From Rhodococcus sp. B7740 (GTDB lineage Bacteria > Actinomycetota > Actinomycetes > Mycobacteriales > Mycobacteriaceae), in assembly GCF_000954115.1 (NCBI RefSeq), contig NZ_CP010797.1, positions 1,240,001-1,304,000 of the forward strand: a stretch of 64,000 nucleotides of DNA, given 5' to 3'. This document shows, one piece after another, positions 1 to 64,000 of the stretch. Under the pieces are notes generated by a model. That model made no database searches. It saw only the letters and a program-made list of their open reading frames with translations, and was not told where the DNA came from. Positions within the stretch are counted from its first letter, which is position 1, and every line of letters starts with the position of its first letter. Made by a program: the position numbers and the translations under genes.

Positions 1-259
1 CGCAGCCGAGACGGTCGACCCGAAAACTGGAGTCCCCTTCCTCGAGCCGCTGACCGCTACCGACATCGACGACGCACTCTCGGCGGCGTCGTCGGTGGGC
101 GACGACCGCATCCAGCAGGCATCCACCGGCCGCGTCAACCCCGAGGGTTGGACGCACGGTTCTTCTGCGCAGCGTCAGGCATGGTTCACCGCGGGCTACG
201 AAACCGGACAGGTGGCGGCCTGCGACACGTTCTCGGCACGCGACCTGGACAACCCCTGA
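1..259 (+). CDS. Neutral zinc metallopeptidase, YpfJ-like (C-terminal part)
   Basis: Partial gene whose start lies upstream of the window; reading in frame from base 2 gives 85 residues and a TGA at 257-259. The stretch [17 protein letters not shown] followed by a late CDTF is the characteristic end of the YpfJ/KPN_02809 family of secreted or membrane-anchored putative zinc peptidases. The HExxH zinc site, if present, would lie in the missing upstream part, so catalysis cannot be judged here. The gene is convergent with the radical SAM gene, with only 9 bases between the two stop codons. The family call is good; the substrate is unknown for the family. Confidence 0.75.
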
Positions 260-268
260 TCATCCAGC

Positions 269-1297
269 TCAGAACAGGGTGAGAGCCGGCCCCGAGGTCA
301 CCGGTGCTCGGGGTTCGGCAGGCTCGTTGGCGGGCAGCGAGCGGGTCTGCTCGGCGGCGAACCCGTAGGTGTCGAGCAGCGGATCGATTCTCGCTTTGAG
401 CCACTGCTTGTACTCAGGAGTCACATAGGCCCCGTGTCCGTAGAGCTGACGGTACCGACGCACCAACGCGGGGTGTTCCCTCACCAGCCAGCTCATGTAC
501 CAGTCCTTGGTGCTCGAACGCAGATGCATCGGCAGCGCCGTCACGGTTGTCGCACCTGCCTCTGCCAGGGCGCCGATGAGGCCGTCCAACTGCTTGGCCC
601 CGTCGGTGAGAAAGGGAATCACCGGTGCCACCAGAACGCCGCAGTCCAGGCCCGCGTCGCGGACCGCACGAACGAGATCCAATCGCGCTCGTGGACTGGG
701 GGTTCCGGGCTCGAGCTGCTTCTGCAGGTCGGCATCGTGAATGGCCAGGCTGATGCTCACCTGCACCTCCACCTGCTGCGCAGCCAGCGTCAACAGGGGC
801 AGATCACGCCGCAGCAGTGTGCCCTTGGTGAGAATGGAGAACGGCGTCCCGGATTCGGCCAATGCTCGAATGATCCCCGGCATCAACCGATATCGCCCTT
901 CCGCGCGCTGATAGGGGTCGGTGTTGGTACCGAGCGCCACCGGCTCCCGTTTCCACGACCGGCGCGCGAGTTCCTTGCGCAGTACCGCAGCAACGTTCGT
1001 CTTCACGACGATCTGCGAGTCGAAGTCGTTGCCGGAGTCCAGATCCAGATATTCGTGCGTCGGGCGGGCGAAGCAGTATCGACATGCGTGCGAGCACCCG
1101 CGCATCGGATTGACGGTCCACGAGAAGGGCACCTGAGATTCGCTCGGCACTTCGTTCAGAGCGCTCTTGCACAACACTTCGTGGAAGGTGATGCCCTCGA
1201 ACTCGGGCGTCTGGACGCTGCGGACCAGTCCCGATCGCTCGAGCCCCGGTAGCGCCCCGTCGTCCGCGGCATCGAGAGTCTGGCCGGCCCATCGCAT
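269..1297 (-). CDS. Radical SAM protein, Rv2578c family
   Basis: 342-residue iron-sulfur enzyme. The radical SAM cluster motif is CSHACRYCF, with Cys at about 68, 72 and 75, which would ligate the [4Fe-4S] cluster that cleaves S-adenosylmethionine. Overall form matches the Rv2578c family of the SPL/Rv2578c type; the reaction is not established. I chose ATG at 1297 (protein begins MRWAGQ) over GTG at 1303. The start is only 8 bases from a LexA-type box at 1306-1321, so the transcript is probably leaderless or nearly so and repressed by LexA. From memory, Rv2578c belongs to the M. tuberculosis LexA regulon, which agrees with the box. Downstream it converges with the metallopeptidase gene. Confidence 0.85.
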   Translation of the reverse strand: MRWAGQTLDAADDGALPGLERSGLVRSVQTPEFEGITFHEVLCKSALNEVPSESQVPFSWTVNPMRGCSHACRYCFARPTHEYLDLDSGNDFDSQIVVKTNVAAVLRKELARRSWKREPVALGTNTDPYQRAEGRYRLMPGIIRALAESGTPFSILTKGTLLRRDLPLLTLAAQQVEVQVSISLAIHDADLQKQLEPGTPSPRARLDLVRAVRDAGLDCGVLVAPVIPFLTDGAKQLDGLIGALAEAGATTVTALPMHLRSSTKDWYMSWLVREHPALVRRYRQLYGHGAYVTPEYKQWLKARIDPLLDTYGFAAEQTRSLPANEPAEPRAPVTSGPALTLF

Positions 1298-1305
1298 GCA
1301 CACAG

Positions 1306-1321
1306 TCGAACATTTGTTCTA
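1306..1321 (-). promoter_or_regulatory. LexA (SOS) box upstream of the radical SAM gene
   Basis: TCGAACATTTGTTCTA reads as TCGAAC-N4-GTTCTA and differs at one base from the mycobacterial/rhodococcal LexA palindrome TCGAAC-N4-GTTCGA. It lies 8 bases upstream of the ATG at 1297, where it would overlap the core promoter. The plus-strand gene on the other side starts about 100 bases away, so the radical SAM gene is the natural target. Confidence 0.8.
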
Positions 1322-1422
1322 TGTCGTGTCAAGGGCGGCTCTCCCCCGCGGATCCCCGCTCGGGCGTGGTCACCGGAAGGCGATACCGTAGGCCCCCAAC
1401 CGATCCTAGGAGTGCACCACAA

Positions 1423-1893
1423 GTGACCGCCCCGAACACACCGACCCTCGAGCCGATTCTGCGTCTCGGCCTCACCCTCGGACCGGGAATCGACATCGGC
1501 TCGGTGCCGGCCGGTGAGCGGGTGGTCACCACCGTGCTCGGCGGCGCAGCTCCAGGCCCCGACATCGAGGGCACCCTCGCCGCCGGATCGACCGTCGTCA
1601 GCGTGACGCGGCCCGACGGATGCACCGAGTTCAGCACCGACCTCGTCCTGGAGTTGGCAACCGGCGGTTATCTCTCGCTCGACTACCGCGGAGTTCAGTT
1701 CGGGCCGGCCGAGGTCATCGACGCTCTGAACGATCCCGAGCGTGAGGTGGACCCCGCCACGTACTACTTCCGCGGCACCCTGCGCGTGTCGACCGCGGTC
1801 CCGAAGTTCACCTATCTCAACCGTGCGCTCGTCGTCACGTCCGGATCTCGGTCGGCCGAAGCCGTCGTGCTCGACGCATTCCTGGTCACCTGA
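1423..1893 (+). CDS. DUF3237 family protein
   Basis: 156-residue small protein of the DUF3237 type. These are single-domain beta-barrel-like proteins of unknown role that begin with a PxLEPIxxLxxxLGPxxDIG-type segment. The start is GTG at 1423, chosen because AGGAG at 1408-1412 sits 10 bases upstream; the frame is open further upstream to 1321 but without family-like sequence. No signal peptide or membrane segment is visible, so it should be cytosolic. It is divergent from the LexA-controlled radical SAM gene and convergent with the membrane protein at 1901-2554 (7 bases between stops). Function is unknown. Confidence 0.8.
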   Translation: MTAPNTPTLEPILRLGLTLGPGIDIGSVPAGERVVTTVLGGAAPGPDIEGTLAAGSTVVSVTRPDGCTEFSTDLVLELATGGYLSLDYRGVQFGPAEVIDALNDPEREVDPATYYFRGTLRVSTAVPKFTYLNRALVVTSGSRSAEAVVLDAFLVT

Positions 1894-1900
1894 TCCCGGC

Positions 1901-2554
1901 TCAGTCGAGCAGTTGGGCGACCTCCCGGTCGGTCAGAGTCGCCTGCGGAGTTCGTCCCTTGCTACGGACGAGTTCGACGGCGCGGTAGAGCGGCCGTTGG
2001 TCGAGCCCGGCGTCGCGTGCCTCGGCGCGCAGCTGATCGACCAGCACCGATGCGATCGCCGCAGCCGGCACCAACTCGGTGGTCCACAGCGAGTCGGCGA
2101 GGGTGCGCAACGACAGAATCGGCAGTTCCCGGCCCCCGTCCCTGGTGTAGAGCGCAAGCGGAACCACGACGTGTGTACGCCCGTCGTAGAGCCGTAGCGA
2201 GATCTGATCGATTCCGGCCGTCCGAATGGTCAGTTCGGCGGTCACCACCTCCGGCATCTTCAGTCGGCGCGTGCGCAACCCTCGTGCACACAGTTGCGGA
2301 CCGTCGAGCCATATCCGGCGGCGCAGACCGAGCCAGCCGGACAGTACCGCGGGACCGCCGACGATCACTCCGACGAGAACTGCGACCCACACCGGCGCGA
2401 ACAGCGCCAGCACGACGGCGACAACGATCCCGATCGCCGCCGACCCGACCATGATCTTGCGCAGGCGCGGTTTCAGGAACTCCACCGAGACCAGGTCCAG
2501 TGCTACCGGCCCCGCGTTGGACCGGGAGTCACCGGGCGGGGACTCACCGGGCAA
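1901..2554 (-). CDS. Conserved membrane protein, PH-domain-like
   Basis: About 217 residues. Two adjoining hydrophobic helices near the N-terminus (beginning at the [12 protein letters not shown] stretch) are followed by a soluble part ([19 protein letters not shown] onward) resembling the bacterial PH-like domain of small actinobacterial membrane proteins. The start is uncertain. TTG at 2554 is favoured because GGAG lies 6 bases upstream, giving an 11-base overlap with the end of hisS; GTG at 2485 would give 194 residues. It follows hisS on the same strand and is probably co-transcribed. No enzyme motif is seen and function is unknown. Confidence 0.65.
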
Positions 2555-3815
2555 GACGCGCTCCGAGGGCGTCGACCACGTCGGCCATCGGAACGGTGTC
2601 CTGCTCACCGTTCGAAAGGTCCTTCACCAGAACCGCTTCGGCAGCGAGTTCCTGATCCCCGAGCACCAACGCGAAACGTGCTCCGGATCGGTCGGCGGCC
2701 TTCATGGCACCCTTGATTCCGCGATTCCCGTAAGCCATGTCCACCGCTATTCCTCGTTCGCGTAGCTGAGCCGCGATGTCGACGATCGCCAGCTTCGCAC
2801 CGGCACCCATCGGAACACCGAATACCTGGCATCGTGCCGTCGCGCCCGCAGTCTTGCCCTCGGCGGCCAGGGCCAGCACCGTGCGGTCGACGCCGAGGCC
2901 GAACCCGATTCCGGAGAGCGCCTGCCCGCCGAGCTGTTCCATCAAACCGTCGTAGCGGCCGCCGCCGCCGATGCCCGATTGCGCGCCGAGTCCGTCGTGC
3001 ACGAATTCGAACGTCGTCTTGGTGTAGTAGTCGAGGCCACGCACCATTCGCGGGTTCACGAGGTACGGGACGTTCATCACGTCCAGGTAGGCCAGCACTT
3101 CGTCGAAGTGTTCCTTCGCCGAATCCGAGAGGTGATCGAGCATCAGCGGTGCGTCCGCGGTCATCGCGCGCACCTCGGGCCGCTTGTCGTCGAGCACACG
3201 CAGCGGGTTGATCTCGGCACGTCGGCGAGTGTCCTCGTCGAGCGGAAGGGCGAACAGGAACTGCTGCAACAGCTCTCGGTACTGCGGGCGACAGGTGTCG
3301 TCGCCGAGCGAGGTGATCTCGAGCCGGAAGCCGGTCAGACCCAGGGCCCGGAAACCGGCGTCGGCCACGGCGATGACCTCGGCATCCAGTGCAGGGTCGT
3401 CGACGCCGATCGCTTCGACCCCCACCTGCTGCAGCTGCCGGTAGCGGCCGGCCTGCGGGCGTTCGTAGCGGAAGAACGGCCCGGCGTAGGCCAACTTGAC
3501 CGGTAGCGCTCCCCGATCCAGTCCGTGCTCGATCACCGCGCGCATGACTCCGGCGGTGCCCTCGGGGCGCAGCGTCACCGATCGGTCTCCGCGATCGGAG
3601 AAGGTGTACATCTCCTTGCTCACCACATCGGTCGACTCCCCGACCCCACGGGCGAACAGGCCGGTGTCCTCGAAGATCGGCAGTTCGATGTGGCCGTAGC
3701 CGGCGGTGCGGGCTGCGTCGAGCAACCCTTCGCGTACGGCGACGAACTCGGCCGAGTTGGGCGGGAAGTAATCGGGAATGCCCTTGGGCGCGGAAAAGGC
3801 GGTCGGCTTGCTCAC
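2544..3815 (-). CDS. hisS: Histidyl-tRNA synthetase
   Basis: 423-residue class II aminoacyl-tRNA synthetase that charges tRNA-His in the cytosol. Visible hallmarks are class II motif 2 around residues 115-127 ([13 protein letters not shown]), the histidine-binding stretch [23 protein letters not shown], and motif 3 GFGLGVDR. The C-terminal anticodon-binding domain follows. The start is GTG at 3815, with AGGAAAG at 3824-3830 ideally spaced; GTG at 3821 would overlap the upstream metallo-hydrolase stop as GTGA and is the alternative. Length is normal for bacterial HisRS. It forms a unit with the upstream metallo-hydrolase, as in M. tuberculosis (Rv2580c-Rv2581c). Confidence 0.95.
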
Positions 3816-3817
3816 GC

Positions 3818-4510
3818 TCACAGCTTTCCTTGCCCGGGGTCGATGAGTCCAACGAGGAACGGGTTGGATGCGCGCTCCTGGCCCATCGAGCTCTGTCCGC
3901 CGTGTCCCGGGAGCACCACCGTGTCGTCGCTCAGAGGGAGCAGCCGAGTCGCGATGGAGCGAAGCAGTTGATCGTGATCGCCACCGGGCAGATCGGTGCG
4001 CCCGATCGACCCCGCGAAGAGGGTGTCCCCGGTCAGAGCCAACGGAACCGAGCCGTCGGGCCCGTCGGCGTGAGCGAGGAACACCACCGATCCCTGAGTG
4101 TGCCCGGGGGTGTGTACCACCGTGAATTCGATTCCGGCGAGTTCGAGCCGTCGACCGTCCGTGAGCTCGATCACCTCGGCCGGTTCGTGGAACTCGAGGT
4201 CGCCCAGTACCGCCGCCAACGTCGGGCCGGTTCCCTTGATCGGATCGGCCAGCATGTAGCGGTCCTCGGGTGCGATGTACGCCGGGATGCCGTACTTTGC
4301 GCAGATCGGCTCCACCGACCACGTGTGGTCCAGATGACCGTGCGTGAGCAGCACTGCGGTGGGGGTGAGCGAGGACTGCGTCAGGAAGTCGATCAGCGGA
4401 TCCGCGGCGTCCTGACCGGGATCGACGACGACGCACTCGGACGCGTCGTCCTGGGCCAGGATGTAACAGTTCGTCTGAAACATGCCTGCGGGGAATCCGG
4501 TGACGAGCAA
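3818..4510 (-). CDS. Metallo-beta-lactamase-fold hydrolase (glyoxalase II-like)
   Basis: 230 residues of the metallo-beta-lactamase fold, equivalent in position to Rv2581c. The zinc motif THGHLDH is at about 56-62, with later metal ligands in [16 protein letters not shown] and LPGHG. This set is typical of glyoxalase II and related thioester or persulfide hydrolases; the exact substrate cannot be read from sequence. The start is TTG at 4510, chosen because AGGAG lies 8 bases upstream and homologues begin at the same [13 protein letters not shown] segment. It precedes hisS with a 2-base gap or a GTGA overlap, depending on the hisS start. It is divergent from ppiB across about 190 bases. Confidence 0.85.
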
Positions 4511-4702
4511 GACAAACGCTCCTAAATGGCTGAGGCCGAAGTACCGAACAAGCTTAGTGGGGCCGATCCCGTCGGGTCCCCCCAGCATGCTCTCAGGCAG
4601 TGATGGCAAACTCGCGTTGGCCGATTCTCGGCCGATTACCACACGATCGGTCCGTGCAGCGAGCGGGCGAGGTCGTTTTTCGACAAGCGGGAGGAACACG
4701 AA

Positions 4703-5566
4703 TTGCCCAGCAACGAGCAACGGCGCGAGGCTGCCAAACGAAAGCTCGAACGCCAACTCGTACGCCGTGCCGAACGAGCCCGGCGTCGTAAGCAATTGAC
4801 GATCGCCAGTTCCATTCTCGGCGTCGTTGCGGTGGTGGCCGTCGTCTCGGTCGTGTTCGTGGTGACCCGCGGTGACGACGATGCCAGTACCGCCCAGGAA
4901 TCCTCGACGTCGGCACCCGCCGATTCGATCATCGCAGCCGGACGCACCGAGCCGTTGCCCGAGACGGTGAACTGCTCCTACCCCGCCGCGGCGGGGCCTG
5001 CGGCCAAGCCGAACACTCCCCCGCGCACCGACAACGTGCCGACCAGCGACGAGCCGCTGAGCTACAGCATGACCACGACTGCGGGAAACATCGGTCTGAC
5101 GCTGAACAACCCCGAGTCTCCGTGCACGGTCAACAGTTTCGTCTCGCTCGCCAATCAAGGTTACTTCGACGGCACCACCTGCCATCGACTCACCACGGGC
5201 GCGGGTCTGCAGGTTCTCCAGTGCGGCGATCCCACCGGCACCGGCTCCGGCGGGCCGGGCTACCAGTTCGCCGACGAATTCCCCACCGATACGTTCGCCG
5301 AAGGCGACCCTGCCGCGCAGACCCCGATCTCCTACCCACGTGGAACGTTGGCCATGGCCAATGCGGGCCCGGGAACCAACGGCAGCCAGTTCTTCCTCGT
5401 CTACGGCGATTCCGAACTGCCGCCCGCCTACACCGCGTTCGGCACCATCGACGAGACCGGACTCGCCACCCTCGACGCCATCGCGGCCAAGGGAGTCGAA
5501 GGCGGCGCGTCCGACGGAGCCCCCGCCGAACCGGTCGACATCACGTCCATGTTGAGCGACCTGTGA
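4703..5566 (+). CDS. ppiB: Membrane-anchored cyclophilin-type peptidyl-prolyl isomerase
   Basis: 287 residues. An arginine-rich N-terminus (about 1-32) precedes a single membrane helix (about 33-55), a short linker, then a cyclophilin domain outside the cell. Cyclophilin marks include CTVNSFVSLANQGYFDGTTCHR and GTLAMANAGPGTNGSQFF (quoted in part here). The enzyme interconverts cis/trans prolyl peptide bonds during folding. The start is TTG at 4703, with GGGAGGA at 4689-4695 seven bases upstream. The next gene starts at GTG 5563, inside this stop codon, so translation is coupled. It corresponds to Rv2582. Compared with classic cyclophilins the N-terminal part of the domain is divergent, so catalytic efficiency is unknown. 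Confidence 0.88.
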   Translation: MPSNEQRREAAKRKLERQLVRRAERARRRKQLTIASSILGVVAVVAVVSVVFVVTRGDDDASTAQESSTSAPADSIIAAGRTEPLPETVNCSYPAAAGPAAKPNTPPRTDNVPTSDEPLSYSMTTTAGNIGLTLNNPESPCTVNSFVSLANQGYFDGTTCHRLTTGAGLQVLQCGDPTGTGSGGPGYQFADEFPTDTFAEGDPAAQTPISYPRGTLAMANAGPGTNGSQFFLVYGDSELPPAYTAFGTIDETGLATLDAIAAKGVEGGASDGAPAEPVDITSMLSDL

Positions 5567-6360
5567 ACCGCACCTCGGCTCTGACGATCGCGATCTCGGC
5601 CACCGCGCTGGTTCTCGCAGGGTGTTCCGGTTCGGCCGAACCGGCAGCAGCGCCGGCCACCACGCCGTCGTCGACGACCACCACGACAACCGAGGCACCC
5701 GCGCCGCGGCCTGCACTCGATCTGTCCCGTTTCGGGGCTCTGCCGCCCGTGCCGCAGCCGACGACCGACACGGTCTCCTGCTCGTATCCGGAGCAGTCTC
5801 CGGCCGTCAAGCAGGTCACCGCTCCGGCTACCGACAACGTCGACGTGTACGGAACCGTCGATGTGACGTTGTCCACCACTGCAGGTCCGATCGGCATCAC
5901 ACTGGACCGGACACCAGCACCGTGCACGGTCAACAGTGTCGTGAGCCTCGTCGAACAGGGGTACTTCGACGGCTCACCCTGTCACCGACTGACGACGTCA
6001 CCGGGCCTCGAGGTACTGCAGTGCGGTGACCCGTCCGGTTCCGGTCGAGGCGGACCGGGATACACCTTCGCCAACGAGTACCCCACCACCGCGTACACGG
6101 ACGATCCGGCGCAGGCCGAGAACCCGGTGGTCTACCCCCGCGGAACGCTGGCGATGGCCAATGCCGGCCCCGACACCAACGGCAGCCAGTTCTTCCTGGT
6201 GTACGCCGATTCGGTGCTGCCGCCGCAATACACGGTGTTCGGCACCATCTCGGACGCCGGTCTGCAAACCCTGGACGCCATCGCAGCGGGCGGGGTGACC
6301 GGTGGCTCGGAAGACGGCGCACCGGCGACTCCGGTGATCGTGGAATCGGCAACGGTGTAG
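5563..6360 (+). CDS. Cyclophilin-type peptidyl-prolyl isomerase, lipoprotein
   Basis: 265 residues. A lipoprotein signal ending in ALVLAGC (lipid-modified Cys about residue 21) is followed by a Ala/Thr/Pro-rich linker (about 22-50) and a cyclophilin domain closely similar to that of the preceding gene. Shared blocks are CTVNS, YFDGS/TxCHRLTT, QCGDPxGxGxGGPGY, RGTLAMANAGP and NGSQFFLVY. It therefore looks like a tandem duplicate that swapped a membrane helix for a lipid anchor. The start GTG at 5563 overlaps the ppiB stop by four bases. It should act on the outer face of the membrane on exported proteins. A strong palindrome follows 9 bases after the stop. Confidence 0.88.
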   Translation: MNRTSALTIAISATALVLAGCSGSAEPAAAPATTPSSTTTTTTEAPAPRPALDLSRFGALPPVPQPTTDTVSCSYPEQSPAVKQVTAPATDNVDVYGTVDVTLSTTAGPIGITLDRTPAPCTVNSVVSLVEQGYFDGSPCHRLTTSPGLEVLQCGDPSGSGRGGPGYTFANEYPTTAYTDDPAQAENPVVYPRGTLAMANAGPDTNGSQFFLVYADSVLPPQYTVFGTISDAGLQTLDAIAAGGVTGGSEDGAPATPVIVESATV

Positions 6361-6369
6361 CTCCGATCG

Positions 6370-6416
6370 AACGACGAGAGGGTGAGCAGAGATTCTCTGC
6401 TCACCCTCTCGTCGTT
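6370..6416. terminator. Bidirectional terminator hairpin between ppi and relA
   Basis: A 47-base perfect palindrome with 23-base arms around a single central T; the practical loop is AGATTCT. It sits between two convergent genes, 9 bases after the isomerase stop and 11 bases from the relA stop, so it can end transcription from both sides. No long T-run follows, which is usual for actinobacterial terminators. Confidence 0.8.
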
Positions 6417-6427
6417 CTCCGGACCGC

Positions 6428-8920
6428 TCAGGCGGCCGACGTCAGCCGGTACACGTCGTACACGCCCTCGACGTTGCGCACGACGTTCAGCACGTGCCCG
6501 AGGTGCTTCGGGTCACCCATCTCGAACGTGAACTTGCTGATCGCCACCCGGTCCCCAGACGTGGCAACCGATGCCGAGAGAATGTTGACTCGCTCGTCGG
6601 CGAGCGCCTTGGTGACGTCGGAGAGCAGTCGGTGACGGTCCAGTGCCTCGATCTGGATAGCGACCAGGAACACCGAGGACGCCGACGGTGCCCACTGAAC
6701 CTCGATGAACCGCTCGGACTGCTCTTCCAGCGATCGTGCGTTGGTGCAGTCGGTGCGGTGGACACTCACCGATCCACCACGGGTGACGAATCCGAGGATC
6801 TCGTCTCCCGGCACCGGCGTACAGCACTTCGCGAGTTTCGCGACGACGCCCTCGGCACCGGTGACCAGCACGCCCGCGTCGCCGACTTGACGGGGTCGAG
6901 TGGGAATGGTCGACGGTGTCGACCGCTCGGCGAGCTCTTCCTCGACGTCGCCGACTCCACCGAGATGGGCGACCAACCGCTGCACCACGTGGCGAGCGGA
7001 TACGTGATTCTCGCCGACCGCGGTGTAGAGAGCGGAGACGTCGACGTACCGTAGCTCGTGCGCGATCGCCGACATGGACTCGGCATTCATCAAGCGCTGC
7101 AGGGGAAGTCCGCCTCGACGGACCTCCTTGGCGATGCCGTCCTTGCCTGCCTCCAGGGCTTCCTCGCGACGCTCCTTGGCGAACCACTGGCGAATCTTGG
7201 TCTTGGCTCGCGGTGAGGCGACGAATCCCTGCCAGTCCCGACTCGGGCCTGCGGTGGCAGCTTTCGAGGTGAACACCTCGACCACTTCACCGTTGTCGAG
7301 TGTTCGTTCCAGTGCGACGAGTCGACCGTTGACCCGCGCGCCGATGCAGCGATGTCCCACTTCGGTGTGCACGGCGTACGCGAAGTCGACCGGGCACGAT
7401 CCGGCAGGCAGGGTGACGACGTCGCCCTTGGGGGTGAAGACGAAGATCTCCTTGACCGCGAGGTCGTAGCGCAGCGACTCGAGGAACTCCCCCGGATCGG
7501 CGGCTTCTCGCTGCCAGTCGAGCAACTGGCGCATCCACGCCATGTCGTCGACCTCGGCGTTGTCCTGCGAGTGCTTGCCCTTGGTCTCCTTGTACCGCCA
7601 GTGTGCCGCGATGCCGAACTCGGCTGTGCGGTGCATGTCGCGCGTGCGAATCTGCACCTCGAGGGGCTTGCCCTCCGGTCCGATCACCGTGGTGTGCAGC
7701 GACTGGTAGACGCCGTAACGCGGCTGCGCGATGTAGTCCTTGAAACGGCCCGCCATCGGCTGCCACAGCGAATGCACCACGCCGACAGCGGCGTAACAGT
7801 CACGGATCTCGTCGCACAGAATTCGGACGCCCACGAGGTCGTGGATGTCGTCGAAGTCGCGACCCTTGACGATCATCTTCTGGTAGATCGACCAGTAGTG
7901 CTTCGGGCGGCCCTCGACGACCGCGCTGATTCTCGACGCGGCGAGCGTCGCGTTGATCTCGGCCCGAACCTTCTCGAGGTAGGTGTCGCGGGACGGTGCC
8001 CGATCGGCGACGAGCCGCACGATCTCGTCGTACTTCTTGGGATGAAGAATCGCGAACGCCAGGTCTTCGAGCTCCCACTTGACCGTGGCCATTCCGAGCC
8101 GATGGGCAAGCGGCGCAATGACTTCCAACGTCTCCTTGGCCTTGCGCGCCTGCTTCTCAGGGGGCAGGAACCGCATGGTGCGCATGTTGTGCAACCGGTC
8201 GGCGACCTTGATGACCAACACCCGCGGATCTCGCGCCATCGCGATGATCATCTTGCGGATCGTTTCGCCCTCGGCTGCGGTTCCGAGCACGACCTTGTCG
8301 AGCTTGGTCACCCCGTCCACGAGATGGGACACCTCGTCGCCGAACTCCTCGGTCAGCTTGGCGAGCGAGTATCCGGTGTCCTCGACCGTGTCGTGCAGCA
8401 GAGCTGCAACCAGCGTTGTCGTGTCCATCCCCAGCTCGGCCAGAATGTTGGCCACGGCGAGCGGATGCGTGATGTAGGGATCGCCGGACTTACGCATCTG
8501 CGAGGCGTGCAGCTCGTCGGCAACGTCGTAGGCCCGCTGCAGCAGCGTCAGGTCTGCCTTGGGATAGAGCTCACGGTGCAGGCTGACGAGTGGCTCGAGC
8601 ACCGGTTTGACCGCCGCGCTGCGCCCAGCGGTGATGCGGCGCGCCAGGCGTGCGCGGACCCGCCTCGACGCGGAGGTGGGAACGGGTGCCGAATTACGGG
8701 TTCCGGACGGAGCCTGCGAATCGGTCGCCGCCGGATCGTGGGGAACCGGGCCGTGGGGAACCGGAGCGTCGACGGACGGGCGGACACCACCGGACGCGGA
8801 CTCGTCGGTCGTGACGACGTCGACTCCGGTCCGATCGGTAACTCCGGTCCGATCGGCAACTACGGGCCGCTCGGGGACGGCAGGCCCGTCGGGCAAGGGT
8901 TGATCGATGTATCGGGTCAC
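6428..8920 (-). CDS. relA: Bifunctional (p)ppGpp synthetase/hydrolase
   Basis: 830-residue RelA/SpoT homologue, the stringent-response enzyme. Order: a low-complexity N-terminal extension of about 70 residues, the HD hydrolase domain ([19 protein letters not shown]), the synthetase domain (RLHNMRTM, then the [11 protein letters not shown] stretch), a TGS domain ([13 protein letters not shown]), and a C-terminal ACT domain. Both catalytic halves look intact. The start GTG at 8920 is preferred because AGGAGG lies 8 bases upstream; ATG at 8926 is possible. The Pro/Asp/Thr-rich extension makes it somewhat longer than the roughly 790-residue M. tuberculosis Rel. apt lies upstream on the same strand. 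Confidence 0.95.
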
Positions 8921-8992
8921 TCTCATCACCTCCTGCCACACATTCCGCGCTGTCGTCGAAACGTCAACGCATTGTGACAGAGACTTTAGTCC

Positions 8993-9532
8993 TCATACTC
9001 GAACCAGGCAGCCGAGCGGGTAGCCACTGCACTTGTCGCGCCCGCCCAGAACGGCGATCTCGAGAACGACAGCGGCACCGACGATCACCGCTCCCTGCTC
9101 GGTCAACAACCGAGCCGTTGCATCGACGGTACCGCCGGTCGCCAGCACGTCGTCGACCACGAGCACTCGTTTTCCGGCCACATCGATCGCAGTCGGGATC
9201 TGCAGTGCGGCGGTTCCGTACTCGAGTTCGTACGACCGTGAATGCACCGGAGGCGGCAGCTTGCCCGCCTTGCGTACCGCCAGCACACCGCACCCGAGTT
9301 CGAGGGCAACTCCGGCACCGAGCAGGAACCCCCGTGCATCGATACCCGCCACCAGGTCGACGTCCTCGAAACCCTGCGCCAGCTCCGACACGACACTGCG
9401 TAACGCCGGTCCGTCCGCGAACACCGGCGTCAGATCGCCGAAGCGAACGCCCGCGACGGGGAAGTCGTCGACCCACCGCGTCAGCCTGGTCACCGCGGCG
9501 GCAGCACCCGCTCGCTCGTCCACGTCGTTCAT
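8993..9532 (-). CDS. apt: Adenine phosphoribosyltransferase
   Basis: 179 residues. It salvages adenine to AMP with PRPP in the cytosol. The PRPP-binding loop VLVVDDVLATGGT lies at about 123-135, and GVRFGDLTPVFAD and GIDARGFLLGAGVA are family blocks. The start is ATG at 9532, which overlaps the stop of the upstream lipoprotein gene as ATGA (9529-9532), so the two are translationally coupled. A longer open frame upstream lies over the lipoprotein gene and is not used. The order lipoprotein-apt-relA matches Rv2585c-Rv2584c-Rv2583c. Confidence 0.93.
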   Translation of the reverse strand: MNDVDERAGAAAAVTRLTRWVDDFPVAGVRFGDLTPVFADGPALRSVVSELAQGFEDVDLVAGIDARGFLLGAGVALELGCGVLAVRKAGKLPPPVHSRSYELEYGTAALQIPTAIDVAGKRVLVVDDVLATGGTVDATARLLTEQGAVIVGAAVVLEIAVLGGRDKCSGYPLGCLVRV

Positions 9533-11226
9533 CGAAGAAGCACCCACCGATCCATGTTCCAACCGGCACCTGCGGCCGTCGGGTTGGGCACCACGTCCTG
9601 CATGCCGTCGCTGACGACGGTGGTCCGTGGCTCGTTGTACAGGGGAAGCGACGGCATGTCGTTCCACAGGATGTTCTCACCCTCGGTGGCCAGAGCCAGC
9701 ACTCGCTCGGGATCGTCGGTCACCGCCAACTGATCGATGATGGAATCGATCCTGCCGTTGCTGTATCCGCCGACGTTCAGGCCGATTCCCGTCCGCAACG
9801 AATACCGTGCGGTGACCGCGGCGGCAGAACCCGACGGTCCGGGAAGAGATCCGCTGCTACCGAGCACGGCGTCAACAGCCCCGGCGCGCAGTGCGGACGG
9901 TGTGAAGTCCGGTGAGCTCGCGTCCTCGACGGTGATGCCCGCAGCCGCGCAATCGGCAGCCATGCGACTCACCACCTGGGCGCGGCGCGCGTCCGGTCCC
10001 CGGTAGCCCACACGAACGGTCAGAGCATTCTCGCCCGCAGCCTCGAGTTCTCGGCTCGCCTGGTCCAGATCCGAGCGCTGGTATCGATCGCCCACCACCG
10101 TTGCGACCGACGGATACTCGAGCGTGTCGGGCTGGACGAGACGAGAGTCGACGACGCCCGAGCCCAGGCCTGCCGCCTCCGCCTCGAAACCGGGGTGACC
10201 CAGAGTGTCGAACAGGTCCGACCGCGGGATGCACGCGGCCACTGCTCGACGAGCACTCGCATCGGCCAGCACCCCCTGAGTGGCGAACGTCAACTGCTCG
10301 ACGCCCCGCGACGGTTCCTCGGTCGTCGTGAATCCCTCGGTGGTCCCGAGGTCGACGGCACCGGCACCGTGGTCGATCACGTCCAACGATCCGTCCGCGG
10401 ACTTCGCGGCCAGGTCGGTGCCCTTGGGCCAGACGACCACCTGCTGGGTCTGGGGTGGGTTTCCCCACCAGGCCTCGTTCGCCACGAGCACGAGACCGTC
10501 CTCGGCGGTGTAGGACTCGATGCGGTAGGGGCCGGCCGAGGGCAGTAGCGCGAGGTCGATCGAGCCCGGTGTCAGGGTCCAGCCGGTGTTCCAGAAGTCG
10601 GCGATGCGGGTCACCACGTCGTCGTCCTCGGCCAGGATGGGATCGACGACGTTCGGCACGCCCGCTGCGCGAGCCGCGACATGTGCCGGTAGCAGGTCAG
10701 TGGCTCCGAACAGGGCACGCCAGTTCTGGTAGCTGCGGCCGGACGCGAAGACGACCGTCGCTTCCTTGGCCCCCGGTACGCAATCGATGCGCTCGATGTC
10801 GGAGTACCCGGCCGTCGACGCCGCGTCGAACAGGGGGCGGTCGGTGGCGAACTTTCCACTGTTCGCCGCCCACGCCAACACCAGATCGTCACAGGCCATC
10901 GGCGCACCGTCCGAGTACGTCGCCGCGGGGGCGATGGAGTACTGCACGGTCAGGGTGTCGCCGGGAACCACGGACACGGTTCCGATGTCGTTGTCCGACA
11001 ACGCGTCTCCCTCGGGCCCGAGATAGCTGAAGCCCACCTGCACCCGAGTGAACGCCTGCCGGGCTCCCGACGCCGCGCCGTCGACGGTTCTCGCGTTGTA
11101 GGTGTCGACCACGTTGTCGAACGAATAGCCGATCGAGGGCACCTTGTCTTCGGGCGACGAGCACGCAGTGATGGACACCGCACCGACACTCGCTGCCACC
11201 AGTGCCGCGCTCCACCGTCGTTTCAC
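9529..11226 (-). CDS. ABC transporter family substrate-binding lipoprotein
   Basis: 565 residues of the oligopeptide/dipeptide-binding (SBP family 5) fold. A short signal ends in VSITAC with the lipid-modified Cys at about 22. The body contains YSDGAPMACDDLVLAW and later SGPYRIESYTAEDGL, which are family-5 landmarks. No permease or ATPase genes lie nearby, so the transporter partner, if any, is elsewhere. The start GTG at 11226 has GGAG seven bases upstream; another GTG at 11232 is less well spaced. It corresponds to Rv2585c and sits between secF and apt on one strand, so it probably shares a transcript with them. The ligand is unknown. Confidence 0.85.
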   Translation of the reverse strand: MKRRWSAALVAASVGAVSITACSSPEDKVPSIGYSFDNVVDTYNARTVDGAASGARQAFTRVQVGFSYLGPEGDALSDNDIGTVSVVPGDTLTVQYSIAPAATYSDGAPMACDDLVLAWAANSGKFATDRPLFDAASTAGYSDIERIDCVPGAKEATVVFASGRSYQNWRALFGATDLLPAHVAARAAGVPNVVDPILAEDDDVVTRIADFWNTGWTLTPGSIDLALLPSAGPYRIESYTAEDGLVLVANEAWWGNPPQTQQVVVWPKGTDLAAKSADGSLDVIDHGAGAVDLGTTEGFTTTEEPSRGVEQLTFATQGVLADASARRAVAACIPRSDLFDTLGHPGFEAEAAGLGSGVVDSRLVQPDTLEYPSVATVVGDRYQRSDLDQASRELEAAGENALTVRVGYRGPDARRAQVVSRMAADCAAAGITVEDASSPDFTPSALRAGAVDAVLGSSGSLPGPSGSAAAVTARYSLRTGIGLNVGGYSNGRIDSIIDQLAVTDDPERVLALATEGENILWNDMPSLPLYNEPRTTVVSDGMQDVVPNPTAAGAGWNMDRWVLLR

Positions 11227-11258
11227 GTGCACTCTCCGTCCCTGTCGAGGATGGACAT

Positions 11259-12440
11259 CTACCGTCGCTTCTTGCTTCGCTTTCCGGTGGGCCGGTTGCC
11301 CGGCTGCGGAGCCGACGCCTTCGGGGCGGCCACACCGACGGCCACCGGTTCCGGAGCGTGGCCTGCTGCACGAGCTGCCGCTTCGGCACGCTTGGAGTGG
11401 ACCTTGCGCGTGTGAACTGCGACGGGACCCCACTTCTCCTTGAGCGTCACCAGCAACGGAGTGGCGAAGAAGATCGACGAGTAGGCACCGACGATCATGC
11501 CGACCAGCTGTACCAGAGCCAGGTCCTTCAGTGTGCCCACTCCGAGCAGCCATACCGCGATGATCATCAGTGCGATCACCGGGAGGACACCGATCACGGT
11601 GGTGTTGATCGAGCGCATCAGGGTCTGGTTGACGGCCAGGTTGGCCTGTTCGGCGTACGTCTTGCGATGCAGGTTGAGGATGCCGCGAGTGTTCTCCTCG
11701 ACCTTGTCGAACACCACCACCGAGTCGTACAGAGAGAAACCGAGGATCGTCAACAGGCCGATCACGGTTGCAGGCGTCACCTCGAACCCGACGAGCGAGT
11801 ACACGCCTGCGGTCACCAGGAGGTCGAATGCCAGGGCGGCCAGCGCCGCCAACGCCATGTCTCGCTCGTATCGGACACCTATGTAGATGCTGACGATCAC
11901 CAGGAAGACCACGAGAGCGATCAGGGCTTTCTGGGTGATCTGGCTACCCCACGTCTCACTGACGTCGGACACACTGATGGCGTTGGGGGTCGCGGTACCG
12001 GAGTTGTCCTGCGGCTGGAATGCCTCGAACAACGCCTGGCGAAGGGTGTCCACTTCGGCGGGGTCGAGTGCTTCGGAGCGAATCTGCACCGTTGCTGCGG
12101 CACCCGAACCGACGGTCTGCACCGACACCGGCGGCATGCCGAGCGAGTCGTCGTACACGGTTTCGACCTGCTCGGTGGTGATGTTGTCGGCCGCGGGCAG
12201 CGCGATCCGCGTTCCGCCCTCGAAATCGATACCGAGGGTGAAGCCGCGGACGACGAAGCTCAGCAGGCACACCAGCACGATGACGCCGGTGAGGATGTAG
12301 TAGAACCGACGACGACCGACGATGTCGAAGGCACCGGTACCGGTGTACAGCCTGGACAACCAGCTGTGCTTGGGCTGGGCGGATTGATCGACACCCGAGT
12401 CGTCGAGGGGCGATGGGGTCGACGTGGTCGTGTCCGACAT
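11259..12440 (-). CDS. secF: Protein translocase subunit SecF
   Basis: 393-residue membrane protein that, with SecD, uses the proton gradient to pull exported proteins out of SecYEG. It has an N-terminal helix, a periplasmic-side P1-like loop, and a block of five helices containing GFEVTPATVIGLLTILGFSL and DSVVVFDKVEENT. The C-terminus is a Lys/Arg-rich cytosolic tail ending in KRSKKRR. The start is ATG at 12440, with AAGGAGG six bases before CATGAC-ATG; the ribosome site lies inside the end of secD. The gene directly follows secD (2 bases between). Confidence 0.95.
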   Translation of the reverse strand: MSDTTTSTPSPLDDSGVDQSAQPKHSWLSRLYTGTGAFDIVGRRRFYYILTGVIVLVCLLSFVVRGFTLGIDFEGGTRIALPAADNITTEQVETVYDDSLGMPPVSVQTVGSGAAATVQIRSEALDPAEVDTLRQALFEAFQPQDNSGTATPNAISVSDVSETWGSQITQKALIALVVFLVIVSIYIGVRYERDMALAALAALAFDLLVTAGVYSLVGFEVTPATVIGLLTILGFSLYDSVVVFDKVEENTRGILNLHRKTYAEQANLAVNQTLMRSINTTVIGVLPVIALMIIAVWLLGVGTLKDLALVQLVGMIVGAYSSIFFATPLLVTLKEKWGPVAVHTRKVHSKRAEAAARAAGHAPEPVAVGVAAPKASAPQPGNRPTGKRSKKRR

Positions 12441-12441
12441 G

Positions 12442-14217
12442 TCATGCCTCCTTCGACGGCGCAGCGCCGGTCTTGACGGCGAGTGCCTTGTTGGCTGCGC
12501 GCTTGCGTTCGAGCGCGATCTGCTGGACGGCACCGAGACCGTTGACGGACGGCTTGGACCAGAACGTGGATTTCGACGCCAGGTACACCAGCGGCCACGT
12601 CACCAGCACCACGACGATGATGTCCAGGATCGTCGTGAGCCCGAGGGTGAACGCGAAGCCGCGGACCTGACCGACGGCCAACACGTAGAGCACTGCGGCG
12701 GCGATGAAGCTGACCGCATTGCCCGACAGGATCGTCTTGCGTGCGCGTGCCCAACCGCGAGGAACCGCCGATCGGAAGCTGCGGCCCTCCCGGATCTCGT
12801 CCTTGATGCGCTCGAAGAACACGACGAACGAGTCAGCGGTCATGCCGATACCGATGATCAGGCCGGCGATGCCGGCGAGGTCGAGCGTGAAGCTGATCCA
12901 TCGACCCAACAGAACGATGATTCCGTAGACGACGAGACCGGCCAGCGCCAACGACAGCGCAGTGAGCAGCCCGAGGGCACGGTAGTAGAGCAGGCAGTAG
13001 ACCAGCACCAGAGCCAGTCCGATGGCACCGGCCAGCAGTCCGGCTTCCAGAGAGGCCAAGCCCAGCGTTGCCGACACCGTCTCGGCCTCGGAGGACACGA
13101 AGGACAGCGGCAGGGAGCCGTACTTGAGGGTGTTGGCGAGCTCGGACGCGGTCTGGTTGTTGAAGTTGCCGGTGATCGAGGTGGCGCTGCCTGCTGGGGT
13201 GGCCCCCTGAATGACCGGCGCACTGATCACCTTCGAGTCCAGTACGAACGCGGCCTGCTTCTGGAGATTGGCCGCGGTGAACTGAGCCCAGGTGTTCGAG
13301 CCGTCCGTGTCGAACGTCAGGCTGACCTGGAACTGGGCCTGCTGACTGTCGAAGCCGGAGGTCGCGTCGGCTATCTGCTGGCCGTCGATGATCGTCGGAC
13401 CCAGCAGGTAGACCGCTGTTCCGTCGGTCGAGCACGCCACCAGGGGAAGCGCCGGATCGTCGTTGCCTGCGAGCGGGTCGGCGGCGTTGCAATCGAGGGA
13501 CTGCATGGCCAGCTGCTGAATCTGCGGATCCTCGCTCTGTCGGAGCGTCTTGGCGTCGGCGATCTCCTGCGCTGCGCGCTCGGCGTCGGACAGGGTCGCG
13601 TCGGTGGCGGGATCGTCTGCCGCCGGTGCGTCGGTGGCGGGCGCATCGGTGGTGGGGGCGGGAGCCGGATCGACCGTGGTCGGATCCTGCGCCGGGAACA
13701 CCCGGTTCTGCGGAGTGGCCGGGTCTGCGGGCGCAGCCGGATCGGCCGAAGCAGCAGGGTCTGCCGGTGCAGCAGGATCGACCGGCGCGGCCGGGTCGAC
13801 CGGGGCCTGCTGCGAACCTGCTCCCTCGCCTGCCGATGGAGCTACCGAGCTCAGAACCGGTCGAATGAACAGTCGAGCGGTCTGCCCGAGAGTGCGCGCC
13901 TGGGAGCTGTCGTCGCCGGGCACCGTGATGACGAGATTGTCGCCGTCGATGACCACCTCGGAGCCCGAGACACCGAGACCGTTGACACGAGTCTCGATGA
14001 TCTGCTGCGCCTGCTTCAGGCTGTCCTGCGTCGGCGCGTTGCCGTCGGGTGTCCGCGCGGTGAGTGTCACGCGCGTGCCGCCCTGCAGGTCGATTCCCAA
14101 CTTCGGCGAGGGGTCTTTGTCTCCGGTGAAGAAGACCATGGCGTACACCGCTGCCATCAGCACCGCGAAAACGGCGAGATAGCGGGCGGGTTGCACCGGT
14201 CCGCTGGAAGGTGCCAC
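12442..14217 (-). CDS. secD: Protein translocase subunit SecD
   Basis: 591 residues. An N-terminal helix (about 12-30) is followed by [10 protein letters not shown], the large extracytoplasmic P1 domain and a six-helix block with [20 protein letters not shown]. It works with SecF in late protein export. An unusual low-complexity insertion at about residues 127-208, rich in Asp-Pro-Ala repeats, splits the P1 region. The start is GTG at 14217, with AGAGGAG about 9 bases upstream. About 160 bases separate it from yajC, including a hairpin, so secDF may also have their own promoter. Confidence 0.95.
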
Positions 14218-14329
14218 GGTGTGTGTTTCTCCTCTGGGCGATGAAAAGTGTCGGTTCCTGCAGGGCCTGGCGGCCCGATGTGTCGGCGATGAGCGGTGCG
14301 ATTGTGCACCACATCGGTCACCGCAGAGA

Positions 14330-14364
14330 AAACCGCTGCCGGATACTGTCTCCGACAGCGGTTT
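14330..14364 (-). terminator. Hairpin downstream of yajC, possible attenuator or terminator
   Basis: Arms at 14330-14342 and 14352-14364 form a 13-base stem with one mismatch (core AAACCGCTG/CAGCGGTTT) and a 9-base loop. Read on the minus strand it begins 15 bases after the yajC stop and ends in TTTTCTCT. It may stop or reduce read-through from yajC into secD. Confidence 0.5.
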
Positions 14365-14378
14365 CGATCACATCCTGC

Positions 14379-14789
14379 TCACTCTTTTTCCAGCCTCTTC
14401 GACGTCTGCTCGATGGTCTCGTCCGGCCGACTCACGTCCGTCTTGCTCAGCGACGGTCCAGCGGTGTCGTTCGAGCCGAGGGCCGTGATGTCCGACTCGG
14501 TGGTGGCGTCGAGGTCGGTGTCGTCGAACTCGGAGTCGTCGGGCAGAACCTCACGTACCACTGCACGCGACCAGGTGGTGATCACGCCGTCGGCGATCTC
14601 CAGATCGATGGTGTCGTCCTCGACCAGGACCACTCGGGCGTACAGGCCTGCGGTGGTGACCACCTCGTCACCGATCTTCAGCGAGTCCTGCATTTCCGTT
14701 GTCTTGGCCAACACCTTCTTCTGTCGACGCGCATTGAGAAACAGCGGTACCAGAAGTGCCACGATCAGCAGCGGGAACAGCAAATCCAT
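14379..14789 (-). CDS. yajC: Sec translocase accessory subunit YajC
   Basis: 136 residues. One N-terminal membrane helix (about 2-19) is followed by NARRQKKVLAKTTEMQDSLK and the small YajC domain (GDEVVTTAGLYARVV). A Ser/Asp/Thr-rich tail of about 45 residues follows. It is an accessory of the SecDF complex, and its place just upstream of secD fits. The start at 14789 gives MDLLFPLLIVALLVP, normal for the family. The acidic tail is longer than in E. coli YajC but common in actinobacteria. Confidence 0.92.
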   Translation of the reverse strand: MDLLFPLLIVALLVPLFLNARRQKKVLAKTTEMQDSLKIGDEVVTTAGLYARVVLVEDDTIDLEIADGVITTWSRAVVREVLPDDSEFDDTDLDATTESDITALGSNDTAGPSLSKTDVSRPDETIEQTSKRLEKE

Positions 14790-14927
14790 CGGAAGGTCAG
14801 TCCTCGAAGTCGGGTTCGAAATACGTCATTGTCTCGTGCGAGAGCGTCGCCGGTGCGGGCCTCGCAGCTACCCAGTGTGCCATTACCTGGAACCGGTCCG
14901 GTCCGTTCGCGTCCTGTTGTGCCCGAT

Positions 14928-16004
14928 TCATTCGAATAATCCCTGCTGGACCTCCGAGGATCGGACCGAAATTCCACCCACCGCGAGATCCGGTGGCGGC
15001 GTCAGACCGAGGTGTTGCCACGCAGCAGCGGTCGCGACGCGCCCGCGGGGGGTACGGGCGATCATTCCGGCACGTACCAGGAACGGCTCGCACACTTCCT
15101 CGACCGTCGACGGTTCCTCCCCGACGGCGACGGCCAGCGTGGACACACCCACCGGCCCTCCGCCGAAGCTCCGGATGAGCGCGCTCAGTACTGCGCGGTC
15201 GAGTCGATCGAGCCCGAGTTTGTCGACGTCGTACACCACCAGGGCGGCCTTCGCGGTGTCCTGAGTGACGGTGCCGTCGCCGCGCACGTCCGCGTAGTCG
15301 CGGACTCGGCGCAGCAATCGGTTCGCGATACGGGGGGTGCCACGCGAGCGCCCGGCGATCTCCGCGCATCCGTCCCGATCGATCGGCACACCCAGGATTC
15401 CCGCGGACCGCATGAGGATGCGCTCGAGTTCGTTCGGCTCGTAGAAATCCATGTGCGCCACGAATCCGAACCGGTCGCGCAGCGGTCCGGTGAGCGCACC
15501 CGACCTGGTGGTGGCACCGACGAGGGTGAACGGTGCGACCTCGAGTGGAATCGACGTCGCTCCCGGCCCCTTGCCGACGATGACGTCGACGCGGAAATCC
15601 TCCATTGCCAGATACAGCATCTCCTCGGCCGGGCGAGCGATGCGATGGATCTCGTCGATGAACAGCACGTCGCCTTCGACCAGGTTGCTGAGCATCGCTG
15701 CGAGATCGCCTGCCCGCTCGAGCGCCGGACCCGACGTGAGCCGCAGCGAGGTTCCCAACTCGGCGGCGATGATCATCGCCATACTGGTCTTGCCGAGGCC
15801 CGGCGGCCCGGACATGAGGATGTGATCGGGGGTTCCGCCGCGCATCTTGGCACCGGACAACACGAGCTGCAGCTGCTCCCGCACCCGGGGTTGACCGATG
15901 AAATCGGTGAGGTTCTTAGGACGCAGACTCGTCTCGACATCCAGGTCGTCGGACATCGGGTCCGCACCGACCTGGGATTCGGCGAACCGATCTTCCTCGG
16001 TCAC
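14928..16004 (-). CDS. ruvB: Holliday junction branch-migration ATPase RuvB
   Basis: 358-residue AAA+ motor that drives Holliday-junction branch migration with RuvA. Walker A GPPGLGKT is at about 66-73, Walker B is LFIDEIHR, sensor 1 is GATTRSG, and the C-terminal winged helix contains [16 protein letters not shown]. It is the last gene of a ruvC-ruvA-ruvB unit, 6 bases after ruvA. Length and motifs are standard. Expression should follow the LexA box upstream of ruvC. Confidence 0.97.
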
Positions 16005-16010
16005 CCGGGC

Positions 16011-16616
16011 CTACCTGGACTTTCCGAGGTATGCCAGCGCCGACCTCAACGCGGTCGACGTGGTGGCCTCGGGCTGCTGAGCGAGCACCGCGTCGGTCGC
16101 TTCCTCGGCCTGTTTCACGGGGAATCCGAGACCGATCAGCGCCTCGACGATCTGGTCTCGCATCGAGTTGCCGACTCCGGATCCCGGCACGGCCGCGCTT
16201 CCTGCGCGTCCGACCACTGCGTCGACCTTGTCGCGCAGCTCGACGACCATTCTCTCCGCGCCGCGCTTACCGATACCGGGAACCCTGGTCAGTGCTCCGA
16301 TATCACTGTCGGCCAACGCAGTTCGCAGTGCGTCGGGCTCGTGTACGGCAAGAGTTGCCATGGCGATCCGCGGGCCGACGCCGGTCACGGTGAGGAGCAA
16401 CTCGAACAGCTCACGCGACTCCTTGTCGGGGAATCCGTACAGCGTCTGTGAATCCTCGCGCACGATCATGGTCGTCAGGAGGGTCGCTTCGCTCCCCCGG
16501 TGCAAAGTGGCCAACGTGGCCGGGGTGGCGTTGACGCGGTACCCGACGCCCGCAGCCTCGAGCACGGCGTGATCGAGCGCGATGTCGAACACCGAGCCCC
16601 TGATCGACGCGATCAT
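16011..16616 (-). CDS. ruvA: Holliday junction-binding protein RuvA
   Basis: 201 residues. The OB-fold N-terminus ([16 protein letters not shown]) is followed by tandem helix-hairpin-helix motifs ([31 protein letters not shown]) and a C-terminal domain that contacts RuvB. RuvA binds four-way junctions as a tetramer. The start ATG at 16616 overlaps the ruvC stop as ATGA (16613-16616), so it is coupled to ruvC. Confidence 0.96.
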
Positions 16617-17230
16617 CGGGCACCCGCCTCCTTCTTGGCCATTTTCTCGATCCTGCGTGCCACGACGGCGCGAGCTTTGCGCTCCTCGGCCAGACGAGCG
16701 TCGTACTTGCGTTTCTGTTCGGCGGCCATGGCCTCGGCCTTGGCCATGCGGGCGATCATGGGCGCTCGCCAGCAATGACAGATGCCGAGGGCAAGCGCGT
16801 CGGCGGCGTCGGCGGGAGTCGGTGCCGTCTGCAGACCGAGAATGCGCATGACCATCGCGGTCACCTGAGCCTTGTCGGCCGAGCCGTTGCCCGTGACCGC
16901 GGCCTTGACCTCACTGGGAGTGTGAAAGCAGACGTCGATGCCGCGTCTGGCCGCCGCGAGGGCGATGACGCCACCGGCCTGGGCCGTACCCATGGCCGTA
17001 CGAACGTTGTGTTGGGCGAAGACTCGCTCGATGGCCACCACCGAAGGCTTGTGGGTATCGAGCCAGTACTCCGCGGCCTCGGAAATCGCCAGCAACCGCT
17101 GCGCCAGATCCATGTCCGCGGGCGTTCGCACCACATCGACATCGAGGGCGACCACCGTTCGGCCCACACCACCCTCGATCAGACTGAGCCCACACCTGGT
17201 GAGACCGGGGTCGACACCCATCACCCGCAC
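16613..17230 (-). CDS. ruvC: Holliday junction endonuclease RuvC
   Basis: 205 residues. It resolves Holliday junctions by symmetric cuts. Acidic catalytic residues are D7 ([10 protein letters not shown]), E68 (AIERVF), D141 and D144 ([10 protein letters not shown]). The C-terminus carries an extra Lys/Arg/Glu-rich tail of about 45 residues after the core ([12 protein letters not shown] onward), longer than E. coli RuvC and of unknown use. The start is GTG at 17230. A LexA box at 17250-17265 lies 19 bases upstream, marking the ruvCAB operon as SOS-induced. Confidence 0.95.
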
Positions 17231-17249
17231 GCCACCACACCTTCCGCTT

Positions 17250-17265
17250 ACGAACTGTTGTTCGA
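17250..17265 (-). promoter_or_regulatory. LexA (SOS) box of the ruvCAB operon
   Basis: ACGAACTGTTGTTCGA reads as ACGAAC-N4-GTTCGA, one base away from the TCGAAC-N4-GTTCGA consensus. It is 19 bases from the ruvC start, a normal operator position. The right half-site is perfect. Confidence 0.85.
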
Positions 17266-17337
17266 TAGCGTAGCGGAGCCCACCGCTGGATCAGGGATAC
17301 GACACCCGGTCGAACACGTCGTCGGATGCGAGGGGCG

Positions 17338-18096
17338 TCAGTCCTCGTCGTCGAGCTCGGCCATGACCTCGTCGGAGAGGTCGACGTTGGACCACACGTT
17401 CTGGACGTCGTCGCTGTCCTCGAGGGCATCGATGAGCTTGAACACCTTGCGGGCACCGTCCGCATCGACAGGGACGTTGACCGATGCCTGGAAGCTCGCC
17501 TCGGCCGAGTCGTAGTCGATTCCGGCCTCCTGCAACGCGGTGCGCACCGCGACCAGGTCGGTCGGCTCGCTGACGACCTCGAACGTATCGCCGTTGTCGT
17601 TGACTTCCTCGGCACCGGCTTCGAGGACGGCCATGAGCACGTCGTCCTCGCTCTGCCCGTTCTTCTCCAGGGTGACGACGCCCTTACGGGAGAACAGGTA
17701 GGACACCGATCCCGGATCGGCCATGTTCCCACCGTTGCGGGTCATCGCCACGCGTACCTCGCCTGCGGCGCGGTTGCGGTTGTCGGTGAGGCACTCGATC
17801 AGAATGGCGACACCGTTGGGGCCGTAGCCCTCGTACATGATGGTCTGCCAGTCGGCACCGCCGGCTTCCTCGCCCGCTCCGCGCTTGCGCGCGCGCTCGA
17901 TGTTGTCGTTGGGGACCGACGTCTTCTTCGCCTTCTGGATGGCGTCGTACAAGGTCGGATTGCCCGTCGGGTCACCACCACCCGTGCGGGCCGCCACCTC
18001 GATATTCTTGATGAGCTTGGCGAAAGACTTGCCGCGTCGGGCGTCGATCACCGCCTTCTTGTGCTTGGTGGTGGCCCATTTTGAGTGGCCGCTCAT
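17338..18096 (-). CDS. yebC: YebC/PmpR family protein
   Basis: 252 residues, the usual YebC length. The N-terminus [20 protein letters not shown] is diagnostic, and the acidic C-terminus ends in AELDDED. Members act as DNA-binding regulators or, as shown more recently for bacterial homologues, as factors helping ribosomes through proline-rich stretches; sequence alone does not decide between these. The start ATG at 18096 is preceded by AGGAAGGGG. It lies between pdxT and ruvC on the same strand, matching Rv2603c. Confidence 0.93.
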
Positions 18097-18184
18097 GCGA
18101 TAGGGCCCCTTCCTGCTCGAAATCAGTGTTGTCGACTTTACTCGCCCGGTACCGCGCTCGGCACCGACCGACCGCCGAGGGATT

Positions 18185-18787
18185 CTAGCGGCGTCGCACG
18201 ATGTCGACGAAGAGTGCGTGAACGCGATCGTCCCCGGTGACCTCGGGATGGAAGCTCGTCGCCATGACGGAGTTCTGGCGAACGGCCACCACGCGTCCGG
18301 CAGCCGGGCCGTGCGGCACGGTGGCGAGCACCTCGACATCCTCGCCCACCCGCTCGACCCAGGGCGCGCGAATGAACACCGCCCGCACCGGTCCGCCGTC
18401 GACGCCGGTGACATCGAGATCGGTCTCGAAGGAATCGACCTGACGCCCGAAGGCGTTTCGCCGAACGGTGATGTCGAGCGCATCGAGATGCCGGGCGTCG
18501 GGCCTGGTGTCGAGGATCTCGGAGGCCAGCAGAATCATGCCCGCGCACGAACCGTAGGCGGGCAGTCCCTCGGCCAACCGAGCACGCAGTGGATCGAGAA
18601 GGTCGAACACGCCGAGCAGGTTGCTCATGGTCGTCGATTCCCCGCCGGGGACGATGAGTCCGTCGATCTGCGCGAGCTCGGCGGGCCGACGCACCGTGAC
18701 ACCGCGCGCACCGCTCGATTCGAGCGCAGCCAGGTGTTCGCGAACGTCGCCCTGCAGGGCGAGAACACCGATGGTCGGAGCGCTCAC
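18185..18787 (-). CDS. pdxT: Pyridoxal 5'-phosphate synthase glutaminase subunit PdxT
   Basis: 200 residues. It hydrolyses glutamine and passes ammonia to PdxS in vitamin B6 synthesis. The class I amidotransferase triad is C81 (GSCAGM), H180 and E182 (SFHPEV); the oxyanion block is VPGGEST. The start GTG at 18787 overlaps the stop of tesB as GTGA (18784-18787), so the two are coupled. Its partner pdxS lies upstream on the same strand beyond tesB and an opposite-strand gene. Confidence 0.95.
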
Positions 18788-19635
18788 TTGCGGCCGAAGG
18801 GATCGACATGGGGCGCATCGGGGTCCCGCTCGTAACGCATCAACCCCTCTTGCACCACCGCGGCGACCAACCGGCCGGACGTGTCGAAGATTCGTCCCTG
18901 CGTCAGCGCCCGCCCGAAATCTGCCGACGGAGACGTCTGGTCGTAGAGCAACCATTCGTCGGCCCGGAAGGGCCGCAGGAACCACAGCGCATGATCGAGC
19001 GAGGCCGTCTGAGTGACGGCGTCCGGGTGCGGAACCTTGGCCGATCCGAGCAACGTCATGTCGCTCATGTAGGCCAGCGCACACACGTGGAAGACCTGGT
19101 CGTCGGGCAAGGTGTCGCGGTAGCGGAACCAGACACGTTGTTGCGCAGCGAAACTGGGATGCTTGACGGTCTGGTCCTCGGGAATGAGACGGATGTCCCA
19201 CTCGGACCACTCCTTGTAGTAGGAGTGGTCGTACTCGGCGAGGGTGGTGGGATCGGGCAGGGTGTCCGGCCCGACGACCTCGGGCATGACGTCCTGGTGC
19301 GAAATGCCGTCGTCGTCGCCGTGGAACGAGGCGGACATCGTGAAGATCGCCTTGCCGTGCTGAATGCCGGTGACGCGGCGGGTGCAGAACGACCGTCCGT
19401 CGCGAATCCGGTCCACCATGAACACCGCCGGCTCGTTCGGATTGCCCGGACGCAGGAAGTAGCCGTGCAGCGAGTGCACACGAAACTCGGGGGCCACCGT
19501 GCGCACCGCCGCAACGAGCGCCTGGCCCGCCACCTGACCGCCGAACGTACGGGGCAGCCGAGAAGGAAATGTCCGTCCCCGATAGATGTCGTTCTCGATC
19601 CGTTCCAATTCGAGAATGTCCTCGATGCTGGCCAT
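18784..19635 (-). CDS. tesB: Acyl-CoA thioesterase II
   Basis: 283 residues of the double-hotdog TesB fold, which hydrolyses medium- and long-chain acyl-CoA. Visible blocks include [24 protein letters not shown] near the N-terminus, and [20 protein letters not shown] in the second half. It corresponds to Rv2605c, and its insertion between the two B6 genes is conserved. The start ATG at 19635 has AAAGGTGG upstream. It is coupled to pdxT by a 4-base overlap and divergent from the kinase-like gene with only about 40 bases between. Confidence 0.9.
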
Positions 19636-19676
19636 GGCTGGTGTCCACCTTTCTGTGACAACGGCTCAGGCTAACA

Positions 19677-20327
19677 ATGATCGGACCAGGCAAGATGGTC
19701 GGCGTGGGTCAACCGATGCCGATATTTCCCGATCTTCTCGTCGAGTCGATCGTCGATTCGTGCCGAGACGGTGCCCGATCGATCGTCGTGATCGACGGCG
19801 CGGATGCCGCGCGGCCGGTCGAGTTCGCAACGCGCACAGCCGAACACGCCCGCTCTCGGGGCCGTCCGGCTGCCGTCGTCGACCTGCACGACTACGTCCG
19901 ACCTGCGTCCATTCGATTCGAGTACTCGCGCACCGACGAATTGAGCTATCGCACACTGTGGTTCGACTACGACGCCCTCGTCAGAGAGGTCATCACCCCA
20001 CTACGCCCCCGTGGCGGAGGTCACTTCCTGCCGCGACTGTGGGATGAGGCCACCGATCGTTCGGCGCGAGCCCGCAGCGCCTCGGCAGCAACGAATCAGA
20101 TAGTCCTGATCGCGGGACCGATGCTGCTCGGCCGCGGATTGGACGTAGATCTGTCGGTGCATCTACGCCTGTCCGGCAGCGCATTACGCCGCAGAACGAG
20201 CGCCGACGATCAGTGGACCTGCGCCCCGCTGCTCGAGTACTACGACGGCCTCGACCACGCGGCCGGGCGGCCGGACTTCCTGGTCCGCTGGGACCATCCC
20301 GACCGCCCGGCCCTCGAACGCAACTGA
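19677..20327 (+). CDS. Uridine kinase-like protein with degenerate P-loop
   Basis: About 216 residues. Layout resembles actinobacterial proteins named uridine kinase: a beta strand [14 protein letters not shown] where the Walker A loop should be, then [55 protein letters not shown] and WDHPDRP. No GxxxxGK[ST] motif is present, so ATP-dependent kinase activity is doubtful. The start is unclear: ATG at 19677, ATG at 19695 and ATG at 19716 are all possible and none has a strong ribosome site. The gene sits on the plus strand between tesB-pdxT and pdxS; M. tuberculosis, as I recall, has no gene there. Its stop is 10 bases from that of pdxS. Confidence 0.6.
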
Positions 20328-20337
20328 TCGAAAACCG

Positions 20338-21279
<942 letters not shown>

Positions 21280-21463
21280 GCCGACTCCTGTGTTCTGGGC
21301 ACCGAACCGGTGCTCCGGACTGATACACGCGACCACGCTCAGCCGCGGTAACCGAGGACGATCGCACGCGGCGCGAAGTCGCGCCCAGAACTGTAGGCCT
21401 CGACGCGACGGTTTCCCATAACCACTTGACGATTGCTGGACTGCTCGAAAAGGGTCCAGATCG

Positions 21464-22489
21464 CTAGCGGATAGCGCGCACGTCCGGATCACCGCGTCGA
21501 GCGAGAGCCACGTTGACCTCGTCGAGCAGTTCCGCCAGGTCCTGGGGATAGACGTTCTCGCCGACCGCGCTCAGCGCACGGATGTCGGCCTCGGTGCACC
21601 ACTGATGGCCGGTCACGGTGCGGCGTTCGAAATCGGTGAAACCAGCACTGTGCGGTTCGAACTCCTGCGTCCGGATCGCGAAGAACAATTCTTCCGAGCG
21701 GATCAGAGTTCCGTTGAACGGGAACGTCGCAACCCGACGCCACAGCGGACCGCGCAGGTCGGCCGGAGCGATGGTCAGGCCGGTCTCCTCGTGTACCTCC
21801 CGCACCGCTGCCTCGCGGAGCGATTCGCCCTTCTCCACTGCCCCACCGATGGTGAACCAGAAGAAGGTGTCGGGAACCGTCGGATCGTGTCCGCGCAGCA
21901 GCAGTACGCGACCGCGCTCGTCGAGCAGCACCACCCGCGCGGACGTTCTCGGGGTGGCACGGTTCTCGCTGCCGAACGTCGCGGCAGCAGACCGCTCGGC
22001 GATCTCGAAGTACGACGGCAGTGCCGCGGTTCCGCCGAGGTGCAACCAACGGACGGGACGTCTGACGCGCAGGGCAAGGGTGTCGCGAACTGCGTCGTTG
22101 TGAAACCGTCGTGCGATCAACACGCGGGCCTCGGCGTCGGCCAGTTCGGCGACCAGTTGCGGGGGCAAGTCGTTCGGTTCGACGACGGCCAGAGCCATGG
22201 ACACCGCGTTCTCGGCCTCTTCGCGCTGTGATCGGTCGACGCGTTCGGCCCGATCGGCCAACGCAGCGAGTTCTCTGCTCGACGGGGCCGAGTCCCGGGT
22301 CGCCGCGGACACCGCGCGCGCGACGACGGCCCGGCGCGCGAGTGCTGCGTCGAGCGCCTGCCAGGCGAGGTCGGTGCGCACGTGTAGGCGGTCGAGTCGG
22401 TTCGCCGTTCCGTAGGCCCACAGGCCTACGACGAGGATCAGTACGGCGATCAGCCCGAGTACCAGAATCGTGAGCGCTGAGAAGGTCAT
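21464..22489 (-). CDS. Membrane-anchored NUDIX hydrolase
   Basis: 341 residues. An N-terminal membrane helix (about 6-28) and a coiled, Ala/Arg-rich LemA-like stretch (about 30-130) precede a NUDIX hydrolase domain. The Nudix box reads [15 protein letters not shown] then REVHEETGL, with the expected Gly, Glu, Arg and Glu residues in place. NUDIX enzymes cleave nucleoside diphosphates linked to another group; the substrate here is unknown. The start ATG at 22489 shares a base with the intended pimA stop (TGATG). The placement matches Rv2609c, next to the mannoside genes. Confidence 0.85.
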
Positions 22490-23612
22490 CAGTTCGCTGC
22501 CCGCACCTTCTGGCCCCGAGGGTGACGGTTTCGTAGACACGCAGGATCTGCTCGGCGACGACGGGCCAGTCGTAGTTGGTGACAGCCACCGAGGCGGCGT
22601 CGACCAGACGTGCACGGACAGCATCGTCGCCGAGGATCGAGCAGACGGCGACGGCGAGGGCAGCGGAGTCGTCGATCGGAACGAGGAGTCCGCACGTGCC
22701 GTCCCGCAGGACCCGTCGGAAGGCGTCGAGTTCGCTTGCCACCACCGGTGTTCCGGCAGCCATGGCCTCGACCAGGACGATGCCGAAGCTCTCACCGCCG
22801 AGGTTCGGTGCGCAGTAGACGTCGGCGCTGCGCATCGCGGATGCCTTGGTCGCATCGTCGACCTGCCCCAGAAACGTCAGGTGCGACGCGAGTGCGCCCG
22901 CGTCCTTGCGTAGCTTGTCCTCGTCGCCACGGCCGACGATCAGGATCTCGATGTCGGGGTGGGATTCGACGAGTGTGGGCAGAGCGCCGAGCAGGACTGC
23001 CATTCCTTTGCGCGGTTCGTCGAAACGGCCGAGGAAGAGCACCGTGCGACCGGCGCGTGGATAGCCTTCCAGCACAGGGGCATCGGCGAATGCGGGCACG
23101 TCGACTCCGTTGGGGATCTCGACGGCGTCGGAGCCGAGGGCCTCGACCTGCCAGCGCCGGGCGAGCTCCGACACGGCGATACGGCCGCTGATCTTCTCGT
23201 GGTACGGACGCAGCACTCCTTGAAAGGTACTGAGCACCAGGGACTTCGTCGTCGAGGTGTGGAAGGTCGCCACGATCGGGCCGTCCGCGGCCTTGAGCGC
23301 CAGCATCGACAGGCTCGGCGCATTCGGTTCGTGGATGTGCAGCACGTCGAAGTCGTTGTCGGAGATCCACTTCCGGATTCGAGAATATGTGATCGGTCCG
23401 AATCGCAGCCGTGCGACGGATCCGTTGTACGGAATGGCGAGAGCCTCGCCCGCCGACACCACGAAGTCCGGTAGCTCGACATCGTCGGACGCCGGAGCCA
23501 GGACACTGACGCGATGCCCGCGTTCGATGAACACCTCGGCCAACTGCTGAACGTGTGCTTGCACTCCACCGGGAACGTCGAACGAGTACGGGCACACCAT
23601 GCCGATCTTCAC
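22489..23612 (-). CDS. pimA: Phosphatidylinositol alpha-mannosyltransferase PimA, apparent 3' frameshift
   Basis: GT4 glycosyltransferase that adds the first mannose to phosphatidylinositol on the cytosolic face of the membrane. It starts at GTG 23612 (overlapping patA as GTGA). Blocks: MVCPYSFDVPGGVQAHVQQL, then HIHEPNAPSL, and the donor site GESFGIVLVEAMAAGTPVV (E-x7-E). The gene should end VTLGGQKVRAAN with a stop at 22489-22491 overlapping the next ATG. As given, CCCC (plus strand 22514-22517) is one base short for that, and the frame runs on across the NUDIX gene to 21489. Restoring one G on the coding strand repairs the expected end. Only about the last ten residues are affected, so the catalytic domains are intact. 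Confidence 0.85.
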
Positions 23613-24514
23613 GCGCCCTCGATTCGGGCGCGTCGATCGGCCGACCAGTCGCTCATCCACAACGGCTGCAGCATGTGCCAGTCCGCCGGATGGGCTCGGA
23701 TTCCGGCTGCGAAATGATCGGCCAACGTCTGGGTGGCAGGCCCGACCCCGGCCGAGACATCCACTGCGGGCGAGATGTCGAATCCCCAGCCGTCGCCGTC
23801 GAAGTAACCGTGCACCGGGAGCAGCGTCGCCCCGGTGTCGATCGCGAGTTTCGCCGCGCCCGCAGGCATCCGGGTCGGTTCACCGAAGAAGGTGACCGGC
23901 AGCCCGTGCTTGGCGAGGTCCCGCTCGCCGAGCAGGCAAACGACCTTGTTCTGCCGCAGTCTCTCGGACAGTGCGAGCAGAGGCGGTTGCTCGCCGCCGC
24001 TGAGCGGGAATATCTCGAAGCCCAGGCTCTCTCGATAGGCGACGAATCGCTGGTACAGGGATTCGGGCTTCAGCCGTTCGGCAACGGTGGAGAGTCCTCC
24101 GTGCGTGCGCACCAGCCACATTCCGGCCATGTCCCAATTGCCACTGTGCGGCAGAGCCAGGACCACTCCCTTACCGGCCGCGAGCGCACCCTCGAGATGT
24201 TCCTTGCCGTTCACGCACCGATCGATGACGGCGGCCTGCGCAGCCAGATCCATCGACGGCAACCGAAACGCCTCGCGCCAATATCGAGCGTAGGAGCGCA
24301 GGCTGTCCCGAATCAGCTCGTCGGGTACCTCGACGGGAGTGGTTCCCAGGACGCGAGCGAGATTGCGACGCAACTGATCCGGGCCGCCGTTGCGCCTAGA
24401 CGCGAAGTCTGCGCCGCGATCGAACAGGCGTCGTGCCACCGGCTCGGGCAGAGACCGGACCAGGCGCCAACCGGCCGCGTAGCCGGCGTCGCTCGCTCTG
24501 TCGGAGAGATTCAC
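23609..24514 (-). CDS. patA: Phosphatidylinositol mannoside acyltransferase
   Basis: 301 residues of the lipid A lauroyl-acyltransferase (LPLAT) family. The catalytic H-x4-D is H123-SGNW-D128; GERDLAKHGLPVTFFGEP and AKLAIDTGATLLPVHGYF are typical. PatA (Rv2611c) acylates a mannose of phosphatidylinositol mannosides at the inner membrane face. The start GTG at 24514 overlaps the pgsA stop and its own stop overlaps the pimA start, so pgsA-patA-pimA form a tightly coupled lipid operon. Confidence 0.92.
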   Translation of the reverse strand: MNLSDRASDAGYAAGWRLVRSLPEPVARRLFDRGADFASRRNGGPDQLRRNLARVLGTTPVEVPDELIRDSLRSYARYWREAFRLPSMDLAAQAAVIDRCVNGKEHLEGALAAGKGVVLALPHSGNWDMAGMWLVRTHGGLSTVAERLKPESLYQRFVAYRESLGFEIFPLSGGEQPPLLALSERLRQNKVVCLLGERDLAKHGLPVTFFGEPTRMPAGAAKLAIDTGATLLPVHGYFDGDGWGFDISPAVDVSAGVGPATQTLADHFAAGIRAHPADWHMLQPLWMSDWSADRRARIEGA

Positions 24515-25194
24515 GACGCGGCCACGTCGCCGTCGTCGGGTGCCGGCGCCACCGGAGGCACGATGATGTCACGGGCACCCTCGGATCCACGAACTGCGAG
24601 AACGCGCTGGAACACGGTGACGATGCTCAGGGCGGCGAGAATCCACATGGCCGGGTAGATCAGGCTGTCCAGCCACGGAATGTCGAAATGTCTTCCGACA
24701 CCGGTGAGCCCAGCTCCGACCAGAACGATGACGAGGCGGTCCGGTCGTTCGATCCAACCACCGTCCGCTGACAGGCCGCTGGCCTCGGCGCGGGCTTTGG
24801 CGTACGAGATGACCTGCGAGGTGACCAGGCAGATCAGGGTGGCCACCAGCAACAGCTTGTCCTGCTCGGAATAGACGGCCCACCAGGCCAATCCGCCGAA
24901 GATCGCACCGTCGGCCACTCGATCGCACGTCGCATCGAGGACGGCACCGTACTTGGTACCACCACCCCGAGCCCGCGCCATGGCACCGTCGAGCATGTCG
25001 AACAGGACGAACAGGGTGATGACGATCGAGCCCCACCACAGGTAGCCGGCGGGGTACATCGTGACCGCCGCGGTCACGGTGACGACGGTGCCGATGATCG
25101 TCACCGAGTTGGGGGTCAGTCCGGTGCTGTTGAGGGCGCGCCCGAGCGGGGCGGTCACCTTCGAGACCGGCGCACGGCCGAAAATGCTCAGCAC
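24511..25194 (-). CDS. pgsA: Phosphatidylinositol phosphate synthase
   Basis: 227-residue CDP-alcohol phosphatidyltransferase with several membrane helices. The signature D66-xx-D69-G-xx-A-R-x8-G-xx-D87-xxx-D91 is complete (FDMLDGAMARARGGG, VLDATCDRVADG). It joins CDP-diacylglycerol to inositol 1-phosphate, giving the precursor for PimA and PatA. The start GTG at 25194 has GAGAGGAG about 8 bases upstream. It matches Rv2612c. Confidence 0.93.
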   Translation of the reverse strand: MLSIFGRAPVSKVTAPLGRALNSTGLTPNSVTIIGTVVTVTAAVTMYPAGYLWWGSIVITLFVLFDMLDGAMARARGGGTKYGAVLDATCDRVADGAIFGGLAWWAVYSEQDKLLLVATLICLVTSQVISYAKARAEASGLSADGGWIERPDRLVIVLVGAGLTGVGRHFDIPWLDSLIYPAMWILAALSIVTVFQRVLAVRGSEGARDIIVPPVAPAPDDGDVAAS

Positions 25195-25219
25195 GGCGCG
25201 TGCTCCTCTCGCCTGTGGT

Positions 25220-25762
25220 TCATTCGTTCCAGGCCGACGCCAGCAGGGCCCGAGTGTCGCGGAGCAGCTGCGGCATCACTTTTGCGCCGCTGATCACGGT
25301 GATGAAGTTCGCGTCGCCGCCCCACCGGGGCACGATGTGCTGATGCAGATGCTCGGCCAAGGACCCGCCCGCGGCAGCTCCGAGGTTGAGCCCGACGTTG
25401 AACCCGTGCGGACGTGACACTCGCTTGATGACGCGAATCATCTGCTGCGTGAAGGCCATCAGTTCCGCGCTCTCCGCGGGCGTGAGGTCTTCCAGTGCCG
25501 CAACGCGACGGTACGGCACGATCATCGCGTGGCCCGGGTTGTACGGATACAGGTTGAGGACCGCATACACCGATTCGCCTCGTGCGACGACGAGACCGTC
25601 CTCGTCGCTCATCTTGGGGATGTCGGAGAACGGCTCGTTCGACTTCGCCGAGCCCTGAGGAGCCTCGGCGATATAGGACATCCGATGCGGCGTCCACAGT
25701 CGCTGCAGCCGATCGGGCTCACCGGCCCCGGTGACGACGATCGACTCGTCCTGTTTCGACAT
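25220..25762 (-). CDS. HIT-family hydrolase/phosphorylase (Ap4A phosphorylase type)
   Basis: 180 residues. The histidine triad is H138-L-H140-Q-H142 in HLHQHIVPRW. It is the counterpart of Rv2613c, reported in M. tuberculosis to be a diadenosine tetraphosphate phosphorylase; the motif is compatible, but activity on Ap4A versus other dinucleotides is inferred. The N-terminal LQRLWTPHRMSYI and NLYPYNPGHAMIVPYR are shared with that family. It lies between thrS (2 bases upstream) and pgsA (25 bases downstream) on one strand. Confidence 0.9.
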   Translation of the reverse strand: MSKQDESIVVTGAGEPDRLQRLWTPHRMSYIAEAPQGSAKSNEPFSDIPKMSDEDGLVVARGESVYAVLNLYPYNPGHAMIVPYRRVAALEDLTPAESAELMAFTQQMIRVIKRVSRPHGFNVGLNLGAAAGGSLAEHLHQHIVPRWGGDANFITVISGAKVMPQLLRDTRALLASAWNE

Positions 25763-25764
25763 GA

Positions 25765-27831
25765 TCAGCTCACTCCTGCGGGTTCGGTCTGCACGAGCTC
25801 GGCGGTCGGTGATGCGTTGTTGCGCTGGGAGATCCAGTCGGTGACGACGGTGATGGCCTGCTCCACCGGGACGCCGTTGACCTGAGTGCCGTCCCGGAAT
25901 CGGAAGCTCACGGCACCGGCTTCGACGTCGCGTTCGCCGGCGAGGAGCATGAAGGGAACCTTCTGCGCCGTCTGGTTGAAGATCTTCTTCTGCATCCGGT
26001 CGTCACTGGCGTCGACCTCGGCGCGTACGCCACGCTTCTTCAGCTCGTTCACCACCGCGAACAGGTGGTCCTGGTAGACCTCGGCAACCGGGATGCCCAC
26101 GACCTGGACCGGTGCGAGCCAGGCCGGGAACGCGCCCGCGTAATGCTCGGTGAGCACTCCGAAGAAGCGCTCGATGGATCCGAACAGCGCGCGGTGAATC
26201 ATCACCGGGCGTTCCTTGGTTCCGCCCGAGCCGGTGTATTCGAGTTCGAAGCGTTCGGGCAGGTTGAAGTCGAGCTGAATGGTCGACATCTGCCAGGTAC
26301 GCCCCAGCGCATCCTTGGCCTGTACCGAGATCTTCGGTCCGTAGAACGCCGCACCACCCGGATCGGGCACCAGGTTCAGGCCCGACGCAGCCGCCACCTC
26401 GGCGAGGGTGTTGGTCGCTTCTTCCCAGACCTCGTCGCTGCCGACCGACTTCTCCGGGTTGCGAGTGGAAAGTTCGAGGTAGAAGTCGTCGAGGCCGTAG
26501 TCCTTGAGCAGCCCGAGAACGAACTCGAGGGTGCTGGTGAGCTCGCCGCGCATCTGCTCGCGGGTGCAGAAGATGTGCGCGTCGTCCTGGGTCATCCCGC
26601 GCACCCGGGTCAGACCGTGGATGACGCCGGACTTCTCGTAGCGGTAGACCGAGCCGAACTCGAACAGGCGCAACGGCAGTTCGCGGTACGAACGGCCGCG
26701 AGAGCGGAAGATCAGGTTGTGCATCGGGCAGTTCATCGGCTTGAGGTAGTAGTCCTGGCCGGGCTTGCGCACGTCGCCGTTCTCGTCGAGTTCGGCGTCC
26801 AGGTGCATCGCCGGGAACATGCCGTCCCGGTACCAGTCGAGGTGACCCGAGACCTCGTAGAGATGGCCCTTGGTGATGTGCGGGGTGTTGACGAACTCGT
26901 AGCCCTCTTCGATGTGCCGCTGGCGGGAGTAGTTCTCCAGCTCGTTGCGGATCACACCACCCTTCGGATGGAACACCGGAAGACCGGAGCCCAGTTCGTC
27001 GGGAAAGCTGAACAGGTCCAGCTCGGATCCGAGCTTGCGGTGATCGCGACGCTCCGCCTCGGCCAGCAGTTCGAGATGCGCATCGAGCGCTTCGGCAGAC
27101 TCCCAAGCCGTTCCGTAGATGCGCTGCAGGCCTGCATTGTCCTGATTGCCGCGCCAGTAGGCGGCCGAACTGCGGGTGAGCTTGAACGCGGGCACGTACT
27201 TGGTGGTGGGGATGTGGGGTCCGCGGCACAGATCGCCCCAGATGCGCTCGCCGGTCCGGGGATTGAGATTGTCGTAGGCGGTCAGCTCACCCCCGCCGAC
27301 CTCCATGACCTCGGGATCGTCGATGCCGGACTTGTCGTCGATCAGCTCGAGCTTGTACGGCTCGTTAGCCAACTCCTCACGGGCCTGCTTCACCGACTCG
27401 TACACCCGACGCGAGAAACGTTGTCCGGCTTTGACGATCTGCTTCATCTTCTTCTCGAGGGCCGTCAGATCCTCGGGAGTGAACGGCTGCTGCACGTCGA
27501 AGTCGTAGTAGAAGCCATCCTTGATGAACGGTCCGATGCCCAGCTTGGCGTCGGGAAAGAGATCCTGAACGGCCTGCGCCAGTACGTGCGCAGCCGAGTG
27601 CCTGATGACGCTTCGTCCGTCCTCGGTGTTCGCCGGAACGGGCTCGACCTCGGTGTCGCCCTGCGGTGCCCATGACAGGTCACGGAGCTTGCCGTCGGGA
27701 TCGCGCACGACGACGATCGCGTCGGGTCCCTTGTTGGGCAGGCCGGTGTCGCGGAGCGCCGTACCTGCCGTGGTTCCGGCCGGCACCATGATGCGGGCGG
27801 GCGAAACAGCGGCGACAACGGGCATGCTCAC
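25765..27831 (-). CDS. thrS: Threonyl-tRNA synthetase
   Basis: 688 residues. Order: TGS domain (about 1-75), the editing-type second domain ([20 protein letters not shown], with HxxxH), the class II catalytic core (motif 2 [20 protein letters not shown] in part, motif 3 [13 protein letters not shown]) and the anticodon-binding domain ([14 protein letters not shown]). It charges tRNA-Thr and edits mischarged serine. The start GTG at 27831 (VSMPVV) has GAGGAG nine bases upstream; ATG at 27825 is the alternative. No T-box leader is visible upstream. Confidence 0.96.
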
Positions 27832-27927
27832 AGCGATGTACTCCTCGATCGGTTCTTCTGGCCAGGAAGGCCTCCGACAGCCTATCGGCATCGGTCCACT
27901 CGATTGGCCTCAGCGCGACGCGTGACG

Positions 27928-28377
27928 TCAGATCGGGCTTTCGAGCCACGTCCAGTCGAGCCCGATCCAGCCTCCGACCAACGCGAACGTTCCCAGCAGC
28001 CACAGCGTGGCCAGCACGACCACGGTGGTGAACAGAACGCCGAGGCCCTTGACGAACATCGATTGCTCGGAGAACCCCGCCATGAATGCGTCGTATCTCT
28101 TGCGGACGAACCGCAGCGCACTCTTGGCCCACGCGAATTCCGAGGCCAGGATGCCCAGACCCGCGAACACGATCAGCCACCCGGGCCCCGGGTACGGAAT
28201 GGCGAGTACACCCAACACCAGCACGACCGTTCCGACGACACCGATCGTTATCCGGTACGCGAGATCGAGCGACTTGTTCTCGGCGATGCGCGCCCGGAAG
28301 CGCCGATGCTTCACCTTGGCTGTGTCCATCGGACCCTGGTCGTCGACGGCCTGCGGCTTCGTCTCTTCGGTGCTCAC
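27928..28377 (-). CDS. TIGR02611-family membrane protein (PGPGW motif)
   Basis: 149 residues. A charged cytosolic N-terminus (about 1-40) is followed by hydrophobic helices. The family signature PYPGPGWLIVFAGLGILASEF lies between the first two (quoted as PYPGPGWLIVF). A second hydrophobic block, VKGLGVLFTTVVVLATLWLL, is near the C-terminus. Function is unknown for the family. It lies between thrS and the tRNA-Val(CAC) gene on the minus strand. The terminator at 28404-28440 separates it from the tRNA, so it needs its own promoter in the short gap. Confidence 0.82.
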   Translation of the reverse strand: MSTEETKPQAVDDQGPMDTAKVKHRRFRARIAENKSLDLAYRITIGVVGTVVLVLGVLAIPYPGPGWLIVFAGLGILASEFAWAKSALRFVRKRYDAFMAGFSEQSMFVKGLGVLFTTVVVLATLWLLGTFALVGGWIGLDWTWLESPI

Positions 28378-28403
28378 CGACCCAGGTTACCGGCCTCGAA
28401 CGC

Positions 28404-28440
28404 AAGAAGGCCCACACCGACGAGCGGTGCGGGCCTTCTT
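28404..28440 (-). terminator. Rho-independent-type terminator after tRNA-Val(CAC)
   Basis: Arms 28404-28419 and 28425-28440 form a 16-base stem with one mismatch and loop ACGAG. On the minus strand it begins 5 bases beyond the tRNA 3' end. The AAGAAGG/CCTTCTT ends give short A and T runs on both sides, so it could work in either direction. Confidence 0.75.
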
Positions 28441-28445
28441 TTCTG

Positions 28446-28517
28446 TGGTCCCGGCTGGGATCGAACCAGCGACCTTCCGCGTGTGAAGCGGACGCTCTCC
28501 CACTGAGCCACGGGACC
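28446..28517 (-). tRNA. tRNA-Val (anticodon CAC)
   Basis: 72 bases. The acceptor stem GGTCCCG pairs with CGGGACC; the D-arm is GGCTCAGTGGGAGAGC; the anticodon stem TCCGC/GCGGA holds loop TTCACAC with anticodon CAC, reading GTG valine codons; the T-arm has GGTTCGATCC. The 3' CCA is not encoded. It is transcribed opposite to the other three tRNA genes nearby. Confidence 0.95.
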
Positions 28518-28676
28518 GAACGAGGCAAAACATTAACACGAGGTGCCGCGGCGAACCGAATCGCCTGCCCGATCATCGAATTCGTCGATGGACTACCTCC
28601 ACTGAACTCGTTCCGCCTCTGCTTTCACATCGTTCACATGGGCCGATCGGTCGAATTCCGCGGCTGACCACGAGAT

Positions 28677-28706
28677 TTGTGAGTTTCACTCCCGTTGGGT
28701 TAATGT
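28677..28706 (+). promoter_or_regulatory. Candidate promoter of the tRNA-Gly/Cys/Val cluster
   Basis: TTGTGA at 28677-28682 and TTAATG (or TAATGT shifted by one) at 28700-28706 are spaced by 17 bases, like a housekeeping -35/-10 pair. Transcription would start about 28713, some 48 bases before tRNA-Gly. The region is notably AT-richer than its surroundings. Confidence 0.5.
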
Positions 28707-28760
28707 TTTCCCCGCACCACGGAGACAGCAACTGCCCAGCAGTGAACGGCTCCGGGGTAT

Positions 28761-28832
28761 GCGGATGTGGCGCAGTGGTAGCGCATCACCTTGCCAAGGT
28801 GAGGGTCGCGGGTTCGAATCCCGTCATCCGCT
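28761..28832 (+). tRNA. tRNA-Gly (anticodon GCC)
   Basis: 72 bases. The acceptor GCGGATG pairs with CATCCGC; the D-arm is GCGCAGTGGTAGCGC; the anticodon loop CTTGCCAA contains GCC, reading GGC/GGT glycine codons; the T-arm has GGTTCGAATCC. No CCA is encoded. It is first of a three-tRNA transcript. Confidence 0.95.
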
Positions 28833-28849
28833 CGAGGGTCTCGACCCAT

Positions 28850-28920
28850 GGTGGAGTGGCCGAGTGGTGAGGCAACGGCCTGCAAAGCCGTGCACACGGG
28901 TTCGATTCCCGTCTCCACCT
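28850..28920 (+). tRNA. tRNA-Cys (anticodon GCA)
   Basis: 71 bases. The acceptor GGTGGAG pairs with CTCCACC; the anticodon loop CTGCAAA holds GCA, reading TGC/TGT cysteine codons; the T-arm has GGTTCGATTCC. No CCA is encoded. It is 17 bases after tRNA-Gly. Confidence 0.95.
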
Positions 28921-28957
28921 CGCTAGTGCGTCGGTCGCAAGGCCGATGCGAGGACAC

Positions 28958-29032
28958 GCGCGATTAGCTCAGCGGGAGAGCGCTTCCCTGACACGGAAGA
29001 GGTCACTGGTTCAATCCCAGTATCGCGCACCA
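28958..29032 (+). tRNA. tRNA-Val (anticodon GAC), CCA encoded
   Basis: Acceptor GCGCGAT pairs with ATCGCGC; the D-arm is AGCTCAGCGGGAGAGC; the anticodon loop CTGACAC holds GAC, reading GTC/GTT valine codons; the T-arm has GGTTCAATCC. The discriminator A is followed by an encoded CCA (29030-29032), unlike the other tRNAs here. Confidence 0.95.
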
Positions 29033-29046
29033 CAGCAACACAACGA

Positions 29047-29074
29047 AGGCCCCCTTTCGAGGGGGTCTTTTTTG
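29047..29074 (+). terminator. Rho-independent terminator of the tRNA cluster
   Basis: The stem GGCCCCC/GGGGGTC (one G-T pair) with loop TTTCGA is followed directly by six T residues. It starts 15 bases after the CCA of tRNA-Val and is the clearest intrinsic terminator in the window. Confidence 0.9.
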
Positions 29075-29158
29075 TGCTTGACGAATCAAATGTGGTGATT
29101 CACGCCATAGAAGTGCACAGTGGAGATGACGCACACACTTCGACGGAAGGACACTCAC

Positions 29159-29443
29159 GTGTCGGACGAAGCTCAGAGCGAACCCACAGTCGACGACGCC
29201 ACCCTCGAGGAAGCGAAGAAGTCCGTCGAGGGCCTCGACGACCGGTATCGACCCGGTGCCCGGCCCACCGTGGCCCTTCCGGGAACCAACGGGACCGTCG
29301 CCGGCACCGCGTTCGCGGACATGGTCGACGACAACGGTGAGATGGTGGACGCCGACGACCAGGACTCCGACAGGTCCGATGACGATTCCGCCACGGATCA
29401 CGCCGACAACCAGGAAAAGGTAACGTCCTCGAACGATGCCTGA
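29159..29443 (+). CDS. Small acidic conserved protein
   Basis: 94 residues, strongly acidic, especially after residue 55 (DMVDDNGEMVDADDQD and further Asp/Ser). No membrane segment, signal or known motif is visible; the acidic half is probably disordered. The start is GTG at 29159, with GGAAGGA about 8 bases upstream, giving VSDEAQSEPTVDD. Its end overlaps the start of the hydrolase gene by 8 bases, so the two are likely made together. Function is not recognised. Reading-frame composition and the ribosome site support it as real. Confidence 0.65.
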   Translation: MSDEAQSEPTVDDATLEEAKKSVEGLDDRYRPGARPTVALPGTNGTVAGTAFADMVDDNGEMVDADDQDSDRSDDDSATDHADNQEKVTSSNDA

Positions 29444-30143
29444 ACTCGAAGGTCCCGACGCCCCCGCCGACATCGATCTCGGCGGGGGTGTCGCCTTTCT
29501 GCACACGCCCGCGATTCCGTCACGGGGCGGCCTGGCTCTCACCCACGGTGCGGGCGGCAACTGCGAGTCGCCGCTGTTGCAGCGCATCGCCGCAGTATGG
29601 ACGGCAGCCGGGTTCACGGTGCTGAGGTTCGACCTCCCCTTTCGGGTACGCAAACCCAAAGGACCGCCGCACCCGTCCCGCTCGGCCGAGGACCGGCTGG
29701 GTATCTCCGTGGCCGTCGAACGCCTCCGCGCCGAGACAGACGGATTCATCGCGTTCGGTGGGCATTCCTACGGTGGCAGGCAAGGGTCGATGATCGCGGC
29801 CGAACGACCGGGCCTCGTCGACGGGCTCGTGCTGACGTCCTACCCCTTGCACCCGCCGGGCAAGCCGGAGAAGGTTCGTACCCAACACCTTCCGGAACTG
29901 CGAACACCGGCTGTGGTGGTGCACGGCACGAAGGACCCGTTCGGCACCACTGCCGAGCTGAGCGCTGCGCTCGCGCTCGTCCCGGCACCCACACTGCTCG
30001 TCGACATCGAGGGCGCAGGCCACGACCTCGCTCCGGTCAGGTACGACGCGGCGACGAAAACCCTTGCCGGTGCCACCTCGTTGTTCGCTGCCCCGACGTC
30101 CGATTCGTCCGTTGACGTCCCGCTCTTCGACCCGTCACGCTGA
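29436..30143 (+). CDS. Alpha/beta-hydrolase fold protein, KANL3/Tex30-like
   Basis: 235 residues. The nucleophile elbow GHSYGG is at about 107-112, the acid is in HGTKDPFGT and the histidine in EGAGHDL, so the triad appears complete. The oxyanion region is LTHGAGGNCESP. The family is annotated as KANL3/Tex30 or dienelactone-hydrolase-like; the substrate is unknown. No signal peptide is seen, so it is cytosolic. The start ATG at 29436 lies within the end of the small acidic protein gene. Confidence 0.82.
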   Translation: MPELEGPDAPADIDLGGGVAFLHTPAIPSRGGLALTHGAGGNCESPLLQRIAAVWTAAGFTVLRFDLPFRVRKPKGPPHPSRSAEDRLGISVAVERLRAETDGFIAFGGHSYGGRQGSMIAAERPGLVDGLVLTSYPLHPPGKPEKVRTQHLPELRTPAVVVHGTKDPFGTTAELSAALALVPAPTLLVDIEGAGHDLAPVRYDAATKTLAGATSLFAAPTSDSSVDVPLFDPSR

Positions 30144-30159
30144 AGTGGTCTACTAAGGC

Positions 30160-30612
30160 ATGCCGACCTGGGGATGGTTCATCGTGGCGTTGGTCCTCGT
30201 CGACGCGGCGGTGCTCGCGGCGTGGCTGCTGGCCCGCAAGAAGCCCGGCTCGTCCTCGGACACCTCACGCCACATCATGTTCGTCGGTCTCGACGAGAGC
30301 GCCCGCGCGGACATTCATCAGCTTTTGGCCGCCAACAAGAAGCTCCAGGCGATCAAGGTCTTTCGCGAACGAACAGGTGCCGGCCTCCACGACGCGAAGA
30401 TCGCGATCGAAAGCGTCCAGCGCGGCGAGCCCCTTCCGTCCTCGGCCACCATCGTCGACGCCGCGCAATCCGGTCCGACACCCTGGAACGATCTGATCCC
30501 GCGACTGCAGTCCCTCAAATCGGAGGGCAAGACGATCTCGGCCATCAAACTGCTGCGCGACCGAACCGGTATGTCGTTGCGCGATGCCAAGAACGCAGTG
30601 GATCTGCTGTGA
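30160..30612 (+). CDS. Membrane-anchored protein with two ribosomal L7/L12-like repeats
   Basis: 150 residues. A membrane helix at about 4-25 is followed by a short linker and two copies of a domain resembling the C-terminal domain of ribosomal protein L7/L12. Repeat 1 is KKLQAIKVFRERTGAGLHDA (about 64-83); repeat 2 is GKTISAIKLLRDRTGMSLRD (about 126-145). The true L7/L12 domain has the same KxxVIKxVRxxTGLGLKEAK pattern. In the ribosome that helix recruits translation factors; the role of a membrane-bound tandem form is unknown. It is coupled to the following acetyltransferase by a 4-base overlap. Confidence 0.75.
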   Translation: MPTWGWFIVALVLVDAAVLAAWLLARKKPGSSSDTSRHIMFVGLDESARADIHQLLAANKKLQAIKVFRERTGAGLHDAKIAIESVQRGEPLPSSATIVDAAQSGPTPWNDLIPRLQSLKSEGKTISAIKLLRDRTGMSLRDAKNAVDLL

Positions 30613-31136
30613 CCGTGCGGGTAGCAACACTCGGCGATGCACATCGCGTCGCCGAGGTGGCCGCGTCGACCTTTCCGCTCGCCTGCCCGCCGGGAACCCG
30701 GCCCGACGACATCGAGCAATTCATCTCGAACGTGCTGTCGGCCGAGCACTTCGAGCACTACATCGCCGACCCGAACAGAGCCGTCCTGATCGACGAAACT
30801 GTGGACGCTCACGTGGTGGGCTACGCGATGCTCGTGTCGGGGACGCCCACGGACCCGGATATTCGCACCACCCTGTCGCACGAGCCGACTATCGAGATCA
30901 GCAAACTCTACGTGGAACCGACCCAGCACGGCAGCGGAGCCGCAGGCCGACTGATGTCGTCGTCTCTGAGCCACGCACGCGAATCCGGTTGTGCGGCAGC
31001 ATGGTTGGGTGTCAATCAACAGAACGTACGGGCACAGAAGTTCTACACCAAACACGGCTTCCAGATCGTGGGCACCAAGAAATTCGTCGTCGGCGTCCAG
31101 ACACACGACGACTACGTCATGGAGGTGAGGCTGTGA
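30609..31136 (+). CDS. GNAT-family N-acetyltransferase
   Basis: 175 residues. The acetyl-CoA site is EISKLYVEPTQHGSGAAGRL (pattern VxPxxxGxGxG/A), followed by the typical AAWLGVNQQNVRAQKFYTKH, where FYxKxGF closes the fold. The target amine is unknown. The start GTG at 30609 overlaps the stop of the L12-repeat gene as GTGA, so the two proteins are made together. Its stop is 7 bases from that of zapE on the other strand. Confidence 0.88.
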   Translation: MTVRVATLGDAHRVAEVAASTFPLACPPGTRPDDIEQFISNVLSAEHFEHYIADPNRAVLIDETVDAHVVGYAMLVSGTPTDPDIRTTLSHEPTIEISKLYVEPTQHGSGAAGRLMSSSLSHARESGCAAAWLGVNQQNVRAQKFYTKHGFQIVGTKKFVVGVQTHDDYVMEVRL

Positions 31137-31143
31137 CGACCGC

Positions 31144-32157
31144 TCAGCCGACTGCGGCGAACCGGGACAACGCGAGCAGCCGCGACGTGGCGCGCAGATA
31201 CTTCTTGCGGTAGCCGCCGGCCAACATCTCCTCGGTGAAGATCTCGTCGAGCTTGCCGCCCGACGCCGTCACCGGGATACCCGCGTCGTACAGGCGATCG
31301 GCGAGGACCACCAGGCGCAGGGCGATGGCCTGATCCGATGCCGGGTGCACGTTCTTCAGGAACACCGCAGGAATGCCGTCGAGCAACTTGCCGTAGCGCG
31401 AGGGGTGCAGCGTGCTCAGATGCGCCAGCAGCTCGTCGAAATCGTCCAGGGTTGCGCCCTCGACGGTATCGGCGCGGTCTATCAGCTCGGCCTCGGACGT
31501 GGGCTCGGGAGCCGGGGGCAGGTCGCGATGGCGGTAGTCGGGTCCGTCGACCCGGATGGACTCGAAGATCGAGCCGAGTTTCTTGATCTCCCGCATGAAG
31601 TCCTCGGCGGCGAAGCGACCCTCACCGAGCTGCCCGGGCAAGGTGTTCGAGGTCGCGACGATGGACACTCCGCGCTGCGAGAGCTCGGAGAGCAACCGAG
31701 AGACCAACATCGTGTCGCCGGGATCGTCGAGCTCGAACTCGTCGATACACAGCACGCTGTGGTTGGAGAGTTCTTCGAGGGCCTTGTTGAAGCCCAGAGC
31801 ACCGACCACGTGCGTCAGCTCGACGAACGTGCCGAACGCCTTGGGCTCGGGAACGCTGTGGTAGATCGAGGCGAGCAAGTGAGTCTTGCCGACACCGAAG
31901 CCGCCGTCGAGGTACAGGCCTGCACCGATGGCCGGGGTCTTCTTGCCGAACAGACCTCGCTTGCCCTTGCCGCGGATCTTCTGCACCTTGTTCGCGAACT
32001 CCTCGGCCTTCGCGACCGCAGCAGCCTGCGTCGGCTCCTTGGGGTCGGGAATGTACGAGGAGAAACTGACGTCGTCGAACATCGCCGGCGGGACCATCTG
32101 CGCGATCAACTGATCGGAGGGGACCACGGGATTTCGGTCGACAAGGCGTGCGGGCAT
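31144..32157 (-). CDS. zapE: Cell division ATPase ZapE (AFG1-like)
   Basis: 337 residues. Walker A GGFGVGKTHL is at about 85-94, Walker B LCIDEFELDDPGDTM, and the AFG1 block TSNTLPGQLGEGRFAAEDF. In E. coli ZapE associates with the Z-ring; in mitochondria AFG1 helps clear membrane proteins. It corresponds to Rv2670c. The start ATG at 32157 is chosen because the sequence from MPARLVDRNP matches the family; only 34 bases separate it from the divergent reductase gene, suggesting leaderless transcripts. Confidence 0.88.
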   Translation of the reverse strand: MPARLVDRNPVVPSDQLIAQMVPPAMFDDVSFSSYIPDPKEPTQAAAVAKAEEFANKVQKIRGKGKRGLFGKKTPAIGAGLYLDGGFGVGKTHLLASIYHSVPEPKAFGTFVELTHVVGALGFNKALEELSNHSVLCIDEFELDDPGDTMLVSRLLSELSQRGVSIVATSNTLPGQLGEGRFAAEDFMREIKKLGSIFESIRVDGPDYRHRDLPPAPEPTSEAELIDRADTVEGATLDDFDELLAHLSTLHPSRYGKLLDGIPAVFLKNVHPASDQAIALRLVVLADRLYDAGIPVTASGGKLDEIFTEEMLAGGYRKKYLRATSRLLALSRFAAVG

Positions 32158-32191
32158 TTGTCGAGCGTAACGACGTGGTCTGATCTCTCTC

Positions 32192-32980
32192 ATGCAGCTT
32201 CTCGATAATGGGACCTACTTCACATCGGAGCAGGCAGCCGACTCCGCGCCCGCCGTCGGCTCGATCCTCGACGACGATGCCATCCGTGCCCTGTACTCCT
32301 ACCCCACACAACTGGACCGACCGTGGATCCGCACGAACTTCGTCGCCAGCATCGACGGATCGGTCACCGCTGAAGGTAAGTCGGCGGGCCTGGGAACCCC
32401 CGCGGACGCCCGACTGTTCGGCATTCTGCGTGAACTCTGCGACGCCGTACTGGTCGGTGCCGGAACCGCTCGCGCCGAGAACTACGGCGGCGTCTCGCTG
32501 TCCGCCGAAGCGAAGGCACGGCGGGTTGCCGGTGGACTCGAACCGGTTCCGACGATCGTGGTGGTGACCGCCTCCGGTTCCATCGATGCGGATTCTCGAT
32601 TGGTCACCGACGCCGACGTGCAGCCGGTGGTGCTGACCTCCGCGGCGGCGGACAGCTCGACGGTGGCCGCGCTTCGTTCGGCGGGTGCGACGGTGATCGG
32701 GGTGTCCGGCGAATCGGTGTCGACCGGCGACATCGTTGCGACGCTGAGCGACCTCGGATTCCGCCGCATCCTGTGCGAGGGCGGACCGGGACTGTTCGGG
32801 CAACTCGTCTCCGACGGGGCGGCGGACGAGTTGTGTCTGACGACCTCGCCGATGTTGGTCGCAGGAGAGGCGGGCCGTATCGCCCACGCAGGCGTCGCGT
32901 CCGACACGCCCATGCACCGGGCACACGTTCTGGGCGATGCGGACGGAACGCTGCTCACGCGCTGGGTTCGTCGCCCATGA
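32192..32980 (+). CDS. RibD-like pyrimidine reductase-family protein (Rv2671-type)
   Basis: 262 residues of the RibD C-terminal/dihydrofolate-reductase-like fold. Blocks: RPWIRTNFVASIDGSVTAEG, ELCDAVLVGAGTARAENYG, then ILCEGGPGLFGQLV, which contribute to NADPH and substrate binding. No deaminase domain is present, so it is not a full RibD. The M. tuberculosis counterpart Rv2671 has been described as able to act as a dihydrofolate reductase; whether that holds here is inference. The start ATG is at 32192. Confidence 0.82.
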   Translation: MQLLDNGTYFTSEQAADSAPAVGSILDDDAIRALYSYPTQLDRPWIRTNFVASIDGSVTAEGKSAGLGTPADARLFGILRELCDAVLVGAGTARAENYGGVSLSAEAKARRVAGGLEPVPTIVVVTASGSIDADSRLVTDADVQPVVLTSAAADSSTVAALRSAGATVIGVSGESVSTGDIVATLSDLGFRRILCEGGPGLFGQLVSDGAADELCLTTSPMLVAGEAGRIAHAGVASDTPMHRAHVLGDADGTLLTRWVRRP

Positions 32981-33026
32981 GCTGCGCGCCGCCCGGCAAC
33001 GATCGAAAAGTCGATAGCCTCGCACG

Positions 33027-34589
33027 GTGACGCAGAAACGAACGTTCCTCGCCGCGGTCCTCGTCCTCGCCACGATGTGCGCGGCCTGCGGTGCCGGCCC
33101 GTCGCTCCGACCCGACGTCGCGGTGGAACAACGATCCCCCGGTCAACCGGCGGAAACCTCGGCGGACGCGCCACCGGAACCGGTCGCGCTTGCCGTTCCC
33201 GCTACCGATCTCGCCTGGACCGACTGCACCACAGCCACACTCGGCACCTTCGGGCTCACCTCCACCACCCCCGGGCTGACACTCGAATGCGCAGAGTACG
33301 AAGCCGACGTCGATGCCAGCGGGCAGATGTTCGGCACCTTCGCCGTCGGCGCGCTGCGAGCTCGGCTCGACCGAACACCCACCGATGCGGGACCGCTGGT
33401 GTTCACGTCCGGTTCGGATCGGTCCTCGATTGCCACGTTGGCGACGATGGCCGCCGGCCCGCTCGCGACGCTGCTCGAGGCCCATCCGATCGTCGCGGTG
33501 GATCGACGCGGCATCGGCCGATCCACCGCCGTCGACTGCATCGACCCGACGACCAAAACGGACGTCGACGCGCTGGGGCAGTTCACCAGATCCGATGCCG
33601 ACAGCGTCGACCGCGCTGTCGACGCCGGTCGTGACGCCACGATCGAGTGCACCGACACGTTGCAGCCGCAGGAGCTCGCCTTCGGAACCACTTACGCCGC
33701 CGACGATCTCGACCGTCTGCGTCAACTCTGGAGCGTGGAACAGATCGGCCTGATCGGCTCGGGCAACGGCGCGCTCACCGCGTTGGCCTACGCAGCGAAG
33801 TTTCCGGCCAACATCTCGCGCTTGATCCTGGACTCACCGGCCGGAGTGGGTGCCGACCAGATCACGTTGGCAGAGCAGCGGACACAGGGCAAGGAAGCAG
33901 CGTTCGGTGCGTTCGCGCAGCGATGCGTCGCGCTGAACTGCTCCCTCGGCCCCGACCCGACGGCCGCCGTCGCGCAGCTGCTCCGACGCGCCGCCGGTGG
34001 CGAATTCTCACCGCTGTCCACCCACGAAATTCTCGACGGCATCACCTTCGCCCTCGCCTCGACAGCAGGCGACGCGTCGTCTCGGGCCACCGGGCTCGCC
34101 GCCGCCCTGTCCTCGGCTGCCGGGTCCGACACCACCGCGTTGTCCGCCCTCGCCGAGCGAGGCCGCAACGCCTACGGCACCGACGGGCAATTCGTGTCTC
34201 GGTGCACGGACGGGCAGCAGTGGCCATCACCGCAGGGCGTTCGCGACCTGACATCGCAGTGGACCGACCGCTATCCGATCTACGGCACCGATGCTGCACT
34301 GACGGCGTTGCTGTGCTCGTCCTGGCCGACGGCTCCGTCCACTCCCCTGCCCACCTCTCTGGACGTTCCGGTATTGGTCCTGTCCAACGCAGGCGACCCG
34401 ATCGTCGGCAACGGCGGACTGTCCTCGGTCACCGGGTTGGTCGGTGCGACCGGTGCAGGCGTCGCCTCGGCTGCATGGCAGGGCAGCGGGCATCCGAGCC
34501 TGGGCGGATCGCAGTGTCTGCAGAGCGCAGCGGTGAACTATGCACGCGACACCGCGCTTCCGACCGACGGCACGGTCTGCCCCGCCTGA
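33027..34589 (+). CDS. Exported alpha/beta-hydrolase-fold protein lacking the usual Ser nucleophile
   Basis: 520 residues, counterpart of Rv2672. An N-terminal hydrophobic signal (about 6-20) ends in ATMCAAC, a possible but weak lipobox with Cys21. The fold matches tripeptidyl-aminopeptidase-type (TAP-like) secreted hydrolases, with the acid in SNAGDPIVG and the histidine in GSGHPSLGG. The nucleophile elbow, normally G-x-S-x-G, reads G244-S-G-N-G248, so Gly sits at the Ser position. Either Ser245 is used in a shifted elbow or the protein is not a standard serine hydrolase. The start is GTG at 33027. It precedes aftC on the same strand. Confidence 0.75.
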   Translation: MTQKRTFLAAVLVLATMCAACGAGPSLRPDVAVEQRSPGQPAETSADAPPEPVALAVPATDLAWTDCTTATLGTFGLTSTTPGLTLECAEYEADVDASGQMFGTFAVGALRARLDRTPTDAGPLVFTSGSDRSSIATLATMAAGPLATLLEAHPIVAVDRRGIGRSTAVDCIDPTTKTDVDALGQFTRSDADSVDRAVDAGRDATIECTDTLQPQELAFGTTYAADDLDRLRQLWSVEQIGLIGSGNGALTALAYAAKFPANISRLILDSPAGVGADQITLAEQRTQGKEAAFGAFAQRCVALNCSLGPDPTAAVAQLLRRAAGGEFSPLSTHEILDGITFALASTAGDASSRATGLAAALSSAAGSDTTALSALAERGRNAYGTDGQFVSRCTDGQQWPSPQGVRDLTSQWTDRYPIYGTDAALTALLCSSWPTAPSTPLPTSLDVPVLVLSNAGDPIVGNGGLSSVTGLVGATGAGVASAAWQGSGHPSLGGSQCLQSAAVNYARDTALPTDGTVCPA

Positions 34590-34651
34590 GTCGGTACCCG
34601 TCGCGGGGTGTCCTTCGCCGGGACGGTCACCGCCTCGGGTACCGTTCCCGG

Positions 34652-35890
34652 GTGTCACTTAGCTTTCTGGAGCCGCGTTCGGGGCGGACGACCGCCGAGG
34701 TAATCAAGTACGCCCTGTGGCCGATCGCCATCATGACCGTCATCCAGCGCGTGGTGATCAAGGCGGTCAACGGTGACATCACCAACGACTTCAACCCGGT
34801 GTACAGCGCTGCCCTGGCATTTCTCAACCGTCAGCCGGTGTACACCGCGAACTTCGACTCCGTCGATCCGCACTACCTGTACCAACCGAGCGCGACGATG
34901 CTGCTGTCCCCCATCGCCGTCATCGACCCCGAGCGGTCTCGTTGGCTGTTCATCCTCGCCAGCACGATCGCCATTCTCCTGGCGTTGTACATCCTGTTGC
35001 GCATCTTCGGGTTCCGGCTCGATTCGGTCGCGGCCCCCGCTCTCCTGCTGGCCGCCTTCGTCAGCGAAACCGTCACCAACACGTTGGTGTTCACCAACTT
35101 CAACGGCTTCGTTCTGCTCGGCGAGGTGGCCTTCCTCGGGTTCCTCCTTCAGCGCAAGGACCTGTCGGCGGGCGTCGCCATGGGTTTGACTCTGGCGATC
35201 AAGCCGATGCTCGCGCCGCTCCTCCTGCTCCCGCTGATGACGCGTCAATGGAAGGTGTTCATCACCTCGATCGCCATTCCGGTCGTGATGATGGCCATCG
35301 CCTGGCCGTTGTCGGTGGATCCGATGAATTTCATCGATCGCACGCTGCCGTACCTGCTGCAGACTCGCGACTACTTCAACAGCGCAGTCGTCGGCAACGG
35401 CCGCTACTACGGTGTCCCCGAACTCCTCACCCTCGGAATACGAGCGGTACTGGGAATCATGGTTCTGATCTCGCTGTGGCTGCTCTACCGATACTGCCGC
35501 GAGGACCGTCTGTTCTTCTTCGCCACCACATCGGGGTTGATCCTCACCGCGCACTGGCTGCTGGGCTCGCTCGGCCAGATGTACTACTCGATGATGCTGT
35601 TCCCGCTGCTGATGACCGTCGTGCTGAAGAATTCGGTGCTGCGGAACTGGCCCGCCTGGCTCGCGATCTACGGGTTCATGAACTACGACCGATGGCTCTC
35701 TGGGCGCTGGATCGAAACCGGCCGGGCCTTGGACTACCTGCGCACCACCTTCGGCTGGGCACTGCTGATCGTCGTCATCTTCGGGGTCCTCGTCGCCCGC
35801 TGGTTCGCCGCACGCAGCGAAGGGCGGTTGGAGGACGGAATAGAACCCAGCTACCTACTGCCGAGCGCGCCACCAGCGAAAACGGCATAG
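34652..35890 (+). CDS. aftC: Arabinofuranosyltransferase AftC (GT87, GT-C fold)
   Basis: 412-residue polytopic membrane protein of the DUF2029/GT87 family. After a short N-terminus comes a helix and GDITNDFNPVYSAALAFL, carrying the early acidic pair used by GT-C enzymes, then about nine more helices. AftC (Rv2673) introduces alpha-1,3 branches into the arabinan of arabinogalactan and lipoarabinomannan, using decaprenyl-phospho-arabinose outside the membrane. The start is GTG at 34652. Position between the Rv2672-like gene and msrB matches M. tuberculosis and supports the name. Confidence 0.88.
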   Translation: MSLSFLEPRSGRTTAEVIKYALWPIAIMTVIQRVVIKAVNGDITNDFNPVYSAALAFLNRQPVYTANFDSVDPHYLYQPSATMLLSPIAVIDPERSRWLFILASTIAILLALYILLRIFGFRLDSVAAPALLLAAFVSETVTNTLVFTNFNGFVLLGEVAFLGFLLQRKDLSAGVAMGLTLAIKPMLAPLLLLPLMTRQWKVFITSIAIPVVMMAIAWPLSVDPMNFIDRTLPYLLQTRDYFNSAVVGNGRYYGVPELLTLGIRAVLGIMVLISLWLLYRYCREDRLFFFATTSGLILTAHWLLGSLGQMYYSMMLFPLLMTVVLKNSVLRNWPAWLAIYGFMNYDRWLSGRWIETGRALDYLRTTFGWALLIVVIFGVLVARWFAARSEGRLEDGIEPSYLLPSAPPAKTA

Positions 35891-35917
35891 CCCGACAAAA
35901 CGTATTAGCGTGTGAGC

Positions 35918-36346
35918 ATGAGTTCAGCTACCGACAACAATTCCGCCCCGGCCGTCCAGCTCACCGATGCACAGTGGCGCGAGAAGCTGACCCCCGAGGA
36001 GTATGCGGTGCTGCGGCAGGCAGGCACCGAGCGCCCAGGAGTCGGGGAATACACCGACACCACCACCGAAGGCATCTACGAATGCCGCGCCTGCGGTGCC
36101 GAACTGTTCCGCAGCACCGAGAAGTTCGAGTCGCACTGCGGCTGGCCGTCGTTCTTCGACCCGGCCGACACCGACGCCGTCATCCTCAAGGAGGACACCT
36201 CGCTCGGAATGCGCCGCGTCGAGGTCATCTGCCGCACCTGCCACAGCCACCTCGGCCACGTCTTCGAAGGGGAGGGCTACCCCACGCCGACCGACCAGCG
36301 GTACTGCATCAACTCGATTTCGTTGACACTCAAGCCTGCATCCTGA
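35918..36346 (+). CDS. msrB: Peptide-methionine (R)-S-oxide reductase
   Basis: 142 residues. It reduces methionine-R-sulfoxide in proteins. Zinc is held by two CxxC pairs (CRAC, CRTC); ESHCGWPSFF and HSHLGHVF are family marks; the catalytic Cys is in RYCINSISL near the C-terminus. The start ATG at 35918 is used; GTG at 35912 would add two residues. It matches Rv2674c-type placement next to aftC. A second sulfoxide-type reductase gene, the molybdoenzyme, lies 0.5 kb further on the opposite strand. Confidence 0.95.
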   Translation: MSSATDNNSAPAVQLTDAQWREKLTPEEYAVLRQAGTERPGVGEYTDTTTEGIYECRACGAELFRSTEKFESHCGWPSFFDPADTDAVILKEDTSLGMRRVEVICRTCHSHLGHVFEGEGYPTPTDQRYCINSISLTLKPAS

Positions 36347-36374
36347 TCGGCGCTGCTTCGTCCATACTGTGAGC

Positions 36375-36833
36375 ATGCGCACTTTCACGTCACCAGAGCA
36401 GATCAAAGCGGCCGTCGGCGAAGACCTCGGCACCAGCGATTGGTTGCAGATCACCCAGGAACGGGTGAACACCTTCGCCGACGCCACCGGCGATCATCAG
36501 TGGATCCACGTCGACGTCGAGCGGGCGAAGAAGGAAAGCCCGTTCGGCGCACCTATCGCCCACGGATTTCTGAGCCTGTCCCTGGTGTCGATGCTCAACT
36601 GGCAGATCTACACCATCGAGAACACCAAGCTCGGAATCAACTACGGCTCCAACAAGGTTCGCTTCATCAACCCGGTGAAGGTCGGAGCCCACGTGCGTCT
36701 GCAGACCACCCTCGTCTCGGTCGAAGAGGTATCCGGCGGAGCACTGCAGATGGTGACGGCGGGAACGTTGCAGATCGAGGGCGAGGACAAGCCTGCACTC
36801 GTCGCCGAGATCATCTCTCGGGTCGTGTTCTGA
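36375..36833 (+). CDS. MaoC-like hydratase (R-specific enoyl-CoA hydratase type)
   Basis: 152 residues, single hotdog fold. The hydratase motif ATGDHQWIHVDVERAK carries the Asp and His used in catalysis; PIAHGFLSLSLVSML follows. Such proteins hydrate 2-enoyl thioesters; the substrate is not known. The start ATG is at 36375. The last 23 bases overlap the end of the molybdoenzyme gene on the other strand. Confidence 0.9.
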   Translation: MRTFTSPEQIKAAVGEDLGTSDWLQITQERVNTFADATGDHQWIHVDVERAKKESPFGAPIAHGFLSLSLVSMLNWQIYTIENTKLGINYGSNKVRFINPVKVGAHVRLQTTLVSVEEVSGGALQMVTAGTLQIEGEDKPALVAEIISRVVF

Positions 36834-39132
36834 CCCCCAACCGAACCGGTGGATCGAACGCTGTGATCGGCGGCAACGGCTCGTCGTAGCGTTCGATCTC
36901 CACCAACACGTGTTGGCCGGTGCAGCCGCGTGCGAGCGCCGACGATCCCTCGTCTGCGGTGAGCACGTTCACGCTCCCGTGAACGCACATCGAATCGGGA
37001 TCGGCCGGATCCTCGGGGTCGTACCAGGCCCCGGTGGACAACTGGACGACAGACTCGAGCAGCGCGTCGTCGACGACCACACCGGCCAGGCACGAACCGC
37101 GGTCGTTGAACACCCGCACCACGTCGCCGTCCGACACTCCCCTGGCCCCGGCCGCCGACGAGTGCATGCGTATCGGCTCGCGGCCCCGAATTTTCGAGTT
37201 CCGGCTCACCGCACCGTGATCGAGCTGACTGTGCAGCCTGGTGCGCGGCTGATTCGCGATCAGGTGCAACGGAAACTGCTCGGCCCGCGGTCCGCCGAGC
37301 CACTCGGTCGGCTCGAACCACATCGGATGACCCTGGCAGTCGTCGTAGCCGAAGCCGTCCACCGTCGCCGAGAAGATCTCGATTTTCCCGCTCGGGGTGC
37401 GCAACGCGTTGCCCACCGGATCGCGTCGGAAATCCTCGAAGAACGTCAGATCGTCCTCGGTCTTCATCCGAAACGAACCTTCACGCCGGAAGTTTTCGTA
37501 TTCCGGAGTGTCGACGCCGTCGGCGCGTAGATATCCGCGCCACTGCTCGTACATGTGCTCGAGCCACTGCTGCGAGCTACGCCCCTCGGTGAACTGCTCG
37601 ACCACACCGAGTTTCGTCGCCAGCTCGGCGAACGTGTCGTAATCGTCGCGGGATTCGGCGAAGCGCTCGGCGGCGGGTGACATGGCGACGAGCAAGGGAT
37701 CGTTGCGCGTGCAGCTCAGGTCCGATCGCTCCAACGACGTGGTCGACGGGACGACGATGTCGGCGTGCTTGGCCATCGGTGTCCAGTACGGATCGTGTAC
37801 GACGACCGTGTCGGCTCTGCCGAGCGCGCGACGCAGCCGCCCGAGGTCTTGGTGGTGGTGGAACGGATTGCCGCCGGCCCAGTAGACGATCTTGATGTCG
37901 GGATAGGTCAATCGCTTACCGTCGTAATCGAATTGGGAGCCCGGGTTCAGCAGCATGTCCGAGACGGCGGCGACCGGAACGAGGTCGGGAACGGGATTGA
38001 TCCCCTGCGGCAGAGTCGGCAACGGATACGGCACCGGGGCCAGACCGGGCTCGTTCATCGACCCGTACCCGTGCCCGAATCCTGCTCCCGGAACGCCTAT
38101 CCCACCGAGCATCGACGCCAAGGTGACGCCCATCCACGGGGCCTGCTCGCCGTGCCGCGTCCGCTGCAGCGACCAGGTGACCGTCACCATCGTGCGTTTC
38201 GACGCCATCTCTCGGGCCAGATCAGCGATCACCGCGGACTCGATGCCGCAGATCGTCGACGCCCACCGCGGGGTCTTGGGTGTGCCGTCCGTGCTGCCGA
38301 GCAGGTAGCGCTCGAACTCGGGGTATCCCTCGCAGTACTTCTCCAGAAACGCTGTGTCGTGCAGCTTCTCGTCGGCCAGCACGTACGCGAGTGCCAGCAT
38401 CATCGCCACGTCGGTACCGGGTCGCGGCGCGATCCATCGAGCGTCGCCGCTCATGTCGTTGCGTAGCGGACTCACGGTGACGATCTGCCCACCGCGAGCC
38501 CGCATCGCGTCGAGTGAGTCGACCGTCGGATGATCGGACGTACCGCCGTGATTGATGCCGGTGTTCTTCACCGGAACTCCACCGAACGCCACCAACAATT
38601 CGGTGTGCTCGGCTATGACGTTCCAGGATGTGGAGCGCGAGAACATCTTCCAGTGCGCGCCGAGAACGTGCGGCATGATGACACCGGTCGCACCGAGTGA
38701 GTAGCTGTGAACCGATCGCGTGTAACCGCCGATGCAGTTCAGGAAGCGATGCACCTGGCTCTGCGCGTGATGGAAGCGTCCGGCACTCGCCCACCCGTAC
38801 GAGCCGCCGTAGATGGCGCTGTTGCCGTATGTGCCGACAACTCTGCGCAATTCGTTGGACAGCAGGTCGGTCAACTCGTCCCACGAGACGTCGACGAACT
38901 CATCGCTGCCACGCTTGTCGGTCGGACCCGGGCCGCGCTCGAGCCAGCCTCTGCGTACCGCGGGTGAGGTAACGCGCGATCGATGGGTCACCGACCCGAC
39001 GAGGTTTCCCAACACCGGGGAAGGGTTGCTGTCGGTCACCTGGGGATGGACCGCAGTGACTTCTCGTCCGTCCGACTCGGCCCGAAACATGCCCCAATGG
39101 CCCATGTGCTGGACGCCGGCCGCTCCGGTCAT
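36811..39132 (-). CDS. Molybdopterin oxidoreductase, biotin/TMAO/DMSO-sulfoxide reductase type
   Basis: 773 residues binding bis-molybdopterin guanine dinucleotide. Marks: YGGSYGWASAGRFHHAQSQ (the segment carrying the Ser ligand to Mo), SLGATGVIMPHVLG, then NPFHHHQDLGRL and HPTVDSLDAMRARGGQIV. There is no N-terminal [4Fe-4S] Cys cluster and no twin-arginine signal, so it resembles cytosolic BisC more than exported TorA. BisC-type enzymes reduce biotin sulfoxide and free methionine sulfoxide; activity here is inferred. It ends the hemE-hemY-hemQ-HAD series (13 bases after the HAD stop). No cofactor-synthesis genes lie nearby. Its end overlaps maoC convergently. Confidence 0.85.
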   Translation of the reverse strand: MTGAAGVQHMGHWGMFRAESDGREVTAVHPQVTDSNPSPVLGNLVGSVTHRSRVTSPAVRRGWLERGPGPTDKRGSDEFVDVSWDELTDLLSNELRRVVGTYGNSAIYGGSYGWASAGRFHHAQSQVHRFLNCIGGYTRSVHSYSLGATGVIMPHVLGAHWKMFSRSTSWNVIAEHTELLVAFGGVPVKNTGINHGGTSDHPTVDSLDAMRARGGQIVTVSPLRNDMSGDARWIAPRPGTDVAMMLALAYVLADEKLHDTAFLEKYCEGYPEFERYLLGSTDGTPKTPRWASTICGIESAVIADLAREMASKRTMVTVTWSLQRTRHGEQAPWMGVTLASMLGGIGVPGAGFGHGYGSMNEPGLAPVPYPLPTLPQGINPVPDLVPVAAVSDMLLNPGSQFDYDGKRLTYPDIKIVYWAGGNPFHHHQDLGRLRRALGRADTVVVHDPYWTPMAKHADIVVPSTTSLERSDLSCTRNDPLLVAMSPAAERFAESRDDYDTFAELATKLGVVEQFTEGRSSQQWLEHMYEQWRGYLRADGVDTPEYENFRREGSFRMKTEDDLTFFEDFRRDPVGNALRTPSGKIEIFSATVDGFGYDDCQGHPMWFEPTEWLGGPRAEQFPLHLIANQPRTRLHSQLDHGAVSRNSKIRGREPIRMHSSAAGARGVSDGDVVRVFNDRGSCLAGVVVDDALLESVVQLSTGAWYDPEDPADPDSMCVHGSVNVLTADEGSSALARGCTGQHVLVEIERYDEPLPPITAFDPPVRLGVRTRPER

Positions 39133-39145
39133 CGAACCACCCTGG

Positions 39146-39850
39146 TCATCGAATTCCGAACGCGCTCAACGCTGCCAGCAGTGCATCCGGCCGCTGCGCC
39201 GTCGGCACCGGATCCACGAGCGCGAAGTTGCATCCGATCTCCCGCGCGGCACCGTCGGCTTCGTCGCTGTCGCCGACCATCAGCGTCCGCGACGGATCGA
39301 CGCCCAGAGCGGCGACGGCGTGCCGAAAGATCTCTGGCTGCGGTTTGACGTGACCCACCTCGAACGAGAGCACGAATTCGTCGACGTACCGATCGAGACC
39401 GCGATCGACGAACGCAGGACGGATGTCGAAGGCGATGTTGCTCAACACTCCGACCCGAACCGACTCGTGCGCAAGCCTTTTCAGCACCGCCTCGGTGTCC
39501 GGATACGGCGTCCAGGAATCTGCGTCGATCACGCGTCCGTACACCGACTCGGCCTGCTGCGGGTCGCTGACCCCCGACTGTGCGAGCACGTGCAGGTACG
39601 CCTGTCGGTGCAGCGCCGGGTCGAGATCTCGGTTTCGCCAGGCGTGTCTGGTGGCGTCGTCGAACTCCACCGTCTCCCCGACCGGAGCAGTCATGCGCCG
39701 CATCAGCTCTGCGGCTCCCGCTCCGTCGACCGGAGTGCCGTCGGCATCGTGGACGCCGTCGAACCACGAGGGCTCCTCCTCGAGCCTGAACAGCGTGCCC
39801 GAGAAGTCGAACAGGACGGCCTCGATCGCGGGTGTGCCCGTGGTCGTCAC
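39146..39850 (-). CDS. HAD-superfamily hydrolase-like protein with altered motif I
   Basis: 234 residues. Motif I is FDFSGTLF: the nucleophile D15 is present, but the second Asp of the phosphatase DxD motif is Ser17. Motif II is in GVLSNIAFD, motif III in KPQPEIF and motif IV in [12 protein letters not shown]. Loss of the second Asp is seen in haloacid dehalogenases and some non-phosphatase members, so a phosphatase role is not assured. The start GTG at 39850 overlaps the hemQ stop as GTGA. Position in the heme operon is notable. Confidence 0.85.
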
Positions 39851-40542
39851 GGCAGAGATTCGACGAGCGCGTCCACCTCGACCCGAGGGCCGGTGAAGAA
39901 CGGAGTCTCCTCGCGCACGTGACGCCTCGCCTCGGTGGCCCGCAGGTCACGCATCAGGTCGACGATGCGATCGAGCTCGGGAGCCTCGAAGGCCAGAATC
40001 CACTCGTAGTCGCCGAGCGCGAACGACGGCACGGTGTTCGCACGAACGTCCTTGTAGTCGCGTGCTGCCTTGCCGTGGTCGGCGAGCATTGTGCGACGCT
40101 CGTCGTCGGGCAGCAGGTACCAGTCGATCGAGCGGACGAACGGGTAGACGCAGATGTACGCGCCCGGATCCTCACCGGCGATGAAAGCCGGGACGTGGCT
40201 CTTGTTGAATTCGGCCGGACGGTGCAGCGCGGTGTTGCTCCACACCGGTGTGCTCGCCTTGCCCAGCGCGGTGGTGCGACGGAAATCGGAATACGTCGCC
40301 TGCAGGTCCTCGATGCGCTCGGCGTGGGTCCACACCATGAAATCGGCGTCGGCGCGCATGCCGGCGATGTCGTAGACCCCGCGCACCGCGACACCCTTGT
40401 CCTCACGACCTTCGAAGAACACCTTCGCTTCCTTCGCGGCCGCGGCCCGATCCTCGCCCAGAACGCCGGGCGTGACCTTGTAGACCGAGAACATCAAGTA
40501 GCGAAGTGTGGAGTTGAGCGCTGAGTAATCGAGGCGTGCCAT
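39847..40542 (-). CDS. hemQ: Coproheme decarboxylase HemQ
   Basis: 231 residues of the chlorite-dismutase-like family. It converts coproheme to protoheme with peroxide, the last step of the coproporphyrin-dependent pathway used by actinobacteria. The proximal heme ligand is the His in [28 protein letters not shown] and [14 protein letters not shown] are family blocks. The start ATG at 40542 is 4 bases after the hemY stop; its stop overlaps the HAD start. It matches Rv2676c. Confidence 0.94.
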
Positions 40543-40546
40543 GGCC

Positions 40547-41902
40547 CTATCGTGCCACTTCGATCAGACGAGCGGCAGCGGTGGTGGCGGACGCAATACA
40601 CGCCGGCACCCCGACGCCGCGCTGCCAGGCCCCGGTGACCTCGAGACCGGGTAGGTCGGCGACCCCGGCCTCGATGGCGGCGACGCGATCGAGGTGACCC
40701 GGCGCGTACTGCGGCAGGCCCCCCGGCCAGCGCTGCACGGTCGCGGCGAGCGGCCGCACATCGATTCCGGCCACCGTCCGCAGATCGTTCGAGGCTGTCT
40801 CTATCGACTCCGCATCGGATCGGTCCGACGCCGTGGTGTCACCGAATCGGCCGAGCGAGGCCCGCAGCAGTACCGCGTCACGCTCACCCAGGTGTGGCCA
40901 CTTGCGGCTCGACAGGGTGAATGCCTTGACGTCCAGGCCCGCGTCCGTGGCCACCAGGATTCCCGAATTCTGCGGTAGCTCCGTGGTCTTGGGGAAGGCG
41001 AGCGCGACGACGACCGAGGATGCGAGTTCGATCTCCCGCGCGGCCTGCGACGCCGCGGGTGCCACCTCGGCGATGAGCCGACCGAGAATGGGCGCAGGGA
41101 CCGCCAGCACCACTCCGTCGACGGATCCGAGTCCGTCGACGAACCATCCGCCGGACTCGCGGCGGATCTCGCCGACGCCTGCTCCGACGACCGTCCTGGC
41201 ATCGGTCGCAGCGACGAGGGCATCGAGCAACACCGCATAGCCGTCGCGCAGCCCGCCGAACACCGGCCCCGGCGACGGGGTGAGCAGTGCTGCCTGCACT
41301 GCCTCGGTGAGGTTCGCCGCTCCGCCGTCCAATGCCGCAGCCAACGTGGGCAGTGCCGCGCGGACGCCGATGGAGCTCGCCGAACCGGAGTACACGCCGC
41401 CGAGCAGCGGATCGACCGAACGGCTGACCACCTGGGAGCCGAATCTGGTGCCCACGAGTTCGGCCACGCTGACGTCGGATCCCGCGGTCCAGGCGAAGGG
41501 CCGGGCGGTTTCGGTCTCGATGAGGTGCAGGTCTTCGGGGTCCACCAGATCCCGAACGGAATCGGCGGACGAGGGGATGCCCATCAGGGTGCCGGGCGGA
41601 AGAGGGTGTGTTCGACCGCCGGAGAAGACGAGCGGTCGCACCGGTGCCGGGTACACCAGCTGATCCGACAGACCGAGCTCGGCGAGCAGTGCCGGCACCT
41701 CGGGACGTCTACCGATGAAGGCCTCAGCACCGACGTCGAGGGAGTCCGTGCCGACCGAGGTGGTGCGCAGCGTGCCGCCGATGCGAGACGAGGCCTCGAC
41801 GAGAGTGATCTCGGCATCCGGCCCGCAGGACTGCCGAAGGCGATACGCCGCGACGAGGCCGGAGATTCCGCCGCCGACCACGGCATATCGCCGCACCGTC
41901 AC
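40547..41902 (-). CDS. hemY: Coproporphyrinogen III / protoporphyrinogen oxidase
   Basis: 451-residue FAD enzyme. The dinucleotide-binding N-terminus is [36 protein letters not shown] and [10 protein letters not shown] are typical of HemY/HemG. With HemQ next door it most likely oxidises coproporphyrinogen III to coproporphyrin III (CgoX role). The start GTG at 41902 overlaps the hemE stop as GTGA. The C-terminus [19 protein letters not shown] completes the FAD site. Confidence 0.93.
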
Positions 41903-42972
41903 AACGAATGCACCAGCGACACCACGCGCGTCAGAATGTCGGGATCGGTATCGGGAAGCACTCCGTGTCCGAGGTTGAACACATGTCCGCGCGCACCGGC
42001 CGCGACAGCGCGGTCTCCCTCGGCGGCGATGCGTCGAACCTCGGTCTCGACGGCGTCCCAACCGGCGAACAGCACCGCTGGATCGAGATTGCCCTGCAGG
42101 GCTTTGCCGTTGCCGACACGATGCACGGCGTCGTCGAGTGGGATCCGCCAGTCGACGCCGACCACATCGGCACCGGCCTCACCCATCGCCCCGAGCAACT
42201 CTCCGGTTCCGACGCCGAAGTGAATCTTCGGCACACCGGCCGAGGACACGGCCTCGAACACTCGCTGCGAGTGCGGCAGGACGTACTCGCGGTAGTCGGC
42301 GAGGGACAGCGCACCCGCCCAGGAGTCGAACACCTGCACGGCATCGACGCCTGCGGCCAACTGAGCCTGCAGGAAGGTGATCGTCGTGGTGGCCAATGCG
42401 TCGAGCAGGGCGTGCCAGGTCGCCGGATCGGACCGCATGAGCGCTTTGGTCTTCTCGTGATTGCGACTCGGGCCGCCTTCGACCAGATACGACGCGAGGG
42501 TGAACGGTGCACCCGCGAAACCGATGAGCGGCGTACCGGCGAGCTCGCGGGTGAGGATCCGCACCGCGTCGGCCACCGGCTCCACCTGATCGACGGTCAG
42601 GACCGGCAGAGCCGCGACGTCGGCAGCCGACCGCACCGGCTGCGCCACGACCGGTCCGGTGCCTGCGACGATGTCGAGATCGATACCGGCGGCCTTGAGC
42701 GGAACGACAATGTCCGAGAACAGGATTGCCGCGTCCACGTCGTGGCGACGAACGGGTTGAAGAGTGATCTCGGCCACGAGATCGGGCCGGAAGCACGAAT
42801 CCAACATGCCGATGCCTGCACGAATCTTGCGGTACTCGGGCAGCGACCTACCGGCCTGGCGCATGAACCACACCGGCCGACGCGAGGGAGTTCGACCCGC
42901 GATCGCGGCCAGGAACGGTGCGTCCGGGAGTTCCCGGCGGGCTGGGGCTGTGGCGTGCGGTTCGGCGTTCAT
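41899..42972 (-). CDS. hemE: Uroporphyrinogen decarboxylase
   Basis: 357 residues. It converts uroporphyrinogen III to coproporphyrinogen III. Signatures: [17 protein letters not shown] near residue 35, [17 protein letters not shown] and the [13 protein letters not shown] near the end. The start ATG at 42972 is preferred over an upstream extension without family similarity. It is the first gene of a five-gene minus-strand operon (hemE-hemY-hemQ-HAD-molybdoenzyme) and divergent from the DUF3000 gene, with about 125 bases between starts. Confidence 0.96.
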
Positions 42973-43097
42973 CGGGTTCCATGCTGCCACGCGTCGGGAA
43001 AGCGCCCGCCACCAAGGGCGACACACCCACTTCGGTTGCATCACGGCTCGGCGCGCCTCCGCCTCGGGGCAACGTGACGCGTCTAACGTCCGGTGAC

Positions 43098-43697
43098 GTG
43101 ACCGAACCCCATTCCACCGCCGAACCTGCGCCGTTCCGCGCCGCCATCGACGCGATGCATCGGGCTCAGGTACACCCGGCGATCGAAATCGGTCCGATCC
43201 GGCCGCCGCAGCGTCTCGCCCCCTACAGCTACGCGATCGGTGCCGAGGTCAAGCATCCCGATTCCGAACAGGTCGACGAACAGAGCGACGGCGACGCCTT
43301 CGGCCGCCTCATTCTGCTGTACGACCCCGACGGTGCCGAGGCATGGAACGGCACCCTTCGACTGGTCGCATACATCCAGGCGGACGTCGACGAGTCCCTC
43401 GCCGACGATCCCCTGCTCCCCGAGGTCGGGTGGAGTTGGCTGGTCGACGCGCTGGAGTCACGGTCGGAGCCGCTCAACGCACTCGGCGGCACGGTCACCT
43501 CGACCAGCTCGGTGCGCTACGGCGACATCGCCGGTCCACCCAAGGCCCACCAGCTCGAACTGCGCGCCTCGTGGACGGCCACGTCCGAGGACCTCTCGAC
43601 GCACGTCGAGGCGTTCTGCGAGGTGCTCGCCTACGCAGCCGGTTTGCCGCCTGCGGGCATCACCACCCTCGGCCAGCGCAGTTCCAGCCGGACATAG
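43098..43697 (+). CDS. DUF3000 family protein
   Basis: 199 residues, counterpart of Rv2680. An N-terminal [18 protein letters not shown]-like helix ([19 protein letters not shown]) is followed by [33 protein letters not shown] and [12 protein letters not shown]. It is soluble, with no known catalytic motif. It is usually next to ribonuclease D, as here (40 bases apart), but has no established role. The start is GTG at 43098. Confidence 0.85.
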
Positions 43698-43737
43698 TGG
43701 GCGGTTCTCGAACCCGCAGGGCCTAGAGTCACATCTC

Positions 43738-45018
43738 ATGTCAGCCGAGAGTTCTCCCGAGACCACGCCGGACGACGAGGCGAACGCGCCTGTCGCCGTT
43801 CCGCTACTGGCCCCGGCTGACGGCGTACCCGACGTGGTCGACACGCCGGACGCCGTGCGCGCCGCTGCCGCTCTGCTCGCAGCAGGTCACGGCCCCCTCG
43901 CCGTCGACGCCGAACGCGCCTCCGGCTTCCGCTACTCCCAGCGCGCCTACCTGCTGCAGTTCCGTCGCCGCGGCGCAGGAACGGTCCTGCTCGATCCGAT
44001 CCCGGTCACCGGCGACCTCGCCCCGCTCGCCGAGGTGATCAACCCGCTCGAATGGGTACTGCACTCGGCCGATCAGGACCTACCCGGACTCGCCGAACTC
44101 GGCCTGGTGCCTGCCACGCTGTACGACACCGAACTGGCAGGACGCCTCGCCGGATTCGATCGCGTGGGGCTCGGTGCCATCGTCGAACGCACCCTCGGGC
44201 TGGCCCTGCAGAAGGGGCACGGGGCCGCAGACTGGTCCACCCGGCCGCTGCCCGACACCTGGCTCAACTACGCAGCGCTCGACGTCGAGGTTCTGCTCGA
44301 ACTGCGCGACGCGATGGCCGAGGAGCTCGAACAGCAGGGCAAGACGGACTGGGCAGCACAGGAATTCGCCCACATCCTCACGCTCGGGCCACCCAAACCC
44401 AAGACCGACAGATGGCGTCGGACATCGGGGATCCATGCGATCAAATCTCCCCGCACCCTCGCTGCCGTTCGCGAATTGTGGACCACGCGAGACGAACTGG
44501 CAGCCAAGCGTGATGTGGCACCGAGCCGGGTACTGCCCGACTCGGCGATCGTGGCGGCGGCAACAGCGGACCCGAAATCCTCGCGGGAGCTCGAGCAACT
44601 GCCGGTCTTCGGCGGTCCCCGTCAGCGCAGATCGTCCCGATTGTGGGCCTCGGCTCTGACCCGTGCGCGGGCGCTTCCGACGTCCGAATTGCCCTCGATG
44701 GCAGCCTCGTTCGACGGGCCACCTCCGGTCAATCGGTGGGCTCGCCGCGATCCCGACGCAGCGGCGCGACTCGCCGACGTACGAGCCGCGATGACCGAGC
44801 TCAGCGAATCGGTTGCAGTGCCGGTCGAGAATTTGTTGATGCCGGATCTGCTGCGCCGCCTGGTGTGGGATTGGCAGAATCCGGTCGATTCCGACGTGGA
44901 CCCGGCCGAGCTGATCGAGGCCCGACTGGCCGACGGCGGGGCCCGACCCTGGCAGCGGACGCTGGTGGTGCCGGTACTGGCGAAGGCACTGGACCCTTCC
45001 CAAGTTACCGACGGGTAA
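43738..45018 (+). CDS. rnd: Ribonuclease D
   Basis: 426 residues. The DEDD exonuclease residues appear in AVDAERASG (Asp-x-Glu), HSADQDLPGL (Asp) and YAALDVEVLLEL (Tyr-x3-Asp). HRDC-type helical domains follow (KSPRTLAAVRELWTTRDELA, and a second near the C-terminus). It trims tRNA and other RNA 3' ends. The start ATG is at 43738. In M. tuberculosis (Rv2681) dxs follows directly; here 10.6 kb of other genes intervene. Confidence 0.93.
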   Translation: MSAESSPETTPDDEANAPVAVPLLAPADGVPDVVDTPDAVRAAAALLAAGHGPLAVDAERASGFRYSQRAYLLQFRRRGAGTVLLDPIPVTGDLAPLAEVINPLEWVLHSADQDLPGLAELGLVPATLYDTELAGRLAGFDRVGLGAIVERTLGLALQKGHGAADWSTRPLPDTWLNYAALDVEVLLELRDAMAEELEQQGKTDWAAQEFAHILTLGPPKPKTDRWRRTSGIHAIKSPRTLAAVRELWTTRDELAAKRDVAPSRVLPDSAIVAAATADPKSSRELEQLPVFGGPRQRRSSRLWASALTRARALPTSELPSMAASFDGPPPVNRWARRDPDAAARLADVRAAMTELSESVAVPVENLLMPDLLRRLVWDWQNPVDSDVDPAELIEARLADGGARPWQRTLVVPVLAKALDPSQVTDG

Positions 45019-45090
45019 TACCGGCTACAGTAGTGGACGCGTCCGGGCACCCGGGCGAGTCGTCCGCATCTGTCGGGAGGATCGAAAAGC

Positions 45091-46317
45091 GTGTCTGTAC
45101 CCGCGTCCACCAGCTCACAGAGGAATGTCGTCTTCGTCGACGGCATCCGTACCCCGTTCGGCAAGGCAGGCCCCAAGGGCATGTACGCCGACACTCGCGC
45201 AGACGACCTCGTCGTCAAGGCAATCCGCGAACTTCTTCGCAAGAACCCCAACCTCCCTCCCGAACGGATCGACGAGGTCGCGATCGCCGCGACCACGCAG
45301 ACCGGTGACCAGGGCCTGACCATCGGACGTACGTCCGCACTGCTCGCCGGACTCCCCCGCAGCGTCCCCGGCTTCGCCATCGACCGCATGTGCGCAGGCG
45401 CGATGACGTCGGTGACCACCACCGGATCGGGCATCGGCTTCGGCCAGTACGACGTCGTCATCGCCGGTGGCGTCGAGCACATGGGCCGCCACCCGATGGG
45501 TGAAGGCGTCGACCCCAACCCGCGCTTCCTCGCCGACAAGCTCGTCGATCCCAGCGCACTGGTCATGGGCAACACCGCCGAGAACCTGCACGACCGGTTC
45601 CCGAGCATCACCAAGGACCGCACCGACGCGTACGCCGTCGCCAGCCAGAACAAGTACGACGCCGCCAAGAAGGCCGGCTACATCGCCGACACCCTCGTGC
45701 CCGTCGCCACCAAGTCGGCCGCAGGCTGGGGCCTGGCCACCGAGGACGAGCCGCCTCGCCCCGGCACCACCATCGAAGACCTCGCCAAGCTCAAGACGCC
45801 GTTCCGGCCCGCAGGCCGCGTCACCGCAGGCAACGCCGCTGGACTCAACGACGGCGCAACCGCCGCGATTCTGGCCGGTGAGGACACCGCGCACGAGCTC
45901 GGCCTGAACATCGGAATGCGGATGGTCGGCTTCAGCTTCGCCGGCGTCGACCCGGCCGTCATGGGCATCGGACCGGTCCCCGCGACCGAAAAACTGCTCG
46001 GCCGAACCGGATTGAGCATCGACGACATCGGCCTGTTCGAGATCAACGAGGCCTTCGCCATCCAGGTTCTCGCCTTCCTCGAGCACTACGGAATCGCCGA
46101 CGACGACCCCCGCGTCAACCAGTGGGGCGGTGCCATCGCGTGCGGCCACCCCCTCGCCTCCTCGGGCGTTCGCCTGATGACGCAGCTGAGCCGCCAGTTC
46201 GCTCAGCAGCCCGACGTGCGCTACGGCCTGACGACCATGTGCATCGGTCTCGGCATGGGCGGCACCGTCATCTGGGAGAACCCCAACCACGCTGACTACT
46301 CGGGAGCAGCCAAATGA
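45091..46317 (+). CDS. Acetyl-CoA acyltransferase (thiolase), beta-subunit type
   Basis: 408 residues. It cleaves 3-ketoacyl-CoA in beta-oxidation. The acylated Cys is in AIDRMCAGAMTSV (about residue 103); the other catalytic residues are His in GGAIACGHPLASSG and Cys in TTMCIGLGMGGTVIW. The start is GTG at 45091, with GGGAGGATCG upstream. It overlaps the next gene as ATGA, forming a thiolase/multifunctional-enzyme complex pair like FadA-FadB or mycobacterial trifunctional proteins. Confidence 0.94.
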   Translation: MSVPASTSSQRNVVFVDGIRTPFGKAGPKGMYADTRADDLVVKAIRELLRKNPNLPPERIDEVAIAATTQTGDQGLTIGRTSALLAGLPRSVPGFAIDRMCAGAMTSVTTTGSGIGFGQYDVVIAGGVEHMGRHPMGEGVDPNPRFLADKLVDPSALVMGNTAENLHDRFPSITKDRTDAYAVASQNKYDAAKKAGYIADTLVPVATKSAAGWGLATEDEPPRPGTTIEDLAKLKTPFRPAGRVTAGNAAGLNDGATAAILAGEDTAHELGLNIGMRMVGFSFAGVDPAVMGIGPVPATEKLLGRTGLSIDDIGLFEINEAFAIQVLAFLEHYGIADDDPRVNQWGGAIACGHPLASSGVRLMTQLSRQFAQQPDVRYGLTTMCIGLGMGGTVIWENPNHADYSGAAK

Positions 46318-48419
46318 GTGATATCACCACAGCGTTCACCGACGAGGTAGTCACGAACGCATTCACCAAGATCGTCTCCGTACCGGGGCTCGAGGGCTCC
46401 ATCGCCCTCGTCACGCTCGACAACGGCTTCGATCACACCAAGCCGTCGACCTTCGGTCCCGGCGGTCTCGCCAAGTTCGACGCCGCACTCGACGAGGCAT
46501 TCGCAGCGAACCCGGTGGCCATCGCCGTCACCGGCAAGCCGTTCATCTTCGCCGTCGGTGCCGACCTCAACGGTGTGCCGAACATCGAGACCAAGGACGA
46601 GGCGCTGCAGATCGGGCAGCTCGGGCACAAGGTGTTCCGTCGCCTGCGCGAGTCGACGATTCCGACGTTCGCCTTCATCAACGGTGCTGCACTCGGCGGC
46701 GGCCTCGAAGTGGGACTGCACTCGCACTACCGCACCGTCGCAGAGAACGCCGCTGCCCTCGGCCTGCCCGAGGCCTTCCTCGGCCTGGTCCCGGGATGGG
46801 GCGGAACCCAGTTGTTGCCCAACATCATCGGAGCCTCGAACGCCGTCACCGTCGTCATCGAGAACGCTCTCAACCAGAACCGCGTCCTCAAGCCGCAGCA
46901 GGCACTCGATCTCGGCATCGCCGACGCCCTCTTCGGCGGAGCCGACTTCCTCGAACAGTCCCTCGCGTGGGCTGCTCAGGTCGTCAAGGGCGAGATCGTT
47001 CCCGACCGTCCCGAGATCGACCGCGGACAGGCCTGGGACGACGCCATCGCCCGTGCCAGGGGCATCGTGGCCGGCAAGACCGGTAATTTCGCACCGGGCC
47101 CCGTCGCCGCAGTCGATCTGCTCGAGCTCGCCAAGAGCACCGACATCACCGACTCGGCCTCGCTCGACGAGGCCTTCGCGGCCGAGGACGAGGCGCTGTC
47201 GACGTTGCTGGTCAAGGACGAGCTCCGCGCCGGGCTGTACGCCTTCGATCTGGTGCAGAAGCGCGCGAAGCGTCCGGCCGGTGCACCCGACAAGTCGTTG
47301 GCGCGCAAGATCTCCGGCGTCGGCATCGTCGGTGCCGGACTGATGGCCAGCCAGCTCGCCCTGCTGTTCGTGCGCCAGCTGAAGGTGCCGGTGATCCTCA
47401 CCGACATCGATCAGGAGCGCATCGACAAGGGTGTCGGGTACGTCCACGGGGAGATCGACAAGCTGCTCGGCAAGAAGCGTCTGTCCCCCGATGCCGCGAA
47501 TCGGTTGAAGGCGTTGGTGTCCGGCTCCATCGACAAGTCGGCGTTCGCGAACACCGATTTCGTCATCGAGGCCGTGTTCGAGAACCTCGACGTGAAGAAG
47601 AAGGTGTTCGCCGAGGTCGAGGAGTTCGTCTCTGCCGAAACGATCCTTGCTACCAACACGTCCTCGCTGTCGATCACCAAGATGGCGGCAGACCTGAAGC
47701 ACCCCGAGCGCGTCGTGGGCTTCCACTTCTTCAACCCCGTCGCGGTCCTGCCACTGCTCGAGGTCGTCAAGGGTGAGAAGACCGACGACGCCACCCTGGC
47801 AACGGCATTCGCGACGGCCAAGACCCTCAAGAAGTCGGCCGTGTTGTCTGCGGATCTCCCCGGATTCGTCTTCAATCGTCTCGTCACACGTGCGTCCAAC
47901 GAGATCATCAGCGCCATCGACGAGGGCACCCCGTTCGATGTCGCCGACGGCGCAGTGGGCGAACTCGGCATGCCGATGAGTCCGCTGACCCTGCTGGCTC
48001 TCGTCGGCCCGGCCGTGGCACTGCACACCGCGGAGACCCTCGCCGAGGCATACCCGGAGAGGTTCAAGGACTCGCCGGGATTCCGCGCTCTCGTCGAGGC
48101 GAAGAAACCGGGTGTGTGGACCTACGGACCCGAGGGCCAGGTCGTCGATCCCGAGGTCGCCGCGCTGTGGCCGCAGGGCGATTCGCCCTCGACTGCCGAG
48201 CAGGTTCTCGACCGGACCCGCCGGGCATTCGCCGACGAAATCCGCATCATGCTCGACGAGGGAGTCGTAGCAGCAGCCGAGGACATCGATCTCTGCCTGC
48301 TGCTCGGCGGCGGCTTCGGCTTCTGGAACGGCGGCATCACCCCGTACCTGGACCGCAGCGGTGCCTCCGAGGCAGCGACCGGTCGGCGCTTCCTCGCGCC
48401 GGGTGTCGCCAGCGTCTAG
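46314..48419 (+). CDS. Multifunctional enoyl-CoA hydratase / 3-hydroxyacyl-CoA dehydrogenase
   Basis: 701 residues. The N-terminal crotonase domain (about 1-290) has NGAALGGGLEVGLHSHYR and LPEAFLGLVPGWGGTQLLP. The NAD-binding dehydrogenase domain starts near residue 335 (GVGIVGAGLMASQLALLF) and includes VGFHFFNPVAVLPLLEVV with the catalytic His. The C-terminal helical domain ends in GFGFWNGGITPYLDRSG. It carries out hydration and oxidation steps of beta-oxidation with the upstream thiolase. The start ATG at 46314 overlaps the thiolase stop. A palindromic element begins 9 bases after its stop. Confidence 0.94.
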   Translation: MSDITTAFTDEVVTNAFTKIVSVPGLEGSIALVTLDNGFDHTKPSTFGPGGLAKFDAALDEAFAANPVAIAVTGKPFIFAVGADLNGVPNIETKDEALQIGQLGHKVFRRLRESTIPTFAFINGAALGGGLEVGLHSHYRTVAENAAALGLPEAFLGLVPGWGGTQLLPNIIGASNAVTVVIENALNQNRVLKPQQALDLGIADALFGGADFLEQSLAWAAQVVKGEIVPDRPEIDRGQAWDDAIARARGIVAGKTGNFAPGPVAAVDLLELAKSTDITDSASLDEAFAAEDEALSTLLVKDELRAGLYAFDLVQKRAKRPAGAPDKSLARKISGVGIVGAGLMASQLALLFVRQLKVPVILTDIDQERIDKGVGYVHGEIDKLLGKKRLSPDAANRLKALVSGSIDKSAFANTDFVIEAVFENLDVKKKVFAEVEEFVSAETILATNTSSLSITKMAADLKHPERVVGFHFFNPVAVLPLLEVVKGEKTDDATLATAFATAKTLKKSAVLSADLPGFVFNRLVTRASNEIISAIDEGTPFDVADGAVGELGMPMSPLTLLALVGPAVALHTAETLAEAYPERFKDSPGFRALVEAKKPGVWTYGPEGQVVDPEVAALWPQGDSPSTAEQVLDRTRRAFADEIRIMLDEGVVAAAEDIDLCLLLGGGFGFWNGGITPYLDRSGASEAATGRRFLAPGVASV

Positions 48420-48427
48420 TACGGCCC

Positions 48428-48489
48428 GCCGAGTTCAAGGTTACGGACGGATTTTCGCGTTTTTTCGTCCGTAACCTCGAACTCGACCG
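48428..48489. repeat. 62-bp palindromic element, copy A
   Basis: Layout: GCC, 19-base left arm (48431-48449), 16-base T-rich loop (48450-48465), 19-base right arm (48466-48484), then GACCG. The arms pair with one mismatch. Copy B at 52084-52145 has the same lengths and end sequences. This copy lies just after the fadB-type gene and inside the 3' end of the SDR gene on the other strand, where it supplies the last residues and stop codon. It could act as a two-way terminator. Confidence 0.8.
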
Positions 48490-49376
48490 TCGTTCAGGAA
48501 CGCCCACAGTTCGTCCTCCCGCTGTCGGTCGTACGACTCGTCCGAGGATCGGGTGACCGTTCGACGATCGACATAGTCTCCGGATCGGGTGGCGATCACA
48601 CCCAGCGCGACGTCGGCCAGTGCACGACCGGCCTGCGCGGCCGTCGAGGCGATCGGCGTCACCGCCAGGACGGGGAGCAGCCACACCATCGCCGATCGCG
48701 ACACGAACCCGGCATCGCGCGCCAGGCCGGTTCCCGGCACGAAACCCGGATTGAACGACACCACGTCCACTCCCGCGGGGAGTACCCGAGCGAGCGCGTG
48801 CACCAGATGAATCGCCGCCAGTTTGTTGGTCGAGTAGGCGGTACGGCCCGCTCGCACCGATTCCGGGTCGGCGAAGGCGCGCACCCTCGCCAGTCGATCC
48901 GGAGGCACCCATCGCGGACCGGGAACCATCCCGAGATTGTGCCGGACGTCGCCGAAGTGCGTGTCGCTGACCGTGATCACGACGCGGGCCGGTCGGTCGA
49001 GGGCGTCTGCGAAACCGCGAACCACGAGATGGTTGGCCACCACGGTGACGGCGAACGTGGTCTCGTACCCGTCCTCGGTTTCACTGCAGTTCGTCGCGCA
49101 CTGCACTCCCGCGTTTCCCACGACGACGTCGAGCGGCGGGAGTTCCTTCGCCACGATCCTGCGCGCGATGGAGTCCACAGCGGCTGCGGTCTGCGCCACC
49201 GAGCGAAGGTCGGCTCTCACGTGAGTCGCCCGCGAGTGAGACGGTCCGGGACCGCGTCCGATCGTCACCAATCGCGCTGTCGGGTCGAGTCGAAGTATCG
49301 ACTCCGCTGCTGCCCACCCGATTCCCCGACTCGCTCCCGTCATGACGACGGTGTGTGGTCTCGAGTTCGATGTCAT
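48441..49376 (-). CDS. Short-chain dehydrogenase/reductase
   Basis: 311 residues. The Rossmann glycine motif is TGASRGIG (about 14-21); NNAG-equivalent is VVGNAGVQ; the catalytic Tyr-x3-Lys is AYSTNKLAAIHLVHAL. The form resembles the retinol/protochlorophyllide-reductase-like SDR group, NADP-using by inference. The start ATG at 49376 is chosen; upstream residues lack similarity. The last ~15 residues (RGYGRKNAKIRP) are encoded by palindromic element A. It is divergent from the XRE/MmyB regulator across 92 bases, suggesting control by that regulator. Confidence 0.88.
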   Translation of the reverse strand: MTSNSRPHTVVMTGASRGIGWAAAESILRLDPTARLVTIGRGPGPSHSRATHVRADLRSVAQTAAAVDSIARRIVAKELPPLDVVVGNAGVQCATNCSETEDGYETTFAVTVVANHLVVRGFADALDRPARVVITVSDTHFGDVRHNLGMVPGPRWVPPDRLARVRAFADPESVRAGRTAYSTNKLAAIHLVHALARVLPAGVDVVSFNPGFVPGTGLARDAGFVSRSAMVWLLPVLAVTPIASTAAQAGRALADVALGVIATRSGDYVDRRTVTRSSDESYDRQREDELWAFLNDGRVRGYGRKNAKIRP

Positions 49377-49462
49377 CTCTCGGACCCTGCCATCGGCCCA
49401 CGGCGGCTGCCAGGGCCTGCGCAACGGAGGGTCTGCCGATACCAGGCAGGACGCGCCATACT

Positions 49463-49473
49463 GTCACGGTGAC
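49463..49473. promoter_or_regulatory. Possible operator overlapping the regulator start
   Basis: GTCACGGTGAC is a perfect 5+1+5 inverted repeat lying across the GTG start at 49469 in the SDR/regulator divergent gap. It is short, so chance occurrence is possible; position alone makes it a candidate autoregulatory site. Confidence 0.3.
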
Positions 49474-50323
49474 GACAGCACGTTCGGAACTGGGCGAGCT
49501 CCTGCGCTCGTGGCGAGATCGCCTGGCACCGCACGCCGTCGGCATCGACCCGACCGCGACGCGTCGCACGACCGGGCTGCGACGCGAGGAGGTCGCACTG
49601 GCCGCGGGCGTATCGGTGGACTACCTCGTCCGCCTCGAGCAGGGGCGGTCGACTCACCCCTCGGTGCAGGTCGTCGATGCGCTCGCCCGTGCCCTACACC
49701 TCGATTCCGCCGAACGAGCCCACCTCCACCGCACTGCCGGACTGCTGCCGCCCGCCGAGCAGTCGGTCCAGACCGCTCTGCCGTTCGAGGTCGTCCGACT
49801 CGCCGCGCGGTTGGACGACCATCCCGTCGCCGTGTTCGACGCGACGTGGCAGCTCAGGACGTGGAACTCGATGTGGAGTGCTCTGCACGGTGACCCGGAG
49901 TCGGTACCGACGGAACAGCGCAACATGGTTCGGGCGGTGTTCGGCTCCGACGACCGAGCACGCTCGTGGATGCGACCGGTCTCGATGGCCGACGGACTCG
50001 AGCGCTTCGCCACCGCGCTGGTCGCCGACCTGCGAATAGCGGTCGGCAGATATCCGGACGACCGCGTACTTCGTCGACTGGTCGACGACATGCGGTGTGA
50101 GAATGCGTATTTCGACACGCTCTGGAGTTCAGGGGTTGCCGCTGTGCATGTCGGTGACCGCAAGACGATCGTTCACCCCGAGGTCGGTGAGATCACGCTC
50201 GACTGTGACGTTCTGACCGCACCGGGCGCGGACCTGCGACTGGTCGTGTACTCCGCGGAGGCGGGTACCGCGGATGCGGACGCTCTGAGCCGGTTGCGCG
50301 CCGCACGCGTCGACGAGCGATGA
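49469..50323 (+). CDS. Helix-turn-helix regulator, XRE/MmyB type
   Basis: 284 residues. An XRE-like DNA-binding domain at about 5-75 (TGLRREEVALAAGVSVDYLV, then RLEQGRSTHPSVQVVDALA) is followed by an MmyB-type ligand-binding domain (WQLRTWNSMWSALHGD). This two-part form is common next to divergent SDR genes, as here. The start is GTG at 49469 (VTTARSELG). Its stop overlaps the ATG of the sigma factor gene, so regulator and sigma factor are translated together. The ligand is probably a small hydrophobic molecule, by analogy with MmyB-type structures. Confidence 0.88.
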   Translation: MTTARSELGELLRSWRDRLAPHAVGIDPTATRRTTGLRREEVALAAGVSVDYLVRLEQGRSTHPSVQVVDALARALHLDSAERAHLHRTAGLLPPAEQSVQTALPFEVVRLAARLDDHPVAVFDATWQLRTWNSMWSALHGDPESVPTEQRNMVRAVFGSDDRARSWMRPVSMADGLERFATALVADLRIAVGRYPDDRVLRRLVDDMRCENAYFDTLWSSGVAAVHVGDRKTIVHPEVGEITLDCDVLTAPGADLRLVVYSAEAGTADADALSRLRAARVDER

Positions 50324-51330
50324 CGTCGTCCGACGATGCAATCGGTGCGCCGACCTCCACGGCCGAGCGTGCACGACTGATCGGCATCGCCTACCGAATG
50401 CTGGGTTCGCACAGCGACGCCGAGGATGCGGCGTCCGAGACCGTCGTCCGCTGGTTCCGGCTCAACGACGCCGAACGTGACGCCATCGACGTTCCAGCGG
50501 CGTGGCTGACCCGCGTCGTGAGCCGCATCTGCCTCGACCTGCTCGGCTCTGCTCGCGCTCGCCGCGAGAACTACATCGGGCAGTGGCTGCCGGAACCCGT
50601 CTGCGGCCGCGACTCCGAGACTCCTGCCGCCGCGGACCCCGCCGACCGAGTTGCGCAGCAGGAATCGGTGACGCTGGCACTCCTCGTGGTGCTCGAATCG
50701 CTCGGTCCGGCGCAACGAGTCGCATTCGTACTGCACGACGCGTTCGCCGTTCCGTTCGACGAGATCGCGACCGTTCTCGATCGATCCCCGGCTGCCTGCC
50801 GTCAACTCGCCTCTGCTGCACGAACTCACGTCCATTCCCGTCGCCGCTCCGTTGCCGACCCCATCGAGCACGACCGCGTGGTGCGGGCTTTCGCGTCGGC
50901 CTCCGCAAGCGGGGACATCGCATCCCTGATATCGGTGCTCGCACCCGACGTCACGTTGGTCAGCGACGGCGGCGGCCATGTATCCGCGGCCCGCAATGCC
51001 ATCCTCGGATCCGATCGAGTCGCTCGCTTCGTTCGCGGCATCACTGCCAAGTCGATCGATCTCGACTGGTCGATAGAACCCGTCAACGGCCTGTCGGGCA
51101 TCGTGATGCGGCGCGACGGCGCGGTGTTCGGCGTCATCGGGTTCGACGTCATCGGGTTCGACACCGCCGACTGCATGGTCGCGAGCGTCTGGATCGTGCT
51201 CAATCCGGACAAACTCCGGCACTGGGTCGCCACACACGACAGACATTCGCCTCGGCTGCGTCGTCAGAGAGTGGAGGGCCGCGCAGTGCGGTCCGCATCA
51301 TCACTCGAGAATCAGGTGGAAACGCGATGA
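50320..51330 (+). CDS. ECF41-type sigma factor with fused SnoaL-like domain (SigJ-like)
   Basis: 336 residues. Sigma2 (RARLIGIAYRMLGSHSDAED) and sigma4 (FVLHDAFAVPFDEIATVLD) regions are followed by a SnoaL/NTF2-like C-terminal domain. The linker WLPEPV and the C-terminal DGGGHV and NPDKLRH are signature motifs of group ECF41. In that group the fused domain replaces an anti-sigma factor and the partner gene encodes a carboxymuconolactone decarboxylase, oxidoreductase or epimerase; here the next gene is an oxidoreductase/epimerase-like protein. The start ATG at 50320 overlaps the regulator stop and its own stop overlaps the partner start. I could not find an ECF41-type TGTCACA promoter. Confidence 0.88.
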   Translation: MTSSDDAIGAPTSTAERARLIGIAYRMLGSHSDAEDAASETVVRWFRLNDAERDAIDVPAAWLTRVVSRICLDLLGSARARRENYIGQWLPEPVCGRDSETPAAADPADRVAQQESVTLALLVVLESLGPAQRVAFVLHDAFAVPFDEIATVLDRSPAACRQLASAARTHVHSRRRSVADPIEHDRVVRAFASASASGDIASLISVLAPDVTLVSDGGGHVSAARNAILGSDRVARFVRGITAKSIDLDWSIEPVNGLSGIVMRRDGAVFGVIGFDVIGFDTADCMVASVWIVLNPDKLRHWVATHDRHSPRLRRQRVEGRAVRSASSLENQVETR

Positions 51331-52073
51331 AGCTAGCCGTAGCCGGTGGAACCGGAACCGTGGGAGTGCACGTCGTCGAGGTTGCGCGGGAACGCGGACA
51401 CGAGGTGGTAGTCCTGTCGCGGTCTGCCGGTGTGGATCTCGTCTCCGGATCGGGACTGCCCGACGCCCTGTCCGGCGTCGACGCAGTGATCGACGTCGCC
51501 TCGACGCAGACGATCTCGGCGAAGGAATCGACGGCGTTCTTCGCTGCCGTCACCCGTAACCTGCTGACGGCGGAAGGCGCGGCCGGAATCGGGCACCACG
51601 TGGCGTTGTCGATCGTGGGGATAGACAAGGCCCCGTACGCGTACTACGCCGGAAAGGTGGAGCAGGAGCGCCTCGTTCGCGCTGGAGCCGTACCGTGGAC
51701 GATCCTGCGAGCTACTCAGTTCCACGAGTTCGCCGCGCAGATCCGGTCGCAGACCTCGTTCGGTCCACTGACGGTCGTCCCGAGGATGGTCTCGCAACCG
51801 ATCGCAGCCCGCGAGGTCGCCGAGCGACTGATCGACCTGGCGGAGCGGCCACCGGCAGGCCGAGTCGCCGATCTCGGTGGACCACGTGAAGAGCGCATGG
51901 CGAAGATGGTGCGGCGCTACGCACGAGCAATCGGTGCGCGCGGCCCGGTGCTCGAGGTGCCGCTTCCCGGCGCGTACGGCCGCGCGATGCGAGACGGAAC
52001 GCTGGTCACCACACAGGATTCGGATCACGGTCTACAGACCTTCGATCAGTGGTCGGACGCCCAGGCGCGTTGA
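51327..52073 (+). CDS. NAD(P)-binding oxidoreductase/epimerase-like protein, ECF41 partner
   Basis: 248 residues of the atypical SDR (NmrA/NDUFA9-like) group. The nucleotide-binding loop is AVAGGTGTVGVHVV (about 4-17); VPWTILRATQFHEF and AAREVAERLIDLAE are family-like. No Tyr-x3-Lys pair in the canonical place is visible, so catalysis is uncertain. The start ATG at 51327 overlaps the sigma factor stop (ATGA). It fits the oxidoreductase/epimerase partner role described for ECF41 loci. Palindromic element B follows 10 bases after its stop. Confidence 0.87.
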   Translation: MKLAVAGGTGTVGVHVVEVARERGHEVVVLSRSAGVDLVSGSGLPDALSGVDAVIDVASTQTISAKESTAFFAAVTRNLLTAEGAAGIGHHVALSIVGIDKAPYAYYAGKVEQERLVRAGAVPWTILRATQFHEFAAQIRSQTSFGPLTVVPRMVSQPIAAREVAERLIDLAERPPAGRVADLGGPREERMAKMVRRYARAIGARGPVLEVPLPGAYGRAMRDGTLVTTQDSDHGLQTFDQWSDAQAR

Positions 52074-52083
52074 GTCGCATCTC

Positions 52084-52145
52084 GCCGAACTCGAAGTTGT
52101 GGACGATATTCCGGCCATTTTCGTCCACAACTTCGAGCTCGACCG
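52084..52145. repeat. 62-bp palindromic element, copy B
   Basis: Same architecture as copy A: GCC, left arm 52087-52105, 16-base loop 52106-52121, right arm 52122-52140, GACCG. The arms differ from copy A at 10 of 38 positions, but four pairs of changes are compensatory. It lies in the gap between the ECF41 partner gene and the MFS gene and would fold into a terminator-like hairpin with TTTT in its loop. Confidence 0.8.
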
Positions 52146-52293
52146 GTGGAATATCGGACAATTCGCCGCTTTCGGCGAGCCGTTTTCCACCCGCCGCGAA
52201 TGTCGTGTCGATTTCGCTCCCATTGCGTCGGTGCGAGGACGATGATGGCGATCGACCACCAAGGACGCTGGTTCACCTCGAAAGCTGGGTCAC

Positions 52294-53694
52294 GTGATGA
52301 CGCAATCCACCGATCGGCACACTGCCAAAGTCATCGGAGTCACCATTGCCGCCGCTGTCGGCGGCTTCTTGTTCGGGTTCGATTCCTCAGTTGTCAACGG
52401 CGCAGTGGACTCCATTCAGGAGAACTTCGCCCTGTCGTCGTTCGTCACCGGCTTCGCCGTCGCCATCGCACTTCTCGGTTGTGCGGTCGGTGCCTGGTTC
52501 GCCGGCCGTCTCGCCGACACCTGGGGCCGGAAAAAGGTGATGCTGCTCGGTTCCGCGCTGTTCACCATTTCGTCGCTGGGGTCCGGGTTCGCGTTCAGCG
52601 TCCCGGATCTCATGCTCTGGCGTGTACTCGGCGGCCTTGGTATCGGTATCGCCTCGGTGATCGCGCCCGCGTACATCTCGGAGATTGCCCCGGCCCGCTA
52701 CCGGGGTGGTTTGGCCTCGCTGCAACAGTTGGCGATCACCGTCGGAATCTTCGCCGCGCTGCTGTCGGACGCGGTGCTGCAGAACGCCGCGGGCGGACCG
52801 TCGAACGACCTGTGGTTCGGACTCGAAGCCTGGCGGTGGATGTTCTTGGTCGGCGTCGCACCGGCCCTCGTCTACGGCTTTCTCGCCACTCTGATTCCGG
52901 AGTCGCCCAGATATCTCGTCGGAAAGCACCTCGACGAAGAAGCGGCCCGCATTCTGGGAGACATCACCGGGGAAGTGGACCCGAACGAGAGGGTCAAGGA
53001 AATCCGGTTGACCCTGCGCCGGGAATCCAAGTCCTCGTTCGCCGATATCCGTGGACCGAAGTTCGGTCTGCAACCGATCGTCTGGGTCGGCATCACCATG
53101 GCGATTCTGCAGCAGTTCGTGGGAATCAACGCGATCTTCTATTACTCGACAACGTTGTGGAAGTCCGTCGGTTTCAGCGAGAATCAATCGTTCGTCACCT
53201 CGGTGATCACCTCGGTCATCAATGTCTCGATGACATTCGTCGCCATCTTGTTCGTCGACCGATTCGGCCGACGAAATCTGCTCATGATCGGCTCGATCGG
53301 GATGTTCGTCGGTCTCGTACTGGCGGCCATCTCGTTCACTCAGGCCGTGGGCAGCGGCGACCAACTCGAATTGCCGTCGCCGTGGGGCCCGGTTGCTCTC
53401 GTCGGAGCCAACCTGTTCGTGGTCTTCTTCGCCGCGACCTGGGGTCCGATCATGTGGGTGATGCTCGGCGAGATGTTCCCCAACCGAATGCGCGCCGTCG
53501 CCCTCGGTATCAGTACCGCCGCGAACTGGATCGCCAACTTCGCCATCACACTGGCATTTCCACCGTTGTCCGACACCATCGGACTCGGATTCATCTACTC
53601 GTTCTTCGCGTTCTTCGCGATCCTGTCTTTCTTCTTCGTCAAGTACAAGATCAAGGAGACCAAGGGAATGGAGCTCGAGGACATGGAGATCTGA
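52294..53694 (+). CDS. Sugar porter-family MFS transporter
   Basis: 466 residues with 12 membrane helices. Sugar-porter signatures are present: GFLFGFDSSVVNGA, RLADTWGRKKVML, PESPRYLVGK, QQFVGINAIFYYS and DRFGRRNLLMIGS. It probably imports a sugar or polyol by proton symport; the substrate is not readable. The start is GTG at 52294 (or ATG at 52297). The following yciI-type gene starts 2 bases after the stop. The 220-base upstream gap contains palindromic element B. Confidence 0.92.
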   Translation: MMTQSTDRHTAKVIGVTIAAAVGGFLFGFDSSVVNGAVDSIQENFALSSFVTGFAVAIALLGCAVGAWFAGRLADTWGRKKVMLLGSALFTISSLGSGFAFSVPDLMLWRVLGGLGIGIASVIAPAYISEIAPARYRGGLASLQQLAITVGIFAALLSDAVLQNAAGGPSNDLWFGLEAWRWMFLVGVAPALVYGFLATLIPESPRYLVGKHLDEEAARILGDITGEVDPNERVKEIRLTLRRESKSSFADIRGPKFGLQPIVWVGITMAILQQFVGINAIFYYSTTLWKSVGFSENQSFVTSVITSVINVSMTFVAILFVDRFGRRNLLMIGSIGMFVGLVLAAISFTQAVGSGDQLELPSPWGPVALVGANLFVVFFAATWGPIMWVMLGEMFPNRMRAVALGISTAANWIANFAITLAFPPLSDTIGLGFIYSFFAFFAILSFFFVKYKIKETKGMELEDMEI

Positions 53695-53695
53695 C

Positions 53696-53965
53696 ATGCC
53701 GATGTTCGTCGTCCAATACACCTACACCCCCGAAACGTCCTCCGGGCGTGACGATCACCGAACCGATCACCGCGCGTGGCTGCGCGAACTCGAGCGCCGC
53801 AAGATCCTCCGATCGTCGAGCCCACTCGCCGATCACAGTGGTGCCACGATGATCGTCGAAGGCACCGACAAGGCAAGTGTGGAGCGAATGTTCGCACACG
53901 ATCCCTTCGCCCTGGCCCATCTGATCGATCGCGTTCAGATCGAAGAACGTGTGGCCGGGACGTAG
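53696..53965 (+). CDS. YciI family protein
   Basis: 89 residues of the YciI-like (ferredoxin-like dimeric) fold: MFVVQYTYTPE, HRAWLRELERRKIL, then FAHDPFALAHLIDRVQIEE. Conserved His and Asp residues of the family (DHRAW, HDPF) are kept. Members are small proteins of uncertain, possibly catalytic, role. It follows the MFS gene closely and is likely co-transcribed. Its last 31 bases overlap the end of the GT87 gene on the other strand. Confidence 0.85.
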   Translation: MPMFVVQYTYTPETSSGRDDHRTDHRAWLRELERRKILRSSSPLADHSGATMIVEGTDKASVERMFAHDPFALAHLIDRVQIEERVAGT

Positions 53966-55308
53966 CAGGCCATCGAGTCCTTGCGGAGCCTTACGGCCGC
54001 CACCGCCAGAACGATCACGTAGACAACGCAATACGCGTTCCGTAGTCCGGCGTCGACGATCGGCGATACGGACTGCATGAACGTGCCGATCACCACAACA
54101 TCGGCCTGTGTGCGATACCAGGCCACGAACGGTGCAGTGGCGGCGAGCACTCCGAGGACACGCAGCGTGCGGCCGCGCCCGCTCGTTCGTGAACTCGTAC
54201 ACGCGTCGAGTCCGATCACCAGCAGCGGAACGCACCACACCCAATGGTGGCCCCAGGAGAACGGCGAGACCATCGCGGCCGTGAGACCACACACCGTCAT
54301 GGCCAGCAGTGTTCTACCCGCACGGTGAGCTCGGTACGACACCCACATCCCCGCAGCGAGGACGACCACCGCGGCCGGCAACCACACGATCACCGGCGGG
54401 TGCTCGGTTCCCCACGCCCGCGCCACCATTCCCCGAACCGACTGATTCGCGGGAGACGTGGTCGACCCCACTCGGTCCGAGGCGAGGATCGCCGAGGTCC
54501 AATAGCGCCACGCGTCGGAGGACACGACCACGAACCCGATCACCACCGTGACCAGACCGGTGCCGGCCGCTGTCCATGCCGCTCGCCACTGCCGCTGCAC
54601 GATCGACATGACGATGAACAGGCCGGGCGTCAGCTTCAGACCGGCCGCGATTCCGACGCCGACCCCCCGAAGCCGACTGCCCTCGGGCCGGCCGAGATCC
54701 CACAGCACCAACACGAGCAACAGCAGGTTGATCTGACCCAACCACAGCGACATGCGCACCGGCTCGAGCCACGAGCAGCCCAGTGCCAGAGCAGCACTCA
54801 CCACTCTGGTCCGTGTGCAGTTCTCGTATCCGAGTCGTCGCCAACTCAGATGGACGACGACGTAGAGCAATACGACATTGGATATGTTCACCAGCAATCC
54901 GGCCGCGGTGTCGGACAGCAACCCCAGCGGAGCGAACAGCACAGCAGCGAACGGCGGATACGTGAACGGCAGTGTGCCGAACAGCGAGAACGAGTACAGC
55001 TCTTCGCTACTGAGCACGGTTGCGCCGCCGTGTCGGTAGACGAGCGCGTCGACACCGTTGCCGAACAATCCGTACAAGGAGTCGAACGACAGCAGACGAT
55101 CGTGTGCGGCGAACGCCACCACACCGATCACCGCCGTCATCGCCACGAACCACCGCGAATGCCGTCGCCCGGTCCCGTCGTTCCGGGAATCCGGTGCCGG
55201 TGTTCCATCCACGGATTCCATGGCCGCCCAGTCGGGGTCACCGTTGCGTGGAGTCGGATCGATTTCGCTGTCCGAGACGCCGGTTCTACCGTCGAAGACG
55301 AGGGTCAT
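53935..55308 (-). CDS. GT87-family (DUF2029) membrane glycosyltransferase
   Basis: 457 residues with about ten membrane helices. Blocks such as LFGTLPFTYPPFAAVLFAPL and GIAAGLKLTPGLFIVMSI are typical of actinobacterial polyprenol-phosphate-mannose or -arabinose-dependent GT-C enzymes (GT87). The acceptor is unknown; the PPFA and KLTP motifs resemble alpha-mannosyltransferases more than AftC. The start is ATG at 55308; GTG further upstream is possible. A soluble N-terminal stretch of about 45 residues precedes the first helix. It is the second GT87 protein in the window. Confidence 0.85.
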   Translation of the reverse strand: MTLVFDGRTGVSDSEIDPTPRNGDPDWAAMESVDGTPAPDSRNDGTGRRHSRWFVAMTAVIGVVAFAAHDRLLSFDSLYGLFGNGVDALVYRHGGATVLSSEELYSFSLFGTLPFTYPPFAAVLFAPLGLLSDTAAGLLVNISNVVLLYVVVHLSWRRLGYENCTRTRVVSAALALGCSWLEPVRMSLWLGQINLLLLVLVLWDLGRPEGSRLRGVGVGIAAGLKLTPGLFIVMSIVQRQWRAAWTAAGTGLVTVVIGFVVVSSDAWRYWTSAILASDRVGSTTSPANQSVRGMVARAWGTEHPPVIVWLPAAVVVLAAGMWVSYRAHRAGRTLLAMTVCGLTAAMVSPFSWGHHWVWCVPLLVIGLDACTSSRTSGRGRTLRVLGVLAATAPFVAWYRTQADVVVIGTFMQSVSPIVDAGLRNAYCVVYVIVLAVAAVRLRKDSMACYVPATRSSI

Positions 55309-55649
55309 GAGCGAAACATGCCAGTCGTCCCGGTTTCGGCATCTACGACACACCAGTCACACAGGTCACATATTCGCAAAGAAAAACATCGAAGCCCGCA
55401 GACGACGCCGACGAACCTGCGGGCCGCAACGGCACGCGACGGTGCATTGCCGAGTTCGATTGCTCGGACTGTCGGCTACGGTGCCGGCATCCTACGGGCC
55501 TTCGGTGTGCTGCGTCGTCCGCTGGGCGACGCAACGGTGGGAACCGTCGGTTCTGTTCCTTCTCGTGATGACGGCTCCGAGAGCAGTCGCGGGCGCGGTG
55601 GCCGGACGCCGCGCGTTCTACGGCGTCGACGTCCGGCGAGAGACCGTCG
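55309..55649. other. 341-base stretch without a convincing gene
   Basis: Frames are open here on both strands but show no family-like protein, no good ribosome site and no plausible start. The stretch holds the upstream region of the GT87 gene and, at 55378-55424, a hairpin followed by a T-rich tract on the minus strand. The 226 bases between the dxs stop and that hairpin are otherwise featureless to me. Confidence 0.6.
55378..55424 (-). terminator. Probable terminator of dxs
   Basis: GCCCGCAG (55394-55401) pairs perfectly with CTGCGGGC (55417-55424) around a 15-base loop. On the minus strand the stem is followed by TTCGATGTTTTTCTTTG. It separates dxs from the downstream GT87 gene on the same strand. 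Confidence 0.6.
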
Positions 55650-57530
55650 TCAGAGGCTCTTGACCCAGTGCGACACGCGCTGCACGACGTCCTCGCAGGT
55701 GAGGCCGAGTTCGTGGTGCAGCTGATCGCGCGATGCGTGGTCCAGGAATCGTTGTGGCACACCGAGATCGCGGCACGGGGTATCGACGCCTGCGCCACGC
55801 AGAGCCGCAGACAGGGTCGAACCGATGCCACCGTGCAGGCCACTGTCCTCGAGGGTGACCACGAGCCGGTAATCCTCGGCCAGCTTCAACAGCGACTGCG
55901 GGATCGGCAGCACCCACCTTGGGTCGACCACCGCAGCGGAGATGCCGTCGTGCTGCAGCTTCTCGGCTGCATCCATGGCCATCTGCCCGAACACTCCGAC
56001 GGCCACGATCAGCACATCGCCCGTGGCACCGGACGGCTCGGTCAGCACGTCGACGATTCCGTCCAGTCTGCGCGTCGCGGGCACGGTTTCGGTCACTGCG
56101 CCCTTCGGGAAGCGCAGGGCAGTGGGTCCGTCGGACGTTGCGATGGCCTCTGCCAGTTCTTCTCGCAGGGTCTCGGCATCTCGCGGTGCCGCCACCTTCA
56201 TACCGGGGACGATGCCGAGCAGAGACATGTCCCACATGCCGTTGTGGCTGGCGCCGTCGGCCCCGGTGACACCGGCACGGTCCAGCACCACCGTGACCGG
56301 CAGTCCGAGCAACGCCACGTCCATCAGCAACTGATCGAACGCGCGATTGAGGAAGGTGGAGTAAATGGCGACCACGGGATGCATTCCGCCCAGCGCGAGC
56401 CCGGCCGCCGACGTCATCGCGTGCTGCTCGGCGATCCCGACGTCGAACAACCGGTCGGGGAAGCGAACCCCGAACGCGGCGAGACCGGTGGGCGCGGCCA
56501 TCGCTGCGGTGATCGCTACGACGTCCTCGTTCTGCTCGCCCTGCTCGATCAGTGCCGCAGAGAACACCGAGGTCCAGTCCGGAGCCGACTTGGACCGCGC
56601 CAGCCCCGTCAACGGATCGATGATCCCGGTGGCGTGCATCTGATCTGCGACGTCGTTCTCGGCGTGAACGTAGCCCATACCTTTGCGCGTCACCGCGTGG
56701 ACGATGACCGGACCGCCGTATGCCTTGGCTCGGCGCAGCGCGGATTCCATCGCGTGCTGGTCGTGACCGTCGACCGGACCGAGGTACTTGATGCCGAGAT
56801 CGGTGAACATGACCTGCGGGCTGATGGCGTCCTTCACCCCGGCCTTCATACCGTGCAACATGGCGTAGGCAGTGGGACCGACGATCGGAATGCGACGAAC
56901 GATGCGGCGACCGTTGTCCAGCACCTTCTCGTATCCGGGCTGAAGGCGAAGGGCCGCCAGATGATCGGCCAATCCCCCGATGGTCGGGGCGTACGAGCGA
57001 CCGTTGTCGTTGACGACGATCACGAGGGATCGATCGCGTCCTGCGGCGATGTTGTTGAGCGCCTCCCAACACATTCCGCCGGTGAGCGCACCGTCACCGA
57101 CGACAGCGACGACGTGCCGGTCGGTTTCGCCCTTGAGCGCGAAGGCTTTGGCCAGGCCGTCGGCGTAGGAGAGCGAGGCCGACGCGTGCGAGGACTCCAC
57201 CCAGTCGTGCTCGCTCTCGACCCGTGACGGGTAGCCGGACAGGCCGCCCTGCTTACGGAGCGTGTCGAACAGACCCGTGCGTCCGGTCAGCATCTTGTGC
57301 ACGTACGCCTGATGACCGGTGTCGAAGATGACCGGATCGTTCGGGGAGTCGAAGATGCGATGAATCGCCAACGTCAGTTCCACGACACCGAGATTGGGAC
57401 CGAGGTGGCCGCCGGTAGCGGACACCTTCTCGACGAGAAACGCGCGGATCTCGCGAGCCAGTTCGGCCAGCTCCGCACTGCCGAGGTCGCGCAAGTCCTC
57501 GGGCGTCTGAATTCGAGCTAGGACACCCAA
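55650..57530 (-). CDS. dxs: 1-deoxy-D-xylulose-5-phosphate synthase
   Basis: 626 residues, thiamine-diphosphate enzyme. It makes DXP from pyruvate and glyceraldehyde 3-phosphate, first step of the MEP isoprenoid pathway. Blocks: [35 protein letters not shown], the TPP motif [16 protein letters not shown] and [18 protein letters not shown] in the transketolase part. The start is TTG at 57530, with AAGGGAG eight bases upstream; no other start gives the family N-terminus. It is divergent from the glutaminase gene over about 180 bases. Confidence 0.97.
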
Positions 57531-57709
57531 CGAGATCGCTCCCTTCGGCCGGAAAACACAATGGAAATTTCAGTCTACGGAGTGACCGTGCCCTGCTGCT
57601 CCGCCCAGCGTCGTGACGCCGACAGTACCGTCGAACGTCGAGGTGCCCTGGGTCAGCCGCCCCTAACCTCGACGGTGCCGAATCGGACATCACACATACA
57701 GTGTGGCCC

Positions 57710-59536
57710 ATGAGCAACGTGGTCGATGCCATCCTGCGCCGAGTTCACGAACTGTGCCGTGGCGACACGTCCGGGCAGGTGGCGGACTACATCCCCGAAC
57801 TCGCTGCCGTCACGCCGGACGGATTCGGTATCGCGCTGACGACCACGGACGGTTACGTCTACGAAGTCGGCGACACCGGACTCCCCTTCACGATCCAATC
57901 GATCTCCAAGCCGTTCACGTACGCATTGGCGCTGGCCGACCGGGGCCTGGACGTCGTGGCGAGCAAGATCGACATCGAACCGTCCGGGGAACCCTTCAAC
58001 GAGATCAGCCTCGATCCCGTCACCGAGCGACCACGCAACCCGATGATCAACGCCGGTGCCATCACGTCGGCGTCGCTCATCGCCGGTCGCAGTGCCGAGG
58101 ATCGATTCGAGCGCATTCGCGCCTCGTACTCGCGGTATGCGGGGAGGTCTCTGACGTTCAACGACGCCGTCTATCGGTCGGAGGCACGCACCGGCAATCG
58201 CAACCGCGCCATCGGGTACATGCTCCGTTCGTTCGACATCATCGACCACGATCCCGATGCTGCCGTCGATCTGTACTTCCGCCAGTGCTCGATCGATGTC
58301 ACCGCCGCCGACCTCGCCATGATGGCGGCCACCATGGCCAACAACGGCGTCAATCCCCGGACGCGGGAGCGTGCGCTCGCACCGGCCCTCGTCGAACGAG
58401 TGCTGTCGGTCATGACGACATGTGGGATGTACGACGGCGCAGGCGACTGGGTCGCGAGGGTCGGCCTGCCGGCCAAAAGTGGAGTCGGGGGCGGGATCCT
58501 CGCGGTTCTTCCGGGACAGATGGGCATCGCCGTCTACTCCCCGCGGCTCGACTCGCACGGCAACAGCGTGCGCGGAGTCGCCGCCTGCCGCGAACTCTCG
58601 ACACGCCTCGAACTGCACTTTCTGCACGTCACTCGTGCGGCGAAATCCTCGATCCGGCGACGCTACGTGGTGACCGAGGCTCCGTCGCGCAAGCGGCGTT
58701 CCGACACCGAACAGGCCACTCTGGCCGCCGTGGGCGAACGCGCCCGCGTGTACGAACTGCACGGCGATCTGCTGTTCTCCGGTGCCGAGACCGCCGTTCG
58801 TGAGATCGGCGACCTGGACCGAGAACTCGATGCGCTCGTCATCGACGTGCGCGGCGTCGACGAGGTCAGTGCGATCGCCCGCACCATGTTCGAGGACCTT
58901 CGTGGGGATCTCGCCGAACACGGCTGCGTGGTGGCTCTGGTCGACCCGAAAGCGATCATGGGGCACACCACCTCGAGCCTCGACCCCTCCGATCCGGCCG
59001 GTCGGGTGTACTCGAGCCTCGGTTCGGCCGTTCAATGGGCAGAGAACCTGCTGCTGGATCGTCACTGCGCAGGCGCTCGACAGCCGGCCGTCGTCGCGAT
59101 CGCAGAGCACCCGCTGCTTGCCGGGCTCTCGGCCGAACAGTTCGAGGCGGTGACGCCCTACCTGGAGAAGCGGCACTACGCGCGTGGCGACGTGATCGTT
59201 CGTCACGGTGCCCCGGCGGCAGGCCTTTTCCTGATGCTGCGCGGCGAGGTGACCTCGACGGCCGTCGCCGCCGACGGTGGCAAGCACCGCATCACGACTC
59301 TCTCCCCCGGCATGAGCTTCGGCGAGATGCCGTTGCTGATGTCGGTGCCCTTCTTGCTCGACATGGTCGCCGAGACACCGGTCGACCTCGTGGTGGTGTC
59401 GGTGGAGCACTTCCAGGCACTCACACGCGACGCACCGGAGGTCAAGCTGGCGCTGCTGGAGAATCTCGCCACCGGCGCCTACGGCCAGATGGCAGCGGTG
59501 ATCAGAACGCTCGGGCGGTTCGACATCGGCATCTGA
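57710..59536 (+). CDS. glsA: Glutaminase fused to STAS and cyclic-nucleotide-binding-like domains
   Basis: 608 residues. Domain 1 (about 1-310) is serine-type glutaminase: S64-x-x-K67 in TIQSISKPFTYAL, NPMINAGAI and AKSGVGGGI are the beta-lactamase-like active-site blocks; it hydrolyses glutamine to glutamate and ammonia. Domain 2 (about 345-455) is STAS-like (LDALVIDVRGVDEVSAIA). Domain 3 (about 465-600) is cyclic-nucleotide-binding-like (GDVIVRHGAPAAGLFLMLRG, FGEMPLL), but the Arg that holds the cAMP phosphate is missing (PFLLDMVAET follows). The start ATG at 57710 lies 7 bases after TACAGT, so transcription may be leaderless. Plain bacterial glutaminases are about 310 residues. Confidence 0.92.
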   Translation: MSNVVDAILRRVHELCRGDTSGQVADYIPELAAVTPDGFGIALTTTDGYVYEVGDTGLPFTIQSISKPFTYALALADRGLDVVASKIDIEPSGEPFNEISLDPVTERPRNPMINAGAITSASLIAGRSAEDRFERIRASYSRYAGRSLTFNDAVYRSEARTGNRNRAIGYMLRSFDIIDHDPDAAVDLYFRQCSIDVTAADLAMMAATMANNGVNPRTRERALAPALVERVLSVMTTCGMYDGAGDWVARVGLPAKSGVGGGILAVLPGQMGIAVYSPRLDSHGNSVRGVAACRELSTRLELHFLHVTRAAKSSIRRRYVVTEAPSRKRRSDTEQATLAAVGERARVYELHGDLLFSGAETAVREIGDLDRELDALVIDVRGVDEVSAIARTMFEDLRGDLAEHGCVVALVDPKAIMGHTTSSLDPSDPAGRVYSSLGSAVQWAENLLLDRHCAGARQPAVVAIAEHPLLAGLSAEQFEAVTPYLEKRHYARGDVIVRHGAPAAGLFLMLRGEVTSTAVAADGGKHRITTLSPGMSFGEMPLLMSVPFLLDMVAETPVDLVVVSVEHFQALTRDAPEVKLALLENLATGAYGQMAAVIRTLGRFDIGI

Positions 59537-59557
59537 CCGAATGTCGAACCGCCCGAG
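59510..59557. terminator. Bidirectional terminator overlapping the glsA 3' end
   Basis: A perfect 17-base stem (59510-59526 with 59541-59557) and a 14-base loop that contains the glsA stop codon. The left arm is part of the coding sequence for the last residues. It lies between convergent glsA and rskA. Confidence 0.75.
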
Positions 59558-59578
59558 GCGACTGTTCTCGTGCTGTGC

Positions 59579-60337
59579 TCAGGCACCCAACGTGAGCATC
59601 GTGAGCACCTCGGTGGGCTGGGCCGACCCGCCTGCGGGTTCCAGCGAGAACGCGAAGTTGGTCGAGGAACCGAGACCGTCGACCACCGTTCCGGACTCCG
59701 AGGTCAGCTGATCCTCGGTCACGACGCCGGCCGAGCGAGGTGAGCCGTCCACGAACCACATCTGGTACACGCGACCGGGCGGCGGCTGTGGGACTCCGTC
59801 GAGATCGACGACGACCGCGTTCTGGGAAAGCGAGTACGACACGGTGGCCGAGCCGCCACCGGGGAACTCCGCCGACACCTGACGTGAGTCGGGCGCGGCC
59901 ACGATCTGCTCCGCCTGAGACGGCTGCGCATCGTTGCCCATCGTCTGGCTGACGACCACCACTCCGCCGACGGCGACGACCACCGCGGCCGCAGCCGAGA
60001 CCATCGAGTACCGCCAGGCCTTCGAGCGCTCCCGCCGATGCCGGTGCAGTGGTGTGACGTTCGGTGGCAACTGGTGGACCGTGGGCTCCTGGTCGCTGAC
60101 CGCGACCCGATCGAGCACCGAACGACGCAGCCGGTCGGGTGCGGGTGTCGCATCCGCCGCGGCCGCCAGGGCCAGCGTCTCGTGGATCTCGCTCACGAGA
60201 ATGTCGAACTGGGCTCGCGCGGTGTCGTCGACGCGTAGGCGCTCGGCCTCGATGTCGCGTCGCTCGGCGTCGGTGGTCGCGTGGAGGGCGTAGACCTCCG
60301 CGTCGTCGAGTAGTCGCTGCCGTGACGAGTCGCTCAT
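59579..60337 (-). CDS. rskA: Anti-sigma-K factor RskA
   Basis: 252 residues. The cytosolic N-terminal part (about 1-95) binds the sigma factor. A single helix (about [19 protein letters not shown]) crosses the membrane, and the outer RskA domain ends the protein ([19 protein letters not shown]). In M. tuberculosis RskA holds SigK at the membrane until it is cut by site-1 and site-2 (Rip1) proteases; the layout here supports the same. The start ATG at 60337 overlaps the sigK stop as ATGA. Confidence 0.9.
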
Positions 60338-61089
60338 TGCGGGATCACCCCCAGACATGTTTTCAACTTGATCAATCCATCTCGTATGCGCGATTTGATG
60401 GTGGGAACCGCGACCCCGAGCCGCTCCGCAACTTCGCGATAGGTGTAACCGCTGTAGTAAGCCATTCGTACCGACTCGCTCTGCGTATCGGTCAGAGTTT
60501 CGAGACAGGCCACGACGGCCTCGGACTCGAGCCGCTGCGTCACCGTCTCGAGTACCTCGTCGTGCTCCGGTGTGTGGCTGACTGCGCCGTACGCGGCCTC
60601 ACGATCGGTACCCGATTGCTCGCTCCGGACACGATCGACCGCGCGACGGTGCGCCAGAGTCATGATCCACGCCAGTGGACTGCCCTGGTTCGGGTCGTAA
60701 TTGGGTGCCGCGCGCCAGATCTGGAGGAACACCTCCTGCGCTGTCTCCTCGCTGTACCCCGGGTCTCGAAGCACCCGCAGCACCATTCCGTAGACCCGCG
60801 ACGACGTCGCGTCGTACAGCTCGGCGAACGCCGCCCGGTCGCCTTGGGCAACCGACGCCATCAACCGTCGCAGACGATCGGTTTCGTCGGCACGCAGGTT
60901 CTTGAGCTGTGGACTGGGAACAGCGCACACCGCGTCCTGTGCCGCGTAGCTTTCCGAGGCATCGGGCGTCGTCCGGTCACGGCCGGCATTCGACGTTCCC
61001 GACGCATCCGACATCGGCGCGCTCATCGGAAGGTCGTCCCAACAGACGGGTTCATGATCGAGTTCATCGATCACGACACTAGTGGTCAT
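60334..61089 (-). CDS. sigK: ECF RNA polymerase sigma factor SigK
   Basis: 251 residues from ATG 61089. Region 2 ([40 protein letters not shown]) and region 4 ([38 protein letters not shown]) closely match SigK, and the gene is followed by rskA as in mycobacteria. The N-terminal ~60 residues before [12 protein letters not shown] are extra; ATG at 61026 or 61014 would shorten the protein. A SigK-type promoter lies at 61135-61161, implying self-activation. A 4-codon frame ending on the sigK ATG lies in between. Confidence 0.88.
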
Positions 61090-61100
61090 ATCGCTCTCAT
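61086..61100 (-). CDS. Putative 4-residue leader peptide coupled to sigK
   Basis: ATG AGA GCG ATA TGA (Met-Arg-Ala-Ile). GGAGG at 61108-61112 is placed 7 bases before this ATG, an ideal ribosome site, but 18 bases before the sigK ATG, too far. The TGA overlaps the sigK ATG (ATGA at 61086-61089), so ribosomes finishing the leader could restart on sigK. The alternative is that sigK starts further downstream and this frame is incidental. Confidence 0.35.
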
Positions 61101-61134
61101 ATCGAAACCTCCGCGTTTTCCCGCCGCAGTACAT

Positions 61135-61161
61135 ATTCGGAACAAACCGACCGGAGGATGG
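61135..61161 (-). promoter_or_regulatory. SigK-type promoter upstream of sigK
   Basis: On the minus strand CCATCC (61161-61156) and CCGAAT (61140-61135) are separated by 15 bases. These hexamers equal the published mycobacterial SigK promoter elements as I recall them, where the spacer is 16-17. Predicted start of transcription is about 61128, some 40 bases before the sigK ATG. This supports autoregulation. Confidence 0.6.
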
Positions 61162-61269
61162 TTCGGGACGAAAATTCGTTTGCGCAGATGTGGACCGCAT
61201 TTCATCCTTGGTGGAGAATCGGACAATCGCGGGGAATCGGGCGGCGGCCCATCGGAGGAATCGAGAGAC

Positions 61270-62234
<965 letters not shown>

Positions 62235-62238
<4 letters not shown>

Positions 62239-63074
62239 CCACCGAAGCCCAGCAGACGGCGCCACAGGCATCGACGATCATCGATGTACTCGGTGCCGCC
62301 GGGCCTCGCCCGCCTCGTCCGTCGTCGTTGTCGACGTCGTTGAGCTTCGGATGGCGAGCGCTGCTCAAGATCAAGCACGTTCCCGAGCAATTGTTCGACG
62401 TGACGGCCTTTCCCATCATGTTCACGTTGCTCTTCACGTACCTGTTCGGCGGCGCACTGGCCGGGTCGACCGAGGCGTACATCCAGTTCCTGCTCCCCGG
62501 CATTCTCGTGCAGACCGTGGTGATGATCACGATGTACACCGGAGTGACCATGAACAAGGACATCGAGAAGGGCGTCTTCGATCGATTCCGTTCGCTGCCC
62601 ATCTGGCGGCCGTCGCCGTTGGTCGGTGCCCTGCTCGGCGACGTCGTGCGCTACACGCTGGCTTCGGTGATCGTGCTGATCCTCGGGCTGATCCTCGGTT
62701 TCCGGCCGCAGGGTGGTCTTGTCGGTGTGGTGGCGTCGATCGCTCTGCTGTTGCTGTTCTCGTTCTGCCTCTCCTGGATCTGGACCATGATCGCGATGAT
62801 CGTCCGTACCGAGGCTGCGGTGATGGGGGTGTCGATGTTCATCCTGTTTCCGCTCACGTTCGCGAGCAACATCTTCGTCGACCCCAGCACGATGCCCGGT
62901 TGGCTGCGCGCGTTCGTCGACGTCAACCCGGTCAGCTTTCTGGTCACGTCGCTACGTGGACTGATGCAGGGCGATGTCGACACGGGCGGGCTTGGAGTGA
63001 CGCTGATGCTGTGCGCGGCAATGCTGGCGGTGTTCGGGCCGATCACGATGCGCCTGTACAACCGAAAGTCCTGA
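62235..63074 (+). CDS. ABC-2 type transporter permease (DrrB-like)
   Basis: 279 residues. A cytosolic N-terminus of about 40 residues is followed by six membrane helices. [39 protein letters not shown] and [17 protein letters not shown] are typical of DrrB exporters, which move lipophilic drugs or lipids outward. The start ATG at 62235 overlaps the ATPase stop. Its stop is 14 bases from that of the CGNR gene on the other strand. Confidence 0.92.
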
Positions 63075-63088
63075 CGAACGCGCTGCGA

Positions 63089-63610
63089 TCACGAGGCCGC
63101 GCGTGCTCGATGCCTGCGTACTGCGTCGCGATTGGAGCACACCGTTCCGCAGTACCGCTGCCTGCCCGTTCTCGAGGTGTCGGCGAAGGCGAGTGTGCAG
63201 TCTGCGGCGGCGCAGCGAGCGAGGCGAGACATCCCGCGTCCGGTCAGATGCAACGCGGTGCCGACGCTCACCAGGGCCCTGATGACCCCGCCGAGTTCGA
63301 TGTTGGGGTCGCGATAGTGCATGTGCCAGCCGTCGTCGGCATGGTTGGTCAACCGTGGGTAGGCCGACGCCTGTGCCAGTAGAGCATTGAGCTCGTCGGC
63401 CCGATCGGCTTCGGTGCTCGCGTCCACCACCCGCGCCCAGTCACGCAGGAACTGGAGGGTGTCGACCAGATCGGCATCCGTGGCGATCCAGTCCGGTACG
63501 AGGCCGGCGTCCACGCAGCGTTCGCCCAGCTCGGTCGCCGACGTGGGCGGCGAATTGAGCAGGTCGATACCGAGTTTCACGGCATACTCGCCGTAAGGGT
63601 TGATGTGCAC
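63089..63610 (-). CDS. CGNR zinc finger domain protein (CSNR variant)
   Basis: 173 residues. The N-terminal ABATE-like domain (LGIDLLNSPPTSATELGE, LRDWARVVDAST) is followed by a C-terminal zinc finger: RCAAADC then RQRYCGTVCSNRDAVRRHR. The four Cys are kept, but the naming CGNR motif reads CSNR. Such proteins are thought to be stress-related regulators that bind nucleic acids. The start ATG at 63610 is 25 bases from the divergent small-protein gene. Confidence 0.87.
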   Translation of the reverse strand: MHINPYGEYAVKLGIDLLNSPPTSATELGERCVDAGLVPDWIATDADLVDTLQFLRDWARVVDASTEADRADELNALLAQASAYPRLTNHADDGWHMHYRDPNIELGGVIRALVSVGTALHLTGRGMSRLARCAAADCTLAFADTSRTGRQRYCGTVCSNRDAVRRHRARAAS

Positions 63611-63635
63611 AAGACCATTACATCACGATGGACGC

Positions 63636-63797
63636 ATGCACACCGAACACACCACACACACCTGGACCACCCACTCCACCCACGACACGAGCGAGGGGCT
63701 CGTCGGATACCAGGGCTGCCGGTGCGGTGCTCAGCGCATCGTGTCCGTTCCCATGCACACCTTCGCCCCGGTCGCCGAAGTTGCACACCGGATCTGA
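63636..63797 (+). CDS. Small His/Thr-rich protein with Cys-x-Cys
   Basis: 53 residues. The first 20 are rich in His and Thr (MHTEHTTHTWTTHSTHDTS); then comes GYQGCRCGAQRIV. Similar tiny proteins with a T-S-E-G-x-V-x-Y-x-x-C-x-C-G-A core are common in actinobacteria, to my recollection, without known role. The Cys and His content suggests metal binding. The start ATG at 63636 is the second in frame; upstream ATG 63600 overlaps the divergent gene. It is too small for full certainty. Confidence 0.55.
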   Translation: MHTEHTTHTWTTHSTHDTSEGLVGYQGCRCGAQRIVSVPMHTFAPVAEVAHRI

Positions 63798-63813
63798 TCG
63801 GTTGCCGCAGCCC

Positions 63814-64000
63814 TCACCGACGAACGAAACGACCGATGCACTCGACGTGGCTGGTCGACGGAAAGGCGTCGAAAGCGCGCATGTCGTCGAGCTCGTATCC
63901 AGCAGCCCGATACAAGCTCACATCCCGTGCGAACGAGGCCGGATCGCATCCGATGTGCACCACCGAACGCGGAGACCGGACGGCGACGGCATCGACGACG
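63814..64000 (-). CDS. Class I SAM-dependent RNA (uracil-5-)methyltransferase, TrmA/RumA-like (C-terminal part)
   Basis: Partial: the 3' end of a minus-strand gene whose start lies beyond the window; 61 residues are readable. VVHIGCDPASFARDVSLYR holds the methyltransferase motif xxxCDPAS with the catalytic Cys, and AFDAFPSTSHVECIGRFVRR is the typical TrmA/RumA end (FDxFPxTxHVE). The family adds a methyl group to C5 of uridines in tRNA or 23S rRNA; which one cannot be told. It fits Rv2689c, a few genes beyond dxs. Confidence 0.88.
   Translation of the reverse strand, partial: VVDAVAVRSPRSVVHIGCDPASFARDVSLYRAAGYELDDMRAFDAFPSTSHVECIGRFVRR

Follow-up and report, generated by a model that had tools for sequence, protein, structure and literature searches.

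Hairpins at or near gene ends have been described in several bacterial systems, which are compared here on the basis of the available sections of the papers cited. Intrinsic terminators of Bacillus cereus (PMC5381666) keep their 3'-end stems by paired changes, favour G-U intermediates over A-C ones, and are shared by convergent genes, and similar features are seen in the 60-bp palindromes of Rhodococcus described below; however, the B. cereus terminators were tracked locus by locus and end in a poly-U tract, whereas a single arm sequence is repeated at about 15 loci in the 60-bp family, whose members have a long centre and lack a U-tract. The 'I-shaped' mycobacterial terminators (PMC12288462) belong to a related group of bacteria and, like the family, lack a poly-U tail and lie within 50 bp of a stop codon, but they are defined by shape and the family by its repeated sequence; termination without a U-tract by mycobacterial RNA polymerase is disputed (PMC12288462 and its references). 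Uptake-signal-sequence terminators of Neisseria and Pasteurellaceae (PMC1852404) also consist of a repeated sequence, occur as inverted pairs, and are enriched in tail-to-tail gaps. However, uptake signals are 9–11 nt long and generally number 1,000 or more per genome, whereas our unit is 60 bp and yielded 15–17 whole palindromes among 150 candidates scored. By this count the family lacks the abundance of a DNA uptake sequence, for which short copies, unpaired ones included, should number about 1,000 or more. REP/RAYT elements (PMC3733652, PMC2817692) are likewise extragenic palindromic repeats, of 20–40 bp with a GTAG or CGTC tag, whereas the family has 60-bp units in about 15 copies, with ends GCCG...CGGC, no GTAG/CGTC end tag and no Y1 transposase match.

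Motifs of Mycobacterium such as CGAAA(N)19TTTCG (PMC5217627) are dispersed spaced palindromes, several of them often lying between convergent genes, and termination was suggested for one such motif; their sequences are different, and the available text of that paper contains no covariation or orthologous-site comparison, its single mention of Rhodococcus concerning PE/PPE proteins. Families of repeated intergenic stem-loops have been compiled from bacteria including Mycobacterium (PMC2267715), with no Rhodococcus in the available part of that source. Among Rfam models, the mycobacterial sRNA Ms_IGR-8 (RF02470) scored 22.9 bits with copy B and 40.2 bits with the best copy of the same genome, against a gathering cut-off of 44 bits; all Rfam matches were below the gathering score, including those to miRNA models that seemingly answer any long stem. 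Ms_IGR-8 resembles the 60-bp family in the outer GCCGA[A/G] and in having an A/T-rich centre, but its arms differ elsewhere. In another genus of Mycobacteriaceae, palindromes like Ms_IGR-8 occur at scattered sites, most of them gene ends, and Ms_IGR-8 is apparently a member of a palindrome family there that is analogous to ours. We found no description of the 60-bp hairpin family among titles and opening lines of abstracts in the literature covered, which excluded most subscription journals, and the available parts of PMC12306157 and PMC8780764 hold nothing on it.

Copies A and B and the genes around them

The window is a 64,000-nt stretch of the genome of Rhodococcus sp. B7740, and the following features lie in or next to the segment of interest.

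46314..48419, plus strand: fadB-like gene (enoyl-CoA hydratase / 3-hydroxyacyl-CoA dehydrogenase; Pfam 3HCDH_N, ECH_1), with copy A at its 3' end
48428..48487, no strand: copy A, 60-bp palindrome (sequence, repeat search, fold, model search)
48441..49400, minus strand: short-chain dehydrogenase (SDR) with its stop inside A (ORF, Pfam adh_short); the start is our own choice within the longer ORF 48441–49424
49469..50323, plus strand: XRE-family regulator with an MmyB-like ligand-binding domain (Pfam MLTR_LBD, HTH_31)
50320..51330, plus strand: ECF sigma factor whose C-terminal part is SnoaL-like (Pfam Sigma70_r2, Sigma70_r4_2; SnoaL_2 match below the Pfam cut-off); its ECF41 label comes from an earlier sequence-only note
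51327..52073, plus strand: NAD(P)-binding (NmrA-like) oxidoreductase (Pfam NAD_binding_10), with copy B at its 3' end
52084..52143, no strand: copy B, 60-bp palindrome (sequence, repeat search, fold, orthologues)
52294..53694, plus strand: sugar-type MFS transporter downstream of B (Pfam Sugar_tr)

The earlier note had described A and B as two related 62-bp palindromes with a 3+19+16+19+5 layout, each about 10 bases past a plus-strand stop codon. The sequence and a repeat search recovered both palindromes in these places, and the layout holds for both copies, but the natural unit is 60 bp. Copy A begins 8 nt after the fadB stop (48419); copy B follows the stop at 52073 by 10 nt and is separated from the MFS gene by 150 nt. 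Two points had escaped the note: the stop of the minus-strand SDR frame (48441) falls within A, which places A between convergent genes, and A and B are two of about 15–17 copies.

The stem of A is formed by 48428–48450 and 48465–48487 around a centre at 48451–48464. Comparing the arms of A and B base by base, we confirmed the four compensated pairs reported earlier (T-A/C-G, G-C/A-T, A-T/G-C, and C-G/T-A), all with pairing kept, while two further pairs are changed on one side only; on the plus strand, each copy has one A.C mismatch within its 19-bp arms, A and B alike. The fold energies are −34.7 (A) and −35.2 kcal/mol (B) on the plus strand and −41.3 (A) and −41.4 kcal/mol (B) on the minus strand, and 0 of 200 shuffles folded as well in each case, on either strand. 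At the limits used, neither copy retrieves the other by BLAST, and a pattern modelled on the arms of B, with at most 3 mismatches allowed, picked up B's own two arms but not A. Nevertheless, A and B are related, as had been claimed: both match a third copy at 2628967 (E 0.002 with A, 0.0012 with B), and 42 further copies align with both.

Spread of the family and its position at gene ends

Searches of the genome and the genus, which the earlier note had proposed, showed that A and B belong to a dispersed family. The B7740 genome holds at least 15 strong and 2 weak copies. Of the 37 genomes of the genus that were searched, 30 contain family matches and 7 have none at E ≤ 1e-6. In each genome, the model searches scored about 150 of the thousands of candidates from a first look, and copy numbers are therefore lower bounds. 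A strict pattern run against a collection of 84,980 species matched only Rhodococcus/Rhodococcoides records. An orthologue of B in one genome (G012) is 96% identical, and two others (G009, G011) have copies at the same place. In a genome of another genus (G014), a 24-nt match to B was found (E 0.0046). The note had held that its case would fail if there were no further copies and no folding signal; both were found.

The consensus of 44 copies is a perfect palindrome, and since copies were collected by their similarity to a palindromic consensus, the sample leans towards pairing. The set was gathered by an ungapped 60-mer scan, so its gap-free alignment is partly a product of selection; copies of 59–62 nt exist besides those of 60 nt. 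Many of the counted copies are orthologues and not independent. Alignment A5 was built without L272. We assigned the copies to two clades; positions 3–5, 8–11, 13–15, and 18–20 are near-invariant in clade 1, and the clade 'dialects' change in concert (GAACTCGAAGTTATGGAC versus GAGATCGAGGTTGTGCAC).

Position relative to gene ends was read from gene calls made with a home-made codon-bias script. Copies do follow stop codons, a point that the note had raised: 128 of 146 copies, many of them orthologous, are within 40 nt of a called stop, and 57 of these lie between two stops, while 10 of the remainder are in divergent gaps and 8 are unclear. The stop-to-copy distances fall in a narrow range. Among the 15 strong copies of B7740, a stop is found no more than 16 nt away from 14, and one is in a divergent gap, where its orthologues are also divergent; we count this copy against a terminator function. 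Among long palindromes outside called genes, 24 of 25 occur in convergent or codirectional gaps (464 kb of the B7740 genome, A and B included).

Hairpins and base pairing at orthologous sites

The 3' end of fadB was read in 34 of the 37 genomes (G002, G005, and G025 were left out). In all 34, the best stem has 11–14 of 14 pairs; compared with 60 shuffles of each site's own sequence, 30 stems exceed all shuffles and 4 tie. The site carries the 60-bp family in 20 genomes (19 by score and 1 indel copy by eye), whatever gene comes next, and an unrelated hairpin, as judged by eye, in 14. In five of these 14, G001, G030, G031, G037, and G040, a GC-rich hairpin is followed by a TCTTTCGTTT-like T-rich tail. 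Likewise, among 30 loci of a convergent TetR site, 12 have the family and 16 have unrelated hairpins (judged from folds); one is not readable, and one (L166) has no strong hairpin, which is a point against a terminator function. Other strong hairpins thus occupy the same sites in relatives, and in our best reading hairpins may have been exchanged in place between clades.

Copies at the A site and the TetR site differ in three compensated pairs (6-55, 7-54, and 12-49), whose letters are kept in 12–13 of 13 and 10–12 of 12 species, respectively. Over 60 positions, orthologous copies have a similarity of 0.88 and 0.87 at the two sites, versus 0.77 for paralogues within a genome; over the arms alone, the difference shrinks to 0.89 and 0.90 versus 0.85. 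Orthologues are more alike than paralogues of the same genome, and the copies are therefore old at the two sites tested, where they have been inherited vertically.

The 19 orthologues of A demonstrate covariation between the arms. Their cells are paired in 92.5% of cases versus 30.6–45.6% in slid registers, with 8 pairs changed on both sides where shuffles give 4.1 (8 or more in 1 of 500) and 25 changed cells where they give 7.0 (25 or more in 0 of 500). This covariation supports selection on folding, one of the two forms of selection proposed from A and B. In the mixed set of 44 copies, for which the shuffles ignore kinship, double-changed pairs are not above expectation (13 versus 10.8; 61 of 500 shuffles) and cells are (68 versus 40.1; 0 of 500). 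We then counted G.T and A.C in the 22 outer pairs, dropping 3 of 146 copies that are not 60 nt long. In 70 single-sided copies, G.T outnumbers A.C on the sense strand (72 versus 49; one-sided sign-flip p 0.018), whereas the two are balanced in 56 convergent copies (42 versus 48), and the asymmetry is absent from clade 2 (23 versus 21, p 0.44). Significant in one of two clades only, it hints that the RNA, not the DNA, may be what folds.

Function, rival explanations, and significance

We consider it probable that A and B are clade-specific, dispersed hairpins that follow stop codons and terminate transcription and/or protect mRNA 3' ends. Of the options listed in the earlier note, the 'dispersed terminator family' is the one that the 3'-end position, the fadB-site hairpin in all genomes read, and the covariation support. 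Transcribed from either side, the 60-nt palindrome would form a stem of about 22 bp with a 14–16-nt A/U-rich centre; the folded form would end transcription and/or protect the 3' end, and a single copy between convergent genes could serve both. The stable hairpin shortly after a stop that is expected of a canonical terminator is present, judging from position and fold energies, and so is the I-shaped arrangement, a hairpin with no poly-U tail within 50 bp of a stop. The U-tract of a canonical L-shaped intrinsic terminator was not found in the 70 single-sided copies: a T-rich stretch occurs within 15 nt downstream in 14 of them, and the T fraction at any of these 15 positions is at most 0.31 (tally again without the 3 of 146 copies that are not 60 nt long). 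The lack of a U-tract counts against a terminator function; our best reading is of bidirectional, U-tract-less ('I-shaped') terminators or 3'-end hairpins, with termination or RNA stabilization inferred. Something besides pairing, either copying or a sequence-reading protein, also acts, because a terminator needs no near-invariant arms at unrelated loci.

Copying could also be the whole explanation, if a REP- or MITE-like palindrome multiplied itself and insertions hitting genes or promoters were lost, leaving a 3'-end bias. The same arm sequence at non-orthologous loci, the 7 genomes without a match, and the patchy occupation of the TetR site would suit such an element, as would the purH-chlI gap, where two copies enclose a nuclease-like gene in several species and G039, with a single copy, lacks the gene. 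We nevertheless regard it as unlikely. Y1_Tnp (PF01797) has 0 matches in the B7740 genome and is found in 5 of 14 control genomes; flank identity of 2–5 bp, the sign of a MITE target-site duplication, occurs in 5 of 143 copies (again, those of 60 nt) versus about 5.7 expected, which is chance level; B has no plasmid or phage match; stop distances are narrow; and copies are old at the two sites tested. The family is dispersed, but with these features and its unit length and copy number it does not bear out the REP/MITE-like option of the earlier note. The bracketed DUF559/REase-type gene is absent from several copy-rich genomes. A DUF559/MTES_1575-type nuclease was rejected as a required mobilizer because an orthologue (≥60% identity) exists in only 13 of 37 genomes and the copy-rich G011, G024, G032, and G033 carry a 46–47% identical paralogue in the purH-chlI slot, in opposite orientation, around which no palindromes were found. 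The related suggestion that A and B mark the borders of an inserted segment was abandoned as well: in G009, G011, and G012 their orthologues enclose the ECF sigma gene and the NAD(P)-binding gene and nothing else, the family follows fadB whatever comes next, other copies stand singly at unrelated gene ends, and each of the two palindromes goes with the 3' end of the gene upstream of it.

A DNA site of two-fold symmetry, bound by a dimer or tetramer of a protein of chromosome organization or regulation that contacts the near-invariant blocks, would account for those blocks, for the nearly constant length of 60 bp, and for the concerted dialects. It gives no reason, however, for arm-to-arm covariation, for the excess of G.T that depends on gene direction in clade 1, for the unrelated hairpins that relatives carry at these sites, or for the mostly 3'-end placement, and we think it improbable. 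Template switching corrects imperfect palindromes by a mutational process during replication. It would change both arms together without any function or selection, in agreement with the perfectly palindromic consensus, but it would neither place hairpins that differ in sequence downstream of fadB in all 34 genomes nor bias intermediates by gene direction (seen in clade 1 only), and as the source of the compensated changes it is very improbable.

Beyond the family in Rhodococcus, it is possible, though on balance doubtful, that Mycobacteriales have clade-specific terminator-palindrome 'dialects' of ~60 bp, whereby 3' ends would keep a hairpin and swap its dialect by copying or with a co-evolving trans-acting reader of the arms. 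The dialects would comprise two types in Rhodococcoides and at least two in presumed Mycobacterium, including Ms_IGR-8, which have in common chiefly the outer GCCGA[A/G] and a centre rich in A/T. U-tract-less termination is contested in mycobacteria and their relatives. With some 15 matched hairpins in each genome, compensated variants that arose naturally at fixed sites, and unrelated hairpins there in sister species, the family is already suited to testing whether pairing of the stem or its sequence is what counts. The family also raises the questions of how one terminator-like sequence comes to occupy many gene ends and how such hairpins are exchanged in place.

Palindromes A and B and the family to which they belong

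The two 60-bp palindromes of the window, A and B, both lie just downstream of a stop codon:
48428-48487, copy A, 60-bp palindrome starting 8 nt past the fadB stop and overlapping the end of the minus-strand frame of a short-chain dehydrogenase (SDR)
52084-52143, copy B, 60-bp palindrome starting 10 nt past the stop of an NAD(P)-binding gene

Read base by base, their 19-bp arms differ at four pairs that changed on both sides with pairing retained, as the earlier note had claimed, and at two further pairs that changed on one side; the fold of each strand far exceeds those of 200 shuffles. From 48441 to 48487, palindrome A also encodes the last residues of the SDR reading frame.

The covariance-model search proposed in that note, which gave scores to 150 out of 4378 first-look candidates, was combined with BLAST and pattern searches and uncovered further copies in the 5.34-Mb genome of strain B7740, with 15 strong (at least 60 bits) and 2 weak (37.5 and 34.3 bits) members, the next candidate reaching only 20.2 bits. 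Collected by an ungapped scan, 44 distinct copies align across 60 columns, and the consensus used for the family is a perfect 60-bp palindrome. Matches at E ≤ 1e-6 occur in 30 of 37 genomes of the genus (26-37 in each of the 12 richest, most copies being matched on both strands). Across 84,980 species (one genome per species), the strict family pattern matched 44 stretches, every one titled Rhodococcus or Rhodococcoides, and a second species set carries a shifted dialect, GCCGAGATCGAGGTTGTGCAC..., whose differences are matched across both arms. One locus (L110, 5122-5181 and 7541-7600) holds two identical copies 2.4 kb apart, a possible recent duplication.

We then placed 146 copies (99 of clade 1 and 47 of clade 2, a split of our own; many are orthologous) relative to gene ends called by a home-made gene caller: 57 lie between two stops, 71 adjoin one stop, 10 are in divergent gaps, and 8 are unclear. 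The distance to the stop clusters at -1 to 13 nt. Most divergent-gap cases are the copy that has a DUF559/MTES_1575-type gene on one side and a Mg-chelatase-like gene on the other.

Across 464 kb of this genome (the window plus 400 kb), long palindromes number 29, versus 0 and 3 after block shuffling in two controls. Outside called genes there are 25, A and B included: 13 lie in convergent gaps, 11 in codirectional gaps (one of these being 435 nt away from its closest stop), and 1 in a divergent gap. Such a palindrome is present in 12 of the 66 convergent gaps. In 20 of the 25 the loop is 3-5 nt long; what sets A and B apart is that their arms are repeated and their centre spans 14-16 nt. A second repeated palindrome, GTGAGCGGAACTTCGTAGC...GCTACGAAGTTCCGCTCAC, has two copies (chromosome positions 1402357-1402400 and 1586361-1586404), both at gene ends and with paired differences. 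Among the perfect inverted repeats listed for the window, the longest (6369-6417; 24 bp, 1-nt spacer) lies between convergent genes.

Pairing and inheritance at orthologous sites

The 110 nt 3' of fadB were read in 34 of 37 genomes. A family member is present in 20 (19 of 60 nt, and L272, which has an indel and was recognised by eye), in most cases 8 nt past the stop, and the other 14 carry hairpins that by eye are unrelated to the family, such as the ACGGCCCGCAC...GTGCGGGCCGT hairpin of five genomes (G001, G030, G031, G037, and G040), which has a T-rich tail. All 34 have a best stem of 11-14 pairs out of 14, above all 60 of its own shuffles in 30 and tied in 4. At a second orthologous site, between a gene ending in GTLR and a TetR-like gene, the family occupies 12 of 30 loci and 16 have non-family hairpins (judged from folds, without a shuffle test; L150 contains Ns); one has no strong hairpin and one is unreadable. 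A hairpin is retained at both sites and its sequence swapped. Several TetR-site loci of other genomes (L160-L163 and L165) hold arrays of a different, GTGACCGAATGTCACATTCGGTCAC-like palindrome, with several consecutive hairpins between this same convergent gene pair, and in one species (L146 versus L140, L144, and L148) the hairpin block and the adjoining GCAGGAGTGGAGCCTGC stretch look inverted by eye.

Among the 19 orthologues of A, 92.5% of cells are paired versus 87.2% in shuffles, which were not corrected for relatedness in this or the 44-copy set; double-changed pairs number 8 versus 4.1 (1 of 500 shuffles as high), double-changed cells 25 versus 7.0 (0/500), and further pair types 21 versus 17.0 (2/500). 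In the mixed 44 copies, double-changed cells are high (68 versus 40.1, 0/500) and double-changed pairs are not raised (13 versus 10.8, 61/500). The covariation among the A orthologues supports selection for pairing. A-site (13 species) and TetR-site (12 species) copies differ at three diagnostic pairs, all compensated. Over 60 positions, copies are 0.88 identical within the A site and 0.87 within the TetR site, compared with 0.76 from one site to the other and 0.77 for paralogues in the strain's own genome (arms alone: 0.89, 0.90, 0.76, and 0.85). Copies at these two sites are inherited vertically, without homogenisation.

Folding molecule, mobility, and similar palindromes

If folding takes place in the transcript, the sense strand should tolerate G.T more readily than A.C, except in convergent copies. 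Single-sided copies have 72 G.T versus 49 A.C (one-sided sign-flip p = 0.018), an excess driven by clade 1 (49 versus 28, p = 0.008); clade 2 has none (23 versus 21, p = 0.44), and convergent copies have 42 versus 48. These counts moderately favour RNA. The family copies have no U-tract.

The Y1-type (RAYT) transposase PF01797 has no match in the strain's genome, target duplications flanking the copies are not above chance, and B matched no plasmid or phage sequence. A nuclease-like gene bracketed by two copies, considered as a mobiliser, is not required. The slot between purH and the Mg-chelatase gene (L058, L066, L067, L297-L299, and L326-L340) holds alternative DUF559/REase-type genes or none, depending on the species; these genes occur in opposite orientations, and palindrome copies flank those in one orientation.

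With the Rfam mycobacterial sRNA model Ms_IGR-8 (RF02470), the best copy in the strain's genome scores 40.2 bits (genome-wide E = 9.0e-7) and B scores 22.9 bits, both below the model's 44-bit cut-off. At E ≤ 0.001, the model matches 8 of 150 genomes of the order, this one and 7 of a single genus that, from the Rfam name, is probably Mycobacterium; two of the eight exceed the cut-off, and G079 has 18 matches with both strands counted together. The matched loci are palindromes, e.g., CGCCGAGCGTGAAGCTGTTGCGAAAT..., in convergent or codirectional gaps in 18 of the 20 listed (our own gene caller), and by eye most resemble the A/B family in their A/T-rich centre and outer GCCGA[A/G], a likeness that may reflect either homology or convergence. 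Judging from loci L346-L375, mostly from that genus, Ms_IGR-8 seems to be a single member of a dispersed family of palindromes, not a unique sRNA gene.

Earlier work has described terminators that evolve by compensatory change (PMC5381666), terminators of the I-shaped type (PMC12288462), terminators formed by uptake sequences (PMC1852404), families of stem-loops (PMC2267715), and spaced palindromes dispersed near convergent genes (PMC5217627); our search of titles and abstract openings, in a collection with few subscription journals, found no published account of the A/B hairpin family. Of the "dispersed terminator family" suggested by the earlier note, the dispersal and the 3'-end placement hold, and termination, protection of the mRNA 3' end, or both would be the mechanism predicted for the 3'-end role. 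Taken together, these results indicate that the A and B palindromes belong to a dispersed hairpin family that is specific to its clade, sits at gene 3' ends, and resembles terminators.
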